Below are positions 1-64,000 of a DNA stretch of 64,000 bases, piece after piece. Below the pieces are notes generated by a model, which had not been told where the DNA came from, ran no database searches, and worked only from the letters and a program-made list of their open reading frames with translations. Source of the DNA: Allorhodopirellula solitaria (GTDB lineage: Bacteria > Planctomycetota > Planctomycetia > Pirellulales > Pirellulaceae); the NCBI RefSeq assembly GCF_007859855.1, contig NZ_SJPK01000003.1:69182-133181 (forward strand), read 5' to 3'. Position 1 is the stretch's first letter. Every line of letters starts with the position of its first letter. The translations under genes and the position numbers were made by a program.

Positions 1-309
1 TTTGGAGTTCCCATGATAGGAAATCCGCGAAATTTCGGCAGCCCACGTCCCATCGAAATCATGGCGAAGTGCTAGCAAATGCCGACCCCGCAAAACACGG
101 TGTTTTTAACGCCGCCGGGAATCGCTGAACTGACACCGACCTTTCGTGTGATTGGTGTCTTCCGTGGTTCCAACCTCGCGTTAGTTCCGGAGAACCCCAA
201 TTCAAAATTCTCGGTAGTTTCGCAATACCTTTTCGCGTAGAATAGGGGCCCCGCCGCCGACACGATCGGCAGACCATCCTCCCCCTACCCTGCAGTTTCG
301 GGCTACCTG
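1..309. other. Left-edge region without a recognisable gene
   Basis: No convincing coding region is visible here. A plus-strand frame is open from the first base to a TAG at 73-75 and could be the tail of an upstream gene, but it is too short to judge. The minus-strand open frames overlap the start of the next gene and show no family similarity. The stretch probably holds the promoter of the DUF1592 operon, but no clear promoter elements were identified. Confidence 0.4.
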
Positions 310-3300
310 ATGCTTGCGATCCGTTTGACCCTCCCGTTGTTGCTCGTGCTGGTTGCCGGTCGGTCTGTTCAAGCCGAATCGCTGCAGTCGACATTCGACG
401 AAACGGTGCGACCGTTCCTGCTGTCGAATTGTCTCGAATGCCACAACGAGGACGTCACCGAAGGTGGTCTGGATTTAGATTCCGATAGTGACGTGCCGGC
501 GGTGGTGAAGAACTTTCGGCGTTGGGCGAGCGTTCTGGATCGTCTCGAGGCGGGCGAAATGCCGCCCGAGGATGCCGATCATCAGCCGACGGAGTCCGAA
601 CGGGCTGCCGTGATCGCCTGGATCGAACAGGTCAAGGTCGCCGAAGCGAAGCGCACCCAAGGTGATCCCGGTGTGGTGCTACCGCACCGGCTCAGCAGCA
701 ACGAGTACAACTACACGATTCGCGATCTCATCGGCGAGGACATTCAACCGGCCGCTTCGTTCCCAGTCGACCCTGCCAACGAAGCTGGCTTTGACAACTC
801 GGGTGAATCGCTAGCCATGTCCCCTGCCCTGCTCAAGAAATATCTTGCTGCGGCGCGGATGGTGTCGGAGCATTTGGCATTAACACCGAGTGGGTTTGAG
901 TTCGCTCCTCACCCGGTGATGACCTTCACCGACCGCGACAAGTTCTGTGTGAACCGGATCATCGATTTCTATCGACGCCAGCGAACCGATTACGCGGACT
1001 ACTTTACCGTGCTATGGCGGTATCAACACCGTGAAAGTCTCGGCAGAGCGGGTGCGACGCTCGCGCAACTCGCCAGCGAAGAGGGTATCAGTGAGCGGTA
1101 CTGTCAAACACTGTGGGAGGTGCTCAGTGACGACACCGAACACACCGACGACAGAGAAACCGTTGGGCCGATCGCGGCGCTGCGGATCTTGCTGAGTGAG
1201 CTACCTGATGCCGCGACGCCGCAGAACAGGGCCGCCGCCGAGGCCGGATGCCAAAGGATGGCTGCGTTCGTCGCCGGACTGCGTGAATCGTTGGTTCCCC
1301 ATGTCCCCAACCTGACCTCGCCGCAGATGAACAACGGGTCGCAGTCTCTCGTGCTTTGGAAGAACCGCCAGTTCGTCGCCAATCGACGACGCTATGTCGA
1401 AGACGACCTTCCCCAAGACGACTTTGGGCTGGAAGCGGGGAGTCGAGCGGCCCAGTTCATGGAGGTGACCGAGAATACCGACACGGCGGCTTACCGCGAA
1501 TCGTTGACTGAGTTCTGCGATATTTTCCCGGACCAGTTCTACGTTTCCGAACGCGCCCGCGTGTACCTCGACCAGAAAAAGGAAAAGAAGCTCAAGGGGC
1601 GATATCTGAGTGCTGGATTCCACAGCCAGATGGGATACTTTCGCGACGACGCACCGCTCTACGACTTGATGCTCGATAAGGCCGCCCGAGAGGAACTCGA
1701 TCGCTTGTGGTTGGAGCTGGATTTTGTGACGTCGGCTCCGATGCGCCAGTACTCTGGGTTTATTTGGTTCGATCGCACCGACTCCCGGTTCATGCGAGAT
1801 CGTGTGTTCGATCGGTACCGCGCCGAGGATAAAGATTGCACGTCGGCTGAGAAGGTGGCCGGGTTGGCGGATGCGTATTGCGAAAAGGCTGAGCGGGTCG
1901 GAGCCAGTGACCAAGCCCTCCGAGCGATTCGCTTTTACTTCCAAGACATGTCCAAGACATTTCGGCGTCTGGAAAAGATCACGATCGAGTCACAACCTCG
2001 CCACTTCGACGCGCTCGTCGATTTTGCCGCACGTGCCTATCGACGCCCATTGACCGACGCTGAAAAGGATTCGATTCGATCGTTCTACGAGTCCATGCGT
2101 CAAGACGAAGGACTCAGCCACGAGGAAGCGATTCGAGACGGCGTGGTCGCGGTGTTGATGTCACCTCATTTCTGTTACCGCGTCGATGTCGCAGCCAGTC
2201 TGAATGACGTATCCACCTCCACAACAAACGCGACGTCGACGTCGCCAGCGATCCAGCCACTGAGTGACTACTCTCTGGCCAGCCGCCTGAGTTATTTCCT
2301 GTGGTCGAGTATGCCCGATGAAGAGCTTTTGCAACTAGCCGCCGACAATCGCCTGCATGAGCCAGCCGTGATGGTGGCCCAGTCGCGCCGACTGCTCGCC
2401 GACGAGCGGGCCGACGGCTTCGTCACCGAGTTCGCTGGTAATTGGCTGGACTTCCGCCGGTTTACTGAGCACAACGGTGTCGATCGCGAGCGGTTCCCCG
2501 TTTTCACTGATGAACTGCGGCAAGCCATGGCGGACGAACCAATCCGGTTCTGTCGCGATCTGATCGAGCGAGATGGCTCGGTACTGGATTTTCTCTACGC
2601 GGATCACACCTTTGTGAATCCTGTCTTGGGACAGCATTATGGCGTCGAATCCGACCGGTTGGGCGACACCAACGACCAGTGGGTTCGCTGGGACCATGCC
2701 GCTCAGCACGGGCGAGGTGGTTTGTTGCCGATGGCGGTCTTCCTCACGCACAACTCGTCGGGGTTACGAACCAGTCCTGTCCAACGCGGCAACTGGTTGA
2801 TCAAGCGAATGCTTGGCGAGAAGGTGCCCGCCCCGCCTGCGACGGTGCCGGACCTACCCAGCGACGAATCGAAGCTCGGCGATTTCACGCTCCGCGAAAC
2901 GCTGGCGCGGCACCGCCAGGACGTCGCCTGCGCGGGCTGTCACAATCGCATCGACTCGATGGGGTTGGTCTTTGAAGGCTATGGCCCGATCGGTGAACTC
3001 CGCGATGCCGATTTAGGTGGACGAGCGATCGATGATTCAGCCGTCTTCCCCGATGACAGTGAAGGCCACGGCCTGGCCGGCGTGCTCGACTACATTCGCA
3101 GCTCGCGGCAGGATGACTTTGTCGACAATCTATGCCGCAAACTCTTGGCCTTTGGACTCGGTCGAACGCTGCAGTTGTCCGATGAATCCGTCATTTCCGA
3201 CATGAAACAAAATCTCGCCGACAATGACTATCGATTCAGCTCGATGATCGACGTGATCGTGGCGAGCCCTGCGTTTTTGAACAAGCGTGTCCATATTCCT

Positions 3301-3327
3301 CTTCAAGAGACGGTAGCAATCCCATGA
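310..3327 (+). CDS. DUF1592-family planctomycete cytochrome c-like protein
   Basis: A secreted multidomain protein of 1005 aa. It has an N-terminal signal peptide (about residues 1-22), then a planctomycete-type cytochrome c segment with a CLECH haem-binding motif at residues 41-45. DUF1587 follows around residues 125-190 (LPHRLSSNEYNYTIRDL). After a long central region come DUF1595 (about 560-620, AARAYRRPLTDAEK), DUF1592, DUF1588 (TSPVQRGNWLIKRMLGEKVP) and DUF1585. A second CxxCH (CAGCH) lies near residue 878. This domain order is a hallmark of Planctomycetes; the biochemical role is unknown, with an outer-compartment redox or polysaccharide-linked role often suggested. The stop overlaps the start of the DUF1552 gene by 4 bp, so the two are translationally coupled. 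Family assignment is firm, function is not. Confidence 0.93.
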   Translation: MLAIRLTLPLLLVLVAGRSVQAESLQSTFDETVRPFLLSNCLECHNEDVTEGGLDLDSDSDVPAVVKNFRRWASVLDRLEAGEMPPEDADHQPTESERAAVIAWIEQVKVAEAKRTQGDPGVVLPHRLSSNEYNYTIRDLIGEDIQPAASFPVDPANEAGFDNSGESLAMSPALLKKYLAAARMVSEHLALTPSGFEFAPHPVMTFTDRDKFCVNRIIDFYRRQRTDYADYFTVLWRYQHRESLGRAGATLAQLASEEGISERYCQTLWEVLSDDTEHTDDRETVGPIAALRILLSELPDAATPQNRAAAEAGCQRMAAFVAGLRESLVPHVPNLTSPQMNNGSQSLVLWKNRQFVANRRRYVEDDLPQDDFGLEAGSRAAQFMEVTENTDTAAYRESLTEFCDIFPDQFYVSERARVYLDQKKEKKLKGRYLSAGFHSQMGYFRDDAPLYDLMLDKAAREELDRLWLELDFVTSAPMRQYSGFIWFDRTDSRFMRDRVFDRYRAEDKDCTSAEKVAGLADAYCEKAERVGASDQALRAIRFYFQDMSKTFRRLEKITIESQPRHFDALVDFAARAYRRPLTDAEKDSIRSFYESMRQDEGLSHEEAIRDGVVAVLMSPHFCYRVDVAASLNDVSTSTTNATSTSPAIQPLSDYSLASRLSYFLWSSMPDEELLQLAADNRLHEPAVMVAQSRRLLADERADGFVTEFAGNWLDFRRFTEHNGVDRERFPVFTDELRQAMADEPIRFCRDLIERDGSVLDFLYADHTFVNPVLGQHYGVESDRLGDTNDQWVRWDHAAQHGRGGLLPMAVFLTHNSSGLRTSPVQRGNWLIKRMLGEKVPAPPATVPDLPSDESKLGDFTLRETLARHRQDVACAGCHNRIDSMGLVFEGYGPIGELRDADLGGRAIDDSAVFPDDSEGHGLAGVLDYIRSSRQDDFVDNLCRKLLAFGLGRTLQLSDESVISDMKQNLADNDYRFSSMIDVIVASPAFLNKRVHIPLQETVAIP

Positions 3328-4676
3328 AACCTGCAAGCTCGTCATCGAATCGATTCAACCGAGCCGTTTCGCGCCGCACGTTGCTGCGCGGCACAGGCGT
3401 GGCGATGGCCCTACCATGGCTCGAATCCATTCCCGTCTGGGGTGGTGAGCAGTCTGCCGCTGCGGAGACGCTTGCCTCGCCGCAACGCTTCGCCGCCGTA
3501 TTCATGGGCTGTGGAATCAACCAAGACCATTGGTGGGCCAAGGGCAGTGGCACCGATATGGAGCTCGGCAAAAGTCTCGCGCCGATGGAAGCGATCAAGC
3601 ACAAGATGAATTTCATCACCGGCTTGTTCAATGAGAACGCGACCGATGTCGGGATCCATCCCGGCCAAACCGGAAACATCCTCTCGGGCGCATCGCTCAA
3701 AAAGGGCTCGGAACTGCGCGGTGATATCAGCATGGATCAAGTGCTCGCCAATCACTTCGCCAATCAAACGGTTGCCCCCAGCCTCGTGTTGGGCTGTGAG
3801 CAACCGGTCACGGGGTATCACGAAACGAATTTCTCGATGGCCTACAGTTCGCACATCTCGTGGCAGAATGCGACCTCGCCCGTGCCGATGGAAGTCTACC
3901 CCTCGCTCGCCTTTGATTCGCTCTTTGATAATCACGGCAGCCGACGGATGGAGAGCATCCTGGACCGCGTCCAAGAAGACGCCGCGTCGCTGAGCCGCCG
4001 GGTCAGTCGATCCGACCGCACAAAGATCGACGAGTACCTGAGCAGCGTCCGCGAAGTCGAAAAGCGAGCCGCGTCGATGCGCGCGGCGCAGTCCAAGGCG
4101 GCCGCGCGTGCCCAGGATCGCGGCCAGGACATGGCGAAGATGAAACGACCCGATGACGGGCTGCCCGAAGACATCCGCGAACACATGCGATTGATGTGCG
4201 ACCTCGTCGCCATCGGTTTCCAAACCGACAAGTCGCGGGTAGCAACGTTGCTGCTCAACCGTGACCTCTCGGGGCTGTTCTATCCATTCCTCGATGTCAC
4301 CAACACGCATCACTCGGCATCGCACAACGATCGCTCGGACGAATATGAACGGATCTCTCGCTACTACTGTTCGCAGTACGCGTACCTGGCGAGCAAGCTC
4401 GATGCGATGCCCGAAGGCGACTCCACGGTCCTGGATCATTCGTGCCTGCTATTCATCTCGAGCATGTGGTCGGGTAACGCACACGACTCGAGCAAGGTGC
4501 CGGTGTTGTTAACGGGCGGTTTGTCGGGAACCTTAGAAACCGGTCGCGTGCTGGATTATATAGGCAAGGACGACGATGATCGCAAATTATGCAGCATGTA
4601 CCTCTCGATCATGGACCGCATGGGCGTGAAGCTCGACCGATTCGGGGATGCTGAGCAACAGCTCGCCGGATTGTAG
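3324..4676 (+). CDS. DUF1552 family Tat-exported protein
   Basis: A 450 aa protein with a twin-arginine signal near residues 13-35 (SRRTLLRGTGVAMALPWLE), followed by a DUF1552 domain over most of the length (MGCGINQDHWW, HPGQTGNILSG, NTHHSASH). DUF1552 proteins are almost always encoded beside a DUF1592/1588 haem protein in planctomycetes. Here the ATG lies inside the end of the upstream gene (ATGA overlap), so the pair is one operon and probably one periplasmic complex. Distant similarity to alkaline-phosphatase-like DUF1501 proteins is known for the wider group. No catalytic residues can be assigned. The family call is confident; the substrate is unknown. Confidence 0.93.
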   Translation: MKPASSSSNRFNRAVSRRTLLRGTGVAMALPWLESIPVWGGEQSAAAETLASPQRFAAVFMGCGINQDHWWAKGSGTDMELGKSLAPMEAIKHKMNFITGLFNENATDVGIHPGQTGNILSGASLKKGSELRGDISMDQVLANHFANQTVAPSLVLGCEQPVTGYHETNFSMAYSSHISWQNATSPVPMEVYPSLAFDSLFDNHGSRRMESILDRVQEDAASLSRRVSRSDRTKIDEYLSSVREVEKRAASMRAAQSKAAARAQDRGQDMAKMKRPDDGLPEDIREHMRLMCDLVAIGFQTDKSRVATLLLNRDLSGLFYPFLDVTNTHHSASHNDRSDEYERISRYYCSQYAYLASKLDAMPEGDSTVLDHSCLLFISSMWSGNAHDSSKVPVLLTGGLSGTLETGRVLDYIGKDDDDRKLCSMYLSIMDRMGVKLDRFGDAEQQLAGL

Positions 4677-4762
4677 AGCTGACACCCGACGATCCATCGC
4701 TTGGCGTGACTACCCGTATTGGCGTTCGTATGGCCTGCTCTGCAACCGCGAGGGATGTCGAT

Positions 4763-4862
4763 TTTGTTAGTCCCGAATGGGACGACAGGTTGTAGCCACG
4801 GGCGGGAGCCCGTGGATTTGGACGGGAGACGAATCCCAAAGCCCCAGCGGGGCGACAGATAC
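4763..4862. repeat. Short palindromic intergenic repeat
   Basis: Between the DUF1552 gene and the recombinase gene, the sequence contains the perfect inverted repeat ccacggg/cccgtgg around 4797-4815 and then a second short palindrome, gccccagcggggc, near 4840. It resembles REP-like intergenic palindromes of planctomycete genomes. It could act as a transcription end signal for the upstream operon, but there is no T-run. No coding capacity is evident. Confidence 0.45.
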
Positions 4863-4882
4863 TACAGGGCGATGCGGCCATC

Positions 4883-6556
4883 CTATGCAACCCGTTCCCC
4901 AGGCCTGTGTGCGGCACGGTAATCCGCTCCGGTCTCTCGCGCGGTTCGAGAAAGCGATTCTTCGAGAGATTTTGAGCGAGTTCGCTTCGGCGCTGGACTG
5001 GACGATTCCGCGCGACCGCCACCATGAGCAAGTCGCTGGCCGATCGATTTTCGCAAGAACTCGTAAAACTCCACTTCGCCGATCGCCCGCCGTTGCCCCG
5101 GGTCAAGCATTTGGATCTCCTCTCGCCACGCCTCCAATGGTGGAATCGCCAAGGTCCAGAAACCGGGGCGTGACTCAGTCGCACGGGTGCCTGTCAAAAA
5201 CACTCGCTGTCCAACGCGGTTAATCTCAATCGTCACTCGCACAGACTCTTCGCCCTCGAATTGTTTGACATGAATCTGAGGCAACGTATCAAAACCGTTC
5301 AGCCGCTCTACTTCGGGAGTCGTATCGCCCGGCTTGTCAGCCACCGCGTCATGAGACTTCTCTGACGGAAGAACGCTGCCTGCCATCCGGTCCAACGGAC
5401 TGGGCATCTGCGCCGGATCGGCAGGCTTTGCCACGTGTACATAGATGGTCGTCGTTTCTAACCTCACATGACCAAGCACTTTCTGGATGCGGCGAATATC
5501 ACAACCGTCCTCAAAACTGTGGGTGGCGAAAGAGTGACGCAAGCTGTGTGGTGTGGCAGGCTTGGCGATCTCGGCGACAGCGACCGCTCGCTTCATCACT
5601 CGCTGGACAGTACGAGGATTCAGATACCGTACGGCGTTGGACGTTTGCCTCGTCGCAGACTCGCTCGGGAACAAATACGAGTCGCCACCACACTCCTCTT
5701 TTAGCGAACGAAATAGCGAGCGGTACGCCTCGGGTAACATGACTTGGCGATCGACGTTGCCTTTGCCTTGCACGATCGCAATGACATTGCGATCCAAGTC
5801 AACATCGCGCCAGCGAACTCGAACGACCTCGCTGACCCGCATCCCTGTCGCATACATAAGTCCCAAAAGCAGTTTGTCGCGCAGCGTCACGGCAGCCTCA
5901 ATCAACCGCCGGACCTCGTCCTTGCTCAACACAATTGGCTTCTTCTTGTCTCGCTTGGGCGTCTCGATCCCCAGCGTGATATCGAGAAAGCAGAATTTAT
6001 CGAAGGCATCCCGGATCCCCGACAGATGAACACCCACATGAGAAAAACCGCGGTCTGTCTCCACGAGGTATAGCAGGTACTCCTTGACTGTCTCTCGATC
6101 CATTTCGTGCGGGAGTCGACCCGACCAACGCAGAATCGATTTGAGTGCGCCGATATAGGCTTTGATCGTCTTCGTTTTAAAATTCCGAATCTTCATCTCA
6201 CGGTACATCAGTCTGACGAACTCTCTTTGAGACGGACGCTGTGTTCTCAAATCGATGGCAGCCATCTCACTGCGAAAATCCCGTGTGTCGATCACTTGAT
6301 CGCGAGGCGCGTCGCGTCCGATCGCAGCACGATACGCAGTCGCGTCGCGATAGCGGTGAATCGGATCCCGAACCGGTTTCTCAATGCGTTCCTGCTGATC
6401 CCCTGTGACCAACCCTGATGTCTCTCGAGAATCCTCGTCCGGCCGTCTGGCTTCGGCAGATTTGCCCACATGAGAGCGGTGCTCGTCGTAGGCCGCCGAG
6501 ATAGTGTTTCGCGAAGTGATCTTCGCCGCCTCATTGAACAATTCATTCGGGTCCAT
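4883..6556 (-). CDS. Atypical integron-integrase-like tyrosine recombinase
   Basis: A 557 aa tyrosine recombinase. The open frame extends upstream, but the ATG at 6556 is preceded by a strong AGGGGAG ribosome site (6564-6570) and begins MDPNELF. A core-binding SAM-like domain (about residues 108-200) precedes the catalytic domain (about 205-390). The full catalytic set is visible: R240 (ATGMRVSEV), K265 (GKGNVDR), H337 and R340 (PHSLRHSFATH), H363 (LGH) and Y372 (TTTIYVHV). The stretch KPATPHSLRHSFATH and the final SPLD resemble IntI. However, the roughly 30-residue IntI-specific insertion normally found before the xYVFPS strand is absent (YRSLFRSLKEECGGDSYLFPS). Extensions of about 105 residues (N-terminal) and 165 residues (C-terminal) are unusual. 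It diverges from the cassette array, the classic intI position, so it is inferred to move the cassettes. Confidence 0.88.
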   Translation of the reverse strand: MDPNELFNEAAKITSRNTISAAYDEHRSHVGKSAEARRPDEDSRETSGLVTGDQQERIEKPVRDPIHRYRDATAYRAAIGRDAPRDQVIDTRDFRSEMAAIDLRTQRPSQREFVRLMYREMKIRNFKTKTIKAYIGALKSILRWSGRLPHEMDRETVKEYLLYLVETDRGFSHVGVHLSGIRDAFDKFCFLDITLGIETPKRDKKKPIVLSKDEVRRLIEAAVTLRDKLLLGLMYATGMRVSEVVRVRWRDVDLDRNVIAIVQGKGNVDRQVMLPEAYRSLFRSLKEECGGDSYLFPSESATRQTSNAVRYLNPRTVQRVMKRAVAVAEIAKPATPHSLRHSFATHSFEDGCDIRRIQKVLGHVRLETTTIYVHVAKPADPAQMPSPLDRMAGSVLPSEKSHDAVADKPGDTTPEVERLNGFDTLPQIHVKQFEGEESVRVTIEINRVGQRVFLTGTRATESRPGFWTLAIPPLEAWREEIQMLDPGQRRAIGEVEFYEFLRKSIGQRLAHGGGRAESSSPAPKRTRSKSLEESLSRTARETGADYRAAHRPGERVA

Positions 6557-6837
6557 GGCATTGCTCCCCTCAACACAGCCAGCCGCCGCGAGTCTCCCAA
6601 CAGCTAGATCCGCCAGGCCGCCCCCCCAGCTCGAAAGCTGAAACACCAACTTCGAATCTAACGCTCTGTGTTCACCGATCAAGAAAAAAATCATGCAAAT
6701 TCTTCGAAAACTCGAGGAAAGAAAAAAACATCCTTGCATCCCTCCACCCAAACCGCCAAAATAACCCACTTTCCGACACCTTGCGTTTATTGCGACAGGG
6801 TGTCGCCTATAAACATGTTAAACGACCTCAGGTAACC
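6557..6837. other. Putative attI region and divergent promoter zone
   Basis: This is the intergenic stretch between the divergent recombinase gene and the first cassette gene. Its right end holds an inverted repeat, cgacacc (6774-6780) and ggtgtcg (6799-6805), then the presumed insertion point G^TTAAAC at 6817-6823. The block cagggtgtcg...taaacatGTT resembles the right end of the attC-like sites (cagggcggtgtcg...aaccttccGTT). In integrons such a primary site lies beside intI, and the promoter that drives the cassettes lies in or near it; no promoter could be assigned. The exact limits are uncertain. Confidence 0.6.
6774..6823 (+). other. attI: Candidate attI-like integration site
   Basis: The core site is GTTAAAC (6817-6823, fits GTTRRRY). 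The first 11 bases of the following cassette, counted from that G, are complementary at 10 of 11 positions to the last bases of the same cassette (7258-7268). This places the cassette boundary between 6817 and 6818. A 7 bp inverted repeat sits just upstream. The call depends on the array being an integron-like element and has not been tested. Confidence 0.6.
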
Positions 6838-7251
6838 GTGACCGACCAAGCATCCGAACGTCTCGACAACGATCACCCCGATGTTGACTTCGGCCCGCTT
6901 CGTCTTTACCGCGTCATCACCGGTGACATCGCGACCAACCATGGATGGGGCGAACCATACCCGCATTCGTCGCCACCGAATCTTCCCGACAATCGTGTTC
7001 GCAACTCCGCCATCGCTCGCGGGTACATCGCGCACTATTCGCTTTCCGCTGATGGACGACTCACCTTAAACTCCTACAATTACCCGTGCGTACCGCCGCT
7101 TGGACGTGACATTGTACAGGCCGCGAGCGAACTGCTAACTGGCGACTTCTGGCTGGTGATGAAACCGTATTTCCGTGCCCCGCGAACTTACGTGCCGTTC
7201 CGTGATAGCGTGATTGTTGTGGATCAATCGGAATGGCAGACCCCAACGTAG
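6838..7251 (+). CDS. Cassette 1: protein of unknown function
   Basis: A 137 aa protein in the first cassette (about 6818-7392). The frame is open from 6781, but that would run through the integration site, so the GTG at 6838, preceded by CTCAGG, is preferred (VTDQASERLD...). The protein has no signal peptide or membrane segment. It contains the aromatic segments GYIAHYSLSADGRLTLNSYN and GDFWLVMKPYF and ends RTYVPFRDSVIVVDQ. I do not recognise the family; the segments suggest a small beta-rich fold. As in integrons, the gene almost fills its cassette and stops shortly before the attC-like site. Being closest to the presumed attI, it would be the newest and best expressed cassette. Confidence 0.72.
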   Translation: MTDQASERLDNDHPDVDFGPLRLYRVITGDIATNHGWGEPYPHSSPPNLPDNRVRNSAIARGYIAHYSLSADGRLTLNSYNYPCVPPLGRDIVQAASELLTGDFWLVMKPYFRAPRTYVPFRDSVIVVDQSEWQTPT

Positions 7252-7261
7252 CGCAACGGTC

Positions 7262-7398
7262 GTGTAACATGGTTTTTACGCTAGGCCTTCGGCACACCTT
7301 CCTTGGTTGGTCACGCTCGCTGGCATTGGTACAATCTCTCGTAGTTCAGACATCGTTCGCTTCGTTCAGGGCGGTGTCGTAAAATCCTTCCGTTGTAC
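7262..7398 (+). repeat. attC: attC-like recombination site 1
   Basis: The site is 137 bp, flanked by gtgtaac (7262-7268) and gttgtac (7392-7398). The left arm aacatggtttttacg and the right arm cgtaaaatccttccgtt are imperfectly complementary. An inner cacacc/ggtgt pairing also fits a folded single-stranded attC. The last six bases belong to cassette 2. It shares about 100 bases with sites 2 and 3 and is close in length to Vibrio cholerae repeats. This is strong as a repeat and good as an attC. Confidence 0.8.
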
Positions 7399-7416
7399 GC
7401 CTCAGGTATTCGACTT

Positions 7417-7752
7417 GTGACGCTCGCACGCAAACGCAGTTCACCAATCCACGTTGACGGCATCGACTACCGTTGGGCGGTTTCTGCGCGCACGTTGTCC
7501 TCGCCCGAATACGTACTCTTGGTTGTGCAATCGGTTGACAATGGACAACGCATTGTCGTCACTGTCCCGCACCGCGACCGCTATCTCAACATGGGCGGCC
7601 CGCCTCCGCCCGACTTTCACTACGACGCGATAACGCCGTCACTTGTCCGTACCATCATGGCCGCTGCTGTCGATGCGGGCTGGGTACCGGATCGCCCCGG
7701 TTCAGAACTGTCCTTCGAGCTTCAACCAGATGAGACCGTGCGATTGCGCTAA
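7417..7752 (+). CDS. Cassette 2: small conserved protein of unknown function
   Basis: A 111 aa protein in cassette 2 (7393-7886). The frame is open from a TTG at the cassette edge; the GTG at 7417 (VTLARKRSSPIHVDG) is the more likely start, with CTCAGG upstream. The pattern of basic N-terminus, IHVDGIDYRWAV, LLVVQSVDNGQRIVVTVPHRD and TPSLVRTIMAAAVDAGWVPDRPG looks like a widespread family of short uncharacterised proteins in planctomycetes and actinobacteria. It has no signal peptide, so it should be cytoplasmic. The cassette's first ten bases (from G7392) are perfectly complementary to 7754-7763. Confidence 0.72.
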   Translation: MTLARKRSSPIHVDGIDYRWAVSARTLSSPEYVLLVVQSVDNGQRIVVTVPHRDRYLNMGGPPPPDFHYDAITPSLVRTIMAAAVDAGWVPDRPGSELSFELQPDETVRLR

Positions 7753-7756
7753 CGGC

Positions 7757-7892
7757 GTACAACATGGTTTTTACGCTAGGCCTTCGGCACACCTTCGCTC
7801 TTTGGCAACGGGCGATAGCTTTGGTAGAATTTCCGCAGTTCAGACATCGTTCGCTTCGTTCAGGGCGGTGTCGTAAAAACCTTCCGTTAGGT
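7757..7892 (+). repeat. attC: attC-like recombination site 2
   Basis: The site is 136 bp between gtacaac (7757-7763) and gttaggt (7886-7892). The arms ggtttttacg and cgtaaaaacc are perfectly complementary, separated from the core sites by 'at' on the left and 'ttcc' on the right, an asymmetric spacer as expected for a folded attC. gtacaac is the exact complement of the start of cassette 2 (gttgtac). Confidence 0.85.
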
Positions 7893-7918
7893 GACGCTAG
7901 TCTACTCAGGGGCAGACC

Positions 7919-8464
7919 GTGCCATCCAAACTCGTTGCCATCCACGACGCTGCATCCGGCTGCGAACTCGAACTTGCTGACAACTCGCGCATTGCCCTCA
8001 ACGTCACGCACGCAACCGTTCGCGACTACGTGATTCTCGATGGGTTCCGTGACCTGCAATCATTCGTTGACGCCCACCGGATCGACGTCTACTACCAACC
8101 GGTCTCTATTCGTCCATCCGACTGGGACACGTATTCGCGATTGGTTCGTGAATCTGGCGCTGCTTCCTCACTCCCCGATGTCTTGCCGCTATTCGATCTG
8201 ACTCACGCCGAGATTTTGGCGTTACCCAACCGACTGTACGGGGGCATTGGTTGCGCCATCAACGACTTGCCGCCCGTTTTCTACACCTCCCCGATCGCCG
8301 ACTTTCTTCCCGACAACCATCGTGGGGCCGATTGGTTTCGCTGGGCGTTCTCGTCCGCTGGGTACATGCTCCACCAAATCTACGTCAATCCAACTTCTGA
8401 TATCGTGAACCTTGAGAGTGGACACGTTGAGCATCACTATCTCGAAAATCCCCGCGTCACCTAA
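7919..8464 (+). CDS. Cassette 3: protein of unknown function
   Basis: A 181 aa protein starting at the GTG at 7919, with CTCAGGGG about 8 bases upstream as a ribosome site. Its TAA stop lies inside the core site of the next attC (acctaac), a tight packing seen in true cassettes. Segments include LVAIHDAASGCELELADNSRIAL at the N-terminus, then DVYYQPVSIRPSDWDTY and ADWFRWAFSSAGYMLHQIYVN. There is no signal peptide or membrane helix. I do not recognise a family. The cassette (7887-8589) shows 12 of 12 complementarity between its two ends (7886-7897 with 8454-8465). Confidence 0.72.
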   Translation: MPSKLVAIHDAASGCELELADNSRIALNVTHATVRDYVILDGFRDLQSFVDAHRIDVYYQPVSIRPSDWDTYSRLVRESGAASSLPDVLPLFDLTHAEILALPNRLYGGIGCAINDLPPVFYTSPIADFLPDNHRGADWFRWAFSSAGYMLHQIYVNPTSDIVNLESGHVEHHYLENPRVT

Positions 8465-8595
8465 CATGGTTTTTACGCATGGGCCTTCGGCACACCTTCG
8501 CTCTTTGGCAACGGGCGTTGGCCTTGGTACAATTTCTCGCAATTCAGACTCGCTCGCTTCGTTCAGGGCGGTGTCGTAAAAACCTTCCGTTAGCG
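8459..8595 (+). repeat. attC: attC-like recombination site 3
   Basis: The site is 137 bp from acctaac (8459-8465) to gttagcg (8589-8595), nearly identical to site 2 over most of its length. It has the same perfect ggtttttacg/cgtaaaaacc stem and the conserved ccttcggcacaccttcgctctttgg block. The left core is the exact complement of the start of cassette 3. Confidence 0.85.
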
Positions 8596-8608
8596 GACCC
8601 TAGCTTAA

Positions 8609-9403
8609 ATGACTCCTGCAACGTGGGTCCTTGAATCCGACGTTTTCCCCGATTCACACTCGCCTCTTCGCGCGGCTGTCCGTGATGCGGGGCATCGTCT
8701 CGTCGATTGGAGCGACGCTTGGTGGTCCGATGGGCTACCGCCCGATCTTGGCGGCACTCACACGTTTTTCCATGGCTCGCTTGGTAACGCCGCTCGTATC
8801 CACGACGAGCTCGACTGGTCGCCGGGATCATTCTGCAACACCGCTTCGTTCTGCTGCTCGGCGTGGTACGAATCTGCTCGCGATTGGTTGCTTCACGCCG
8901 ATTGGCGTTTGATGCCCGCCAATGACTTCGTCGCGTCTGCCGCTGACGTTGCCGCAGCAATCGGCTGCACCGATCGCATTTTCGTTCGCCCCAACAGCCC
9001 CTTGAAACCGTTCAGTGGTCGCGTACTTGACGTGGCTGTGGTAACGCTCAAAGCATTGGATCACGGTTTCTACTTCGATGACGAATCACTGCCGATCATT
9101 GCCGCGCCGATTCGCAAAGTAGGGCGAGAATGGCGATTCGTCATTGTTCGTAATTCGGTTGTTGCTGGCTCCGCTTACGACGCTCCGACGCGTTCGGCTG
9201 CTCCGGACCAACCCCAGAGCGAGGCTTGGACCTTCGCGCAGGTGGTTGCCAATGCTATTCCGGCACCTGCTGACGCCTACATTCTTGACGTTTGCGAATG
9301 TGACGGCGAATTGCAACTACTCGAACTCAACCCCTTTGGTGGCGCTGATCTCTACGCCTGTGATGCTACCAATATCGTGCGGGCCGTCACTGAAGCCCTC
9401 TGA
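8609..9403 (+). CDS. Cassette 4: ATP-grasp (R2K-type) protein
   Basis: A 264 aa protein starting with ATG at 8609. The C-terminal two-thirds resembles the R2K clade of ATP-grasp enzymes (DUF4343): RIFVRPNSPLKPFSG (about residues 129-143), EWRFVIVRNSVVAGS (about 174-188), and the metal-ligand strand LQLLELNPFGGADLYACD near the end, where E and N would bind magnesium. ATP-grasp enzymes join an acid to an amine or thiol using ATP. R2K members have been linked to peptide tagging and phage-bacterium conflict, but no substrate can be inferred here. It is the largest cassette gene and the only intact one with a recognisable enzyme fold. Cassette ends are complementary at 10 of 11 positions. Confidence 0.8.
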   Translation: MTPATWVLESDVFPDSHSPLRAAVRDAGHRLVDWSDAWWSDGLPPDLGGTHTFFHGSLGNAARIHDELDWSPGSFCNTASFCCSAWYESARDWLLHADWRLMPANDFVASAADVAAAIGCTDRIFVRPNSPLKPFSGRVLDVAVVTLKALDHGFYFDDESLPIIAAPIRKVGREWRFVIVRNSVVAGSAYDAPTRSAAPDQPQSEAWTFAQVVANAIPAPADAYILDVCECDGELQLLELNPFGGADLYACDATNIVRAVTEAL

Positions 9404-9435
9404 GATGACCAGCCGTCTTGGCGATTCACCGGGTC

Positions 9436-9536
9436 CGATAACATGGTTTTTGCGCTGGCTGGCCTTGGTACAATTTCACGTAATTCAGGCGTCGTTCGCT
9501 TCGTTTAGGGCGGCGTCGCGAAACCTTCCGTGGGGC
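9436..9536 (+). repeat. attC: attC-like recombination site 4 (short variant)
   Basis: The site is 101 bp, with left core cgataac (9436-9442) and right core gtggggc (9530-9536), which departs from GTTRRRY at its third base. The left arm ggtttttgcg and right arm cgcgaaacc still pair. About 36 bases of the central block present in sites 1-3 (from ccttcggcacacc onward) are missing, which shortens the loop. Confidence 0.72.
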
Positions 9537-9541
9537 AACAG

Positions 9542-9946
9542 ATGCTTTCTGCAATCGAACTTCACGACACCATCGTGACGCACTGCGGGCAGCGCGACGG
9601 TGACCTCGTGCTCCGCCTTTCGCCTGCACTGCTACATCGTGCTCCAACGAGCCCCGGTTTCGAGGCGGGCGATGTTTTCATGCTTGACCTTGATGTCGTG
9701 CTTCGGCACGGCGCATTTCGCGAACCGTTTACTGAGCTTCCGACCAAGTTGCAGGGCGGATCCATCACCGTTCGTAGCGACCGATATGACAACTGCGTCC
9801 CTTTCCCACTGGATATCGGTGGGCCGGTTACCGTCGCATTGATTGACTACAACGGTCGAGATGTCGAACTGACGGCAAACGCGATATCGCTTGTCCCCAC
9901 GAGTTCGGAGATCTACCTTGAGTCCTTTCCGGGATCCGACGCATAG
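9542..9946 (+). CDS. Cassette 5: protein of unknown function
   Basis: A 134 aa protein starting at the ATG at 9542, five bases after the core of site 4. It runs MLSAIELHDTIV, LVLRLSPALLHRAPTSPGF, FMLDLDVVLRHG and PFPLDIGGPVTVALIDYNGRDVELTANAISL, suggesting a small beta-rich cytoplasmic protein with alternating hydrophobic strands. It has no signal peptide and no family that I recognise. Its TAG stop is followed three bases later by a new left core (gcccaac). Start and end of the cassette are complementary at 8 of 10 positions, weaker than for cassettes 1-4. Confidence 0.68.
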   Translation: MLSAIELHDTIVTHCGQRDGDLVLRLSPALLHRAPTSPGFEAGDVFMLDLDVVLRHGAFREPFTELPTKLQGGSITVRSDRYDNCVPFPLDIGGPVTVALIDYNGRDVELTANAISLVPTSSEIYLESFPGSDA

Positions 9947-9948
9947 TC

Positions 9949-10018
9949 GCCCAACATGGTTTCGCCGCGCTGCCGCGACTTCGTCATTGCGGAATCTTTG
10001 GGTTGGCCAACGTTGAAC
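9949..10018 (+). repeat. Degenerate attC-like site 5
   Basis: The left core gcccaac (9949-9955) and the next ten bases (atggttt...) match the other sites, but the sequence then diverges. A possible right core gttgaac lies at 10012-10018, giving about 70 bp, but the inner arms do not pair convincingly and the following cassette does not show matching ends. The right boundary is therefore uncertain; the site may be decayed or may have recombined with unrelated DNA. Confidence 0.4.
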
Positions 10019-10560
10019 CTCGAAACACTCACGCAAACCGATTCCAAACTGAAAGCCGTTTCTGAACACGCTGACTACATTCTTGCACTCGCCAAACCCT
10101 GTGCGAACATCACCCTCGCGGACGAAACTGGCACTGACGCGGGTAGCCGTTTCGGTGGCCCCCCTTCCTGCCCGCCGACTTTGCTTGGCCGGCCCATGAC
10201 GTTGGCGAATACCGATTCCTCGGTCAAATCGACTTCTCCGAAATAACAGATCGCCCCGATTCGCTTCCGGATTCTGGCCTGCTTTCCCTCTTCTACGCGT
10301 TTGACGAGGACGGCGAGGTTTTCTAGGGCCACGAGGGTTATGTTCTCGGATTCTCTTGGCCAACCATTGACGGGCATTCGCTTTTCACTTCACTTGCATA
10401 CGACCCAACTCCCGCGGGCGACTGGATTTCATTTCTTACCACTCACTCCTTCGACGAATTCGATTGGTGCTGGCACGACGGCGACAAACTAATGGTGTTC
10501 ATCGAGTCCGCGAAACTTGCGGACCGCGATTTCGGCGACATCAAAAGTGATGCTGGGTAG
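9956..10560 (+). pseudogene. Cassette 6: broken DUF1963 (YwqG-like) gene
   Basis: The reading runs in one frame through LAKPCANITLADETGTDAGS and FGGPP, then shifts at a run of six C (10159-10164). With one C removed it continues as FLPADFAWPAHDVGEYRFLGQ, then LPDSGLLSLFYAFDEDGE, the typical DUF1963 pattern. An in-frame TAG at 10324-10326 interrupts the second half, which otherwise stays open to the TAG at 10558-10560 (GYVLGFSWPTIDGHSLF, then DWCWHDGDKLMVFIESAKL). Two lesions make a pseudogene the best reading; a sequencing error could explain the homopolymer but less easily both. DUF1963 proteins are of unknown function and are common in integron cassettes and near toxin-immunity genes. The start is uncertain (ATG 9956 or a TTG near 10013). 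Confidence 0.72.
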
Positions 10561-10562
10561 GC

Positions 10563-10770
10563 ACATGACATGGTTTTTACGCAAAGTCACGGCTGTCGTC
10601 GTTGGAGAATCTCTCGGTGGGCAAAGTCAATCGCTTCGGTCACGTTCCCGCTGGTGCCAGCCCGCGAACGCCTGCGATCTTTGGCAGCGTCCGTTCTGTT
10701 GGTACAATGTTTGGTATGCGACGTTAACCGCTTCGATCAGAACCGGCTTCGTACAAACCTTCCGTTGGAC
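10563..10770 (+). repeat. Divergent attC-like site 6 (long variant)
   Basis: The left end acatgacatggtttttacgc (10563-10582) and right end cgtacaaaccttccgttggac (10750-10770) carry the same arms as sites 1-3, with the stem ggtttttacg/cgtacaaacc matching at 9 of 10. The interior is longer (208 bp in all) and only partly similar, sharing the ttggtacaat block. The left core is degenerate (acatgac), so the site may be inactive. The right core gttggac fits GTTRRRY and would open the last cassette. Confidence 0.6.
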
Positions 10771-10781
10771 AGACGAGACCA

Positions 10782-11225
10782 ATGACTGAATGGACACTGA
10801 AGCCGCAGAGGGGAATTGAACGTGGTGCGCTCGCGATTCACTTTGGCATGTCACGCTCGGCAGTCCGTGAACGAATGCGAGACGCTTTCCCACCGCCTCA
10901 GTCCCACTTCGAGACCGAAGACGACTTCGAGCACGAAACCGATGGCTCGTGGATTCGCGTTCGATACGATGACGTGGGAGTTCAGGACATCGAGTTTCTC
11001 GGCGGGCTCTTGGCATACAATGGCGTAATGCTTTTTGGCGGGAATGAATGGCCAAGTCTGCAACAGGACTTAACCGCGGCTGGCAATACCTTGCGCGATA
11101 CCAAATGGCTTGGTGACGGCCACGATTGCCTTCCATTGGCCGTCAATATCGCGACCCACGAGGAAGTGGGCGGCGACGGTGATGGTATTGAATGGGTGAT
11201 CATGTCAACTCAATTCGAGTCGTAA
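10782..11225 (+). CDS. Terminal cassette: immunity-like protein of unknown function
   Basis: A 147 aa protein starting with ATG at 10782, 12 bases after the core of site 6. The N-terminus (WTLKPQRGIERGALAIHFGMSRSAVRERM) and then RVRYDDVGVQDIEFLGGLL and LFGGNEWPSLQQDLTAAG resemble a broad family of small proteins found as orphan immunity-like genes, but I cannot name it safely. There is no signal peptide. No attC-like site follows before the next chromosomal gene at 11265, so the array ends here or its last site has been lost. Confidence 0.68.
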   Translation: MTEWTLKPQRGIERGALAIHFGMSRSAVRERMRDAFPPPQSHFETEDDFEHETDGSWIRVRYDDVGVQDIEFLGGLLAYNGVMLFGGNEWPSLQQDLTAAGNTLRDTKWLGDGHDCLPLAVNIATHEEVGGDGDGIEWVIMSTQFES

Positions 11226-11264
11226 AATCTGCACACTGCTCCTACCCAAGAACAAAGATATCCT

Positions 11265-12749
11265 ATGGTCTACCTACGAGACGCACTACGAGATGCGAGC
11301 GTGTTCTTATTGGCCGGTATGATGCTGCTGCTTCACTTCAGTTACATCGCGAACGCTGAGCAGCCTGCCCGGCAACAGGTCAACTCGGATAGGAAGACGA
11401 TTCGAGATTTTGGTGCCATCGGCGACGGTGTTGCTGACGAGACGGATGCAATTCAAAGAGCGGTGGACTCACGGATCGGCTCAGTCCGTTTTCCCAAAGG
11501 AAAGTACCGCATCACGAAGACCATTGTCGTCGATCTCGATCTCGTCGGGCCAACCTCGTTGGTCGGAGATGGAACGCCGCAGGTCATCATGGAGGGCGCT
11601 GGCCCGGCGTTCCGACTGGTCGGCACCCATAGCGGTACAGCGGCGCCGCATACCGTCAAGGACAACGTTTGGGAGAACCAGCGTACCCCGATGATCGACG
11701 GAATTGAGATTGTCGGTGCCCACGATCTTGCTTGTGGGATCGAAGCGGATGGCACGATGCAATTGACCATCACTCGCGTCGTTGTTCGGAAAGCATGGCA
11801 TGGCATCCATCTCGTCAATCGCAACCGGAACGTCGTGCTATCGGACTGTCACCTGTACGAGAATCGTGGGGCGGGTGTGTTCTACGACAACGTCAACCTA
11901 CATCAATCGAACATTGTCGGGTGTCATATCAGCTACAATGAACAAGGCGGCGTGGTGATTCGCGGTGGTGATGTCCGGAACGTCCATATTGGTACCTGCG
12001 ATATCGAAGGCAACATGGGCGGCAAGGAATCTCAGCCAGCCGCCAATGTGCTGTTGGTCTCTGAAGAAGGTTCCATTGGTGAGGTGGCCATCGTCGGCTG
12101 CACGATCCAACACACTCACGGGGCTCCCGATTCGGCAAATATTCGCATCGACGCCCATTCCAAATTGCGAGAATTCACACCCGAACGCCGCCATGGCAAT
12201 ATCACGATCGCTAATAACATCCTGTCTGATGTCCAGTACAATGTTGACATCAAGAACGCCCGCGGCGTGACGATTACCGGAAACACCATCTGGAAGGGGT
12301 ATACGGCAAACGTGCGTGTCGCCAACTCGCGAAGCATCGTGATGTCTGACAACGTCTTCGATCGCAACCCGCGTTACTCCTATGGTGATGGTGCGGCGGC
12401 AAAGCAGGCGATCATATTTGACCAGTGCAATGGCTGCACGATCAATGCAAACCACATCGATGGGGCCGTAGGGGGAGATGGCGATGGGGGCGCAGCATTG
12501 GTGATCCGAAACAGCCATCGTTTCAATGTCACTGACTGCACGATCGTCGACTGTGGGAGTTGTGGAATTTTGCTAGACGACGTTTCCCGCAGTCGGGTAT
12601 CGGATTGCCTCATCGACCACCGCGACGATGCAGCCGATCAATCGGTATCCATTCGAGCCCGCGGCGGGCAGGGAAACCAAATTTCCGACAATCTCTTGGG
12701 ACACGGTCGTCAGCTATCGGAAGGCTTCACAGAGATAACTTCCGACTGA
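11265..12749 (+). CDS. Secreted pectate-lyase-like beta-helix protein
   Basis: A 494 aa protein with an N-terminal signal segment (about residues 8-32, hydrophobic VFLLAGMMLLLHFSYIANA). A pectate lyase superfamily start follows (TIRDFGAIGDGVADETDAIQRAVDS), typical of right-handed parallel beta-helix proteins such as GH28 enzymes and phage tail spikes. Repeated N/D/G-rich strands (NITIANNILSDVQYN, GVTITGNTIWKGY, SIVMSDNVFDRN) make up the helix coils. The likely role is to bind or cleave a polysaccharide outside the cytoplasm. No catalytic residues can be fixed. It lies just beyond the cassette array and is convergent with the glycosyltransferase gene. It may mark the original chromosomal edge of the element. 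Confidence 0.85.
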   Translation: MVYLRDALRDASVFLLAGMMLLLHFSYIANAEQPARQQVNSDRKTIRDFGAIGDGVADETDAIQRAVDSRIGSVRFPKGKYRITKTIVVDLDLVGPTSLVGDGTPQVIMEGAGPAFRLVGTHSGTAAPHTVKDNVWENQRTPMIDGIEIVGAHDLACGIEADGTMQLTITRVVVRKAWHGIHLVNRNRNVVLSDCHLYENRGAGVFYDNVNLHQSNIVGCHISYNEQGGVVIRGGDVRNVHIGTCDIEGNMGGKESQPAANVLLVSEEGSIGEVAIVGCTIQHTHGAPDSANIRIDAHSKLREFTPERRHGNITIANNILSDVQYNVDIKNARGVTITGNTIWKGYTANVRVANSRSIVMSDNVFDRNPRYSYGDGAAAKQAIIFDQCNGCTINANHIDGAVGGDGDGGAALVIRNSHRFNVTDCTIVDCGSCGILLDDVSRSRVSDCLIDHRDDAADQSVSIRARGGQGNQISDNLLGHGRQLSEGFTEITSD

Positions 12750-12814
12750 AGCGAAGTAAAACGCCACCCAGCGATGCCGAAACGGCTGATCCGACGGCGC
12801 CACAGCACACCCGG

Positions 12815-14053
12815 TCAGCGTTGCCCGGTATCTCGCTTGGTCGGCTGCTCGGCAAGAAGTTGGCGATACAGTTGCCGGATGTTCCGCGTCATCGTCTGGT
12901 GACGGAACTGGTCGGTGAAGCGGAGCTGCCCTGCCCTGCCCTGCTGGAATCGAAGCTCGGGATTCCGGGCCAATTCGATCAAGCGATCGGCGAGCATTCG
13001 ATGATCGGCGGGCGGCACTAAGTATCCCGTTTCATGATCGATCACGACTTCGCGAGCGCCATCGATGTCGTAGCTGACTACAGGTTTTCCCGCAATCAAT
13101 GCCTGCGGGAGCGCCCGGGCGAGCCCTTCGCGGTAGGACGTGTGGACGAGCAGGTCCATAGCTCCGATCATGGCAGGCACTTCGCTCGGCGGAACCAACC
13201 CCGTCAGAATGAAGTGGTCGGTCAATCCAAGCTCGGCGATTTGAGCTTGCAGAGGTTCCCGTAGCACACCGTCACCGACTAGCAGAAAGCGGGCTTGCGG
13301 GCAGGCATCGACCACTTTTCTCGCCGCGCCGATCAAATCAGCATGCCCCTTGAGATGGAACAATCGAGCGATCTTTCCAATCACGACCTGTTCTTGTCCG
13401 ATCCCGTAGTGATGCCGAACTCGCTCCCGATGTTCATTTGCCGCCAGGAAGGGCTCGACGTTCATGCCGCTGCTGATCGTGGTGAACTTCTCCCGCGGGG
13501 CAACGCCTGCGGACACCATCCGGTCGGTCATCGCATCGGCGACGCTAATGAGGTGATGACAACGACGAGCGGCCCAACGTTCACAGGCGATAAAGAACTG
13601 CTTCGCGCGAGCCGATTGATACTCATGAAAGGGGGCTCCATGAACCGTATGAATAACCGCTGGGCGACGATCTGGCGACGACAGGAACTGTTTCCAGGCG
13701 ACCTGGCGACCGAGCAACCCGGCCTTGGCACTGTGCGTGTGAACGACGTCGGGAGCGAATTCACCGAGAACGCGAGCGAGTCGGCGGGATGCCTGCCAAT
13801 CTCGTGTTGGGTGTATCGCTCGGCGGAGCGGATCGATGATTTCAACGGGCACGTTTGCGGAGCCCGTCCGCCCTGCCCTGCCCTGCCCCGATGACTGCTG
13901 TCGGCCTAGCAGATCGCCTTCGGGACCGGTTTCTGGTCCACAGATGAGCAAGACCTCGTCACCGTGCTCGGTGATCAAGTCCTGGCAGTTCAACAGCGTA
14001 TTTTCCTGTGCACCGCCGATGATCATCCGCGTGATCACATGGGCGACCCGCAT
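12815..14053 (-). CDS. Glycosyltransferase family 4
   Basis: A 412 aa GT-B glycosyltransferase. The N-terminal acceptor half begins MRVAHVITRMIIGGAQENTL with the glycine-rich GGAQ loop. The C-terminal nucleotide-sugar half contains IGKIARLFHLKGHADLI, FLLVGDGVLREPL and the EX7E-like segment SYREGLARALPQALIAGKPV, with conserved DGAREVV. It probably transfers a sugar from a nucleotide donor to a lipid or polysaccharide acceptor at the cytoplasmic face. Two CTGCC pentanucleotide triplets inside the gene encode Gly-Arg-Ala stretches near residues 55-62 and 376-379, the first in a low-complexity insertion. It ends just 2 bp upstream of the sigma factor gene at 14056 in coordinate terms and is read downstream of it on the same strand. 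Confidence 0.88.
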   Translation of the reverse strand: MRVAHVITRMIIGGAQENTLLNCQDLITEHGDEVLLICGPETGPEGDLLGRQQSSGQGRAGRTGSANVPVEIIDPLRRAIHPTRDWQASRRLARVLGEFAPDVVHTHSAKAGLLGRQVAWKQFLSSPDRRPAVIHTVHGAPFHEYQSARAKQFFIACERWAARRCHHLISVADAMTDRMVSAGVAPREKFTTISSGMNVEPFLAANEHRERVRHHYGIGQEQVVIGKIARLFHLKGHADLIGAARKVVDACPQARFLLVGDGVLREPLQAQIAELGLTDHFILTGLVPPSEVPAMIGAMDLLVHTSYREGLARALPQALIAGKPVVSYDIDGAREVVIDHETGYLVPPADHRMLADRLIELARNPELRFQQGRAGQLRFTDQFRHQTMTRNIRQLYRQLLAEQPTKRDTGQR

Positions 14054-14055
14054 GC

Positions 14056-14853
14056 TCAGGCACCGAATTCGAGTCGTCGGACACCGAGTTGCTGTTGCAG
14101 TCGGGTGACGATCGAGGTGTGCATCTGGCTGACCCGCGATTCCGAGAGATCGAGCGTGGCACCGATTTCCTTCATCGTCAGCTCTTCATAATAGTAGAGG
14201 ATGATGATCAGACGCTCGTTGCGATTGAGCCCCTTGGTAACCAATCGCATCAGATCGGTTTTCTGAACGCGTCGGGTGGGGTCTTCACCCTTTTTATCTT
14301 CGAGAATGTCGATTTCACGGACGTCTTTATAGCTGTCCGTCTCATACCATTTTTTATTCAGAGAAACGACACCGACGGCATTGGCTTCGGTCTGCATCTT
14401 CTCGACTTCACGAACATCGAGTTCCATATGATCGGCAATCTCGGCAACAGTGGGAGTCCGTCCCAGCCGCGTTTCGAGATGCTTCGTAGCGGCGCCGAGT
14501 TTGCTGGCTTTGCTACGGACGAGCCGGGGCACCCAGTCCATTGTCCGCAGTTCGTCGAGCATGGCACCACGAATTCGTGGCACGCAGTAGGTCTCAAACT
14601 TGACACCGCGGTCGCGATCGTAGGCATCGATCGCGTCCATCAAACCAAAGATGCCGGCGCTGATCAGGTCATCGAGTTCGACGCCATCGGGGAGCCGCTG
14701 CCAAATACGCTCACCGTTGTATCTCACCAAGGGCATGAAGCGTTCGACGAGTTGATTTCGCAAACTTTCGTAGTCGGGATGGTCTTTGGTAATGGCTTTG
14801 AATGAATCCCAGACTTGGGCGATTTCTTCGTCGACGGGGGCAGCGGCGGGCAT
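14056..14853 (-). CDS. fliA: Flagellar-type RNA polymerase sigma factor (FliA/WhiG)
   Basis: A 265 aa sigma-28-type factor. The open frame reaches 14874, but the ATG at 14853 is preceded by GGAGG with five bases spacing, which decides the start (MPAAAPVDEEIAQVW). Region 2 contains MPLVRYNGERIWQRLPDG, ELDDLISAGIFGLMDAID and FETYCVPRIRGAMLDELR. Region 3 covers MELDVREVEKMQTEA. Region 4 has the helix-turn-helix LTMKEIGATLDLSESRVSQM. These match the FliA/SigD/WhiG group. Its position after flhA and flhF supports control of late flagellar genes. No anti-sigma factor (FlgM) gene was seen in this window. Confidence 0.92.
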   Translation of the reverse strand: MPAAAPVDEEIAQVWDSFKAITKDHPDYESLRNQLVERFMPLVRYNGERIWQRLPDGVELDDLISAGIFGLMDAIDAYDRDRGVKFETYCVPRIRGAMLDELRTMDWVPRLVRSKASKLGAATKHLETRLGRTPTVAEIADHMELDVREVEKMQTEANAVGVVSLNKKWYETDSYKDVREIDILEDKKGEDPTRRVQKTDLMRLVTKGLNRNERLIIILYYYEELTMKEIGATLDLSESRVSQMHTSIVTRLQQQLGVRRLEFGA

Positions 14854-15660
14854 CGAATCCTCCATGATGATCACTGATCGCCAGATTCTTGAAATGCCGG
14901 GAAGGGCAAGTCAATCGGCCTGACAATGAAATGTTTCTACTTAAATTGTTAGCTTGAAGCGGTTGGAAATGAATTCCGGCGTCCTTGCCAAAGTTCCATT
15001 GCCTACTTCTCGTTTGGGCACTCGCCGATCTCGTCGCCGGGGACAGTCGTCCCATGGCAAACGATCTCTGCGAGATAACTCGCATCCGAGTCCAAAGTCA
15101 ACTCCGGTTCTTTTCACATCACCGGTGACTGATTTTGATCTCGGTTGTGTCGCGTCTCCCAAATTGATTAATCGGCATCGTGAAATTTCTCTCAAGTGAG
15201 CTTTGCTATTCACGTTCCGCAACAGTTCTCGTTATCGGCTTGGGTCGTTTAAGTTCTTGAGGTAAAAAACGGGAAAATGTTGGCTCATCCGACGGAAGCG
15301 TGCGCCCGAGGTTTTCAAGGCATGGCTCCAGTATCCACGGATTTATTTGTCGGAGGAGATAGTGAATGTTAGGTGGCACTGCCGGGAGATAACGGAGCCG
15401 AGCTCTGCAGAGGTGCGGGCTTGGCAAGGGATATCTCGGTCGCCAGCGTTTCCCTGCAAAAGCGGTACGCCAATGGTGTTGTCGGTCCCTGGCGAGCGTT
15501 TGTTCGTCAGGGACGCATTTTGGACGATCATGGGATACGAGAGCCATGCCTCAAAAAACCTTCCGCTGTGCTCTGCGCACGCTTCCGTCGGATGAACCAA
15601 AATGTTTTGCGGTATTAGCGAGTAGCGAAAGAGCCTCTCGCCCGATTGCGACCTGTTTGG
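14854..15660. other. Intergenic region holding a MITE copy
   Basis: No gene was recognised. Open frames in 14941-15222 have no family similarity. The right part is occupied by the MITE-like element at 15282-15598. The gap lies between flhF and fliA, where flhG often sits in other bacteria; no trace of an flhG-like ATPase is visible. Confidence 0.6.
15282..15598 (+). mobile_element. MITE-like element, copy 1
   Basis: A 317 bp element with terminal inverted repeats GGCTCATCCGACGGAAGCGT and the complement of GGTTCATCCGACGGAAGCGT; pairing extends imperfectly for about 60 bases. It is flanked by the perfect 8 bp direct repeat AAAATGTT (15274-15281 and 15599-15606), a target-site duplication. It is about 90% identical to the inverted copy at 20771-21088. 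It has no transposase gene; open frames inside are short and mirror the inverted repeats. It must have been moved in trans by an unknown transposase that makes 8 bp duplications. Confidence 0.9.
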
Positions 15661-16842
15661 TCACGCAGCTTCGCCGAACGGGACCGTCAAGGGCGTCATC
15701 GGCAATAGGGAATCCACGAGATGGGGTGCGTCGGCGACGGCAATATCATCAGGTACCTGTTGGCCGTGCGTCACGTAGCTGAGGGGTGTCGATAGGTAGC
15801 GTTCGCTCGCCGTCAGTGCTGAGAGCACCCCGGCGGTGTGTGGTGTCTCATCGAGTTTGGTCAAGATCACTGAGGTCGCTCGGACCGGTGTGAAGCCGCT
15901 CAGAGTCGATAGGATGTTTTCGCTCGAACTCGTCGCGCTGAGCACGAGATGAGTTTCGTCGGGTTTCGCGGCGCGGAGGAACTCGGCTAATTGATCGATT
16001 CGCGCGTCGCTGCGCGGGCTGCGCCCTGCCGTGTCGATGAGCACCAAGTCCACATCGCCGAGTTGATCCATGGCAACTTGCATTTGTTCCGGTTTTTCAA
16101 CGACCTGCATGGGCAGGTCCATGATCTCCGCATACGCCTGGAGCTGTTGCACCGCGGCAATGCGATAGGTGTCGATCGTCAATAGCCCGACGCGCCGCCG
16201 CGCCTCGATCCGGAATCCAGCGGCGAGTTTGGCAACCGTGGTGGTTTTGCCGACTCCGGTCGGACCCACCAAAGCGACCACATGCCGCTCTCCGGGCTGA
16301 GTTCGGATCGGCCCGCAAAGATTCAGCTCGCGAGCGACCGCCCGTTGCAGGTGTTCAAGTCGTCCACTCACGTCGTAGGGAATTCCGTCGTTTTCATTCA
16401 GATTGGCTGCAAAGCTTTGTGCGGAGGCCAGCCAACGTCGGATCACGGGTTCGGGCACACCGGCTTGCCGCAGGGGCACCACCAGGGGGTCGATACTGAG
16501 TGGATCAACGTCGGCGGCGTGGGGGGATTGTGGGAACTCGATCGAATTTACCGGTGGTGATCCACTCAAGGAAAGACGTGAGAACCGTTCTGATGCAACG
16601 TCATTCGATGCCGCCGGAAATTCAAAATGCGAGTGACCTTCATCTTCAGCTGGGGCGCTCGAAGGGAGGTTATTGGCGCCGCGCAATCCCGCGACCACCT
16701 CGACCTGAGTACGGCCGAGCCAACCGAGCCAGCCATCTCGGACCTGGCGTGTATGCAGCACCGAGGCGTCCGGTCCCATTTGTTCCCGGATGTCGGCCAG
16801 TGCGGCTTGCAGGTTTGCTGCTTTAAACGTTTTTATGGACAT
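15661..16842 (-). CDS. flhF: Flagellar biosynthesis GTPase FlhF
   Basis: A 393 aa SRP-type GTPase. The N-terminus (MSIKTFKAANLQAALADIREQMGPDA) is the FlhF-specific segment. The NG domain starts near residue 150, with G1 GPTGVGKTTTVAKLAAGF, GLLTIDTYRIAAVQQLQAYAE, G3 LVLIDTAGRSPRSD and G4 ILTKLDET. FlhF recruits early flagellar components to the pole and sets flagellar site and number. The ATG at 16842 overlaps the stop of flhA; a TTG one codon earlier is possible. Coupling to flhA and the nearby sigma factor indicates a flagellar operon. Downstream lies a MITE copy, which may weaken read-through to fliA. Confidence 0.93.
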   Translation of the reverse strand: MSIKTFKAANLQAALADIREQMGPDASVLHTRQVRDGWLGWLGRTQVEVVAGLRGANNLPSSAPAEDEGHSHFEFPAASNDVASERFSRLSLSGSPPVNSIEFPQSPHAADVDPLSIDPLVVPLRQAGVPEPVIRRWLASAQSFAANLNENDGIPYDVSGRLEHLQRAVARELNLCGPIRTQPGERHVVALVGPTGVGKTTTVAKLAAGFRIEARRRVGLLTIDTYRIAAVQQLQAYAEIMDLPMQVVEKPEQMQVAMDQLGDVDLVLIDTAGRSPRSDARIDQLAEFLRAAKPDETHLVLSATSSSENILSTLSGFTPVRATSVILTKLDETPHTAGVLSALTASERYLSTPLSYVTHGQQVPDDIAVADAPHLVDSLLPMTPLTVPFGEAA

Positions 16843-18902
16843 CAATCACTCACCACGCCATGCGATCGGATTTGCGTATCTTGCGTGATCTCGTTGTAGG
16901 AAAGGATCCGCACGCGGGGCATCGAAGCGGCGACGATCTTGTGCAGTCCCGGACGGATCCGTGGACTCACCAAAACGACCGGGCGATGCCCCAGCGCTAT
17001 CAATTTCTTAGCACCAACGGAGATTTTCTCGCAAGTCGAGTCGACAGCAGATGGGCTCATCCGCACAAAAAGTCCGCTCTCGTTATGCTCTATCCCCGCA
17101 GCAATCCGATCTTCCATCGCAGGATCGATCGCGATCACGTGAATTTGGCCGTTTTCATCTCGATACCGCGTGCTGATCGTGCGAGCCAACCGCTGACGCA
17201 CGTGCTCACTCAAGAGCACCGGATCTTTTGTCGTGCCAGCGTGATCACCGAGCGTTTCCAAAATCATGGCCAATTGCCGGATAGGAACGTCTTCCCGCAA
17301 CAGAATCTGCAGTACCTGCTGGACATCGCCGACGTGGAGCAAGCCGGGGATTAGCTCCTCGACCACTGCCGGAGCGGCTTCCTTGAGTTCGTCGATCAGG
17401 TGTTTGGTAGCGTCGCGGGTCAGTAACTCATCGGCATGGCCGCGAGCAATTTCCTGGAGGTGCGTCGCCAGCACAGCGGCCGGTTCGACAGGCGTGTAGC
17501 CGTAGATCGCTGCTTGCTCTCGCTGGAATGGCTCGATCCACACCGCCGGATCACCGAAGGCGGGATCCTGGGTCGGCTCGCCCTCGATCGCGCCAGTGGT
17601 ATGACCGCTATCGATTGCCAACACGCGGTCGGGCTGCACTCGCTCGGTCACGATCGGGTTCCCCGCGATTCGGATTTCGTACTGGTTTTCCTCAAGTCTC
17701 AAGTCATCGCGGATGCGGACTTTCGGCAGCACGATGCCAATATCACCGGCCATCGAGTTGCGCACCCCCGTGATTCGCTGCATCAGATCACCGCCGCGAT
17801 CGGGGTCCGCCAATGACAGCAGACCGACACCGATGGACAATTCCATCGGGTCGACTGCGAGATAGTCTTCCACCCGCTTTTGTGGCACCGACTCCGCAGC
17901 CATCTTGGCATCTTCTGCGGCCTGGTCTTCGATGAGGTCTTGTTCGTTCTGTCGCCGCAGCACGACCGCCAAACCCAAGCATCCGGCGCCCAGGGTCGCC
18001 ATCGGCACGGTCGGCAAACTGGTCATGATCAAGAGGCACAAAAAACCGCCCGCCACGGCCAGTGCTTTGGGATTGCTGAAGACCTGCTGCAGGAATTGCT
18101 CAGGCAGATTCGCCTTGTTCGCACTTCGCGTGACCAGCAATCCGGCGGCAAGCGAAATCAAGAGTGCCGGCAATTGGCTAACCAATCCGTCGCCGATGGT
18201 CAGCTTAGTAAACAGCTCAACGGCTTCGGAAACGGTCATTCCGTACCGCATCACGCCGATGTACAGACCACCAGCCACATTCACCAACGTGATCACGATT
18301 CCGGCGATCGCATCGCCGCGAACAAACTTGCTCGCACCGTCCATGGCCCCATAGAAGTCAGCTTGGGCGCCGACGTCCTCACGCCGCTGCTGGGCCGTTT
18401 TCTCGTCGATATTGCCAGCGTTGAGGTCTGCATCGATCGCCATTTGCTTGCCTGGCATGCCATCGAGAGCAAACCGCGCCGCCACCTCGCTAATCCGTGT
18501 TGCCCCTTTGGTGATCACGATGAACTGGATCAGCACAATGATCACAAAAATGATGATCCCCACCTCGATCCGGTCTCCAGCGACGAACTCGCCGAAACTC
18601 TGGATCACGCCCCCCACAGCACCGCTATCTCCCGATTCCGTACTGGTGAGAATCAACCGAGTCGTGGCCACGTTGAGCACGAGCCGGGCAAGCGTCGTGG
18701 CCAACAGAAGAGACGGAAAAATGCTGAATTCGAGCGGCGTTTTGACGTACACCGTCGTCAACAGCACGATCACCCCAACGGTGATATTGGCTGCCAATAA
18801 CAGATCCATCACCAGCGGCGGCAGCGGTATCAAGATGACGACGAGGCAACCAATGATGCCCAGAGGCAGCACCAGATCTCGATAGCGCATCAACGACTGC
18901 AT
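16842..18902 (-). CDS. flhA: Flagellar export protein FlhA
   Basis: A 686 aa integral membrane core component of the flagellar type III export gate. Eight or so hydrophobic segments fill residues 1-310 (LVLPLGIIGCLVVILIPLPP, LLLAANITVGVIVLLTTVYV). The FHIPEP signature region (FSIFPSLLLATTLARLVLNVATTRLIL) and GKQMAIDADLNAG loop are present. The cytoplasmic domain (about 330-686) includes EPAVW-like, YTPVEPAAVLATHLQEI and RPVVLVSPRIRPGLHKIV. The open frame starts at 18977 within a repeat; the ATG at 18902 has AAAGGA upstream and is preferred. flhB is not visible here. Confidence 0.94.
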   Translation of the reverse strand: MQSLMRYRDLVLPLGIIGCLVVILIPLPPLVMDLLLAANITVGVIVLLTTVYVKTPLEFSIFPSLLLATTLARLVLNVATTRLILTSTESGDSGAVGGVIQSFGEFVAGDRIEVGIIIFVIIVLIQFIVITKGATRISEVAARFALDGMPGKQMAIDADLNAGNIDEKTAQQRREDVGAQADFYGAMDGASKFVRGDAIAGIVITLVNVAGGLYIGVMRYGMTVSEAVELFTKLTIGDGLVSQLPALLISLAAGLLVTRSANKANLPEQFLQQVFSNPKALAVAGGFLCLLIMTSLPTVPMATLGAGCLGLAVVLRRQNEQDLIEDQAAEDAKMAAESVPQKRVEDYLAVDPMELSIGVGLLSLADPDRGGDLMQRITGVRNSMAGDIGIVLPKVRIRDDLRLEENQYEIRIAGNPIVTERVQPDRVLAIDSGHTTGAIEGEPTQDPAFGDPAVWIEPFQREQAAIYGYTPVEPAAVLATHLQEIARGHADELLTRDATKHLIDELKEAAPAVVEELIPGLLHVGDVQQVLQILLREDVPIRQLAMILETLGDHAGTTKDPVLLSEHVRQRLARTISTRYRDENGQIHVIAIDPAMEDRIAAGIEHNESGLFVRMSPSAVDSTCEKISVGAKKLIALGHRPVVLVSPRIRPGLHKIVAASMPRVRILSYNEITQDTQIRSHGVVSD

Positions 18903-18926
18903 GGACCGTCCTTTGTCCTCAAAAAC

Positions 18927-19023
18927 GCCTAACCGAAGAAGGGTCTGACCCTCTCCGGTATGGCTGTTAAAAACCAAGTCAAATGATTCGCCTGGAAAGG
19001 GTCAGACCCCTTCTCGGATAGGC
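18927..19023. repeat. 97 bp palindromic element, copy 1
   Basis: The element begins gcctaaccgaagaagggtct and ends with its imperfect complement, agggtcagaccccttctcgg followed by ataggc. The arms are about 26 bp. A second copy with the same layout and internal segment (ctctccggt...tcaaatgattcgcct) lies at 51334-51430. It sits upstream of flhA and could be a short MITE or REP-like element. Open frames that run through it are not genes. Confidence 0.75.
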
Positions 19024-19141
19024 TCGAATTAGAAAGTTCGTCTCAAGTTCGAACGTAGCACGTCCGAGAAGCACGCGTCCAGATCGTTCACAGCCGTTCG
19101 AGTTTCACGCGATGTGGGAGCGGGAAAACCGCCTCAGAACC

Positions 19142-19157
19142 TGGCACAGCGTTTGCA
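19142..19157 (+). promoter_or_regulatory. Candidate sigma-54 promoter (-24/-12)
   Basis: The sequence cTGGCACAgcgtTTGCAa matches the consensus YTGGCACR-N4-TTGCW at every defined base. It points towards the aldehyde dehydrogenase gene, whose ATG is 236 bases downstream, giving a long leader. Sigma-54 promoters need an activator bound upstream; none was identified. By rough count a perfect match is unlikely by chance in 64 kb, but function is untested. Confidence 0.5.
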
Positions 19158-19392
19158 ACTTCCGTTGTGCTCAGCGTGCTGACAGGGCGGCACTTTCGCC
19201 ACGGCGACCGCGACCTGTAGCCGTTAAGCAAGCCGGTGCGAGGCTCGTTCTAGCAGGGCCCGGACTAGTCGGGACAGGAATTGCCCTGTGCATGCCCATC
19301 CCCAATCCCCCTGACAACACGACTGCCTGTCCCGACGCCCCATTTCGACGCCCCAGTCGCTTCACGAAAGTCACCCATCCGAGGAGCCAATC

Positions 19393-20769
19393 ATGAGTAT
19401 TACCAGCATCAATCCCGCCACCAATGAAGAATTGAAAGCCTTCACTCCACTGTCCAAGGACGCGACGTTAGAGGCCGTCGCGAGGTCCGACGAGGCCTAT
19501 CAGAGTTGGCGGAAAACATCCTTCGCTGAGCGTAAGAAAGTCATCCTCACCTTTGTCGAGAAGCTTCGCGAGCGGACCGATGAGTTCGCTCGCCTGATCA
19601 CGCTTGACATGGGCAAGCGAATCAGCGAGAGCCGCAGAGAAATCGAATTTTGTGCAGAGATCGCGGAGTTCTACGCCAACGGTGCCGAGACATTTCTTGC
19701 CGATCAACCGATGGAGAATGTCGATGCGGATGCCTACATCCACTACGAACCCATCGGTGTGTTGATGGGTGTCATGCCGTGGAACTTTCCCTTCTACCAG
19801 GTCACTCGCTTTGCGATGCCAAACATCATGGCGGGCAATGCGGTGATGGTGAAGCATGCCAGTAACGTGCCCCAGTGTGCCGACGCCATCTCCCGGCTGT
19901 TTACCGAGTGCGGGTTGCCCGATGACGTGTACACGAACCTGTTCATCCCCTCTGAGTTCGTTGAATCGATCATCGCAGATTCGCGGGTGCAGGGCGTGTC
20001 ACTGACGGGCAGTGAGAAAGCCGGTGCCGCCGTAGCCGCTGCGGCAGGCGAGAACCTCAAACGCTCCGTGTTGGAGCTGGGCGGAAACGACCCGTTCATC
20101 GTGCTTGAAGATGCTGACTTGAAGGAGACCGTCGAATTGGCGGTTAAGGGACGCATGGTCAACGCGGGCCAATCCTGCGTCGCTGCCAAGCGATTCATTG
20201 TGGTGGAACCCGTCGCCAATGAATTCCTCGATGGATTCAAGGAAGCGATGTCGGCCCTTCAGATTGGCGACCCCATGGACGAGGACACGACTCTCTCGCC
20301 GCTGTCAACCGAAGACGCGGCGGTCAAATTGCAAGAGCAGGTCCAATCCTCGGTTGATGCAGGAGCGACCGTGCTGCTCGGCGGCGATCGTCCTGATCGC
20401 GAAGGAGCGTACTTCAACGCAACAATCTTGACCGGCGTCACACCCGACATGCCGACCTTCGACCAAGAACTCTTCGGTCCGGTCGCGACGGTTTATGTGG
20501 TCAAGGACGAAGCAGCCGCAATTGAACTCGCCAATCGCTCCTCCTACGGCCTCGGTGGCAGCGTTTACACGAAGGACACCGAGCGTGGGCAGCGGGTGGC
20601 CGAGCAGATTGAAACCGGCATGGTGTTCGTCAACCAACCGACGAACTCGCAAGCAGAGTTGCCGTTCGGCGGCATCAAGAATTCTGGCTACGGACGAGAA
20701 CTCTCGCACCTCGGGATCCTCGAGTTCGTCAACAAGAAGCTCATTCACCTCGGACCGGCCAAGAAATAA
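19393..20769 (+). CDS. NAD(P)-dependent aldehyde dehydrogenase (succinate-semialdehyde type)
   Basis: A 458 aa class I aldehyde dehydrogenase of the GabD/succinate-semialdehyde dehydrogenase group. Visible motifs are the oxyanion-region GVLMGVMPWNFPFYQVTRFA, the cofactor segment SLTGSEKAGAAVAAAAG, the glutamate motif VLELGGNDPFIVLEDADL and the catalytic cysteine in NAGQSCVAAKRFIV. The C-terminal LPFGGIKNSGYGRELS is typical. It oxidises a short aldehyde to the acid, likely succinate semialdehyde or a related compound. The ATG follows a GGAG ribosome site (ccgaggagccaatcatg). A MITE has inserted exactly at its 3' end, so the TAA stop lies inside the 8 bp duplication. The gene for a TPP enzyme follows. 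Confidence 0.9.
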   Translation: MSITSINPATNEELKAFTPLSKDATLEAVARSDEAYQSWRKTSFAERKKVILTFVEKLRERTDEFARLITLDMGKRISESRREIEFCAEIAEFYANGAETFLADQPMENVDADAYIHYEPIGVLMGVMPWNFPFYQVTRFAMPNIMAGNAVMVKHASNVPQCADAISRLFTECGLPDDVYTNLFIPSEFVESIIADSRVQGVSLTGSEKAGAAVAAAAGENLKRSVLELGGNDPFIVLEDADLKETVELAVKGRMVNAGQSCVAAKRFIVVEPVANEFLDGFKEAMSALQIGDPMDEDTTLSPLSTEDAAVKLQEQVQSSVDAGATVLLGGDRPDREGAYFNATILTGVTPDMPTFDQELFGPVATVYVVKDEAAAIELANRSSYGLGGSVYTKDTERGQRVAEQIETGMVFVNQPTNSQAELPFGGIKNSGYGRELSHLGILEFVNKKLIHLGPAKK

Positions 20770-20770
20770 G

Positions 20771-21088
20771 GGTTCATCCGACGGAAGTGTGCGCAGAGCA
20801 CAGCGGAAGGTTTTTTGAAGCATGGCTCTCGTATCGAATGATCGTTCAAAAATGCGTCCCTGACGAACAAACGCTCGCCAGGGACCGACAACACCATTGG
20901 CGTACCGCTTTTGCAGGGAAACGCTGGCGACCGAGATATCCCTTGCCAAGCCAGCACCTCTGCAAAGCTCGGCTCCGTTTCTCCCGGCAGTGCCAGTCGA
21001 ACATTGATAATCACATCCTATAAATAAATCCTTCGATACGGGAGCCATGCCTTGAAAACCTCGGGCGCACGCTTCCGTCGGATGAGCC
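20771..21088 (-). mobile_element. MITE-like element, copy 2 (inverted)
   Basis: A 318 bp element in the opposite orientation to the copy at 15282-15598 and about 90% identical to it. The ends ggttcatccgacggaag and cttccgtcggatgagcc are inverted repeats. The perfect 8 bp duplication GAAATAAG (20763-20770 and 21089-21096) contains the stop codon of the aldehyde dehydrogenase gene. There is no coding content. It separates that gene from the downstream TPP enzyme gene, which begins 50 bases after it. Confidence 0.9.
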
Positions 21089-21137
21089 GAAATAAGAGCC
21101 ATCGCCGCCTCTCACCCAAAGTGTTATTGGAAGTACC

Positions 21138-22778
21138 ATGAAAGCGTCTGATCTATTTGTCGAAGCGTTGGTCAACGAGGGCGTCGAGCGAATCTTTGGG
21201 GTTCCGGGAGAAGAGAATCTCGATTTCCTTGACTCGCTGTCTCGCAGTCCGATCGAAATGGTGCTGACCCGACATGAACAGGCGGCAGGATTCATGGCCG
21301 CCACGCATGGGCGGCTAACTGGTAAGGCCGGAGTTTGCCTATCGACACTCGGTCCCGGTGCGACGAATCTTATGACGGCGGCAGCCTATGCGAACCTGGG
21401 CGCGATGCCAATGGTGATGCTGACTGGCCAGAAACCGATCAAGTCGAGCAAGCAAGGTCAATTCCAGATCGTCGACGTCGTCGACATGATGCAGCCGCTG
21501 ACGAAATTTTCGCGGCGGATTGGAAGTGGAGATCTCGTACCCGCGAGTGTCCGTGAAGCGTTCCGGCGGGCCGAGGAGGAACGCCCTGGAGCCGTCCATC
21601 TGGAACTACCGGAGGATATCGCTCAAGAGGATACAGACGCGAGCATCATCCCTCCTAGCTTCATTCGCCGGCCGGTCGCCGAACAGAAGGCGATCGCACG
21701 GGCCGTTGAGGTGCTGACCAAGGCCAAACGGCCGTTGTTGTTGATCGGTGCGGGAGCGAACCGAAAGCGGACCAGTCAGATGCTACACAAATTTGTGGAT
21801 AAGACGCGTATACGATGTGTCGCAACGCAGATGGGCAAAGGCGTGGTCAGTGAAGACCATCCCTGCTTCCTTGGCAATGCCGCATTGTCGTCAGGTGACT
21901 TCGTGCACCGAGCGTTCGACACCGCCGATGTGATTATGAATGTCGGGCACGATGTCGTTGAAAAGCCGCCGTTTTTCATGGAGAAGGATGGTTGCACGGT
22001 GATCCATGTCAACTTCACCTCGGCGGAGGTCGACCCCGTTTACTTCCCACAACTCGAAGTGATTGGGGACATCGCCGATAGCGTCCATGAGATCAGCGAG
22101 CGGCTACCTGAGCCGCTTCAGTGGGATACGACATTCTTTGACAAAGTTCGAACTGCACTCTCGATGCATATTGGGCGCGACGCGGACGCCGACCAGTTCC
22201 CAGTTCTGCCGCAGCGATTGGTTGCCGATGTCCGCCGTGCGATGCCGCGTGATGGCATCGTTGCGTTGGACAACGGCATGTATAAGCTTTGGTTCGCACG
22301 AAACTATCCTGCCTACACGACCAATACAGCGTTGCTCGACAACGCATTGGCCTCCATGGGAGCGGGATTGCCTTCGGCGATCATGGCCGCGATGGTGAAC
22401 CCCGACCAGCGCGTGATAGCCGTCTGCGGGGACGGTGGATTCATGATGAACTCCGCCGAGTTGGAGACCGCCGTTCGCCTCGGGTTGAATCTTGTCGTGC
22501 TGCTATTGCGTGATGATGCTCTCGGCATGATCCAGTGGAAACAAGAGGACATGGGTTTCAGTGATTACGGACTCACCTTCCACAATCCCGATTTCGTGAA
22601 ATATGCCGAATCCTATGGAGCGGTAGGTCACCAGGTGACATCGACCGACCAACTCTTACCCAGCATCCATCATGCATTTGATAGAGGCGGTGTCCACCTG
22701 ATCGATGTCCCTGTCGACTACTCCGACAACGACCGGATCCTCAATCAAGAGATCCAAGAACTCAGCGGTCGCCTGTAA
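21138..22778 (+). CDS. Acetolactate synthase large-subunit-like TPP enzyme
   Basis: A 546 aa thiamine-diphosphate enzyme of the acetolactate synthase family. The N-terminal PYR domain has GVERIFGVPGEENLDFLDSL and the catalytic glutamate in VLTRHEQAAGFMA. The central domain is around residues 190-320. The C-terminal PP domain has GAGLPSAIMAAMVNP and the metal/TPP motif VCGDGGFMMNSAELETA. It condenses pyruvate with a second 2-oxo acid or aldehyde. No regulatory small subunit (ilvH) gene is nearby, so a catabolic or side role, perhaps with the adjacent aldehyde dehydrogenase, is more likely than branched-chain amino acid synthesis. This pairing is seen in other bacteria. The specific substrate is open. 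Confidence 0.87.
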   Translation: MKASDLFVEALVNEGVERIFGVPGEENLDFLDSLSRSPIEMVLTRHEQAAGFMAATHGRLTGKAGVCLSTLGPGATNLMTAAAYANLGAMPMVMLTGQKPIKSSKQGQFQIVDVVDMMQPLTKFSRRIGSGDLVPASVREAFRRAEEERPGAVHLELPEDIAQEDTDASIIPPSFIRRPVAEQKAIARAVEVLTKAKRPLLLIGAGANRKRTSQMLHKFVDKTRIRCVATQMGKGVVSEDHPCFLGNAALSSGDFVHRAFDTADVIMNVGHDVVEKPPFFMEKDGCTVIHVNFTSAEVDPVYFPQLEVIGDIADSVHEISERLPEPLQWDTTFFDKVRTALSMHIGRDADADQFPVLPQRLVADVRRAMPRDGIVALDNGMYKLWFARNYPAYTTNTALLDNALASMGAGLPSAIMAAMVNPDQRVIAVCGDGGFMMNSAELETAVRLGLNLVVLLLRDDALGMIQWKQEDMGFSDYGLTFHNPDFVKYAESYGAVGHQVTSTDQLLPSIHHAFDRGGVHLIDVPVDYSDNDRILNQEIQELSGRL

Positions 22779-22873
22779 CGACCTTGCATACTCGATATGC
22801 GAGCACTCGACTGAGGTGCACCATCGAATTTGAAACCGTGCCGGTCCTCCGTCCGGATCCGCTTGATTGCGGA

Positions 22874-24079
22874 TTAGTGCTCAACGACTTCGACGGCTTG
22901 GAATACAGCCGTCTGGCCATCGTTTCGCTTTCCGTTTCTGTTCTCTCCGCCGTTGGGCCAAGACAAGGCAATTGCAAATAGCTCGCCATCTCGCGTCACA
23001 GTGCAGACGCCGTGCATGTGATGCATGTACTCGAGTCCATCGTACGACGCAGGGATGAGATTCCCGACCACGCTCCCGTCGACCATGACCAGCACGGGAG
23101 CGACACCATTGGTCGTCGAGAGCGAATTCAGTAAGGGTAAGAACGCAGAGTCGTTCGTTAGCGAAACGTTGCACGGGTTGGATCCTTCGGGCAACGCGAT
23201 GAACTTCTGTTCGTTCGCCCCGGGCAACGACACGGCATCGCCATTGGCGTCAAAGCCGTAGATTCGACCATGACCTCGTGACGCCACGATCACCGTTTCT
23301 TTCCCGTCAATGGTTGCCACTTCGACGCCATGAGCCGTCTGGAAGGGACCTCCCTTGCCAACCTTGCCACCCCAAGCGGGACCCGACCATTTCCACTGAC
23401 CATCGATGAATTTCGCCGTCAAGGCATAGTCGCCCGGCGTGTATCCCGTCACGACCACCAGACTCTCAGCTTTGGGCAACCAAACCACATCACACGGGGA
23501 GAACGCACCACCGTCGCGATAGTACTGATTCACCACTTCATTCTCGAATTCATCACCGGTGGGTTTTGGCAATCTTGCTAGAATCTCTCCGCGTTTGGCG
23601 ATCACGACTTCACGCGTATTCGTTGATGAAAATGCCCACAGCACCTCATCATCGAACTGGAAGCAGTCTGTTCCGTGAGCGTTCATTCCTTTCGCGAAGT
23701 ACGGATCCTGATTCTCCAGCAAGGTCCACTCTTTTAGATCAGCTTGGAGCGTGACCAAACCGTGGTTAGCAACCACCGTGACGACTTCTTGAGTCTCTGG
23801 ATCCTCGTCAGCATTGTTGTGCAATCCTCCGATCGCCGCCTTCGACATCGCTTCGCTTTGGCCCCCGAGGTCGTCACGGTGCTTCCAGGTGTATGTTTTC
23901 TCATTCATGCTGAACGAATTGTCTGGCAAGGTTTCGAGCAGTACGGTCGTGAAGGTGCGCTGGTCGCCAGCGACAGTTTTCTCGCCCTGAACATGATGGG
24001 AGTGACCCTCATGCGCCGAAGCAGTGACCCCCAGAAGAACAAGAGTGACAGGGGCCAAGAAGAATGCACAAATTTTCAC
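22874..24079 (-). CDS. Secreted His-rich, propeller-like protein of unknown function
   Basis: A protein of about 401 aa if the GTG at 24079 is used; the frame is open to a TTG at 24151, but the GTG start gives a clean signal peptide (VVKICAFFLAPVTLVLLGVTASA). The mature N-terminus is the metal-binding-like HEGHSHH. The rest has repeated beta-strand segments with G/D turns (VVTVVANHGLVTLQADLKEW, VIVASRGHGRIYGFDANGDA, LVMVDGSVVGNLIPASYDGL), suggesting a beta-propeller. A role in metal handling, as for AztD-like propellers, is conceivable from the His cluster but unproven. It is convergent with the TPP enzyme gene. Confidence 0.7.
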   Translation of the reverse strand: MKICAFFLAPVTLVLLGVTASAHEGHSHHVQGEKTVAGDQRTFTTVLLETLPDNSFSMNEKTYTWKHRDDLGGQSEAMSKAAIGGLHNNADEDPETQEVVTVVANHGLVTLQADLKEWTLLENQDPYFAKGMNAHGTDCFQFDDEVLWAFSSTNTREVVIAKRGEILARLPKPTGDEFENEVVNQYYRDGGAFSPCDVVWLPKAESLVVVTGYTPGDYALTAKFIDGQWKWSGPAWGGKVGKGGPFQTAHGVEVATIDGKETVIVASRGHGRIYGFDANGDAVSLPGANEQKFIALPEGSNPCNVSLTNDSAFLPLLNSLSTTNGVAPVLVMVDGSVVGNLIPASYDGLEYMHHMHGVCTVTRDGELFAIALSWPNGGENRNGKRNDGQTAVFQAVEVVEH

Positions 24080-24197
24080 GACAATCGATCCAGCAAAAGA
24101 AGTTGGTAAGGTTAAAATCAAGAGGTGTTCTCGGGAGTCAAGCTCCTGCAATTGCTGTAGATGGTAGCAGTATTGCTCACATTACTGCAGGCAGGCT

Positions 24198-25094
24198 TCA
24201 GCGTATAATCAGCACGCTGCAGTGGACGTGATGCAGGACGTATCGGGAGGTGCTGCCGAGGAAGAATCGTGAGAGGGCGCTGCGGCCGGTGTCACCGAGG
24301 ACGATCAGATCACTGTGATTGGATTCGGCAAAATCTACTAGCCCTTCCCCCACATGCTCTACTTCGATGCTGTATCCTTCCGACCGGGCTCCACACTCCA
24401 ACAGTCGCTCGGAAGCGGCATCGGCGCAGCGCCGGGCTTCGGTGCGGCGGCGAGCAGCCTCTTCCATGGTCGTGGCCAAAATGTCTTCGCGGAAGACCTC
24501 CAACTTGACCGATGCCGTTATCGCGACGAGATGGTGCTGGTCGGTCCACGCGAACTGGCACAGCTCGTCCATGAGTTTGGTAGAGACTTCGCGATTATCC
24601 ACAGCAATCGTCGCGTGCCCGATACGCCCTTCGGGGACGTCCTGGACGGGTTGCCCGTCCTCGCCAATCTCCGGGCGTACGACAAGCACGCTGCAGGCGG
24701 CGTGGGTGGCGACGTAGTCACTGACGCTTCCGAGCAAGACTCGTTCGAAGGCGGAGTGCCCTTTCGCGGCGACTACGACAACGTCGGCCTGATTTTCCTT
24801 GGCACGCTCAACGATACAGTGCCCAATATGTCCCGTCATTTGGTGCGAGGTTACCGAAGCGTCGAGATGGCTGATCGCGTCACGTGCCGTCTCGGTCACC
24901 TGCCGAGCCCGCTCTTCTTGGTGCTCGATGAACTGGGGATACCACAACTCCGTTTGCCCCGTCAGCACAACGTCGGGTGGATTGACGACGGTCAAGATCT
25001 CCACTTCGGTCGGTTTCCCCAATGGAAACGCAGCTAGATACCTGCAGGCAGCGAGCGAGTGAGCTGATCCGTCAACGGCAAGCAAAATCTTCAT
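24198..25094 (-). CDS. Tandem universal stress protein (two UspA domains)
   Basis: A 298 aa protein with two UspA domains, residues about 1-145 and 155-298. The start MKILLAVDGSAHSLAACRYL at 25094 fits the UspA fold; the open frame extends 126 bases further without support. Each half ends with the UspA nucleotide-binding segment: AKGHSAFERVLLGSVSDYV then CSVLVVR, and LGDTGRSALSRFFLGSTSRY then CSVLIIR. The second has the complete G-2x-G-9x-G(S) ATP motif, the first is less complete. Such proteins are cytoplasmic ATP-binding stress factors. Neighbours give no clear functional link. Confidence 0.9.
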   Translation of the reverse strand: MKILLAVDGSAHSLAACRYLAAFPLGKPTEVEILTVVNPPDVVLTGQTELWYPQFIEHQEERARQVTETARDAISHLDASVTSHQMTGHIGHCIVERAKENQADVVVVAAKGHSAFERVLLGSVSDYVATHAACSVLVVRPEIGEDGQPVQDVPEGRIGHATIAVDNREVSTKLMDELCQFAWTDQHHLVAITASVKLEVFREDILATTMEEAARRRTEARRCADAASERLLECGARSEGYSIEVEHVGEGLVDFAESNHSDLIVLGDTGRSALSRFFLGSTSRYVLHHVHCSVLIIR

Positions 25095-25236
25095 CGGTAG
25101 TGTCTCTCGGAGCGGCGGTAGGTTGAATTGAGCGGGCATCCCGCCTGTCGATGTGAACGTGCGATAGCAAAACCTGTTCTGCTTTTGCGACACCGCCAGA
25201 CGCCGGCGGTGACATCCCAAAATACGTGCCGATTTG

Positions 25237-27084
25237 TTAGACGCTCACTCGCGCAAAGTCTCGCACGTCTGTTTCAATCGCGGCGATGCGGTCGACCAAT
25301 TTGGTATCGGCGGCCTCGAGGTTCTGAGACTTGTTCGCCTCGAGCCGTGTGAAGATATAAAATTTCACTTTCGGTTCGGTACCACTCGGCCGCACAGCGA
25401 CATAGTTGCCTTCCTCGATCATGTCCATGATGACGAGATTTCCAGTCGGCCCCGCCAACGGCTGAGTATTGGGTGATTCACCGAGTGTCGTCACGGTATT
25501 ACTGCCATAATCGCGGACGTGCCGCACCGTCATTCCCCCGAGGCTCTGAGGTGGGTTCTCACGGAACGCTTTCATCAGGGATGTCATCGCGGCCATGCCT
25601 TCGCTGCCTTCCATGAAGACATTGATCAGATCTTCGCGGTGCAGACCATGCTCGCGGTACAGTTCCCCGAGATAGTCGTGCATCGACTGGCCCTTCGCTT
25701 TCAACTCCGCCGCCAGCTCACTGATCAACATACAAGCGACCGCACCGTCCTTGTCTCGGGCGTAGGAACCGACGAGATAGCCATGTGATTCTTCGCAGCC
25801 GTACAAGAAGTCATCTGGTCCTTCCTGATCCATCGTTTCGGCGATGTATTTGAAGCCGACCAATAGATCGCCGACGCAGCGGACACCGTGCCCGGCCGCG
25901 ATCCGGCGGACCAACTCGCTCGTAACAAGCGTTTTGACGACGTAGGACTGCGGGTTGGTTATTCCTGCTGCGACGGCTTTGTCGAGAATAAAATTGGCAA
26001 GCAGCGCGGCGATTTGGTTGCCGGTGAATGTCCCCCACGGTCCTGCGGAATCTGTCGTCAAGGGTGCTGCAACGCCGAGCCGATCGCAATCCGGGTCGGT
26101 AGCCATGATGAGATCGAATCCTTCGCTGCGTGCCTGTTCGATCGGCTTTTCGAAAACGGCCTTGTTCTCAGGATTCGATACGTGCCCAGGAACATTGGGG
26201 AAGTCGCCGCTGGGTTGCCGATGCGGCTCGTAAACGGTCACGTCCTCGAACCCGTCACGGTGCAACAATGGCACCACGGCTGCTTCGCCAACACCGTGCA
26301 GCGGAGAGTACAGAATCCGCACATCACGCGGCCCGGCGAATTGGCACTGGACCGCCGCATCGAAGTACGCTGCGTCGACTTGTTCGGTGACGATCTCGAC
26401 CTGACCATCGGCGAGCGCCTGTTGAAAGTTCGCGCGTTTAATCTCCTGGCAATTCATCACGCCTTGGATAATCGCCTTGTCGTGTGGCGGTAGGACCTGG
26501 GCACCACTGGACCAGTACACCTTGACTGCGTTGTCACTCGGTGGATTGTGGCTGGCCGTGACCATGATGCCACAATCGCACTGCAGGTGGCGGACGGCAA
26601 AAGACAGCTGCGGAGTGGCTCGGTAGTCATCGAGCAGGTAGACCTTGATCCCAGCGGCCACCATGACCTCGGCACATAGCTCGGTGAAGTGACGCGAGCG
26701 GTGACGCGTGTCGTAGGCGATCGCACAGGAAAGTGGTTTCTCGCCGCCGTGATACTTCACGACATAGTCAGCCAACCCCTGAGCACTTTCACCGATCGTG
26801 CGGTCATTGATCGCGTTGGAGCCGATCTCGTACATCCGGCCCCGCCGGCCGCCAGTGCCGAAGGGAATCACTGTCCAAAACACGTCGTCGAGTTTTTGCC
26901 ACTGGGCATCGGAAATGTGCTGCAGCACACTATCGCGGTATTCGCGATAGCGATTCTCCGTCAACCAAGCGCGGATATTCTCCACCGCCCCAGCCGTGAT
27001 CTTCCCTTCTTGGCAGGCATGTTCGACGGCGGCCAAGGCGGTTTGGACTCGCAGTGATTCGGAAGGTGCTGGTTCGAGGGACAT
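25237..27084 (-). CDS. Phosphoglucomutase/phosphomannomutase family protein
   Basis: A 615 aa alpha-D-phosphohexomutase. The four family signatures are present: the phosphoserine loop VTASHNPPSDNAVKVYW, the metal loop ATDPDCDRLG, the sugar-binding loop CEESHGYLVGSYARDKDG and the phosphate-binding loop RPSGTEPKVKFYIF near the C-terminus. The N-terminus has about 100 extra residues (ENRYREYRDSVLQHI, FWTVIPFGTGGRRGRMYEIG), as in the long PgcA-type phosphoglucomutases. It interconverts hexose 1- and 6-phosphates, supplying sugar nucleotides for the polysaccharides made elsewhere in the window. The start at 27084 fits family length. Confidence 0.92.
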   Translation of the reverse strand: MSLEPAPSESLRVQTALAAVEHACQEGKITAGAVENIRAWLTENRYREYRDSVLQHISDAQWQKLDDVFWTVIPFGTGGRRGRMYEIGSNAINDRTIGESAQGLADYVVKYHGGEKPLSCAIAYDTRHRSRHFTELCAEVMVAAGIKVYLLDDYRATPQLSFAVRHLQCDCGIMVTASHNPPSDNAVKVYWSSGAQVLPPHDKAIIQGVMNCQEIKRANFQQALADGQVEIVTEQVDAAYFDAAVQCQFAGPRDVRILYSPLHGVGEAAVVPLLHRDGFEDVTVYEPHRQPSGDFPNVPGHVSNPENKAVFEKPIEQARSEGFDLIMATDPDCDRLGVAAPLTTDSAGPWGTFTGNQIAALLANFILDKAVAAGITNPQSYVVKTLVTSELVRRIAAGHGVRCVGDLLVGFKYIAETMDQEGPDDFLYGCEESHGYLVGSYARDKDGAVACMLISELAAELKAKGQSMHDYLGELYREHGLHREDLINVFMEGSEGMAAMTSLMKAFRENPPQSLGGMTVRHVRDYGSNTVTTLGESPNTQPLAGPTGNLVIMDMIEEGNYVAVRPSGTEPKVKFYIFTRLEANKSQNLEAADTKLVDRIAAIETDVRDFARVSV

Positions 27085-27246
27085 GGTGCAGCTCAGGGAA
27101 AGAGGGAATCGGAAATCGAGAGCGTCCTGCCGCTCTCGAAGCCATACGCAAATCGTTGCAAATCTTGCTTGATCAGGGACGTCGACCGACTCCCAGTTTA
27201 AGACTTTGAGTCGCTGGCGACCACTAGCGGCCCATCGGCTAGCTGA

Positions 27247-28173
27247 TCAGCTGACCAGGCCTTGGGTGACGGACATGAAGACATCTTCGAGAGTGGGGTC
27301 GCGGTCGTTGAACGAGCGAATCTTCACCCCCTGGGAAACCAGGTAGTCGAGCAGCTCGGCGAGCCCCGCGTCATCGGTCTCGAGTTCAGCGATCACCCGG
27401 TCGGGGCGAATCTCCAGGTCTCGCAAGGCGGGGCTGCTGCGTAGAATCGAGATGCCCGCTTCCTCATTCTTAGTGAAAGCAATCTCCACCATGCGGTTGC
27501 GGCGAATTTTCCGGTACACCTCGGCAATCGGTCCGTGCATCAGCAACTGCCCGCGTTCGATGATTCCGATCGACGTGCAGCAATCGGCGAGTTCCGTCAG
27601 GATGTGGCTGCTGATCAGGATTGTCTTGCCCATCTTTCGCAGTTCTTTGAGCAACGCTTTGACCTCCACTCGAGCTCGTGGATCGAGGCCACTGGCGGGT
27701 TCATCGAGAATCAGGACAGGCGGATCGTGGACGAGGGTTTTCGCCAGACACAGCCGCTGCTTCATGCCTCGCGAGAGTCCGTTGACGTAGTCATTGCGTT
27801 TATGACCGAGATCGAGCAACTCCAGGACATTGTCAATAATCGGCCCCCGCGCTGCCCGATCAATCCCATATGCCACCGCGAAAAAATCGAGGAATTCCCA
27901 GACTTTCATGCCATCGTAGACGCCAAAGTTGTCAGGCATGTAGCCGATCGAGCGGCGGACCCCCATGGGGTCGCCCATCACATCGAACCCAGCGACCTCT
28001 CCGCGTCCGCGTGACGCCTTCAACAACGTCGCCAAAAATCGAATCGTGGTACTCTTGCCTGCACCATTGGGGCCGATAAACCCGAAGGTTTCCCCGGCCT
28101 CGATGTCCAAATCGATACTCTCGACAGCCGTGAACTCGCCATAGTCTTTGCCGAAGCCTTCGAGATGGATCAT
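27247..28173 (-). CDS. ABC transporter ATP-binding protein
   Basis: A 308 aa ABC ATPase of the CcmA/DrrA-like group. Visible are Walker A GPNGAGKSTTIRF, the Q-loop region around GYMPDNFGVYDGM, signature LSRGMKQRLCLAKTL, Walker B PVLILDEPASGLDP and the H-loop ISSHILTEL. A C-terminal extension of about 80 residues is typical of these ABC-2-type exporters. The permease is not visible on either side, since the next gene is a divergent-function acetyltransferase, so its partner may be encoded elsewhere. Substrate unknown. Confidence 0.92.
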   Translation of the reverse strand: MIHLEGFGKDYGEFTAVESIDLDIEAGETFGFIGPNGAGKSTTIRFLATLLKASRGRGEVAGFDVMGDPMGVRRSIGYMPDNFGVYDGMKVWEFLDFFAVAYGIDRAARGPIIDNVLELLDLGHKRNDYVNGLSRGMKQRLCLAKTLVHDPPVLILDEPASGLDPRARVEVKALLKELRKMGKTILISSHILTELADCCTSIGIIERGQLLMHGPIAEVYRKIRRNRMVEIAFTKNEEAGISILRSSPALRDLEIRPDRVIAELETDDAGLAELLDYLVSQGVKIRSFNDRDPTLEDVFMSVTQGLVS

Positions 28174-28238
28174 GCGAATCGAATGTTCAAGTGAAAGTGG
28201 ATGTTGAGGATCATTCTAGCCCGACAGACGCCCCGCCC

Positions 28239-29489
28239 CTATCCGTTTTCGGCATCCTCAACGGCCCGGGCCCAGACCGTTTCACGAAACAATCGCAGCA
28301 TGCCCAATCGACGGTAGGCCGCCATCGCTGGGTCGTTGTCCTGATCCACCGCGAGAACCAAGCGTTCAGCCTGCTGTTGTTGGCAGATTTCCACGATTGC
28401 GCCCAGGAGGGCCTGACCATAATCCCGGCCCCGATGTTCGGGAACGATGCCCATGTAAACCAATTCGAGAACGCAAGCTCGATCGATCGGCGCGGATGCA
28501 CCAGCGGAACGCCCCGGGTGTCGGGCCAAAAGGACACATCCGATCGTGACAGGGGCTTCGAGGGATTCGTCCAACGCCTCCACACGGTACCAGAGATCCG
28601 GAGCATACGAAGCAGCCTGCCGATAGCTCGCCAGGATCTCGCCGGCAGTGCGGAACCGCGTCAGAGGCGGGCAGTCAAGCGATTGGAGATATGTCCGCGC
28701 GACGAGTTGCTCCCAATCGGACGCGGCCATCGCGTCTCCGGAGCCGAGTGGTGTCAGCCTGACCGGCGGACAACGCCGTGGACTCGATTGCTGTGGCCCC
28801 GATTGCTTCGCGGCCTCTCCTGCGGGAACGGAGACACGCCACCGCCCCTCCCGATCACGATCCAACGACAAATACTCGAGCGTTCCGATGGGTGTGAACT
28901 GCATCGCAGCGGGCCCGTGCGCGGCTTTGGGGAACGGCTCGGGGCAAGCCTGCGGCTCCCCGGCGGCATCGCCGTCGGGAGGCGATTTGGCAATCGGGTC
29001 GGTGGTCCACTGCACAAAACACACTCCAGATCGCCTGAAGATCGCCGCCAAGCGACGCCAGATTGCCGCTGCGTGAGCATTCGAGACACATCCAGGGACG
29101 CCAGCCGAAGATTCGTGCCCAACTGTCGAGCGGGTTCGCTCGCTCGCTAGACCAGGGAAGGCCCAGTCCAGATGCAGTATGTTCGCGGTATCGCAGCCCG
29201 GTGTCAGGACGGCCATCGCGACCACGCTCTCGGCCAGCCGCGGCGGGCCCACGGCCCCCGCCACACAGACCAACCGCTGGGGCGACCCCGCCGGCAATAT
29301 CTCCCGAATCTGGTCCGTGAGCATACTCGCCCGCGCAGGGGACAGGCGACTGAATGTTTGCGGCAGAACGCGTGCGATCTCCTCCACAGCAAGCTCCCAA
29401 ACCTGCACCGAATCATCCAACTCATCGTGGATTTCCGCCGCCGCCGCTGATAGGCTGGAAGGAGATGAGGAGATTGACTCGCGAGTCAT
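28239..29489 (-). CDS. GNAT family N-acetyltransferase with long N-terminal region
   Basis: A protein of 416 aa starting at the ATG at 29489 (MTRESISSSPSSL). The frame remains open far upstream, but that part overlaps the opposing PDZ gene and looks non-coding. The last 140 residues form a GNAT domain: VTIGCVLLARHPG, then VLELVYMGIVPEHRGRDYGQALLGAIVEI with the acetyl-CoA binding loop RGRDYG, and LAVDQDNDPAMAAYRRLGM. The first 250 residues include a second possible half-domain (QRLVCVAGAVGPPRL, LHLDWAF, AAAIWRRLAAIF), so it may be a duplicated GNAT. The substrate is unknown. Confidence 0.82.
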   Translation of the reverse strand: MTRESISSSPSSLSAAAAEIHDELDDSVQVWELAVEEIARVLPQTFSRLSPARASMLTDQIREILPAGSPQRLVCVAGAVGPPRLAESVVAMAVLTPGCDTANILHLDWAFPGLASERTRSTVGHESSAGVPGCVSNAHAAAIWRRLAAIFRRSGVCFVQWTTDPIAKSPPDGDAAGEPQACPEPFPKAAHGPAAMQFTPIGTLEYLSLDRDREGRWRVSVPAGEAAKQSGPQQSSPRRCPPVRLTPLGSGDAMAASDWEQLVARTYLQSLDCPPLTRFRTAGEILASYRQAASYAPDLWYRVEALDESLEAPVTIGCVLLARHPGRSAGASAPIDRACVLELVYMGIVPEHRGRDYGQALLGAIVEICQQQQAERLVLAVDQDNDPAMAAYRRLGMLRLFRETVWARAVEDAENG

Positions 29490-29613
29490 GAAGGCGAATC
29501 TACTTACCGACGTCGGTGAACCGGTCCAGGCCACCAGCGTCGCAGGAGAGATAGAATAGAGAATCACGTCAGAATAAGAGCCTACCCGAAACAACATCAC
29601 CTGGGTGAGAACC

Positions 29614-31038
29614 ATGACAGAGTTCATTTCAAGCAACAAACAGCGTTTGGTCGGCACGTTATTCGCCAGCCTGATGCTGATGACTTCGCCGTGCGTGCTC
29701 AGCCAACCCGTTGCTGCCCAGGGCCTATTCAACCGCATCCGGGCGCGAGTCGAGGCGCGGATGGGCGTGCCCCCGCTACCACCGCGACCGCCAGTCGCCC
29801 CACCTGGTTTCCGGGGATATCGCCAACCCGTTGGCAGCCCGGAGGCCACGCCTGCACCATCCGCCCGGCGTCCCCGCGTGCTGGCAACCCCCACTCCTCG
29901 CCCTCCAGCAGAGCGGCTGAGTCCATCGCCAACGAGACTCCCTGCAGACGTCGGCGCCCGCGAAACAGCTGACAATACCTTCGGCGTGGAAGTCGTCCCG
30001 GTTGTCGTGGGTACAGATCGAGGCCTCGAAGTCCGCCGATTCCTGCCCGGCTCGCAATTACCTGAGGTCGGTATCCGCCGCGGTGACGTGATCGTTTCCA
30101 TTGACGGCACCCGAACGGATTCAACGTCAGCAATTGTGGCTGCGCGACGACAGATCGAGCCCGGTCAGCGTGCCAGCATGCAGATCGTGCGAAGCGGGCG
30201 GCTCTACCAGGTTCGCTTACCGGCCTGGCAGGCTATCGACGCAGCGGGTGCCGGTTCCGATTCGATCGCTGCGACTGCGCCCCGCCAAGCTGAATCGCCC
30301 ACGCGATTCTCCGCCAAGCCGCCGATGGAGGACTCCTCGATTCTGAGTTCGCCTATTGAGACAGGCCGTTACCAAAGTTCTTCCGCCGACACCTCTCCGA
30401 CCGCTCCCCAACCGACAAACCCCACGCTGGCGAGACCACGAGCCTCGCTCGGTGTCAGTGTCCGCGACGCCACCCCGCAGCGAGGCGTGATCGTGATCGC
30501 TGTCACCGACGGATCCGCGGGCCAGAGCGGTGGGCTGCGCGTCGACGATCGAATCGTTTCGGCAGCGGGACGACTCATTCGCGACACCTCCGGGCTGATC
30601 CGAGAACTCGCCCTCACCCAGCCCGGCGACACCGTCTCCCTTGGTATTGTTCGTGGCGAAGAGATGCGTGAACTTCCCATGGAGATGGGCAATGCCGATG
30701 GGAACCCCATCCGCCCCGCCAGCGGCGTTGCCGCCGCCAATTCGGCTCCGCCGTCGACCCCCGCAGCTCCGACTGGCGGCACACCCGACGCGGATGACGC
30801 CCCATCCGATGCGAGCAGTCAGTTGCTCAATGGCGTCGGTGCGGCCTTGGGCAATTTCTTTGGCAGTGCCCCCTCCTCACCGGCAGCGCCGAGCAGCAGC
30901 GATAGCCAGCCCAAGGCGGCAACGGATCAGGATGACAGCAAGGAGGCAAATGATGTCTTCGAACTCCCCGCACCGGCTGCAGAACCAGAGCCTGCACCCG
31001 AAGATCCGTTGGCACTTCCCGAAGACGGTGCCACCTAA
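29614..31038 (+). CDS. Secreted two-PDZ-domain protein
   Basis: A 474 aa protein starting at the ATG at 29614 (MTEFISSNKQRLVGTLF); a GTG three codons earlier is possible. A signal peptide covers about residues 1-38 (LFASLMLMTSPCVLSQPVAAQ). A proline-rich segment (about 45-120) follows. PDZ domain 1 lies at about 123-210 (FGVEVVPVVVG, VGIRRGDVIVSIDGTRTDST). PDZ domain 2 lies at about 275-355 (ASLGVSVRDATPQRGVIVI, LRVDDRIVSAAGRLIRDTSG). An Ala/Ser/Pro/Glu-rich tail closes it. No protease domain is present, so it may be an adaptor or scaffold in the periplasm-like compartment. The neighbours suggest no partner. Confidence 0.85.
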   Translation: MTEFISSNKQRLVGTLFASLMLMTSPCVLSQPVAAQGLFNRIRARVEARMGVPPLPPRPPVAPPGFRGYRQPVGSPEATPAPSARRPRVLATPTPRPPAERLSPSPTRLPADVGARETADNTFGVEVVPVVVGTDRGLEVRRFLPGSQLPEVGIRRGDVIVSIDGTRTDSTSAIVAARRQIEPGQRASMQIVRSGRLYQVRLPAWQAIDAAGAGSDSIAATAPRQAESPTRFSAKPPMEDSSILSSPIETGRYQSSSADTSPTAPQPTNPTLARPRASLGVSVRDATPQRGVIVIAVTDGSAGQSGGLRVDDRIVSAAGRLIRDTSGLIRELALTQPGDTVSLGIVRGEEMRELPMEMGNADGNPIRPASGVAAANSAPPSTPAAPTGGTPDADDAPSDASSQLLNGVGAALGNFFGSAPSSPAAPSSSDSQPKAATDQDDSKEANDVFELPAPAAEPEPAPEDPLALPEDGAT

Positions 31039-31389
31039 CCCCACGACATGGTCAGTCTGAAACTCCAGGCGTTGCCTGGGGCTGTCGTAGGACTGTTTCG
31101 TTGGGGCGTTATCATGAGCTATTTTCAGCAATAGATAGAATGCTGCGATCATGAAATCAACGTCCCCAGGGATTTTAGAGACACAGACCTCGTCGTAAAT
31201 GATCTTCCACCTCATTCGGGATTGACTGCTGCATTTCGCGACGTTTCCTTGAGGGTAATCAGCAGCTCGTCGCCCCGGCTCCGATTGCCAGCACCAGGAA
31301 ACTATCAGCTAATCCACAACATCGGATACACCTCGTGTAGACTGAGGCTATCGTCCGGATGTCTATCAATGTGAACAAGGTATTGACTC
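31039..31389. other. Intergenic region, no gene seen
   Basis: About 350 bases between the PDZ protein gene and the oxidoreductase gene. No coding region, repeat or strong terminator was identified. The short open frame at 31359-31550 overlaps the next gene in another frame. A promoter for the oxidoreductase gene is expected here but no clear elements were found. Confidence 0.5.
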
Positions 31390-32703
31390 ATGAGCTCACC
31401 CCAGAAAACGCACATCACTCCCGCGCCGTCACGGCGTCACTTCATGGGCCGTTCCATTGCCGCCGCAAGTGCGGCGGCAAGCACGCTCGCCATCCCGCGT
31501 TTTGTTCGCGCCTCCACAATCGGTCTGGGGGGAGCGGTGGCCCCAAGTGATCGCATTACGGTAGGGGGCATCGGAATCGGCCGCCGGGGAACCTATGACC
31601 TGGGATGCTTTCTCGAGCAATCCGACGTGCAGTTTATCGCGGTTGCCGACATTAAGCAGACACAGCGAACGGCCGTGAAGGAACGTGTTAACGCACATCA
31701 CAACAACACGGACTGCGACACGTATCGCGATTTCCGAGAACTGCTCGCTCGCGAGGATATTGACTCTGTGCTGATTGCGACCGGCCCGAACTGGCACGCG
31801 ACCGCTGCGTGTACCGCTGCCCGCGCGGGCAAGGACATCTACTGCGAAAAACCCTGCACGAAGAACATCGCTCAAAGTTTGCAGTTGGCAGAGACGATGC
31901 GCCGCAGCGGCGTCGTATTCCAAGCCGGTACGCAGCGTCGCAACCTCCCGCATTTTGAATTCGCCTGCATGCTCGCTCGCACCGGCCGTTTAGGAACGCT
32001 GCGAACCGTGCACGCACAGCCGGCTGGGATGAAAACGAAGATGAGCGGTTGGTTGCCCGAGCAGGACCTGCCGCCGATCGAAGAAGTCGACTGGAACATG
32101 TACCTCGGCCCGGCGGCTTATCGCCCCTACAACAAGGCCTGGCTGGATGGATTCAACTTCGAAAAAGGCGGCGGGTTGACCGGTGGCGGCGTACTGGAGT
32201 GGGGATCACACTGCGTCGACCTCTGCCAATGGGCCGCCGGTGCCGACACCACTGCTGCCGCTGTCTACCACGCCCCCAAAGACAAACGAATTGTGGCCGA
32301 GTACCCCAGCGGTGTGAAGCTGGTGATACGCGACGATGGATGGCTGCCGCTCGGTTCGTGCCCGGTGCGGTTCGAAGGTGACGATGGCTGGATCGAGACC
32401 GGTGACAGCGGCAAGTTTGTGCTCAGCTCACCGGAACTGCTCGCTGGGCGGGAAGTGGCTGAGATCGGCGGGTACCCCGCCACCTTCCACGTCCGCGATT
32501 TCCTCGACTGCGTGAAGACCCGCAGCCAGCCGCGTGCTAACGCGGAAGCCGCCTGCTATGCCCACATCACCTGCCATGCTGCCAACGTGGCGGCGTTTTT
32601 AGGCCGCGACGTTCAACTCGATACAAACACTTATGACTTCATCGACGATCCGGAAGCCAATCGCTTGCGGGGCGAAGCTTTCCGAGAACCTTGGCAAATC
32701 TGA
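31390..32703 (+). CDS. Tat-exported Gfo/Idh/MocA family oxidoreductase
   Basis: A 437 aa NAD(P)-dependent sugar or inositol dehydrogenase-like protein. A twin-arginine signal (SRRHFMGRSIAAASAAASTLA, about residues 14-34) directs folded export. The Rossmann half has ITVGGIGIGRRGTYDLGCF and a conserved EKP motif in KDIYCEKPCTKNIAQSLQLA. The C-terminal half has GGGLTGGGVLEWGSHCVDLCQWA, with the conserved H of the catalytic region. Tat-exported members are very numerous in planctomycetes and their substrates are mostly unknown. The next gene, a HEAT-repeat protein, follows closely on the same strand. Confidence 0.92.
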   Translation: MSSPQKTHITPAPSRRHFMGRSIAAASAAASTLAIPRFVRASTIGLGGAVAPSDRITVGGIGIGRRGTYDLGCFLEQSDVQFIAVADIKQTQRTAVKERVNAHHNNTDCDTYRDFRELLAREDIDSVLIATGPNWHATAACTAARAGKDIYCEKPCTKNIAQSLQLAETMRRSGVVFQAGTQRRNLPHFEFACMLARTGRLGTLRTVHAQPAGMKTKMSGWLPEQDLPPIEEVDWNMYLGPAAYRPYNKAWLDGFNFEKGGGLTGGGVLEWGSHCVDLCQWAAGADTTAAAVYHAPKDKRIVAEYPSGVKLVIRDDGWLPLGSCPVRFEGDDGWIETGDSGKFVLSSPELLAGREVAEIGGYPATFHVRDFLDCVKTRSQPRANAEAACYAHITCHAANVAAFLGRDVQLDTNTYDFIDDPEANRLRGEAFREPWQI

Positions 32704-32768
32704 GAGACCAACGCCTCTGCGCCACTCCTCCGTCGATCCAATTCACCATGACTCTCTATCAAACCACC

Positions 32769-34895
32769 ATGCCTACCAAACAAACCTTCCTTCTGTTGCT
32801 CGCACTCGTCTGGCTGGTCCCCGCCAATGCTAGGGGCGCCGACGAGATCCCGACCGAAACGGAAATGATCGCAACGTTGACGTCTGCGGACGCCCCTCCG
32901 GCGGACAAAGCGATCACCTGCAAACAGCTCGCTGTATTCGGATCCGCCGATTGCATCCCGAGCGTCGCTGCATTGTTGTCGGACCCCGAACTTAATTCGT
33001 GGGCCCGTATCACGCTCGAAGCCATCGAGGATCCCGCAGCGGAAGCGGCACTGATCGAGGCAGCCACGACACTCGAGGGACTTCCCTTGGTGGGCGTGAT
33101 TAACTCCCTCGGCGTTAAACGTGCCGAAGCTGCTGTTGATTTGCTCTCTGAGAACCTAGGTAGCGACGACGACCTGGTTGCGCAGGCGTCGGCGATGTCG
33201 CTGGGGAAAGTGGGCGGACCCGAGGCAACCGCTGCGTTGGATGAGGGGTTGAAGGAATCGCGAATGAATATTCGCTCGGCTGCTGCTGAAGGGCTGATTC
33301 GCTGCGCTGAGCAGGTGCCATCCGATCAAGCGATTGAATTGTACGATCTCGTACTCGACACGGAACTTCCGCTGCCACGGAAAGTGGAAGCGACCCGCGG
33401 CGCGATTCTGGCACGTGGCAAAGCTGGCATTGACCTGCTCGTCGAAAGTTTGAAATCGGACAATCAACGAATTCGCTACATCGCGCTGACGACAGCTCGC
33501 GAACTCAGCGGAGATGGTGTCCCCGAAGGCTTGCTCGCGGCTCGATCCGATGTACCGTCATCACAAGCCGCATTGTTCTTGGTCGCCCTCGGTGACCGCG
33601 GCGACGCCTCGATGCTGCCCGCCATGTTGGAAACGATCGAACAGCCCGTGCAATCCGATACCGACGTCGATATCAAAACTGCTGCCATTGGTGTCGTGCA
33701 GCGGATCGGAGATCCATCCTGCCTCGACGCGTTAATTGCAGCGGCAACCGACGACAACGATGTGATCGCCGCGGCGGGTCGCACGGCCTTGCAGAACGTC
33801 GGTGATGACGAGATGAACACCGTGATCATCGAACGCGCACGCGAAGCCGAAGGGGACGCACTGGAAACCTGGCTGCAGGTGATCGGAGCACGTCGTATCG
33901 ATGCCATCGAGTTGCTCGTCGACGCGGCCGAACGAGATGATACGGGGATTCAAACCGCTGCCCTGACAGCACTCGGTGACGTCGCTACGCTCGACGAACT
34001 GCCTATTCTCAGCAAACGCGCGTTTTCCAACTCCGAGGACCAGGACAGTGGCGTTCATGCCACCGCCCTCAAAGCCGTTCGTGCCGCCTGCGTGCGAATG
34101 GCGGACAAGGCCGCCTGTGTCGACCAACTCGAAGCCGCGATGAAGGACGCGGACCCCGCGTCCCAAATCGAGATTCTCGAGATCTTGGCTGCGATGGGTG
34201 GCCCCGAAGCACTGCTGGCGATTGAGAAATCCGCTCTCGGTAACTCATACGCCCTGCAAAATGCTGCCACGAGGCTACTCGGGGGCTGGATGACCGTGGA
34301 CGCCGCCAACGTCCTAGAAAAAGTCGCAGCAAAACGCGATCACCCTTACCGCATTCGTGCAGCCCGTGGTTACCTGCGGTTGCTTCGTCAGTTCCCCATG
34401 CCACCCGCCCGACGGGACAGCATGGCGGAAACGGCCATGTCCTTGTCCACGCGAGATGAAGAAAAACGGTTGCTCCTGGACGCGGCCGGCCGCTACCCCA
34501 GCCTCAAAATGCTCGAACTGACCGTGCAGATCGGCGAAAACTCATCGCTTCAGAACGAGGCTCAGGCCGTCGGCATGGCCATCGCACGCGACCTTGAACC
34601 GTCGGATCGAGTTACCGATCTACTCAATGATCTCGACATCCAAGAGGTGAAGGTCGAGATCGTTCGGGCGAGGTACGGTGCACCCGGCGAAGAAGTCGAC
34701 GTGACCGAGCGGCTGCAAAAACAGGTGGGCAACCTACCCATCATCCGCCTGGCCAATCCCAACTACAACTCCAATTTCGGTGGCGATCCCGCCCCGGGCA
34801 AACCCAAACGGCTGACGATCGAGTATCGCATCGACGGCAAAAAGGGCAGCTCGGTCTTCGAAGAAAATGCCCCGGTCGTGTTGGAGATCCCCTAG
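32769..34895 (+). CDS. Secreted HEAT-repeat protein
   Basis: A protein of 708 aa with the ATG at 32769 (MPTKQTFLLLLALVWLVPANA), which gives a short standard signal peptide; ATG 32748 is an alternative. Most of the mature chain consists of alpha-helical HEAT-like repeats with spaced Ala/Leu/Glu/Asp patterns, such as SVAALLSDPELNSWARITLE, TAALDEGLKESRMNIRSAAA and AALTALGDVATLDELPILS. HEAT repeats form a solenoid for protein-protein contacts. The last 90 residues are different and resemble a DUF3395-like or beta-rich end (VKVEIVRARYGAPGEEVDVT then LTIEYRIDGKKG). Planctomycetes encode many such proteins beside Gfo/Idh oxidoreductases or PVC-specific genes. A precise role is unknown. Confidence 0.82.
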   Translation: MPTKQTFLLLLALVWLVPANARGADEIPTETEMIATLTSADAPPADKAITCKQLAVFGSADCIPSVAALLSDPELNSWARITLEAIEDPAAEAALIEAATTLEGLPLVGVINSLGVKRAEAAVDLLSENLGSDDDLVAQASAMSLGKVGGPEATAALDEGLKESRMNIRSAAAEGLIRCAEQVPSDQAIELYDLVLDTELPLPRKVEATRGAILARGKAGIDLLVESLKSDNQRIRYIALTTARELSGDGVPEGLLAARSDVPSSQAALFLVALGDRGDASMLPAMLETIEQPVQSDTDVDIKTAAIGVVQRIGDPSCLDALIAAATDDNDVIAAAGRTALQNVGDDEMNTVIIERAREAEGDALETWLQVIGARRIDAIELLVDAAERDDTGIQTAALTALGDVATLDELPILSKRAFSNSEDQDSGVHATALKAVRAACVRMADKAACVDQLEAAMKDADPASQIEILEILAAMGGPEALLAIEKSALGNSYALQNAATRLLGGWMTVDAANVLEKVAAKRDHPYRIRAARGYLRLLRQFPMPPARRDSMAETAMSLSTRDEEKRLLLDAAGRYPSLKMLELTVQIGENSSLQNEAQAVGMAIARDLEPSDRVTDLLNDLDIQEVKVEIVRARYGAPGEEVDVTERLQKQVGNLPIIRLANPNYNSNFGGDPAPGKPKRLTIEYRIDGKKGSSVFEENAPVVLEIP

Positions 34896-34977
34896 GTCAG
34901 GGGCGGGGCGTCACGCCTGCCGGTGAAGCGTCGCGTGACCGATCATGGTTCCCTGTCGGCTTGTGAAAGACCGCTGC

Positions 34978-36048
34978 CTATGCACCGCGGCGGGCAGCGA
35001 CGGCGTTGCCAAGATCCTGCAGAATGAGTTGGGTCTCGTCCCAATCGATGCACGCGTCCGTGATGCTTTGACCGCGGACGAGTTCACCCTTGCCGAGACT
35101 TTGGTTGCCGGCAACGAGATTGCTCTCGATCATCACGCCCATGATTCGCAAATCTCCGTCGCTGACTTGGCTACAGATGTCGCGGCAGACGTAGCGTTGA
35201 CGCGTATGCTTTTTGCGGCTGTTAGCGTGGCTGGTATCGATCATGATCCGCGCGGGCAGGTTCGCTTTGGCGAGTAGCTCCGAAGCGGCATCGATACTGG
35301 CAGCGTCGTAATTCGTGTGCGTACCGCCACGCATGATCACATGGCAATCGCTGTTACCTGTGGTCGCGAAAATGGCTGAGGTGCCCTCTTTGGTCACGGA
35401 CAAGAAATGGTGCGGACGCTGGGCGGAGCAAATCGCATCGACAGCGATCTGGACGTTGCCGCTCGTGCCGTTCTTGAAACCCACCGGACAGGACAGCCCC
35501 GAGGCCAACTCGCGGTGGCCTTGGCTCTCGGTCGTCCGCGCCCCGATCGCGCCCCAACCGACAAGGTCAGCAACATACTGGGGGCTAATCAAATCTAAGA
35601 ATTCGGTTCCCGTGGGGAGGCCGAGTGCATTGATGTCACGCAGTAGACCGCGTGCGGTGCGCAAACCTCGGTTGATTTCAAAGCTATTGTCGAGCCCGGG
35701 GTCGTTGATCAGCCCCTTCCAGCCGACGGTGGTGCGTGGCTTCTCAAAATAGACTCGCATCACGATCAGCAATTCACCGGCGTGCTTCTTCTGCTCGGCT
35801 GCCAGCAAATTCGCGTATTCCATCGCTGCTTCTGGATCGTGGATCGAGCATGGTCCGACGACAACGACCAAACGATCGTCTTCCTCGGAGAGCACGCGGC
35901 GAATCCCCTCGCGGGCAGCGCTCACTGTCTCGGCAATCGGTGGCGAGACAGGAATTTCGTTCATTAGCTCTCGCGGCGGCATAAGAGGTTTCATCGCACC
36001 AATACGGAGGTCGTCGGTCGCCGGAGATAGGTTCTTTTCGGTCATCAA
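34978..36048 (-). CDS. aroG: 3-deoxy-7-phosphoheptulonate synthase (DAHP synthase, type I)
   Basis: A 356 aa class I DAHP synthase. It condenses phosphoenolpyruvate with erythrose 4-phosphate, the first step of the shikimate pathway. Visible motifs are VVVVGPCSIHDPEAAMEYA, VYFEKPRTTVGWKGLINDP, GLPTGTEFLDLISPQYVADL, the GARTTESQGHRELASGLSCP block and RIMIDTSHANSRKK with metal-binding histidine. Length and motifs fit AroF/G/H; the isozyme type cannot be set from sequence alone. The Met at codon 2 could also be the start. It is convergent with the HEAT-repeat gene. Confidence 0.93.
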   Translation of the reverse strand: MMTEKNLSPATDDLRIGAMKPLMPPRELMNEIPVSPPIAETVSAAREGIRRVLSEEDDRLVVVVGPCSIHDPEAAMEYANLLAAEQKKHAGELLIVMRVYFEKPRTTVGWKGLINDPGLDNSFEINRGLRTARGLLRDINALGLPTGTEFLDLISPQYVADLVGWGAIGARTTESQGHRELASGLSCPVGFKNGTSGNVQIAVDAICSAQRPHHFLSVTKEGTSAIFATTGNSDCHVIMRGGTHTNYDAASIDAASELLAKANLPARIMIDTSHANSRKKHTRQRYVCRDICSQVSDGDLRIMGVMIESNLVAGNQSLGKGELVRGQSITDACIDWDETQLILQDLGNAVAARRGA

Positions 36049-36145
36049 GTCGTCTGCGCGAAGGGTGGGGCAAAGGAAAGAAAGAGCCGCATGGAAGAAG
36101 GTTCGCCCCTTTTCGGATACGACTATCGTTGATCAACGCCAAAGA

Positions 36146-36919
36146 TCAACCGGGGCCACGCAAAAATACCGGAACACGTTCAGTGGAGGATTCGGCATCG
36201 TAGCGATATCCATCTTCGGCAAATTGTGTCAGTTTCGCCATTGTTCTGGCGCGGTGACGGATAACCCAAGCCGCCATCGATCCCCGGGCTTTCTTGGCGA
36301 AAAAACTGATCATCTTGTAGCTACCGTTCTTGAACTCCTTGAACGCTGGCGCCACCACGGGAGCAGGCAGCGAGGACGCGTCGAGCGAACGGAAATACTC
36401 GTTCGATGCCAAATTGAGCAGCAGTCGGGAGCGGTCTGCATGCATCGCGTCGGCGATTTGCTCAGTGATCCGGTCACCCCAGAACGCGTACAAATCCTTG
36501 CCACGCGAATTGGCGAGCTTCGTCCCCATCTCCAGCCGGTACGGCAGAATCCGGTCCAGGGGGCGCAGGACACCATAGAGCCCCGATAATATTCGCAATT
36601 GACCTTGGGCCCGTTGGATCTGTTTGGCAGTGAACGTTTCCGCCTGCAATCCCTGATAAACATCACCCTGGAACGCAAACATGGCTTGCTTGGAACCGTT
36701 ACGAGGGTGGGGAGCGTGCCAATCTTGGTATCGCCCATGATTGAGTTCAGCAAGCGATTCGCTAATTCCCATCAAGTTTTGCAGATCAACCGGCGTCTGC
36801 TGCTTCAACAAGCCTATTAACTCCTGGCTATCGTCGATCCACCGAGGCTCGGTCGACTCGCAGGACGGTGCTTCGGTTTCAAAATCAAGCGTTTTGGCTG
36901 GCGAAAGGACAATCAACAT
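36146..36919 (-). CDS. yaaA: Peroxide stress protein YaaA
   Basis: A 257 aa protein of the YaaA/DUF328 family, which limits free iron and DNA damage during peroxide stress in E. coli. The start MLIVLSPAKTLDFE and the segments ALFAFQGDVYQGL-like (AMFAFQGDVYQGLQAETF), LRILSGLYGVLRPLDRILPYRLEMGTKL and KARGSMAAWVIRHRA are strongly conserved. The upstream gene on the same strand is not coupled. Cytoplasmic. Confidence 0.95.
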   Translation of the reverse strand: MLIVLSPAKTLDFETEAPSCESTEPRWIDDSQELIGLLKQQTPVDLQNLMGISESLAELNHGRYQDWHAPHPRNGSKQAMFAFQGDVYQGLQAETFTAKQIQRAQGQLRILSGLYGVLRPLDRILPYRLEMGTKLANSRGKDLYAFWGDRITEQIADAMHADRSRLLLNLASNEYFRSLDASSLPAPVVAPAFKEFKNGSYKMISFFAKKARGSMAAWVIRHRARTMAKLTQFAEDGYRYDAESSTERVPVFLRGPG

Positions 36920-36929
36920 GGCTCAAAAT

Positions 36930-37625
36930 TCAGCAGGGTTCATTGAGTTCGGGGAAGACGCCCGCGTCGAGTTCCTGGCGGGCAATGATCGCTTTGATGC
37001 GGGCGAGAAAATCGCTCTTCAGGTTCGCCACCTGCTGCTGGGTCAAGTCCAACCGCTCCGCCACCTCCGAGTTGCCGCGTCCAGCGACAAACAATAATTC
37101 GATCGCCTGCAGTTTGGTGTAATTACCGCTTTCTCGCCAGTGATCGATCTGGTCAGCGATCGCCGCAGAGACCACCCGCTGCTCGAGTTCCATCCGTTCG
37201 GCACTTCGAGCAATCGAACTCGCCCCTCGCGCCCGACCCGGGATCGGCAACTCGCTGCCCCCGCTCCCCGTCCCGCCACCGCGACCGTAGAGCGGCAGCG
37301 TCGGCCGGCGACCGGTCTTGCGCAAATGATCGGTGAGCTTGTAGCCGCAGATCGAAAACAAATAGTTCTCCAATCGACGGCGACGATCGTAGTTGGGAAG
37401 CGATACCAAGAAACCGACCAGCGTCTCCTGGACAATGTCCTCACTGACACTGCGATCGTTCAGGCGGCGGAGAACGTAGGCGAGCAGCCGACCTTCGTAC
37501 TGGTCGATTAGACTCCGCCACGCTGACTCATCCCCCGCTTGAATCGCGTCGATCAATGCGGCCTCCGCAGCATCGGGTACCGTTGCGTTGGGCGTGGACT
37601 CCGGTTCAGATCGGGAGGCATTCAT
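36930..37625 (-). CDS. ECF-like RNA polymerase sigma factor
   Basis: A 231 aa sigma-70 family factor, starting at the ATG at 37625 (MNASRSEPESTP). The open frame continues upstream through the tandem repeats, but that extension merely translates the repeat unit and is rejected. Region 2 contains AIQAGDESAWRSLIDQYEGRLLAYVLRRL and DIVQETLVGFLVSLPNY. Region 4 is at the end (YTKLQAIELLFVAGRGNSEVAERLDLTQQQVANL). Between them lies a Gly-rich linker (RGGGTGSGGSELP). It looks like one of the large planctomycete ECF-type groups. No anti-sigma gene is adjacent. The tandem repeat block ends about 45 bases before its start, so the array occupies its promoter region. Confidence 0.82.
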   Translation of the reverse strand: MNASRSEPESTPNATVPDAAEAALIDAIQAGDESAWRSLIDQYEGRLLAYVLRRLNDRSVSEDIVQETLVGFLVSLPNYDRRRRLENYLFSICGYKLTDHLRKTGRRPTLPLYGRGGGTGSGGSELPIPGRARGASSIARSAERMELEQRVVSAAIADQIDHWRESGNYTKLQAIELLFVAGRGNSEVAERLDLTQQQVANLKSDFLARIKAIIARQELDAGVFPELNEPC

Positions 37626-37670
37626 TCCCGTCAGTTTAACCAGGCGATCGCGTCCGTACGATCCGACATA

Positions 37671-38347
37671 GTCGACCGACGGCTCCGTCCGTCGCGAGAA
37701 CAAGCACCAACTCCACACCGCCAGCACAGACGGGCGGAGCCGTCTGGCTACTTTGTCGACCGACGGCTCCGTCCGTCGCGAGAACGAGCACCAACTCCAC
37801 ACCGCCAGCACAGACGGGCGGAGCCGTCTGGCTACTTTGTCGACCGACGGCTCCGTCCGTCGCGAGAACAGGCACCAACTCCACACCACCAGCACAGACG
37901 GACGGAGCCGTCTGGCTACATTGTCGACCGACGGCTCCGTCCGTCGCGAGAACAGGCACCAACTCCACACCACCAGCACAGACGGGCGGAGCCGTCTGGC
38001 TACACTGTCGACCGACGGCTCCGACCGTCGCGAGAACAAGCACCAACTCCACACCACACCAGCACAGACGGGCGGAGCCGTCTGGCTACTTTGTCGACCG
38101 ACGGCTCCGTCCGTCGCGAGAACAAGCACCAACTCCACACCACACCAGCACAGACGGGCGGAGCCGTCTGGCTACTTTGTCGACCGACGGCTCCGACCGT
38201 CGCGAGAACGAGCACCAACTCCACACCACACCAGCACAGACGGGCGGAGCCGTCTGGCTACTTTGTCGACCGACGGCTCCGACCGTCGCGAGAACGAGCA
38301 CCAACTCCACACCACCAGCACAGACGGGCGGAGCCGTCTGGCTACAT
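37671..38347. repeat. Tandem 84-86 bp repeats, block 1 (eight units)
   Basis: Eight near-identical units begin with gtcgaccgacggctcc at 37671, 37755, 37839, 37923, 38007, 38093, 38179 and 38265. The first five steps are 84 bp, the later ones 86 bp owing to an extra 'ca' in the ccacaccaca run. Each unit carries the complementary pair gacggctccg and cggagccgtc, able to form a hairpin. Because 84 is a multiple of three, long false open frames run through both strands. The block lies between the sigma factor gene and the PCD dehydratase gene. Confidence 0.95.
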
Positions 38348-38372
38348 TCCTCTCTCACAAGAGATCCACACA

Positions 38373-38771
38373 ATGACTTCCAGCTCTGACCCCACATCCA
38401 CGCCTGATCCAGGACCTCGTTCGCCCGCTCAACGACGTAATTCGTTGGTGGACGCACACTGCGCGGCCTGCGAAGGCGGCGTCGAAGTGATGCCGCCTGA
38501 AACAGCACGCCAGTACCTGGAAACGGTAGCGAAATGGGAACTGGACGAATCCTCACGCAGCATTTCACGCCAGTTCAATCGCGGAACGTTTGTCAACGTC
38601 ATCGAATTGATCAACCGCATCGCTGCTGTGGCGGAGCGGGAACAGCACCATCCCGATTTGCACGTGACCGGATATCGACATCTCAAGGTGGTTTTGACGA
38701 CTCACGCGATCGGCGGATTGAGCAAGAATGACTTCATAGTCGCCGCCAAGATCGACCAGCTCTTGGACTGA
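38373..38771 (+). CDS. phhB: Pterin-4a-carbinolamine dehydratase
   Basis: A 132 aa protein. The open frame extends upstream into the repeats, but the ATG at 38373 (MTSSSDPTSTPDPG) is the sensible start. The signature EREQHHPDLHVTGYRHLKVVLTTHA contains the catalytic histidine pair and the HPD motif of the PCD/DCoH family. It is followed by GLSKNDFIVAAKIDQLL. The enzyme dehydrates 4a-hydroxytetrahydropterins; bacterial copies without a phenylalanine hydroxylase often serve pterin or molybdopterin metabolism. The gene is enclosed by tandem repeat blocks on both sides. Its N-terminal 25 residues are low-complexity and variable. Confidence 0.9.
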   Translation: MTSSSDPTSTPDPGPRSPAQRRNSLVDAHCAACEGGVEVMPPETARQYLETVAKWELDESSRSISRQFNRGTFVNVIELINRIAAVAEREQHHPDLHVTGYRHLKVVLTTHAIGGLSKNDFIVAAKIDQLLD

Positions 38772-38813
38772 CAACGCCGACGAACCCAACCTGCCCTGTC
38801 TGGCCGCGGTGTC

Positions 38814-39437
38814 ACACCAGCACAAACGGACGGAGCCGTCTGGCTACATTGTCGACCGACGGCTCCGACCGTCGCGAGAACGAGCACCACCTCCCCACCA
38901 CACCAGCACAGACGGGCGGAGCCGTCTGGCTACTTTGTCGACCGACGGCTCCGCCCGTCGCGAGAACAAGCACCAACTCCACACCGCCAGCACAGACGGA
39001 CGGAGCCGTCTGGCTACTTTGTCGACCGACGGCTCCGTCCGTCGCGAGAACAGGCACCAACTCCACACCACCAGCACAGACGGACGGAGCCGTCTGGCTA
39101 CATTGTCGACCGACGGCTCCGTCCGTCGCGAGAACAGGCACCAACTCCACACCACCAGCACAGACGGGCGGAGCCGTCTGGCTACTTTGTCGACCGACGG
39201 CTCCGTCCGTCGCGAGAACAGGCACCAACTCCACACCACCAGCACAGACGGACGGAGCCGTCTGGCTACACTGTCGACCGACGGCTCCGCCCGTCGCGAG
39301 AACAGGCACCAACTCCCCACCACCAGCACAGACGGACGGAGCCGTCTGGCTACACTGTCGACCGACGGCTCCGACCGTCGCGAGAACAAGCACCAACTCC
39401 ACACCGCCAGCACAAACGGGCGGAGCCGTCTGGCTAC
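38814..39437. repeat. Tandem 84-86 bp repeats, block 2 (seven units plus partial)
   Basis: The same unit as in block 1, starting with a partial copy at 38814. gtcgac anchors lie at 38851, 38937, 39021, 39105, 39189, 39273 and 39357. Orientation is the same as in block 1. Small substitutions are scattered (for example gggcgg/ggacgg and cattgt/ctttgt/cactgt). It lies between the convergent PCD dehydratase and YjbQ genes. No genes are inside. Confidence 0.95.
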
Positions 39438-39439
39438 GA

Positions 39440-39871
39440 TCAATCCGCAGACATTCCCTGCAGTGTCAGTACGAGTTGGCGTGAGGAGGCATGATCGCGA
39501 TGCTCGCAGAGGTAGACGCCCTGCCAGGTCCCCAGTCGCAGGCGCCCCTCGCTCACCGGAATCGACACGGAGGCGCCCATCATCGATGCTTTCACGTGGG
39601 CGGGCATGTCATCGGGGCCCTCGAGCGTGTGAACATAGGCAAGGTTCTCAGGAACGACATGATTCATGGCCGTTTCCATATCCACCCGCACGTCGGGATC
39701 CGCGTTCTCGTTGATCGTTAGCGAGGCGCTGGTGTGCTGAATAAAACAGTGCAGCAGCCCCACGCGAACCTGGGTCAGTTCGGGAACGGCCGCCTCGATC
39801 GCGGGCGTGATCAAATGGAAACCACGCCGCCGCGAGGGCAGCCTGAGGTCGTGTTGTGCCCAGATCATCAT
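39440..39871 (-). CDS. YjbQ/UPF0047 family protein
   Basis: A 143 aa protein of the UPF0047/YjbQ family, reported in E. coli to have thiamine phosphate synthase side activity. It carries the conserved segments GLLHCFIQHTSASLTINEN, DPDVRVDMETAMNHVVPEN, GPDDMPAHVKASMMGASVSI and LGTWQGVYLCEHRDH, with His and Glu residues that form the metal site. The gene ends three bases past the end of the tandem repeat block. The physiological role is not settled. Cytoplasmic. Confidence 0.92.
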   Translation of the reverse strand: MMIWAQHDLRLPSRRRGFHLITPAIEAAVPELTQVRVGLLHCFIQHTSASLTINENADPDVRVDMETAMNHVVPENLAYVHTLEGPDDMPAHVKASMMGASVSIPVSEGRLRLGTWQGVYLCEHRDHASSRQLVLTLQGMSAD

Positions 39872-40351
39872 CGAAAATGTCCCGAAAAAAGAAGACTTGA
39901 TAAAAAAACGAAAACTTTTTTTGCCTCACCGGAGGTCCGACGGATTGTCTCGAATACTCCGGCAATTGCGCTGCGGACACCGTTGACGACGCCTGCAACA
40001 GAATCAATACACTTCTGTCAACCTCCGGTAGGGCCCCATCAAAACGGAGGCAAAGTGAGATACTGCCCCCTTGAACAATCCACTCCATTTTGCTTGGCGT
40101 TTTGGCCCGCGGGTTCGCCTTACCGTTTGCCTGTTCGTTGCCAACGGACCAGCCCCGGCCAGCGACAGGGGCGAGCGACTTTGAGCATGATCGTGGAGAA
40201 AAATTTTCTTGACTAGCGGTCGATCTCGCCAATAATCCTCTCGTGTGATGTCCGCCATCGAAACTGAATTCACTGGCGAACCGTCAAATCTATTTTTGTC
40301 TCCGCGCATCTCCTGGACGGAACGCGGTCTCTCTGGAAACTCAGAAAACGC
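39872..40351. other. Intergenic region, no gene seen
   Basis: About 480 bases between the YjbQ gene and a small conserved gene. It begins with an AT-rich stretch (runs of A and T at 39886-39921), suited to divergent promoters. Open frames on both strands across 39648-40660 overlap each other and real genes, and none resembles a protein family. No repeat or terminator was identified. Confidence 0.5.
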
Positions 40352-40576
40352 ATGACTCATTGTAAGAACGTCTTCGAAGCAATCCTTCGTTATGGCCACG
40401 ATGAAGATTTCAGTCCACAAGAGGATGAACACTTCACCGCCACGGACGCCCCCGCTGGCAGCCCCGAGAAAATCGAGGTTCTCCGCCGCCGAGTCGAACG
40501 TGGCCAGCCACTGTGGCACACCACCGATCGCGTGGACTACAGCGGCCTGACCGGCGCAATTCGCCCTCGCGAGTAA
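40352..40576 (+). CDS. Small conserved planctomycete protein
   Basis: A 74 aa protein. The C-terminal part EKIEVLRRRVERGQPLWHTTDRVDYSGLTGAIRPRE looks like a short protein family common in planctomycetes, sometimes annotated as hypothetical. It is acidic in the middle (HDEDFSPQEDEH) and basic-aromatic at the end, with no signal peptide. A rho-independent terminator follows 33 bases after the stop, supporting a single-gene transcript. The function is unknown. Confidence 0.75.
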   Translation: MTHCKNVFEAILRYGHDEDFSPQEDEHFTATDAPAGSPEKIEVLRRRVERGQPLWHTTDRVDYSGLTGAIRPRE

Positions 40577-40608
40577 TCTTGTGGCGATCCATTTTAGATA
40601 AAGACCCA

Positions 40609-40646
40609 GAAACCTCGGTTGCTCCGCAGCAGCCGAGGTTTTTTCG
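40609..40646 (+). terminator. Rho-independent terminator
   Basis: The stem aaacctcggttgct pairs with agcagccgaggttt around the loop ccgc, followed by six T. It ends the transcript of the small gene at 40352-40576. Confidence 0.85.
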
Positions 40647-40832
40647 TGGAGATCTGACATGCTCTGCAGTGGGCGAGGACACCGAAAGGACTCGCGTACA
40701 CCCGCTCGGTTGCCTGATTTGCTATGATTGGCGTCTGCTCATATCTCGCCTCACGACCAATGCGGTCTGACGACTTCCGTTCAGGCCGACGATGCAGTCG
40801 GGCGCCCTCTCTCATCTCAGGACTCGCTATTC

Positions 40833-41954
40833 GTGAAGCTTCGTGTCGGCCTAATCGGACTCGGTGATCATTGGCAAACCCTTCACCGACCCGCCCTGCG
40901 AATGCTCCACGAGCGGTTTGACGTTCGCGCCATCTACTGCTCCGTGGCCAAACTCGCCGAAAACGCTGTCACGGAGTTTCAGGCCGATCCAGTCGATGGG
41001 TATGAGGCGATGGTCGGACGGGACGATATCGACGCCGTCTTGGTGCTGGAACAATCTTGGCTCAAACACCTTCCCGCACTCGCCGCGTGCCGCCACGGCA
41101 AGGCCATCTACTGGGCGGGCTGCCTGGACTTTGACCCGGATGCGGACACCGACTTTCGGCAGTCGATCGAGGACTCAGGCGTGGCGTTCATGGCGAGTTT
41201 TCCACGCCGGTTCGCTCCCGCAACGCTCCGCCTGAAAGAACTGATCGCGACACACCTCGGACCACCCCGACTGCTGTTCTGCCACAAACGACTCAGCCTT
41301 CACGAGCAACAAACTCGCCTCTCTCGACGAGGCGATCCCACCGCACCGGTCCGCAGCCAGCACCTCGAGCGCAGCGGTTCCGAACGCGGCCAAAACGCAT
41401 CGCATGGCCATGTCGAAGCGGAGGCTACGATGCGAAACCAACTCATCGAACTGATCGATTGGTGTACCTATGTTGTCGGCGGTCAGGCTGAAAGTGTGAT
41501 GTCGGCCAACTGCTATCCGACCAGCCCCTGGGATTACCGCGCCCTGAGTCTGCGGTTCACGGGCCCCCTCCAAAACCCTTCGCGGGGCCAGTCGCCAGAT
41601 CAGAAGGAGGAAGATCACACCGCGACTGCGCAAGTCAGCTGCGGGAACTACATCCCCGCGAAATGGCAGGAAGCGATCGGTTTTCGGCCGCCAGCCGCGA
41701 TGCAGGTCTGTTGCGACCATGGGGTCGCGTTTGTCGATCTGCCTGGCACCCTGGTCTGGTTCGATGATGCCGGCCGCCACCAAGAATCTCTCGAGAGCGA
41801 ATCGCCGCTGGGCGAGAAAATGCTGGCCCAATTCCACCGCGCCGTCACCAGCCTCGTGCGAAACCTGAGTGGACTCGACGAAGCCTTTCAAGCCTCAGCA
41901 ATCCTCCGAGCGGCCGAACAGAGCAGCGAGAACGGTCAACGGATCCGCATCTGA
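40833..41954 (+). CDS. Gfo/Idh/MocA family oxidoreductase
   Basis: A protein of 373 aa from the GTG at 40833 (VKLRVGLIGLGDHWQTLHRP), where the Rossmann fold begins. A TTG 35 codons earlier keeps the frame open but adds only non-conserved sequence. The nucleotide-binding strand and GLGDHW loop are clear. The usual EKP motif is altered (AIYWAGCLDFDPDADTDF instead of YCEKP), so catalytic ability is uncertain. The C-terminal half contains ATMRNQLIELIDWCTYVVGG and PPAAMQVCCDHGVAFVDLPG. No signal peptide is seen, unlike the Tat-exported relative at 31390-32703. Confidence 0.83.
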   Translation: MKLRVGLIGLGDHWQTLHRPALRMLHERFDVRAIYCSVAKLAENAVTEFQADPVDGYEAMVGRDDIDAVLVLEQSWLKHLPALAACRHGKAIYWAGCLDFDPDADTDFRQSIEDSGVAFMASFPRRFAPATLRLKELIATHLGPPRLLFCHKRLSLHEQQTRLSRRGDPTAPVRSQHLERSGSERGQNASHGHVEAEATMRNQLIELIDWCTYVVGGQAESVMSANCYPTSPWDYRALSLRFTGPLQNPSRGQSPDQKEEDHTATAQVSCGNYIPAKWQEAIGFRPPAAMQVCCDHGVAFVDLPGTLVWFDDAGRHQESLESESPLGEKMLAQFHRAVTSLVRNLSGLDEAFQASAILRAAEQSSENGQRIRI

Positions 41955-42262
41955 CCTACCTGCCCCCACACACTTGGGTGTTTGTCACACGAGAAGGCAT
42001 CGTTTGGAAGTTGGAATTCCGTCTGAATTTCGCTCAACTCGCACCAGGAAAACCCCCGATTAATCTTGCAGCAAACGGCGACATGCCTAAAATGCACTTA
42101 GCAAGCCTTGTGAGGCTTGTCAGGGATCAGCCCATCACATCGGCAGAGGGATCATTTTCAGGGTACGCCTGAGTCAATCCAAGGCATGTGCAGTAGCACG
42201 CCGAGACTCACGCGTTTCTCCCAGCGGCTCCATTTGCCGCCGCGCGGCTGAGACCGAATTGG

Positions 42263-42305
42263 ACCGGTAGGTCGTCTCGATGGAGACTGCCTGCCGGTTT
42301 TTTTT
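42263..42305 (+). terminator. Rho-independent terminator
   Basis: The stem accggtaggtcgtctc pairs, with some wobble, with gagactgcctgccggt around the loop gatg and is followed by eight or more T. It lies about 310 bases after the oxidoreductase stop and immediately before the tandem array. Confidence 0.75.
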
Positions 42306-42313
42306 ATGCCTCA

Positions 42314-43416
42314 ATCGTAGGGCCGGTTCCCACCGGCCACATGCGCCCGCAGACCGGCTCCTACAAGCCGCCGACGACATCAAGGCGTTCACCATGCGTC
42401 GGCCGGTGCACGCCCAGGCGGCGGCCGGTAGGAACCGGCCCGACGGACTACCAATCGTAGGGCCGGTTCCCACCGGCCACATGCGCCCACAGATCGACTC
42501 CTTCAAGCCGACGACGACAGCGAGGCGTTCAACATCCGTCGGCCGGTTCACGCCCAAAAGACGGCCGGTAGGAACCGGCCCTACGGACTACCAATCGTAG
42601 GGCCGGTTCCCACCGGCCACACGCGCCCGCAGATCGACTCCTTCAAGCCGCCGACGACATCAAGGCGTTCAGCATTCCTCGGCCGGTTCACGCTCAGAAG
42701 ACGGCCGGTAGGAACCGGCCCTACGGACTACGGATCGTAGGGCCGGTTCCCACCGGCCACATGCGCCCGCAGACCGACTCCTACAAGCCGACGACGACAG
42801 CGAGGCGTTCACCATGCGTCGGCCGGTTCACGCCCAGAAGACGGCCGGTAGGAACCGGCCCTACGGACTACGGATCGTAGGGCCGGTTCCCACCGGCCAC
42901 ATGCGCCCGCAGACCGACTCCTACAAGCCGACGACGACATCGAGGCGTTCACCATGCGTCGGCCGGTTCACGCCCAGAAGACGGCCGGTAGGAACCGGCC
43001 CTACGGACTACCAATCGTAGGGCCGGTTCCCACCGGCCACATGCGCCCGCAGATCGACTCCTTCAAGCCGACGACGACATCGAGGCGTTCAGCATTCCTC
43101 GGTCGGTACACGCTCAGAAGACGGCCGGTAGGAACCGGCCCGACGGACTACCGATCGTAGGGCCGGTTCCCACCGGCCACATGCGCCCGCAGACCGGCTC
43201 CTTCAAGCCGACGACGACAGCGAGGCGTTCAGCATTCCCCGGCCGGTGCACGCCCAGAAGACGGCCGGTAGGAACCGGCCCTACGGACTACGGATCTTCC
43301 CACCGGCCACATGCGCCCGCAGATCGACTCCTTCAAGCCGACGACGACATCGAGGCGTTCAGCATTCGTCGGTCGGTGCACGCCCGGGCGGCGGCCGGTA
43401 GGAACCGGCCCTACTT
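42314..43416. repeat. 140 bp tandem repeat array (eight units)
   Basis: Units start atcgtagggccggttccc at 42314, 42454, 42594, 42734, 42874, 43014 and 43154, exactly 140 bp apart; an eighth at 43294 lacks ten bases at its start (gtagggccgg). Each unit begins and ends with complementary arms (gtagggccggttcc and ggaaccggccctac), so strong hairpins form within a unit or across a junction. The interior varies by a few substitutions. The regular period and lack of diverse spacers exclude CRISPR. Confidence 0.95.
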
Positions 43417-43641
43417 GCTACTTGCGGCCCTGAATCCACCCGGCGACGAACCATGACTGCAAAATCGTTCGATCGGCTTGGCGAAAGACAGAATCTGGGA
43501 AAAGAATGCCAGGCGATTCGCTCGATTGGTGGCAACACCCTGGGGATGGAACTACAATCGGCCGCAAGCTCTCGCTAAAGGCACACCTTTACTTCTCGCG
43601 AGAGCCGTACTCTCGGTTTCACTTCTCTTGGAGGACTTAGG

Positions 43642-45183
43642 ATGACGGTTCGTCACCTACTACCGGCCATACTTCTTAGTTTGGTCACCACTTCGGTCGC
43701 TCAGGCGGCCGACAAGCCCAATATCCTAGTCATCTTCGGCGATGATATTGGCCAATCCAACATTTCCGCATACACAAAAGGTCTTGTCGGTTATCAGACA
43801 CCGAATATCGACAGCATCGCCAACAACGGAATGATCTTCACCGATTATTATGCCGAGCAGAGCTGCACGGCAGGACGATCCACCTTCATTACCGGGCAAT
43901 GCACCTATCGCACTGGGATGTCCAAGGTTGGTTTGCCTGGTTCCGACGTGGGTTTGCAAGCCGAAGACCCGACCATTGCCCAACTGCTCAAACCTCTCGG
44001 TTACGCTACCGGACAATTCGGGAAGAACCACCTCGGTGACCTCGACAAGTTCCTTCCGACCAATCACGGGTTCGATGAGTTCCTCGGCAACCTCTATCAC
44101 CTCAATGCTGAGGAAGAGCCTGAGAACCGCAACTATCCCAAGGACCCTGAGTTTGCCAAGAAATTTGGCCCGCGCGGCGTCATCAAGTCCAGTGCCGATG
44201 GGAAAATTGAAGATACCGGTCCGCTGACGAAGAAACGCATGGAAACGGTCGACGAGGAAACCGCCTCGGCCGCCATGGACTTCATGGACCGCCAGGTCAA
44301 AGCAGAAAAGCCGTTCTTCGTTTGGTACAACTCGACGCGGATGCACTTCCGAACGCACGTGAAAGACTCGCACCGCGACGAACCAGGACTGACTTCTCGC
44401 ACCGAATATGCCGACGGCATGATCGAGCACGATGCGTTGGTCGGAACAATTCTCAAGAAACTCGAGGATTTGAAGGTCGACGATAACACGATCGTGATCT
44501 ACACGACCGACAATGGCCCCCATAAAAACACCTGGCCCGATGCAGCGAACAGCCCGTTTCGCAATGAAAAGGCATCTAACTGGGAAGGTGCCTTCCGTGT
44601 GCCATGCATGATCCGCTGGCCCGGCAAGATCGAAGCCGGCAGTGTCTCCAATGAAATCGTCAGTGGCCTCGACTGGCTGCCAACCCTGGTCTCGGCTGCT
44701 GGCAACCCCGATGTGAAGGAACAATTGCTCAAGGGCCACGAGGCCGACGGCAAGACCTTCAAGGTTCACTTGGATGGCTACAATATCCTGCCCTACCTCA
44801 CCGGCGAGGCCGATGAATCACCACGAAATTCCTTCTTCTACTTCAATGACGATACCCAGCTTGTTGGCATTCGTTTTGAGAACTGGAAAATGGTCTTTCT
44901 CGAGCAACGAGCCAGAGGGACGCTGCGAATTTGGTCCGAACCGTTCACCCCACTGCGACTTCCCAAAATGTTCGATCTCCGGGCCGACCCCTACGAGTCC
45001 GCCGACGTTACCTCCAATACCTACTACGACTGGTTGCTCGATCACGCGTTCTTGATCGTGCCGGCCCAGCAGTATGCAGGAGCGTTCTTGGAGACCTTCA
45101 AGGACTTCCCACCGCGTCAGCCGCCAGCGAGCTTCAACCTCGAAGGCGTCATGGAGAAACTCTCCCAGGCTGCCACGCAGTAA
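43642..45183 (+). CDS. Secreted arylsulfatase-like sulfatase
   Basis: A 513 aa sulfatase. The signal peptide covers about residues 1-22 (LLPAILLSLVTTSVAQA). The metal-binding start is PNILVIFGDDIGQSNISAYT, with the paired aspartates. The formylglycine site is SCTAGRSTFITGQ, in which the cysteine must be oxidised by a sulfatase-maturing enzyme. Further motifs are GYATGQFGKNHLG, IVIYTTDNGPHKNTWPD and ASNWEGAFRVPCMIRWPGKI. It removes sulfate esters from a sulfated carbohydrate, in line with the marine planctomycete lifestyle. The exact substrate cannot be read. A GGAGG ribosome site precedes the ATG (cttggaggacttaggatg). Confidence 0.94.
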   Translation: MTVRHLLPAILLSLVTTSVAQAADKPNILVIFGDDIGQSNISAYTKGLVGYQTPNIDSIANNGMIFTDYYAEQSCTAGRSTFITGQCTYRTGMSKVGLPGSDVGLQAEDPTIAQLLKPLGYATGQFGKNHLGDLDKFLPTNHGFDEFLGNLYHLNAEEEPENRNYPKDPEFAKKFGPRGVIKSSADGKIEDTGPLTKKRMETVDEETASAAMDFMDRQVKAEKPFFVWYNSTRMHFRTHVKDSHRDEPGLTSRTEYADGMIEHDALVGTILKKLEDLKVDDNTIVIYTTDNGPHKNTWPDAANSPFRNEKASNWEGAFRVPCMIRWPGKIEAGSVSNEIVSGLDWLPTLVSAAGNPDVKEQLLKGHEADGKTFKVHLDGYNILPYLTGEADESPRNSFFYFNDDTQLVGIRFENWKMVFLEQRARGTLRIWSEPFTPLRLPKMFDLRADPYESADVTSNTYYDWLLDHAFLIVPAQQYAGAFLETFKDFPPRQPPASFNLEGVMEKLSQAATQ

Positions 45184-45302
45184 AGAGTCAACATCAGCCA
45201 ACGGCGGGGGTCTTGCTCTCCAGAAGATGCTTCCCAGGGTTACCTAATGGGCGAGCGTTGACGAACGGGCGCCCGCATTGGGTTGAAAAGTTGAAATAGA
45301 GA

Positions 45303-45335
45303 AATGCAAAATGCTTCGCAGCATTTTGCATTTTT
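45303..45335. terminator. Bidirectional rho-independent terminator
   Basis: A perfect stem aatgcaaaatgct/agcattttgcatt with the loop tcgc, followed by T on the plus strand and preceded by A-rich sequence for the minus strand. It separates the convergent sulfatase and trmL genes. Confidence 0.9.
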
Positions 45336-45844
45336 CAATTACCGACAGCCAATCGGCGTTGATGTTCAAAAAGCACAATGCCGGCCGTGGTGGCAAGATT
45401 CAGACTGCGGACGACCGGCCGGGTGGGCAATCCAATGGCTCGCTCATCGTCCGGATCGAGAATCCAGTCGGGTAATCCGCTCGTCTCGCGACCGAAGACG
45501 AAGACATCTCCCCGCTGCAGGGGTGCATCCCACAAGGTTCGTTTCGCGAACCGGGAAAGAAAGTAAAAACGCGCCGGATCGAGCCGCTCGGTCAGTGCCT
45601 GCCAATCCGGCACCATCTCGATATCGAGATGCTGCCAGTAGTCCAGCCCGGCTCGCCGCAAGCGTTTCTCTTCGAATGAGAAAGCTGCGGGTTGGACGAT
45701 CCACAATTTGGCACCGACTGCCACACAGGTACGGCCAATGTTGCCCGTGTTTTGGGGGATTTCCGGTTGATAGAGAACCACATGTGCGGGCGTTTCGTTT
45801 GCCGACGACTCAGTCATTATCGGGTTCTCTGCGTTGTTGCTCAT
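45335..45844 (-). CDS. trmL: tRNA (cytidine/uridine-2'-O-)-methyltransferase TrmL
   Basis: A 169 aa SPOUT methyltransferase that methylates the ribose at wobble position 34 of certain leucine tRNAs. The motifs are VVLYQPEIPQNTGNIGRTCV near the start, VFVFGRETSGLPDWIL (motif 2) and RSLNLATTAGIVLFEHQRR (motif 3), which form the SAM-binding knot. The first 18 residues are extra and a start at the second Met (residue 10) is possible. Cytoplasmic. Confidence 0.93.
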   Translation of the reverse strand: MSNNAENPIMTESSANETPAHVVLYQPEIPQNTGNIGRTCVAVGAKLWIVQPAAFSFEEKRLRRAGLDYWQHLDIEMVPDWQALTERLDPARFYFLSRFAKRTLWDAPLQRGDVFVFGRETSGLPDWILDPDDERAIGLPTRPVVRSLNLATTAGIVLFEHQRRLAVGN

Positions 45845-45894
45845 GTCAACTCACTCCATCCAAATCCCGCTTGGGCATCAATCATCCCGACAGT

Positions 45895-46068
45895 TCATCC
45901 CAACAGCGCCCAGAAGAGAATTGTCACGAGCAATAGGATCCAAGCAGTCCATTTCCAGATAGCGGGTAGACCGTGGCTTGGGTCACCCCTCTCGGGGAAC
46001 TCACGTTGAATAAACTCATCGTAGTCGTCATCGTCCCATTCGTCCGTGTCCTGCCAGTCCTGTGTCAT
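45895..46068 (-). CDS. Small single-pass membrane protein
   Basis: A 57 aa protein on the minus strand, easily missed by length filters. It starts MTQDWQDTDEWDDDDYDEF, is strongly acidic, then has a basic-proline segment and a C-terminal hydrophobic helix (WTAWILLLVTILFWALLG) ending at the stop. The charge distribution suggests an N-terminus in the cytoplasm or a tail-anchored topology. No family is known to me. It lies between trmL and the ExbB gene, and its frame is clean with regular codon use, but evidence is modest. Confidence 0.6.
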   Translation of the reverse strand: MTQDWQDTDEWDDDDYDEFIQREFPERGDPSHGLPAIWKWTAWILLLVTILFWALLG

Positions 46069-46231
46069 GGTGATGTCCCGAAAATGCCTGCTCCAGGGTG
46101 ATGCCAGCGAGCATGTTGTCGATTATTCTATCAGTAGTGGCCCCACAAAGCGGACGCCACTTCCCTCCCTGCTTATCCTGGATCACCGATCCAATGCCTC
46201 GATTTCAACCGGTTCACCTGAAGGCCTCTCG

Positions 46232-47170
46232 ATGAAATTCATTTCCGCGACATTTAGCGACGCTTTCTCTAGCAGGAATCTCCGATCCTGGCTCGTAGTT
46301 TTGGCGATGGGCGTGTTCTTGACCAGTCCACTCTCACTCTCGCTCGCAACCGCCCAAGACGACGCCGCGGCCGAATTCGGTGACGCCGATGCGGAAGCCC
46401 CCGCACCGGCCGCTGAGGAACCGGCTGAGGATGCCGCGGACGCAGCCAATGACGCTGGCGCAGGGAACGCTCCGGGCGCCGCCGGTGGAGCCGCTGGAGG
46501 TAACAATGCCGAGGCGTCTCAGGACAAAAACCAATCCCTGCTCGCTTGGTTCATCAAGTCTCTGGGTATCCCCTATGTGATCGTCTTTCTCGCCCTCTCG
46601 GTGACACTCGTTTCTCTATTCGTCATGAATATGCTGGCCGCCCGCCGCGACACCCTGTGCCCGCACGACTTGGTCGAGGAGTTTGGTCAGCGTCTCGATG
46701 AGAACGACAATCAAGGCGCCTATGACCTTGCCAAGAACGATGAATCGGTACTCGGACAGGTGCTCGCAGCAGGCCTCGCCAAACTTTCCCGCGGCTATCC
46801 CAAGGCGATCGAGGCCATGCAAGAAGTCGGTGAAGAAGAAAGCATGAAGCTCGAGCACCGTCTCAGCTACATGGCATTGATTGGCAACCTCAGCCCCATG
46901 ATCGGCTTGTTCGGTACCGTGCAGGGGATGATCGCGTCTTTCCAAGTGATTGCCAACGGCGGAACAACCCCTGAGCCGTCCGCGCTCGCCGAGGGGATTT
47001 CGACGGCGTTGTTCACGACCCTCGTCGGCTTGTTCATCGCCATCCCGGCAATCGCTGCCTACAACATCCTTCGCAACCGCGTCGCACGCCTATTGCTCGA
47101 GGTGGGCGTCGAAAGCGAGAACCTGATGAGTCGTTTTGAAGATGCGACACCCAATACCGGGGGACGTTAA
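46232..47170 (+). CDS. MotA/TolQ/ExbB proton channel family protein
   Basis: A protein of 312 aa from the ATG at 46232 (MKFISATFSDAFSSR); an upstream open extension lacks support. A signal-like segment (about residues 18-42) is followed by an Ala/Glu/Asp-rich linker (about 44-96), a form common in planctomycete and Bacteroidetes TolQ/ExbB proteins. Transmembrane helix at about 109-132 (IPYVIVFLALSVTLVSLFVM), then the cytoplasmic domain and the conserved pair LIGNLSPMIGLFGTVQGMI and ISTALFTTLVGLFIAIPAIAAYN. It forms the proton channel that energises outer-membrane transport or motility. The two ExbD genes follow directly. Confidence 0.9.
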   Translation: MKFISATFSDAFSSRNLRSWLVVLAMGVFLTSPLSLSLATAQDDAAAEFGDADAEAPAPAAEEPAEDAADAANDAGAGNAPGAAGGAAGGNNAEASQDKNQSLLAWFIKSLGIPYVIVFLALSVTLVSLFVMNMLAARRDTLCPHDLVEEFGQRLDENDNQGAYDLAKNDESVLGQVLAAGLAKLSRGYPKAIEAMQEVGEEESMKLEHRLSYMALIGNLSPMIGLFGTVQGMIASFQVIANGGTTPEPSALAEGISTALFTTLVGLFIAIPAIAAYNILRNRVARLLLEVGVESENLMSRFEDATPNTGGR

Positions 47171-47172
47171 GC

Positions 47173-47610
47173 GTGCGGGTCAAACGAAAGCCGGTCGACA
47201 TGGCCGAAGGTGACATGACGCCGATGATCGACATGACGTTCCAGCTCATTGCGTTCTTCATGGTGCTGATCAACTTCGCCCAAACCGAAGCCAATGATCA
47301 CGTCGTGCTGCCCAACAGCCAATTGGTCAAACCGCCCGAAGCCCCTCTCGAGGCTCCGATTATCCTCCACGTTGCCGCCGATGGTCGTGTCTACCTCGGC
47401 GGAGATGACTACACAGCCGAAACGCTGCGTCTGGGGCTCGATCGGGAACTCGCGGTCATTCGCGGCGAAGGCAAAACACCCGCCGATGCCAATGTGGTGA
47501 TTCGGGGACACAAAGATTGTGCGGCTGGCGAAATCCAGGAAATCGTGCGTGTCTGCCAGGACTCGAAGCTCGTCAACTTCGCACTCCGCGTGAAAGAGGA
47601 CAAGTCATGA
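47173..47610 (+). CDS. ExbD/TolR family protein (first copy)
   Basis: A 145 aa protein with a GTG start at 47173, three bases after the ExbB stop. A short cytoplasmic N-terminus (VRVKRKPVDMAEGDMTPMIDM) leads to one transmembrane helix (FQLIAFFMVLINFAQT) with the channel aspartate in DMTPMIDMTF. A periplasmic beta domain follows (IILHVAADGRVYLGG, ANVVIRGHKDC). It pairs with ExbB to couple proton flow to work at the cell envelope. The stop overlaps the next gene. Confidence 0.92.
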   Translation: MRVKRKPVDMAEGDMTPMIDMTFQLIAFFMVLINFAQTEANDHVVLPNSQLVKPPEAPLEAPIILHVAADGRVYLGGDDYTAETLRLGLDRELAVIRGEGKTPADANVVIRGHKDCAAGEIQEIVRVCQDSKLVNFALRVKEDKS

Positions 47611-48098
47611 AAATCCGCAACCCACCCGCTCCCGAAAAGAGCGAACTGAACATGACGAGCATGATTGATATCGTGTTCTTGCTCCTGATTTTCTTTGTCA
47701 TGACGTTCAAAGTCGTTGAACTCGAAGGTGACTTCAGCATCAAGATGCCGTTGGCGGGAACGTCCAACGCGACGATTGACCCCACGGACTTGCCCTTGGA
47801 ACTGCGGCTCCTCGCTGACGACACCGGAAACCTCGCTGGGATGAAACTCAATGACATCCAAATGGGCACCGGCCCGGAAGGTTTTGACAAACTGCGCGGC
47901 ACCATCGTTGGACAAATGGCGTCGGCAGGCCCCATTGCAGAAGAAGCGGGTGAAGGACCAGAGGTCGAGATCGATACGGACTACAACCTGCGATACGAGT
48001 ATGTGATCCGCGCCATCACAGCGGTCAGTGGTTACAAGGACGGCGATCAAGTCGTCAAGCTGATCGAAAAGATCAAGTTCGCCAAACCACGCCGCTGA
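47607..48098 (+). CDS. ExbD/TolR family protein (second copy)
   Basis: A 163 aa protein. The ATG at 47607 overlaps the stop of the first ExbD by four bases. It has NMTSMIDIVFLLLIFFVMTF with the conserved aspartate, then a periplasmic domain ending VVKLIEKIKFAKPRR. Two different ExbD proteins beside one ExbB are typical of planctomycetes and suggest a heteromeric motor. A downstream gene on the same strand begins 12 bases later, but its function is unrelated. Confidence 0.92.
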   Translation: MKIRNPPAPEKSELNMTSMIDIVFLLLIFFVMTFKVVELEGDFSIKMPLAGTSNATIDPTDLPLELRLLADDTGNLAGMKLNDIQMGTGPEGFDKLRGTIVGQMASAGPIAEEAGEGPEVEIDTDYNLRYEYVIRAITAVSGYKDGDQVVKLIEKIKFAKPRR

Positions 48099-48110
48099 GA
48101 GCAAATCGCT

Positions 48111-48923
48111 GTGATCCTGCTTCTCGATAACTACGACTCGTTCGTACACAATGTCGCTCGGTACTTGCGGATCGCTGGCAAGGCAACGCGAGTGATCCGC
48201 AGCGACGAAATCACAGCGGATCAGTGCTACCAATTGCAACCCGAAGCGATCGTGCTCTCACCGGGACCTCACCGGCCTGAGCAGGCGGGGTGCTGCCTCG
48301 ATGTCGTCCGCACCCTGGCGGGCGAAATCCCCATCCTCGGCATCTGCTTAGGGCACCAGACGATCGCAGCGGCGTACGGTGGCGATGTGGTTGTCTCGCC
48401 ACCTGTCCACGCTATCGCCTCCTCCATCGAACACAACTCGACGGGCATCTTCCATGGCCTGCCACAGCTCATGGCTGTGGGGCGATATCATTCCCTGTGT
48501 GTCGATGCGGCAACGCTACCCGTTTCCCTCGACATCACCGCAACAACTACCCCTGCGGACGCATCCACATCCATCGTGATGGGAATCTCCGACCACGCTC
48601 GCTGCGTTCACGGTGTCCAGTTCCATCCTGAATCGTTGCTCACTGAGCATGGACACGATCTGTTTAGAAACTTCTTTGGCTTGGTCGATCGACACCACGA
48701 GCGAGCCCGGCGTGTGCTCGGTGCCAGCGTCGGAACCGGTCGCCCGGTTGCCTGGATGTCGCCCTCGGGCTATTTCCAACGCCAATGGGCGGCGGACGTG
48801 AACAAACACTCTGCGACGGTAAACGACACCAACAAACCGGCCCCCCTGCCGACGCTTTCGATTGCCAGTCCCCGCACCTTGCCGGCGAGATCTCATCAGA
48901 GCACCGGTGAGGCAACCCAGTGA
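48111..48923 (+). CDS. pabA: Glutamine amidotransferase (aminodeoxychorismate/anthranilate synthase II)
   Basis: A 270 aa class I glutamine amidotransferase with a GTG start (VILLLDNYDSFVHNVARYL). The catalytic cysteine is in ILGICLGHQTIAAAYGG and the histidine-glutamate pair in VHGVQFHPESLL. PLSPGPHRPEQAG-like SPGPH matches the PabA/TrpG group. It supplies ammonia for 4-aminobenzoate or anthranilate synthesis. Residues after about 190 form a C-terminal extension of about 75 residues (Ser/Thr/Pro-rich) not normally present. It overlaps the DUF447 gene by four bases. The operon with RFAP synthase, which consumes 4-aminobenzoate, favours PabA over TrpG. Confidence 0.88.
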   Translation: MILLLDNYDSFVHNVARYLRIAGKATRVIRSDEITADQCYQLQPEAIVLSPGPHRPEQAGCCLDVVRTLAGEIPILGICLGHQTIAAAYGGDVVVSPPVHAIASSIEHNSTGIFHGLPQLMAVGRYHSLCVDAATLPVSLDITATTTPADASTSIVMGISDHARCVHGVQFHPESLLTEHGHDLFRNFFGLVDRHHERARRVLGASVGTGRPVAWMSPSGYFQRQWAADVNKHSATVNDTNKPAPLPTLSIASPRTLPARSHQSTGEATQ

Positions 48924-49525
48924 TCCTGGAATCGATCGTCACCACCATCGGTCCCGACGGCCAAGTCAATATTGCTCCGATGGGGCCAATCGTTCGTCCA
49001 CCGGCAGCCAACGAAACTCTGCCCTCGTTCTGTCTTCGTCCTTACGAAGGTTCGCGCACCTGCCAAAACTTGTTAGCCACAGGCAGAGCTGTCATTCATG
49101 TGACCGATGACGTCTTGCTGCTCGCTCGGGCTGCGATAGGTCACGTCGACCCAGCAGGGCTTACCTGCGCGATCGAGAGCGTTTCGACCAATCACGTCCG
49201 CCTGCTCGATTGTCATCGTTGGTTCGCCATCGAGGTCAATCAGTACGGTGGCACGCCACCGCGACATGAACTGATCGCGGACTGCATCGACGAAGGAGTG
49301 GTCCGTCCCTTCTTCGGTTTCAATCGTGCGAAACATGCTGTCATCGAAGCCGCAATTTTGGCGACCCGTATCCACATGATCCCTCCGTCACAAATCCAAG
49401 ACGATCTGCAACGGCTCCGCACCCCCGTTGAAAAGACAGCTGGGCCGGACGAGTTCGCAGCCTTCGAACTGGTGCGGAACTACATCGAGCAAGAGCTGAC
49501 GGCTCCCGGCGAGAATCCACGATGA
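48920..49525 (+). CDS. DUF447 family protein (H4MPT-linked)
   Basis: A 201 aa protein with a GTG start overlapping the previous stop (GTGA). It belongs to DUF447 (COG2457), a flavin-reductase-like split-barrel family found in archaea, methylotrophs and planctomycetes near tetrahydromethanopterin genes. Conserved stretches are VTTIGPDGQVNIAPMGPIVR, RTCQNLLATGRAVIHVTDD and FFGFNRAKHAVIEAAILATR. The exact reaction is unknown. Its tight coupling to RFAP synthase supports the H4MPT assignment. Confidence 0.88.
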   Translation: MILESIVTTIGPDGQVNIAPMGPIVRPPAANETLPSFCLRPYEGSRTCQNLLATGRAVIHVTDDVLLLARAAIGHVDPAGLTCAIESVSTNHVRLLDCHRWFAIEVNQYGGTPPRHELIADCIDEGVVRPFFGFNRAKHAVIEAAILATRIHMIPPSQIQDDLQRLRTPVEKTAGPDEFAAFELVRNYIEQELTAPGENPR

Positions 49526-50550
49526 CGAATCACGTTCGCATCACGACCGGCGCACGTTTGCATTTTGGGCTACTCGATGTCGCGGCACCCTTTGGTGGCT
49601 GCGGCGTGATGATCGACCGCCCGAACACGATTGTCACCGCGCGAAGGGCGAGCGAGTTCTCGTGCACAGCGAGCGCGGACGGCTGCGAGCAGGGAAGCCG
49701 GGGTCATCTGCAGCGAGCCACTGCGATCGCTCAGAGAATCGCCCATCAGATCGACTCACCGGCGCGACTTCCGCCCGTCCATGTCGAAATCATGGATGCT
49801 GCACCGTCACACACGGGCCTGGGCAGTGGCACACAGCTCTCTCTGGCCATTGCCGAGTCCATTCTGCGAGTATCACCGGACACACCGTCACCGCAATGGG
49901 TGGCCGACACGGCAGGCATATCGCTGGCTGATGGCGAAATCTGGCTGCGGGCCGCAGACCGCGGCAGACGCTCAGCAGTCGGTACCCACGGATACCTTGC
50001 TGGCGGTTTTATCGCAGAAGGACTGACACCTTCACGCGGCAACTCACTGCTCAACACGCTCGACACGCGGCTGGAAATGCCGCCGGCATGGCGTGTCAGT
50101 CTGTTGTTGCCCGTCGCCGATCCTGGCCAAACAGGCACGGTCAGTGGCGACCAAGAGCAGGCCAAATTTGACGCGTTGCCCACTGTTGGCGCCGGCCAAC
50201 GAGCTGCCCTGGCCGATATTTTGACGACGCAGATTCTACCCGCGATTCAGTCCGCCGACTTCAACGCATTCTGCGCCGCGACGACCGAGTACAACTACCG
50301 GAGCGGTGAGCTATTTGCTTCTGTCCAGGGCGGGGCTTACAACGGCGAACCCACCACGCGGCTCGTCACCCACCTGCGTTCGGAAGGATACACCGGCGTG
50401 GGGCAGAGCAGCTGGGGCCCCGGTGTATTCGTCTGGCACCCAGATGACACGTCTGCTCTGGCCTTCCACGAGAATTGGAACCGTCCAGAGTATCGTGTCC
50501 TGACCGCTCGGCCCCAATCGACCGGACGAACCGTCGATACAATCCAATAG
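49522..50550 (+). CDS. mptG: Beta-ribofuranosylaminobenzene 5'-phosphate synthase
   Basis: A 342 aa GHMP-kinase-fold enzyme. It joins 4-hydroxybenzoate or 4-aminobenzoate to PRPP in the first committed step of tetrahydromethanopterin synthesis. Conserved segments are RITTGARLHFGLLDVAAPFGG, APSHTGLGSGTQLSLAIAES (glycine-rich nucleotide-like loop), GRRSAVGTHGYLAGGFIAEG and GYTGVGQSSWGPGVFVW. The ATG overlaps the DUF447 stop (ATGA). In methylotrophs and archaea the product feeds the C1 carrier H4MPT; planctomycetes use it for formaldehyde oxidation or related C1 flow. Confidence 0.92.
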   Translation: MTNHVRITTGARLHFGLLDVAAPFGGCGVMIDRPNTIVTARRASEFSCTASADGCEQGSRGHLQRATAIAQRIAHQIDSPARLPPVHVEIMDAAPSHTGLGSGTQLSLAIAESILRVSPDTPSPQWVADTAGISLADGEIWLRAADRGRRSAVGTHGYLAGGFIAEGLTPSRGNSLLNTLDTRLEMPPAWRVSLLLPVADPGQTGTVSGDQEQAKFDALPTVGAGQRAALADILTTQILPAIQSADFNAFCAATTEYNYRSGELFASVQGGAYNGEPTTRLVTHLRSEGYTGVGQSSWGPGVFVWHPDDTSALAFHENWNRPEYRVLTARPQSTGRTVDTIQ

Positions 50551-50565
50551 TCGGCAAGAAACGCC

Positions 50566-51312
50566 CTATCGCAGAAACTGAGGCAACTTCCTCAACGGCT
50601 TGGTTAGGCGCAGCCCCCACGGGGAAGGCAGCCCGTTGATCACCCAAGCGTTCCGGTCATCCGCATTGGCATGCATCCGGTTGCGGAGACTCGCGTTGCT
50701 CGCACCACCGACTCGCATCTTCACCATAACCTGAGGAAGATACCCCATCGGTACCTGATGCTTGACCATCATCCGCACCAACAATTCATAGTCCGCTGCC
50801 GTCTTCATATGATCATTGAAAACGCCAAACTGTTCGTAGCATTGTTTGCGAAAATAAACGGTTGGATGGGGTGGCATCCAACCGCGACGAAACTTGGCGA
50901 CTTTGTACGGCCCGGATACCCATTTGCGACGCACCCGCTCGAGTGATCCGGCATCAACGTACACGAGGTCCCCGTACACGCCATCGATGCGTTCGTCGGC
51001 CAGCATCTCTACCACCCGACTCAACACCTGATCGTCGGCAAAGCAATCATCGGCATGCAAAAACCCGATCGCGTCCCCGGATGCAGCCGCAATGCCCTTG
51101 TTTAACGCATCGTAGATCCCCGCATCCGGTTCGCAAATCGACCGCGTGATGCGGCCTCCATAGCTTGCGACAACATCGGCTGTCGAGTCGGTCGACTTGC
51201 CATCGACGACGATGTACTCCAAGTCAACATTCTGTTGCCCGAGCACAGAATCGATAGCCCCAGCAATCGTGTCTGCGCGATTGTAAACCGCGGTGATAAC
51301 GGAGATTTTCAT
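50566..51312 (-). CDS. Glycosyltransferase family 2
   Basis: A 248 aa GT-A glycosyltransferase. MKISVITAVYNRADTIAGAI opens the fold, EYIVVDGKSTDSTADVV and FLHADDCFADDQVL carry the DxD-like metal motif (ADD). LEYIVVDGKSTD matches the WcaA/WcaE-type family 2 enzymes. It would add a sugar to the repeating unit of the surface polysaccharide. It is the last gene of a minus-strand polysaccharide locus, separated from the upstream acetyltransferase gene by a palindromic element. Confidence 0.9.
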   Translation of the reverse strand: MKISVITAVYNRADTIAGAIDSVLGQQNVDLEYIVVDGKSTDSTADVVASYGGRITRSICEPDAGIYDALNKGIAAASGDAIGFLHADDCFADDQVLSRVVEMLADERIDGVYGDLVYVDAGSLERVRRKWVSGPYKVAKFRRGWMPPHPTVYFRKQCYEQFGVFNDHMKTAADYELLVRMMVKHQVPMGYLPQVMVKMRVGGASNASLRNRMHANADDRNAWVINGLPSPWGLRLTKPLRKLPQFLR

Positions 51313-51333
51313 CGTTTCTCAGCTTCTCCGAAA

Positions 51334-51430
51334 GGCTATCCGAACAGGGGTCCGCCCCTCTCCGGTGAGCCTGTTGTGGATCAAATTAAATGACTCGCCT
51401 CCGAAGGGTCAGCCCTCTTTTCGGTTAGGC
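51334..51430. repeat. 97 bp palindromic element, copy 2
   Basis: Inverted ends ggctatccgaacaggggtcc and the complement of its counterpart ending cttttcggttaggc match the element at 18927-19023 in the same orientation, with shared internal segments (ctctccggt and tcaaattaaatgactcgcct). It lies between the glycosyltransferase and acetyltransferase genes of the polysaccharide locus. No coding content. Confidence 0.75.
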
Positions 51431-51433
51431 GAC

Positions 51434-51976
51434 TCAATCGCGAGAACGGACCGTCGCCGGATTCCCGCACACAACCGTGCCAGGCATGACATCCTTCAGC
51501 ACAATGCTGCCCGCCATACACATGCTATCTCTGCCAACCGTCACCCCGGGGGCGACAAATGCCTGAGCAGCGACCCAGGAACCATTACAGATTTCAATTG
51601 GCTTGGTTACCAAGTCAAACCCTGGACGATCGAACCGATGCGACCCCGTACACAAAAAAGCACGCTGGGAGATGCAGCAGCTCGAACCAATCGTTACCTG
51701 AGCGAGGGATAGAATCATGACATCCTCTCCGATCCAGGTGTGATCTCCGACCTCCAACCGCCACGGGAACGAAACCTTCACGCCGGAGCGGATCACAACG
51801 CCATGTCCCACCGCCGCACCAAAACAACGCAACAACAAAACCCGCACGCGCGAGGGCAGCGGACACGGCAGAGAAAAGAAAAGAAACTGAACTACCAGCC
51901 AAGCAAACTGCCGCGTTCGCCCTGCCCCGCGATCAAAATCTGTTCGATAGTTGGAAAGCTCAATCGACATCGTCAA
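51434..51976 (-). CDS. WcaF-like hexapeptide acetyltransferase
   Basis: A 180 aa protein of the left-handed beta-helix acetyltransferase family similar to colanic acid WcaF. It starts MTMSIELSNYRTDFDRG, passes a hydrophobic helix (FAWLVVQFLFFSLPCPLP), then the hexapeptide repeats VVIRSGVKVSFPWRLEVGD, TWIGEDVMILSLAQVTIGSS and CMAGSIVLKDVMPGTVVCGN. It adds acetyl groups to a sugar in the polysaccharide. The start overlaps the stop of the upstream glycosyltransferase (ATGA). Confidence 0.9.
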   Translation of the reverse strand: MTMSIELSNYRTDFDRGAGRTRQFAWLVVQFLFFSLPCPLPSRVRVLLLRCFGAAVGHGVVIRSGVKVSFPWRLEVGDHTWIGEDVMILSLAQVTIGSSCCISQRAFLCTGSHRFDRPGFDLVTKPIEICNGSWVAAQAFVAPGVTVGRDSMCMAGSIVLKDVMPGTVVCGNPATVRSRD

Positions 51977-53142
51977 ACTTCACTCACGCAATCGGGCCGG
52001 TCGCCGCCCAACAGCCATTGGTAAACCGACTGCGTCTCTCGAGCAATCTTCGGCCATGAAAATTCCTCTTCGACCAACCGTCGCCCCGCCTCGCCCATCG
52101 ACTCGCGACCACGGTCGGTCATCCGCATCAACTCCTCAATGCCGACGCGGACTGCATCCACATCCGTCGTGACAGAAATCGCTGCTTGGCGTGCGAAACC
52201 AATCGGCAGATTGCATTGAGGCGTCATCACAACAGGTAACTGATACGCCCACGCTTCTAAAATGGCCATGGGCAACCCTTCGGAAAATGATGTATGCACG
52301 AAACCATCTGCTGCGCGGAGTAAGCGATCCTTGTCGTCGCCGAAACGTGGTCCCAGGAACAACACACTGTCGCTCACGCCGAGCGTCTCGGCCAGCTCTC
52401 GAAGTTCTGCTTCATGCCCGCCTTGGTCCCATCCCACGATCGGCAATACCCAGGCCTCGCGCAAAGAACGATCCAGCATCGCCCATGCTCGCAGCAGGTT
52501 TTCCAATCCCTTCTTAGGATGGATTCGGCCGATATAGAGCAGCACCTTGCGGTCGGCTGTCTGCTCTCGCCAACTCGCAGGTTTGACCGACAACGCCCCA
52601 TCAAGCTCAGGAAGATCGATCCCATTGGGGATCACACAGATGGGATTGCGACACCCGAACGCCCGCATCGACTGCAGCTCGGATTCATTAAGCGCGTGCA
52701 AACACCCCGCCTGATCGAGCACACGTTGGCCAAACCACCAACCCGCGACCCGCTTCTTCCACCGCCCCTGCCGCAAAGCCCAAGGATCCAACATGCCTCG
52801 CGGCGAAACGACGTAAGGAACTCCTCTTGATTGAGAATACCATTGACAGGCCCACGAATGATGCATCCACAAACCGTGTACGTGCATAAGATCAGGTGAG
52901 AGCAGATTCAGCTGAGAATAGAAATCAGATGAATAACCGAATGACACGGGTCCCATCGGATCCACTGCAGTAACACGAATCGGCGACCATGTGCTTAAAT
53001 CCTCAGTAGTATCAGAATCCCTCGGGGCCAGTACGCTTGTATCAACGCCACCAATCTGCAACGACTTCGCTAGTGACTTCACACTAAAAAATAATCCGCC
53101 TGCTCGCCGAGAAGCTGAGAGTGTAAGAAAGGTGACGCGCAT
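51973..53142 (-). CDS. Glycosyltransferase family 4
   Basis: A 389 aa GT-B enzyme. The N-terminal MRVTFLTLSASRRAGGLFFS with a glycine loop, the conserved VSPRGMLDPWALRQGRWKK and ICVIPNGIDLPEL. The C-terminal half has LLYIGRIHPKKGLENLLRAW and FVHTSFSEGLPMAILEAWAY with the EX7E pattern. It is coupled to the acetyltransferase gene. Related to glycosyltransferases of colanic acid-like repeat units. Confidence 0.9.
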   Translation of the reverse strand: MRVTFLTLSASRRAGGLFFSVKSLAKSLQIGGVDTSVLAPRDSDTTEDLSTWSPIRVTAVDPMGPVSFGYSSDFYSQLNLLSPDLMHVHGLWMHHSWACQWYSQSRGVPYVVSPRGMLDPWALRQGRWKKRVAGWWFGQRVLDQAGCLHALNESELQSMRAFGCRNPICVIPNGIDLPELDGALSVKPASWREQTADRKVLLYIGRIHPKKGLENLLRAWAMLDRSLREAWVLPIVGWDQGGHEAELRELAETLGVSDSVLFLGPRFGDDKDRLLRAADGFVHTSFSEGLPMAILEAWAYQLPVVMTPQCNLPIGFARQAAISVTTDVDAVRVGIEELMRMTDRGRESMGEAGRRLVEEEFSWPKIARETQSVYQWLLGGDRPDCVSEV

Positions 53143-53166
53143 TATTTGAAGTTGACCATCTCAGCT

Positions 53167-53922
53167 CTAGATTTCTCGCTCAAGCACAATGATTGCCTCT
53201 GCACCACACCAGGATGCGAGACGCTGTCCCTGCTGCTCGATAAAATGATTAAATCTAGGAAACAGCCGATCCCCAAACGGAAGACCAACACTGTAACGCG
53301 TTATACTGACAGTTCTTAGATTCGCCTGAGTAGCGGCCGACAACAGTTCGGAAAGTCGATAGAACGATTGGCGATATCCAAACCTGCGTTCGTGACGTGC
53401 ACTGGTCGACCATTTCACTACGTTGAGCCCAACGTGGTCTAGCAGGCTGGATTGCAATATAATAACACCATCCCTTTGCACGCAAGACTTCAAAAGTGAG
53501 AGAAGCTCTTCAACTCGCCCTGTGTGAGCAATCAATCCGAGGCATAGTATAACATCAAACTTCTCATCGCCAATCTCATCGCGAATCGAGAATATGTCTG
53601 AACAGGACGCCGTGACTCCGTCTGCTTGCTCGATTCGGCTCTTGGTTCGCCGCATCATGTCTGGCGAGAAATCATTAACGTGAACACGACTGAAATCACA
53701 TGCTTGCATAACGGCGGCAGTGATGTCGCCGGTCCCAGTCGCGCAGTCCATCATTGCGCCCGTTCGCTCTGACACAATTTCAGTTACGACCTCAGATCGC
53801 TTCTGGAAGCCAAATGAGGCTCCTGATTTCGTTTTGGTGTCAAATAAATTTGCATAGGTGGGCGCCCGTTCATTGAAGTGATCCCTGACACTTGATTGAT
53901 CTCTACTAGTCATTAGCGGCAC
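53167..53922 (-). CDS. Class I SAM-dependent methyltransferase
   Basis: A 251 aa protein. SAM-binding motif I is AMMDCATGTGDITAAVMQAC, with the acidic end of strand two in VHVNDFSPDMMRR and motif post I around KFDVILCLGLIAHT. It probably methylates a sugar or polyketide-like precursor in the polysaccharide. The codon usage and lower GC content of this gene and the next two differ from the surrounding genes, consistent with transfer. The function of the start region (RDQSSVRDHFNERAPTY) fits a UbiE-like family member. Confidence 0.82.
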   Translation of the reverse strand: MPLMTSRDQSSVRDHFNERAPTYANLFDTKTKSGASFGFQKRSEVVTEIVSERTGAMMDCATGTGDITAAVMQACDFSRVHVNDFSPDMMRRTKSRIEQADGVTASCSDIFSIRDEIGDEKFDVILCLGLIAHTGRVEELLSLLKSCVQRDGVIILQSSLLDHVGLNVVKWSTSARHERRFGYRQSFYRLSELLSAATQANLRTVSITRYSVGLPFGDRLFPRFNHFIEQQGQRLASWCGAEAIIVLEREI

Positions 53923-53948
53923 TCCAGGTTTTCATAACATCCACTCCT

Positions 53949-55166
53949 CTAGATGGCTACTTGATTCTTCAACTGATTTCGCCGCTTCCATGCCAGTACA
54001 AGCAGTGCCCTGTCATCTTTCCATGACCAGTCCTCCCGGCTTTGCCCGATTGCAATCCTCGCCGCCCCAGTGAGCCCGTTGGCAAAATGCATGGGCGACC
54101 ACTTCTGGATTCTTCGAAAGCTGGTGTTTCCAAGCCGGTTCAGTTCCTGGTCTGACAGTTCTGTCAATTCCCTAAAACACGCAGACAATTGTTCAACATC
54201 GAAGGGGTCAAACGTCCAGCCATTGGAGCCATCTACCAGTTCGTCTGAACAACCACATCGATTGGAAACAATGACTGGCAACCCACATGCCATTGCTTCA
54301 TTAACAACAAGCCCCCACTGTTCAATCGTGCTAGCGTGCACGAATGCACCAGCCATTGCGTAGTAAGCCGGCAACTCCGCGTATTGGCGAAAACCAGGGA
54401 GGTGGACGTATTCCGCAAGTTCGTAAGTGTCGACCATCCCATGGATCCGATCGCACAACGGCCCATCACCAAGTATGACTAAGTCCCACGTAGCATCGCC
54501 ACATGCAGAATGATACTGGGAATAGGCACCGATCAGACGTTCTACGTTCTTCTTCTCGATAAACCGACAGGATGCGAGAAAGTAGCGACGAGGTAGATTT
54601 AATTGATGGCGTATCCGCTCAGCGTCTCGGCGGGCCAGAGCCGCTTCTGATTCAAAGTAGGCATTGTCCACCACGTCGTACCCCAGAACACACTGCCTGA
54701 CCGGAAGTCCCAGCTTGCTAAGATACTCCTGATGTTCATGACCACCGACGAGACCTGCAGAAAACTGGCCAACCACCCGGCGTTTGATCAACTCACCGAC
54801 CTGATTGCGTGGTGCATCTCGCTCGCTCGATTCTGACATCACGATTGCGGGAACGCGGTTGGCTCGGCACCAACGCAGCGCCAGCAGAGCGGCTGGCTCC
54901 GACCATCCGTGAATAGCGACAGCGTCAGGTTTGGTTAAAGCCAAGCTCTCTTCCACTCGCTGTCTCAAATCAGAAAAACCACGTCGTTCACCTGAGGACT
55001 TGTAGATGGACGCGCGGGAAAAGCCAACCTGATCCAGCTCATCCCACGCATAAATTTCATCGGTCCGCTGAACTTCGATCGCAGTCAGCTGGCAACAGCT
55101 GGCCGCGGCATTCAGGCGGGCCGCATGATAGGGACCGAGACGCTCAAATAGTACGGTGATCTTCAC
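53949..55166 (-). CDS. Glycosyltransferase family 4
   Basis: A 405 aa GT-B glycosyltransferase. MKITVLFERLGPYHAARLNAA opens the acceptor half. The donor half contains YFLASCRFIEKKNVERLIGA, LVILGDGPLCDRI, VHLPGFRQYAELPAYYAMA and the EX7E segment HASTIEQWGLVVNEAMACGL. GC content is below that of the flanking genes. It sits between the methyltransferase and the polymerase gene. Confidence 0.88.
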   Translation of the reverse strand: MKITVLFERLGPYHAARLNAAASCCQLTAIEVQRTDEIYAWDELDQVGFSRASIYKSSGERRGFSDLRQRVEESLALTKPDAVAIHGWSEPAALLALRWCRANRVPAIVMSESSERDAPRNQVGELIKRRVVGQFSAGLVGGHEHQEYLSKLGLPVRQCVLGYDVVDNAYFESEAALARRDAERIRHQLNLPRRYFLASCRFIEKKNVERLIGAYSQYHSACGDATWDLVILGDGPLCDRIHGMVDTYELAEYVHLPGFRQYAELPAYYAMAGAFVHASTIEQWGLVVNEAMACGLPVIVSNRCGCSDELVDGSNGWTFDPFDVEQLSACFRELTELSDQELNRLGNTSFRRIQKWSPMHFANGLTGAARIAIGQSREDWSWKDDRALLVLAWKRRNQLKNQVAI

Positions 55167-55187
55167 GGATTCAACCTTGATTATTCT

Positions 55188-56540
55188 TCAAACTACGTGT
55201 TCTCTAGAATGCTCCACGGGCGATGCGAATACTCTTGGGTCTGCAAAATATCGCTCATATGCAAAAATGCCCAAAGTCCCGAAAATAACCGGCCAGAACG
55301 TGAATAAGGTAATATCGCGGCCGAAGTTTGGTAGTGCTGTAAAGCAAGCCAACACAAGGCAAGCTCGTAGAAACGGCATCCCTTGTTCAGGAAGCCGACA
55401 TACCCAATAACCGAAAGCGAGCAAGATGATTGCTGGCGCCGCCGGCCCGAGCCAGCGGCCAAAATTCGTTACCCCTTGACCTATAATTCCATGCGAGATC
55501 GTTGCCGCTGTTTGGCCCCGATACATTCCCACCCGCAAGGCAGCGTATTTCATTCCCACCTGAGGCTTCCCTGGCCACAGCACACGCGGCACGAGATTGA
55601 CAGCATTGGCGAAGTAGTTGTACCCCCACTCTACGTCCATCGCGCCATGCTGCTGGTACCGATTCAAGTACATAAGCTCCTCAGTCATGTTCAATCCAAA
55701 GTGGGTCATCTTGCGATCACGTTCGCTCGTGAAATATTCCGCGTAACCCACATTGCGGTAGGTCACCGCAATCAGCATCAAGAAATTGACCACCAACAGG
55801 GAGACCACGACGAATGTGATTTGTTTCTGCCGGCTCCAAGACTTCAGTAGCAGCAGCGAGAACGCTGCTGGCATCGCAACGATGAGCACTTTGTGCCGAC
55901 TTCCTTCCAGTACAAACATCGGCCAGGTCAACAGCATCAGGGCAATCATCCAACGGCGAACGTTCGGGCGTAGCGTCGCCACAGCGATCATGCCAAACAT
56001 CGAACAGATGAACATGTACGTATAGTCGGCCACGGAAACGAGGAAGCTAAACGCGCCTCCAATGCGAGGCCGAGCCCACATGTGTGTTCCCCAAATATGT
56101 CGTCCCTCAATGGGAAAGAGCGCGGCTCGAAACTGAAAATTCACACGGTACATGCCGATAGCGAGCAGTGCCAACCAAGCGATGACCACTACCTTCGTGA
56201 CGCCGGCATGGTCGAGCATCCGTGGATCAAAAGCTCGTAGACTGCGCGTCGGAGTGGGCGGCAACACAAGCTCGAACAAGCCCCGAAAGACGACCAGGAA
56301 AATCCCTACCTGGACGAAAGCGAGAGTAAAGTCCTCATTCGAAACATAAGCGTATTCTCCACTGCGATAGACCGGATCGATGAGGTACCACAGACAAATT
56401 GTTAGATACACGAAGCAGGCATAGAGCCAACGAAGCTCGCGGCTTTTCGAGGCGGCCTCCGCCAACAGCACCACGAACAACGCTACGACCGCGTAGTAAG
56501 CAAAGCTTTGATGAAAAAGAGCTTCGATGTAGGTTGTCAC
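55188..56540 (-). CDS. Wzy-like O-antigen/polysaccharide polymerase membrane protein
   Basis: A 450 aa polytopic membrane protein with about ten to eleven hydrophobic segments, such as YYAVVALFVVLLAEAASK, LYACFVYLTICLWYLIDPVY, VVVIAWLALLAIGMYRV and QITFVVVSLLVVNFLMLIAVTY. A large loop with VDVEWGYNYFANAVNLVPRVLWPGKPQVGMKY-like residues follows (quoted in part), as in O-antigen polymerases. It would join repeating units at the outer face of the membrane. The start overlaps nothing upstream, but its stop region is close to the glycosyltransferase. The weak sequence conservation of Wzy makes the assignment rest on topology and context. Confidence 0.78.
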   Translation of the reverse strand: MTTYIEALFHQSFAYYAVVALFVVLLAEAASKSRELRWLYACFVYLTICLWYLIDPVYRSGEYAYVSNEDFTLAFVQVGIFLVVFRGLFELVLPPTPTRSLRAFDPRMLDHAGVTKVVVIAWLALLAIGMYRVNFQFRAALFPIEGRHIWGTHMWARPRIGGAFSFLVSVADYTYMFICSMFGMIAVATLRPNVRRWMIALMLLTWPMFVLEGSRHKVLIVAMPAAFSLLLLKSWSRQKQITFVVVSLLVVNFLMLIAVTYRNVGYAEYFTSERDRKMTHFGLNMTEELMYLNRYQQHGAMDVEWGYNYFANAVNLVPRVLWPGKPQVGMKYAALRVGMYRGQTAATISHGIIGQGVTNFGRWLGPAAPAIILLAFGYWVCRLPEQGMPFLRACLVLACFTALPNFGRDITLFTFWPVIFGTLGIFAYERYFADPRVFASPVEHSREHVV

Positions 56541-57781
56541 GAAATCTCCTCCGTGGATTGACGAGCCATCTCAGAGGCTCGATCTGCCGCATCCCGCATT
56601 CGATCCACCAGGTCCGGTATCGCCAGAAATTCCGAATGAAGCTGGTTCCTCGCCATTCGAGTCAGCTCCACGGGGTTCGTAAGTAAGTACTGCACGGACC
56701 TGACAATCTCCTCGGCATGAATGCGATTGATCAAGATCCCGTTTTGCCCCTCGGTAACCACTTCACCACAAAACCTCGATGTGATCAATGGCAACCCGTA
56801 CGAAGCGGCTTCCAGTTGCGTCAACGCATACCCATCAGAATGGGTGGGCAAAATGAACACATCGGCTTTCTGATAATACTCGGCAGCCTGGGACCGGGTT
56901 ACCGGGCCCACCACATTCGTCCGCGGCGTCTGCCGAAACTGTGCGAGCAAGTCTTCATCCCCGGGGCCAACAATCGTCCATTGAACCGGGTCCGCTTCCA
57001 TGGCCTGAATAGCCCCGAGTAGTTCCGCGGCCCCTTTTCGACGGTTGACCTGGCCCAAAAACAGAATTCTCAGTGGATTCGTCTCAGTGAACTCCCCCGC
57101 ATACTCCCGCTCTCGCGCCACTGGACGCCTCTCGGGTTCATAGGCAAGTGGAACGATGAGGATCTTGCCCGCTGACACTCCACTTTGGATCATCGCATCA
57201 CGTGACCACGGCGAATTAACGATGATACCATCGGCCAGATCACACTCCACACGCCAATTGTCCCAGTAACTTTGCGGCGGTTCTCGCAGTGGCTCGCATC
57301 CCGCCCGCTCATGCAATTGCCTCACCAATCGCATCTCGACGGGACCTGGATCAATCTGTCCCAGCAGCGTGATGCAACCATCGCGCTTTGCCCGCTGAAA
57401 GATCGACTTGGCCGCATAGCTGTAGGCGAACACGACAGTGGGACGATCACCCTTCCGGCACTGCCTGGCAAGCTGATCTGCGGCTCGTTTCCCAAACCAC
57501 TCATTCTGCGCCACGATCCAGTCCCAGTGCTGCAACCTCTTGATCTTAGCCGACGCCACAAAACGCAGATACGCTGCATTGAACCCTCGTGCATCCGCCG
57601 TGGCAAGATCAGCGTGATATCGCTGTGACAATCGTGATGGGACTCCCCAAGTGCGTCCTCCCGACCAATAGTCCGTCAGCAGCGTCGTGGGGACTTTAGC
57701 GAGATGGAGTGCTCGCGCAATCGAGTAGTGTTCGCGCGCGCCAATCTGACATACCATCCATCGTTCATCCGGTGGACTCAT
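56537..57781 (-). CDS. Glycosyltransferase family 4
   Basis: A 414 aa GT-B enzyme starting at the ATG at 57781 (MSPPDERWMVCQIGAREHYS), which overlaps the stop of the upstream acyltransferase gene (ATGA); the open frame extends further but is unsupported. Donor half motifs are ILFLGQVNRRKGAAELLGAI, VGPGDEDLLAQFRQTP and DVFILPTHSDGYALTQLEAAS with EX7E-like spacing. It is the start of a tightly overlapping set with the polymerase gene. Confidence 0.88.
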   Translation of the reverse strand: MSPPDERWMVCQIGAREHYSIARALHLAKVPTTLLTDYWSGGRTWGVPSRLSQRYHADLATADARGFNAAYLRFVASAKIKRLQHWDWIVAQNEWFGKRAADQLARQCRKGDRPTVVFAYSYAAKSIFQRAKRDGCITLLGQIDPGPVEMRLVRQLHERAGCEPLREPPQSYWDNWRVECDLADGIIVNSPWSRDAMIQSGVSAGKILIVPLAYEPERRPVAREREYAGEFTETNPLRILFLGQVNRRKGAAELLGAIQAMEADPVQWTIVGPGDEDLLAQFRQTPRTNVVGPVTRSQAAEYYQKADVFILPTHSDGYALTQLEAASYGLPLITSRFCGEVVTEGQNGILINRIHAEEIVRSVQYLLTNPVELTRMARNQLHSEFLAIPDLVDRMRDAADRASEMARQSTEEIS

Positions 57782-58992
57782 GTGGGCTCCGGCCTCGATT
57801 CGACGCGTATCCGTGCATGCACAAACCACCGCTCACAAAGTTCAAAGACAGCCACGCAAATCAACGTCGTTGCTATGGCGGCAGCCAGTGCGAACCATCC
57901 ATCGCTCGGCGGCCCGCCAGCCTGAAAGTACGGGGCCGCCATCAATGCGAGTAGCGGGAAGTGAAGAATGTAGATGGTGTAGGATCGAAACCCAAGAAAC
58001 TGCCAAGCTGAGAAAAACTTCATCCCGCCGATCACCGTGGGAAGCGTGCAGAATGACAACACACATCCACATCCCAACACCGCATAGCTGAGCAGGATTG
58101 CCATGGGAAGCTGCGAGATCTGACAGCCCGCAAATCCCACGACTGTCAATGCGAGACCATACAGACAGAATCGATTTCGCCAATGGGCGACGTCTCGCTT
58201 AGGCAGTGCTTGCGTCCCGCCACCTCGACGGCTTATCTGATGGTTGCGCAGCATTAGCCATTCGGCAAGGCCTGCGCCAGCAATCCAAATTGGCCAATGT
58301 GAGATGACCGCCGGCAACCACGCCCCCAGACTTAATCCAGCGATCACGAAACAGATAAAGGGAATGCCAAGGTACGCAAACCATAAACTATGACGACGCA
58401 CCATCAACCAGAGCGGATAGAACGCATAATAAACCACCTCATAGCCAAGTGACCACAGCGGCCCGTTGGAACCAAAAGTCAGACCGAGCGAACGCGGCAA
58501 CATCACGAGCCCGGGGATCACCGCACGGGCGGAATAATTCCCACCTGAAAAGTTCTGGTCCAATAAGGCATTACCCGTATCGCCCACGTACAAACTGGGA
58601 AAGGAATGCCTGCCGATTGAATCGAGGACGAAGGTCAGAAATAAAACAAGAAAGTAGGGAGCAGCAAGACGATGCAATCGTCGTTTGGTAAAGCGTCGCA
58701 CGTTCAACCGCTCACATTGCCGTTCCACCGCAAACTGTTTAGCAGCGCGCAGATGAATGAAGAAACCGCTCAGTGCAAAAAAAACCATTACCGCCTCGTG
58801 CCCATAGCGGAATACGGCTGTCACATTCGCAATGGCCGAGGGCAACCACGTATGTTCTGTCATCCGCCATTGGGCCTGTCCGGTCCAGCACAGCCATCGA
58901 GCGTGATGCGCCACCACGAAAACTGCCAATAACCCTCGGAGCGTATCGAGTCCCGTCAAATCCACCAGCGACTGTTTACCCGAAGCCATCAC
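57778..58992 (-). CDS. Acyltransferase family 3 (OafA-type) membrane protein
   Basis: A 404 aa integral membrane acyltransferase. The N-terminal LTGLDTLRGLLAVFVVAHHARW carries the R and H of the catalytic HxxR-type region, and AVMVFFALSGFFIHLRAAK the family FFxxSGF motif. About ten transmembrane segments follow. These enzymes move acyl groups (often acetyl) to sugars of O-antigen or exopolysaccharide. Met at residue 2 is a possible start. It is coupled downstream to a glycosyltransferase. Confidence 0.9.
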   Translation of the reverse strand: MMASGKQSLVDLTGLDTLRGLLAVFVVAHHARWLCWTGQAQWRMTEHTWLPSAIANVTAVFRYGHEAVMVFFALSGFFIHLRAAKQFAVERQCERLNVRRFTKRRLHRLAAPYFLVLFLTFVLDSIGRHSFPSLYVGDTGNALLDQNFSGGNYSARAVIPGLVMLPRSLGLTFGSNGPLWSLGYEVVYYAFYPLWLMVRRHSLWFAYLGIPFICFVIAGLSLGAWLPAVISHWPIWIAGAGLAEWLMLRNHQISRRGGGTQALPKRDVAHWRNRFCLYGLALTVVGFAGCQISQLPMAILLSYAVLGCGCVLSFCTLPTVIGGMKFFSAWQFLGFRSYTIYILHFPLLALMAAPYFQAGGPPSDGWFALAAAIATTLICVAVFELCERWFVHARIRVESRPEPT

Positions 58993-59014
58993 TACCCAGT
59001 CTCATCCCGCAGGA

Positions 59015-59770
59015 TCATTCGTACCCAACCTGTTCCGCCAAGGGCAAAACGAGACTCTCGAAAACGGTCATGTCGAGATCGCCAAACAGACTATCGAATG
59101 AAGCTCCCTGTCCAGGTGTGAGGATCTCGGTCGAAGGTGCCGAAGTCCCCGTCACGCGGTACCATCGTCCGAGCCATTTTGATCTCAACTTCGGTGGCAA
59201 CATCGGCTCAACAGCCCGAGCTGGCAATTCGAGCACGTCACTCAATTCTCGCACGGTCTCGCTAGGCTCTGAGATAATCTGTTCGAACCGGAGCACCATG
59301 CTAGGTGTTGTCGACAGCCAACCACGCACATGTCGGCACCAGTACCTGCAAGCATGGTCGAACCACGCTTGCAGGTCACCATCGACATCCCGGTGTGACG
59401 ATTCAAAGAGATAGTGGGAAGCGAGAACGCGGTGTGGCTCACGCACGACATAGATTACCTTTGCGTTCTCAGCAACCCATTGACCTAGGTCTGCTGACGC
59501 GGCAATTAAGTTCGCATAATCGGGATTCAGCCAATGTGACTTCAAAATCGGGTGATCATGCCTCTCGACCAGCCGCTGCGTTCGCTCAATCGCTGACGGA
59601 TCTCTCCCTAAGACGATGTCGATGGGTACGTAAAGTGAGTCAAGAGACTCACCACGCTTCTTTTTTGACGCAAGATCCGGGAAATTTCGACGCAGCAAAT
59701 CTATGGTCAGGTGCGTCCCCGACCTGGGATGCGTCGCCACCAAGACCGCTGGCTTATTCAGATCTGGCAT
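59015..59770 (-). CDS. Sulfotransferase domain protein
   Basis: A 251 aa sulfotransferase. The PAPS 5'-phosphosulfate loop is AVLVATHPRSGTHLTIDLLR, and the 3'-phosphate loop appears as VIYVVREPHRVLASHYLFES. A later segment VLRFEQIISEPSETVRELSDVL is typical of the C-terminal part. It transfers sulfate from PAPS to a sugar hydroxyl, probably in the surface polysaccharide or a glycolipid. The gene abuts a hexapeptide acetyltransferase gene. Confidence 0.9.
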   Translation of the reverse strand: MPDLNKPAVLVATHPRSGTHLTIDLLRRNFPDLASKKKRGESLDSLYVPIDIVLGRDPSAIERTQRLVERHDHPILKSHWLNPDYANLIAASADLGQWVAENAKVIYVVREPHRVLASHYLFESSHRDVDGDLQAWFDHACRYWCRHVRGWLSTTPSMVLRFEQIISEPSETVRELSDVLELPARAVEPMLPPKLRSKWLGRWYRVTGTSAPSTEILTPGQGASFDSLFGDLDMTVFESLVLPLAEQVGYE

Positions 59771-60304
59771 TCAAATTAGCCATGGGTGATAGTTGAGTCG
59801 ATAATCGAGCGCTCGCTCACGATCACCAATTTTCTTTGCTGGCACGCCGGCGACGATAGTAAATGACTCCACATTTTTCGTGACGACGGCACCGGCAGCC
59901 ACCACAGCTCCCTCCCCGATACTGACTCCCGGCATTACCAAAGCCCGGTATCCAATCCAAACGCGATCTCCGATCACCACATCGCCGCCCCGGTCCGCAA
60001 AGGTCGTGCTGTGCGGATCGTGTCCCAACGTCAGTATGGACGTCTCCGGGCCGATCGATACATCCTCACCTATCTTGATAATGTACTTTCTTCCATCCAA
60101 CAAACAGCCGAAATTGAGAACACTTCGATCTCCCAAGTGAACCTTTCTAGCATTGAGGAACCGACACCGCATCTGAATGCTGCATCCGCTACCAAGACTG
60201 CCGAAATACCCTCTCAGATACAACGTCCTCACCCGCCGAGAAGGCACCAGCGTCACCCAATTGTTGAACAGGTAGGAGAGCAGCGAGCCGAAGAAGACTT
60301 TCAT
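59771..60304 (-). CDS. Hexapeptide-repeat acyltransferase
   Basis: A 177 aa left-handed beta-helix protein of the WbbJ/maltose O-acetyltransferase family. Repeats include [39 protein letters not shown] and [20 protein letters not shown], then [21 protein letters not shown] with the catalytic region. An N-terminal hydrophobic patch ([18 protein letters not shown]) is usual for sugar acetyltransferases in these loci. The start overlaps the dehydrogenase stop by four bases. Confidence 0.9.
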
Positions 60305-61599
60305 GATTCCCAGCAGAGCCCTTCGTAATGACAGGGAATTGACCGAAGTGACGGAATCCCGTTGACATCGAGGACTACATGATCTGCTGAAATCAGCTGG
60401 GCAAGGTCGGGTTCAGGAATCAAATCTTGTGCAAAGACAATAAGCTGATTCCTTTCGAATGCTCCCGCCGTATCGACTGTCAACCGAGCAGCGAGGTGGG
60501 GAAGTCGACGAGATGTTTCGGTTTGGTTGCTTCCCGTTAGACGAGACAGATCAATGTTTGTATCGTAGATCTCGACTTCCACTCCCCTTCCAATCAGTGT
60601 CTCCGCGAGAGCAACCATTGGGCTGCCTCGCAGGTCATCAGTCCCCTTTTTGAACGACAGCCCAACGATAAGCACACTCCGCTGCCCCGTGTGGTTGACG
60701 AGTTGAATGAGATGGTCCAGATGGGCATGGTTGCTCGCCTGGATACTCTCCAGCATCGGTAGCGCAACGCCTTCCTGCCGTGCGTACGAGTTGAGTGCCG
60801 CAATGTCCTTGGGCAGACAGGATCCACCGAATGGAGTTCCTGGACGCAGGTAATTCGCTGAGATGTTCAATTGCGTGTCTTGGCAGAACGCCTCCATGAC
60901 GGCGTGTCCGTCGACGGATAGGTGTTTGCTCAATCGGCCCACCTCATTTCCAAAGGCGACTTTTACAGCATGCCAGTAATTGCAGGCATACTTTACCAGT
61001 TCGGCTGCCTCCAATGGCATCAGGGTGCAATCACCCATCAATTCCTCCAACGCAAGATTGCGTTCACCGTCAATCGTTCCATACACGGCCAAGGCGGGAT
61101 TTCCGAAATCTCCAATGGCAGATCCCTCACGCAAAAACTCAGGGCAAAAGCAAACTCTCAGTTGCCCTGATGTAATCAGCTCGGGGCGGTGTTGCTCGGC
61201 GAGGCTGCGTACGCTGCCTGGCAACATCGTGCTACGCAGAATCAGCTGGTGTTCGGTTCCTTTGCTCTTAACAGCGTCTGCGATCTGTTTATAAACATGA
61301 CTCACGTACGCGAGATTGAGTCTTCCCGACTCCAACGCGGGAGTCCCCACACACACAATCGACACCTCGCTCGCTGCCACGGCAGATTCGCAGTCGGTTG
61401 TCGCGGTCAACAACCCACGATCACAAGCTGTGCTGAGCAATCCATCGAGGCCCGGTTCGAAAATAGGCGATTGACCCGCGTTGATCCCATCGACCTTCAC
61501 TTCGTTCACGTCGACGCAATGGATGCGATGACCCTGCTTGGTTAAGCAACCTGCAGTAACCGCCCCCACGTACCCGATGCCAAAAATACTGACGTTCAT
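60301..61599 (-). CDS. GDP-mannose/UDP-glucose 6-dehydrogenase family protein
   Basis: A 432 aa nucleotide-sugar dehydrogenase. The NAD site is [20 protein letters not shown], with [18 protein letters not shown] next. The catalytic region has [34 protein letters not shown] and [19 protein letters not shown] with the active-site cysteine. [19 protein letters not shown] closes the fold. The PEFLREG and GGSCLPKD patterns fit the AlgD (GDP-mannose 6-dehydrogenase) branch, giving a uronic acid donor, but UDP-glucose cannot be excluded. Confidence 0.88.
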
Positions 61600-62792
61600 A
61601 CTTCTTTGATACCGCTCTCTGGAAGTTGTTGGGAGGTGCGATGCTTCTTCATCCGCTCAATCACGATTGCTGCATTGCGTTCATAAGATTGTTCCTTCTG
61701 GAAAGCCTCCCATCGCGGTTTGCCCGGACTACTCAACACTCTCTGAAGACCGTCTTGAATGGCCTCCACGCTTGGCTCACTCATCCTTACTCCCAACGAG
61801 TACTCCTGAATCGTTTGTGCCAACGGACCGTCTCCGCACGAGACGATCATCGGCACCTGAAACGGAACGGCGATGTAAAGGATTCCGCTAGCTGAAACAA
61901 ACGACTTGTCATACGGCATTAAAGCGACGTCAGCCATTGTGAACAAATTGGCGGTCTCTATTTCAGATTGATACCCGATCAGCCATCGAACCTTGTCGCC
62001 AACATGACGCTCGCTGGCATAATGTTGATACTGCGCTGACTGCTGTTGACCGGGGGCTGCCTCACTGCCCGCGACGACCAGTGTAATATTTTGGACACTG
62101 GCGATCGCATCAATCGATGTCTGCAGGTTCTTGTTGTCGCGGAGGTGACCGTAGCACAGCACAACCGTATCACCAGGCGGAACCTGCAACTCCTGACGTA
62201 ACTCCATCGATGTTTTCGTCGGATTCGGCATTGGATAATCACCATGCGGAACAACCGTGGTAGGGATACCGGGGGCACCATGATCCCTAAGATCGATGTC
62301 ATGATGGACGAACGCATCGCAGAGAAATGAATAACCCGCACTCACAGAGCGTTGATGCCACCACGCCGGCCCCACTACGTAGTCTCTCGCTGGATCCAGT
62401 ACCATCGCGCCAAACCAAACCCCCGATTCCCTGTAGCGTCGCAGCGGAGGCGTCCAGAGCGGAGCCAAATATTCCATATAGGATGCGAATAGCACATTCT
62501 CGAATCCGCCTCGACGAATCGCTGCATCGCAGAGACTCGCATTCTTCCAGATTGCTTTCGCTGTCAGCCACCGACTTTTCATTCGCGAACTACTGCCGTG
62601 CGGCGGGGGACTCACCAATGTTCGTTGCTGGCGATAGGACGTGTCCGTCTCCGCATGACGCCAATCCGGGGGGCAAAGAACCGTCACATCGATTCCAGCT
62701 TCGCACAATGCCGTCGCCTGATGGTGGGCATTCATCGCCACACCGCCCAAACTGATCGGGCAGAAATGAAGTAAGCGTATTGCCTCATTCAT
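61596..62792 (-). CDS. Glycosyltransferase family 4
   Basis: A protein of 398 aa starting at the ATG at 62792 (MNEAIRLLHFCPISLGGVAM), which overlaps the methyltransferase stop (ATGA); the open frame extends another 117 bases without support. The donor half has VVLCYGHLRDNKNLQTSIDA, VTLVVAGSE-like ITLVVAGSEAAPG and MADVALMPYDKSFVSASGIL. The usual EX7E is weakly matched. It lies upstream of the sugar dehydrogenase gene with a four-base overlap. Confidence 0.87.
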   Translation of the reverse strand: MNEAIRLLHFCPISLGGVAMNAHHQATALCEAGIDVTVLCPPDWRHAETDTSYRQQRTLVSPPPHGSSSRMKSRWLTAKAIWKNASLCDAAIRRGGFENVLFASYMEYLAPLWTPPLRRYRESGVWFGAMVLDPARDYVVGPAWWHQRSVSAGYSFLCDAFVHHDIDLRDHGAPGIPTTVVPHGDYPMPNPTKTSMELRQELQVPPGDTVVLCYGHLRDNKNLQTSIDAIASVQNITLVVAGSEAAPGQQQSAQYQHYASERHVGDKVRWLIGYQSEIETANLFTMADVALMPYDKSFVSASGILYIAVPFQVPMIVSCGDGPLAQTIQEYSLGVRMSEPSVEAIQDGLQRVLSSPGKPRWEAFQKEQSYERNAAIVIERMKKHRTSQQLPESGIKEV

Positions 62793-63553
62793 ACCTTGGT
62801 AAACACTCCAACTTGCCCTGGCATCAACGCTGGCATAATGCCGTACAGGCCACCGACGAGCGCGCGCCGGATCGCCCCGGATGTGCTCTCCACATGACGG
62901 CGATACCAATGCTCGCGCACCTGAAATCCGGAGACGCCGAACAAATCGACCAATTCAGACTTCGTCCATTCGCGCCAATGCAATCCGACACTTGTCGATC
63001 TGCCCGGCAACAACTGCATCTCCAAAGCCCCAATCGGACTTAAGTATCCCTTCCCGCGAAGCATGTACATACGGTTCTTTAAGCAGGCTAAGTTCGGCGT
63101 AGCACAATAGACCTGCCCTCCTGGTCGTAGCAAGCGTGCGAACTCTCGAAGCAACGGGATCGCATTGAAATTCAGATGTTCGATCACTTCGTTGAAAACG
63201 ATGAGATCAAACTGCGACGCGTCTATCGGAAAATCTGTCTCGGCAAGATCCAACGCAACGCGGTCCACTCCGAACTTAGAGAGAAACTGAGTCAGCTCCG
63301 GATCCTCGATCACGAACGGAATATCATGTGCCGTGACATCATGGCCGAGCGTGGAAAGTGTAGCGGAAACGACTCCCGTGAAAGCGCCGATCTCCAAGAT
63401 TCGTAAATGACTACCGATTCGCGCGATATCCTCGATCGTTCGCCTGTAGCGATATCGCATATGAGTGTTGTAATCACCGATATCGCCGAACGCTGGGCGA
63501 AGCGAGTTAGACTCCTCGATCGCTGTATCTAGCGCCTCCGAGACCTCAGCCAT
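62789..63553 (-). CDS. Class I SAM-dependent methyltransferase
   Basis: A 254 aa protein. SAM motif I is LRILEIGAFTGVVSATLSTL, strand two ends VTAHDIPFVIED, and FDLIVFNEVIEHLNFNAIPL is the post-I/motif II region, followed by ARLLRPGGQVYCATPN. This Methyltransf_11/23-like enzyme probably methylates a sugar or glycolipid. The start overlaps the next gene's end by eight bases, so it is part of the same transcript. Confidence 0.88.
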   Translation of the reverse strand: MAEVSEALDTAIEESNSLRPAFGDIGDYNTHMRYRYRRTIEDIARIGSHLRILEIGAFTGVVSATLSTLGHDVTAHDIPFVIEDPELTQFLSKFGVDRVALDLAETDFPIDASQFDLIVFNEVIEHLNFNAIPLLREFARLLRPGGQVYCATPNLACLKNRMYMLRGKGYLSPIGALEMQLLPGRSTSVGLHWREWTKSELVDLFGVSGFQVREHWYRRHVESTSGAIRRALVGGLYGIMPALMPGQVGVFTKV

Positions 63554-64000
63554 CGCTTTTCTCTCCTCGATCGGCTAGTAGAACGCTCGCAAACTTCTCA
63601 GCAGAAAAATACTGTTTCACCTCCTCAGCCCGGCCCTTGCTGTTTGCTGTTAGCTTCTCAATGTGCACCGTTGCGTCGAGCAGCGCATCTCGCAATTCTT
63701 CGCTGCTTCCCCCACTCGCGATACCCACGCGGAACGATTCCGCCAATGCCGCCACCCACGTATCGCTCGTATATACCATTGGCTTTCCTAACATCATGGC
63801 TTCGACCGCCACGCCGGAAATGCGAGCGAAATATGCTTCGCGGAGGTACGGCAGAACGATGAGATCCGCTGAGTTGAGCTCCGCGAGATACTCGGCACTG
63901 CTCAACGCCTCGCGAAACACATGGAATCGAATCTGATCCGATCCGTACCCTGCCACGTCATCCGGCCCGATAGTGCTGCCGTCAGGAAGTTTAAAAGCCG
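63546..64000 (-). CDS. Glycosyltransferase, partial (5' end outside window)
   Basis: Only the C-terminal 151 codons are visible; the frame is open to the right edge and the true start lies beyond it. The sequence AFKLPDGSTIGPDDVAGYGS then SAEYLAELNSADLIVLPYLR and FARISGVAVEAMMLGKPMVY matches the donor-binding half of a GT-B (family 4-like) enzyme, including the E of an EX7E-type motif. It closes the visible part of the polysaccharide locus. Confidence 0.8.
   Translation of the reverse strand, partial: AFKLPDGSTIGPDDVAGYGSDQIRFHVFREALSSAEYLAELNSADLIVLPYLREAYFARISGVAVEAMMLGKPMVYTSDTWVAALAESFRVGIASGGSSEELRDALLDATVHIEKLTANSKGRAEEVKQYFSAEKFASVLLADRGEKSDG

Follow-up and report, generated by a model that had tools for sequence, protein, structure and literature searches.

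In integrons, each gene cassette carries its own R'' together with its own R' at the cassette head, and in most integrons the integrase gene is oriented divergently from the cassettes. Xer recombinases serve the dif site. The integrase of the integron, IntI, contains an additional helix, I2, and according to passages of PMC7790495 this helix is required for the capture of cassettes, confers single-strand recombination, and is absent from any other protein. With respect to the Planctomycetes, R. baltica is listed among integron carriers in an extract of PMC3108266. According to an extract of PMC8352920, a Planctomycetes attC model has already been published, so that attCs such as those considered here may have been collected earlier without the recombinase described below. 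In the literature searched, which took in few subscription papers and nothing from bioRxiv, we found no description of an integrase that lacks I2 and possesses an attI and attC arrays of its own.

The locus described here lies in a 64,000-nucleotide stretch of the Allorhodopirellula solitaria genome (contig NZ_SJPK01000003.1), referred to as the window. It consists of a gene for a tyrosine recombinase without the I2 insertion, an attI site, and an array of cassettes. The locus is very probably an integron-like, cassette-capturing attI/attC platform served by a recombinase that falls outside of the IntI clade. Its anatomy, the linkage of its parts, the cassette rule, the insertion point, and the exchange of cassettes are all demonstrated at the level of sequence. 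The features of the locus are listed in Table 1. Labels beginning with L, G, and C refer to loci or their sequences, genomes, and contigs.

Table 1. Positions of the recombinase gene, the attI site, and the cassettes within the window.
Feature	Positions	Strand	Description	Basis
Recombinase gene	4883..6556	-	557 aa, tyrosine recombinase without I2 insertion	reading frame, profiles, alignment, tree
C-terminal domain	5012..5278	-	residues ~427-515, family-conserved, no recognized relative	alignment, Pfam/PDB searches, low-confidence models
I2 position in IntI	5671..5697	-	empty in the window protein (EECGGD-SYLF)	alignment
attI	6787..6825	+	CGACA...TGTCG inverted repeat, 11 nt, crossover G/TT at 6817	
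Cassette 1	6817..7391	+	ORF ~6838 to 7251, no Pfam match	
attC 1	7260..7400	+	R'' TCGTGTAAC, R' GTTGTACGC	
Cassette 2	7392..7885	+	ORF end at 7752, no Pfam match	
attC 2	7755..7894	+	R'' GCGTACAAC, reverse-complementary to the R' of cassette 2 itself	
Cassette 3	7886..8588	+	ORF 7919-8464, no Pfam match	
attC 3	8457..8597	+	R'' TCACCTAAC, reverse-complementary to the R' of cassette 3 itself	
Cassette 4	8589..9529	+	ORF 8609-9403, ATP-grasp R2K domain	
attC 4	9434..9538	+	shortened to 105 bp, R'' with one mismatch to own R'	
Possible degenerate attC 5	9947..10010	+	16 bits, E 0.057, excluded from counts	
attC, long class	10561..10772	+	212 bp, last site detected in array	

The recombinase and its relatives

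The recombinase frame is open for 557 codons, in agreement with the length of about 557 residues proposed in a first-pass annotation. An in-frame GTG would extend the protein to 628 residues, but the start at the ATG at position 6556 is supported by a relative, L045, which begins with the same MDPN[DE]LF. Protein length is not distinctive by itself: the true IntI of the same genome lies in a 463-residue frame. The catalytic residues named in that annotation, R240, K265, H337, R340, H363, and Y372, are all present and are invariant in the 21 rows of the family alignment (A5). Just past the 3' end of the gene, at positions 4769-4815 of the reverse strand, there is a match to the Acido-Lenti-1 RNA (RF01687), with a score of 39.2 bits against a cut-off of 37.

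The annotation also held that the segment specific to IntI is missing, and the alignment leads to the same conclusion. In the I2 columns, which are defined by the 29 residues of a reference IntI, the window protein contains 3 residues and its 17 relatives contain 3-4, as compared with 26-30 in the 40 I2-bearing rows; the remaining rows have 3-7. The spacing from the GKG of box II to the HxxR motif is 73 in the window protein. It is 66-73 in 15 of the 16 relatives measured (86 in the remaining one), and 74 in L001 and L002, the XerC/D-like proteins of the window's own genome. For the comparison with IntI, only rows selected beforehand by the TIGR02249 profile were counted, a spacing-based IntI tag having been set aside; the spacing is 104-107 in 23 of these 25 rows, and the other two (L083 and L087) were misread by the simple pattern.

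The IntI profile, TIGR02249, matches the window protein in two stretches with a score of 183.6 bits, which does not reach the cut-off of 265. Its match to the relatives is likewise broken, from approximately positions 170-190 to 210-240, and the IntI4 chain of the solved structure 2a3v also aligns with the window protein in two stretches. The best NCBIfam model is of the XerA type at 186.3 bits, nearly equal to the TIGR02249 score. The XerA cut-off (NF040815) is likewise not reached, and those of XerD and XerC are missed with 162.5 of 329.6 bits and 153.9 of 335.15 bits, respectively. When the predicted core was submitted to Foldseek, the best E-value was obtained for IntI4 (2a3v, 7.5e-17), with XerA near (3.0e-16). 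The window recombinase thus resembles IntI (TIGR02249; IntI4, PDB 2a3v) in this structural match and in being a tyrosine recombinase located beside an attI and an attC array, and differs from it in the lack of I2, in its position outside of the IntI clade, and in an extra C-terminal domain. With XerA, XerC, and XerD (NF040815, TIGR02224, and TIGR02225; PDB 4a8e, 5hxy, and 1a0p) it shares the spacing between boxes II and III, similar scores, and a neighboring position in the best tree. It is distinguished from them by scores under all three cut-offs and by the cassette array that it adjoins.

The C-terminal region had been described at first pass as being of no recognized kind, and this description holds. 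The region forms a domain conserved across the family, and the copy in the window has neither a Pfam match nor a significant sequence relative in the PDB. Given that the models of the domain are weak, with a pLDDT of about 50 in one and a mean of 58.8 in another, no fold was assigned. The domain has no match in phage records. Among the matches listed in plasmid records, none spans 80% of the recombinase protein, and among those listed in a contig scan (80 tyrosine recombinases kept), none aligns to the C-terminal domain. An I2-bearing IntI is present on an IMG/VR contig classed as viral (L243) and clusters with a Rubrivivax IntI. As for the N-terminal extension, part of it appears by eye to be similar across the family.

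Among 241 genomes of the same taxonomic family, with at most five candidates scored per genome, clear relatives of the recombinase are present in 24 in addition to the window's own. One of these genomes, G155, has only a truncated copy, and the copy in G159 is cut by the contig end. In a sample of 392 genomes from the phylum, with at most three candidates per genome, an alignment profile revealed the recombinase in two, the window's own and G544, which belongs to another family of the same class; the G544 recombinase retains the C-terminal domain, and one window-type attC is located ~2.8 kb from its gene. Several copies of the recombinase, some partial, with window-type attCs close by, are found in G151, G161, and others. 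In G161, for example, such copies are positioned at 2.46, 3.24, and 6.06 Mb.

A tree was calculated without the I2 columns from 96 rows, 18 of them from the window family, with redundant, short, or broken rows omitted. The 40 I2-bearing sequences form one clade (support 100/100), and the 18 window-family rows, which share the C-terminal domain, form a separate clade (100/99) outside of it. The first-pass annotation had allowed for a place within bona fide IntI; the protein falls outside, and a reduced I2 inside true IntI is ruled out by the tree. On these branch supports the window recombinase family can be regarded firmly as not belonging inside the IntI clade. The best tree groups it with Xer-like enzymes (95/92). 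When the window family and IntI are forced together, the cost is 4.26 log units, and the AU test does not reject this grouping (p = 0.325); a placement of the family as sister to IntI would thus be compatible with the data. Descent from an I2-bearing IntI, with subsequent loss of the insertion, would suit both this test and the near equality of the TIGR02249 and XerA-type scores, yet it appears improbable in light of the single clade formed by all of the I2-bearing rows and of the Xer-like company that the window family keeps in the best tree.

The attI site and the cassettes

The window array contains five clear attC sites, which extend from position 7260 to position 10772. The R' of the window attI differs by one base from the partner of the first R'', and the R' that follows the R'' of attC 4, which belongs to the next cassette, is degenerate (GTGGGGCAA). 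The ORF of cassette 4 encodes an R2K clade ATP-grasp protein (Pfam R2K_3, 5e-13), and the six other array ORFs tested against Pfam gave no match. A second array with the same type of attC is located in the window's own genome at a contig end (L109, C4:720.5-723.8 kb). It includes two adjacent identical cassettes, and its contig gave no match in the Pfam integrase search of that genome.

Window-type attCs were identified with a covariance model trained on 11 sites from four arrays (those of the window, L109, L046, and L060). Across loci, the site lengths fall into two main classes of about 140 and about 212 bp. A 15-base attC pattern has nine matches in the window's own genome and none when the pattern is read backwards. 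This pattern, along with the cassette rule described below, rules out chance repeats as the source of the array.

At the six variable positions, R'' and the R' of its own cassette match perfectly in 52 of 69 pairs, with a mean of 5.48 of 6. Against the R' of the neighboring cassette, only 8 of 83 pairs are perfect and the mean is 3.45, as compared with 3.29 in shuffles. For these counts, 89 of the 95 model matches were used, five weak ones and the lone site of L058 being omitted. In a larger, overlapping set consisting of the best 150 of 277 sites (alignment A4), 86 of 119 own-cassette pairs are perfect versus 9 of 150 with the neighbor's R'. Also in these best 150 sites, R' starts with GTT without exception (150/150). 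The R''/R' match is, we infer, the mark of units that are cut at G/TT and selected for pairing in the free circle.

The attI site was located via the partner of the R'' of the first detected cassette. It lies beside the recombinase gene at 18 of the 19 loci examined, where it is composed of GTCG, 10-12 nt, and G/TT, and at many of them the inverted repeat CGACA/TGTCG is present. None was recognized at the remaining locus, L060. The partner is exact at 15 loci and one base off at three (the window, L051, and L056). In the attC sites, the consensus for the 24 bases preceding R' is AGGGCGGTGTCGTAAAAACCTTCC, with GTCG at 12 nt as in attI.

In five related genomes, L061-L065, 50 of the 60 columns preceding G/TT are invariant, as compared with 7 of the 60 that start there; GTTGT accounts for five of these seven. 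The aligned identities are 0.78-0.94 before G/TT and 0.24-0.44 after it. The contrast is weaker for the window, L045, and L046 (0.52-0.63 before and 0.37-0.43 after), and also for L059 versus L061-L065 (0.55-0.60 before and 0.07-0.39 after). Since the similarity stops at G/TT, different first cassettes have entered at one base. In addition, 138 cassettes have a detected site at either end, and among them are 22 homologous pairs with unrelated flanks. The alignment begins at base 1 of both cassettes in 18 of these pairs, and in the other four it begins at base 1 of only one cassette, its partner being longer, probably composite, and aligned from an internal position. One cassette of the L109 array shares 97.5% identity over 1027 bases with a cassette in G144, which belongs to another genus. 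Identical cassettes also turn up in different surroundings. As judged from these sequences, the cassettes move as units.

Linkage of the recombinase to the array

As the first-pass reading implied, homologs of the recombinase do adjoin cassette-like repeats. With one locus considered per genome, the covariance model detects at least one window-type attC in cis to the recombinase gene at 21 of the 25 loci, and at the other four (L050, L057, L066, and L068) there is a contig edge on the array side and no site on the other. Twenty of the 21 were found first. The last, in G006, was added with more sequence; its sites are 3.2 to 6.8 kb away, and its recombinase gene carries stops. Note that the positive loci include L058, which has a truncated gene and one site. 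When the three loci used for training the model are left out, 18 of 22 loci are positive.

The recombinase gene is codirectional with the cassettes at 16 of the 21 loci, with its 3' end facing the array, and divergent at five, including the window and the truncated copy of G155. In G160, a tRNA-Met gene is situated ~300 bases past the 3' end of the recombinase gene (L046, 1655-1729, reverse strand). The platforms are similar to classical integrons with regard to the attI beside the recombinase, the R''/R' cassette rule, and the mobile cassettes, but they differ in that the integrase is not IntI and that the codirectional arrangement prevails over the divergent one. They also differ from CALINs, which are attC clusters without IntI and with no integrase near the attCs, in that a dedicated recombinase and an attI are present in cis; a non-IntI recombinase was found so placed at 21 loci, one of them that of the window.

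In a search of whole genomes with the model, in which at most 13 sites per genome were listed, window-type attCs were found in 57 of the 241 genomes. They are present in all 25 recombinase-positive genomes versus 32 of the 216 others (Fisher p 1.6e-18, with shared ancestry ignored). Among those 32, the C-terminal domain is present, in whole or in part, in six and a true IntI in 17, and in 26 of the 57 attC-bearing genomes neither the recombinase nor the C-terminal domain was found. In G143, G145, and G167, window-type attCs occur along with the C-terminal domain or at least pieces of it, and none of the three has an IntI match at E 1e-45. Among the sites listed, the attCs extend across 41 kb in G148 and some 45 kb in G190.

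Window-type platforms co-exist with true IntI in most of the same genomes. The window's own genome encodes an I2-bearing IntI on another contig (C12:180843-181790; L005, L078) that scores 413 bits, and true IntI is found in 21 of the 24 other recombinase-bearing genomes, where it could act in trans. The arrays might, accordingly, be CALIN cassettes of the co-resident IntI, with the window recombinase being a bystander or an Xer-like neighbor, and the true IntI in 17 of the 32 attC genomes lacking a recombinase match would agree with such a scheme. The distribution of the att sites, however, renders it highly improbable. Window-type att sites were not seen at IntI loci: the covariance model found a window-type attC at 0 of 18 true-IntI loci, in stretches of 3.8 to 19 kb, and a loose motif scan of these loci gave one half-site, in L123. 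Seven of the IntI loci were inspected and show other repeats, which are at most candidates for attCs. Moreover, five genomes with matches to IntI and none to the recombinase, three of them over the cut-off (G034, G225, and G239) and two with IntI fragments (G029 and G030), are not among the 57 that have window-type attCs.

The recombinase, the attI, and the array, on the other hand, are linked across genome after genome. Three genomes have the recombinase and window-type attCs and no true IntI above the cut-off, all three being draft assemblies that are 99% (G160), 80% (G136), and 82% (G133) complete. The array is in cis in G160 and G136, and the contig of G133 stops too early. The linked attI, the cassette arrays, and the I2-less enzyme point to an attI/attC platform whose integrase is not IntI, and on balance the window recombinase is the best candidate for the cassette enzyme.

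Folding of the attC sites and implications

If the window recombinase serves the platform, the predicted enzyme would take the single-stranded hairpin formed by the attC of a cassette circle and insert it into a double-stranded attI. Strand exchange would occur at G/TT between the folded attC and attI, and cassettes would be excised by attC x attC recombination. The recognition work of I2 may be done by other parts of the protein, possibly by the C-terminal domain of the family.

The complementarity of R'' and R' suggests the use of a folded, single-stranded attC. In the best 150 of 277 sites, one base pair of the hairpin occurs as G-C 73 times and as C-G 68 times. In this alignment, which was fitted to the covariance model, the hairpin cells changed on both sides number 116 versus 59.7 in shuffles, a value above every shuffle; the pairs with two-sided changes (4 versus 4.6) and the pair types (21 versus 22.6) show no excess over shuffles. 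Of the 133 short sites, 112 fold better when joined to their own R' than in the array and 17 fold worse, and at least six of the nine R-arm pairs are formed in 119 of the 133 joined sites. For six of seven in-array sites, folding is not clearly better than that of shuffles. The bottom strand is computed to be more stable in only 51 of the 133 short sites, so that a strand choice like that of IntI is unsupported by energy. Both the R''/R' and the L''/L' pairing are kept, and the substrate thus still resembles a folded attC.

It could be argued that the recombinase acts, in the manner of Xer, on double-stranded L'-R' sites and exchanges cassettes without a folded single strand. The Xer-like spacing and the absence of I2 would be expected of such an enzyme. 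The attI and attC sites have a GTCG-N10-12-GTT core in common that is a possible double-stranded site, many attIs display the CGACA/TGTCG inverted repeat, and the computed energies are without a bottom-strand bias. This proposal leaves unexplained, however, why an R'' that is ~130 bp off mirrors six variable bases of its own R', and it does not explain the paired changes within the hairpin. It is thus considered unlikely, and a folded attC is favored because a double-stranded core needs no distant R''. A mode of attC recognition that differs from that of IntI, as raised in the first-pass annotation, is plausible.

The platform may also represent a second origin of folded-attC cassette capture, in an Xer-like recombinase that never had I2. 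The new C-terminal domain and the structure of its own attCs would then replace I2 and the extrahelical bases, and two independent integron-type systems, each with att sites of its own, would operate in parallel within one planctomycete cell. We advance this proposal tentatively, as a possibility that falls somewhat short of probable.

According to an extract of PMC9668308, detection by IntegronFinder demands an IntI-specific domain, and window-type arrays would therefore be expected to be reported as CALIN. Indeed, tools with such a requirement can be expected to miss platforms of this type and to file their arrays under that heading. Some of the integron-less cassette clusters may thus have a dedicated recombinase after all. 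An I2-less family located at attI and at large mobile arrays provides a natural test of the necessity of I2 and of ideas regarding the origins of integrons.
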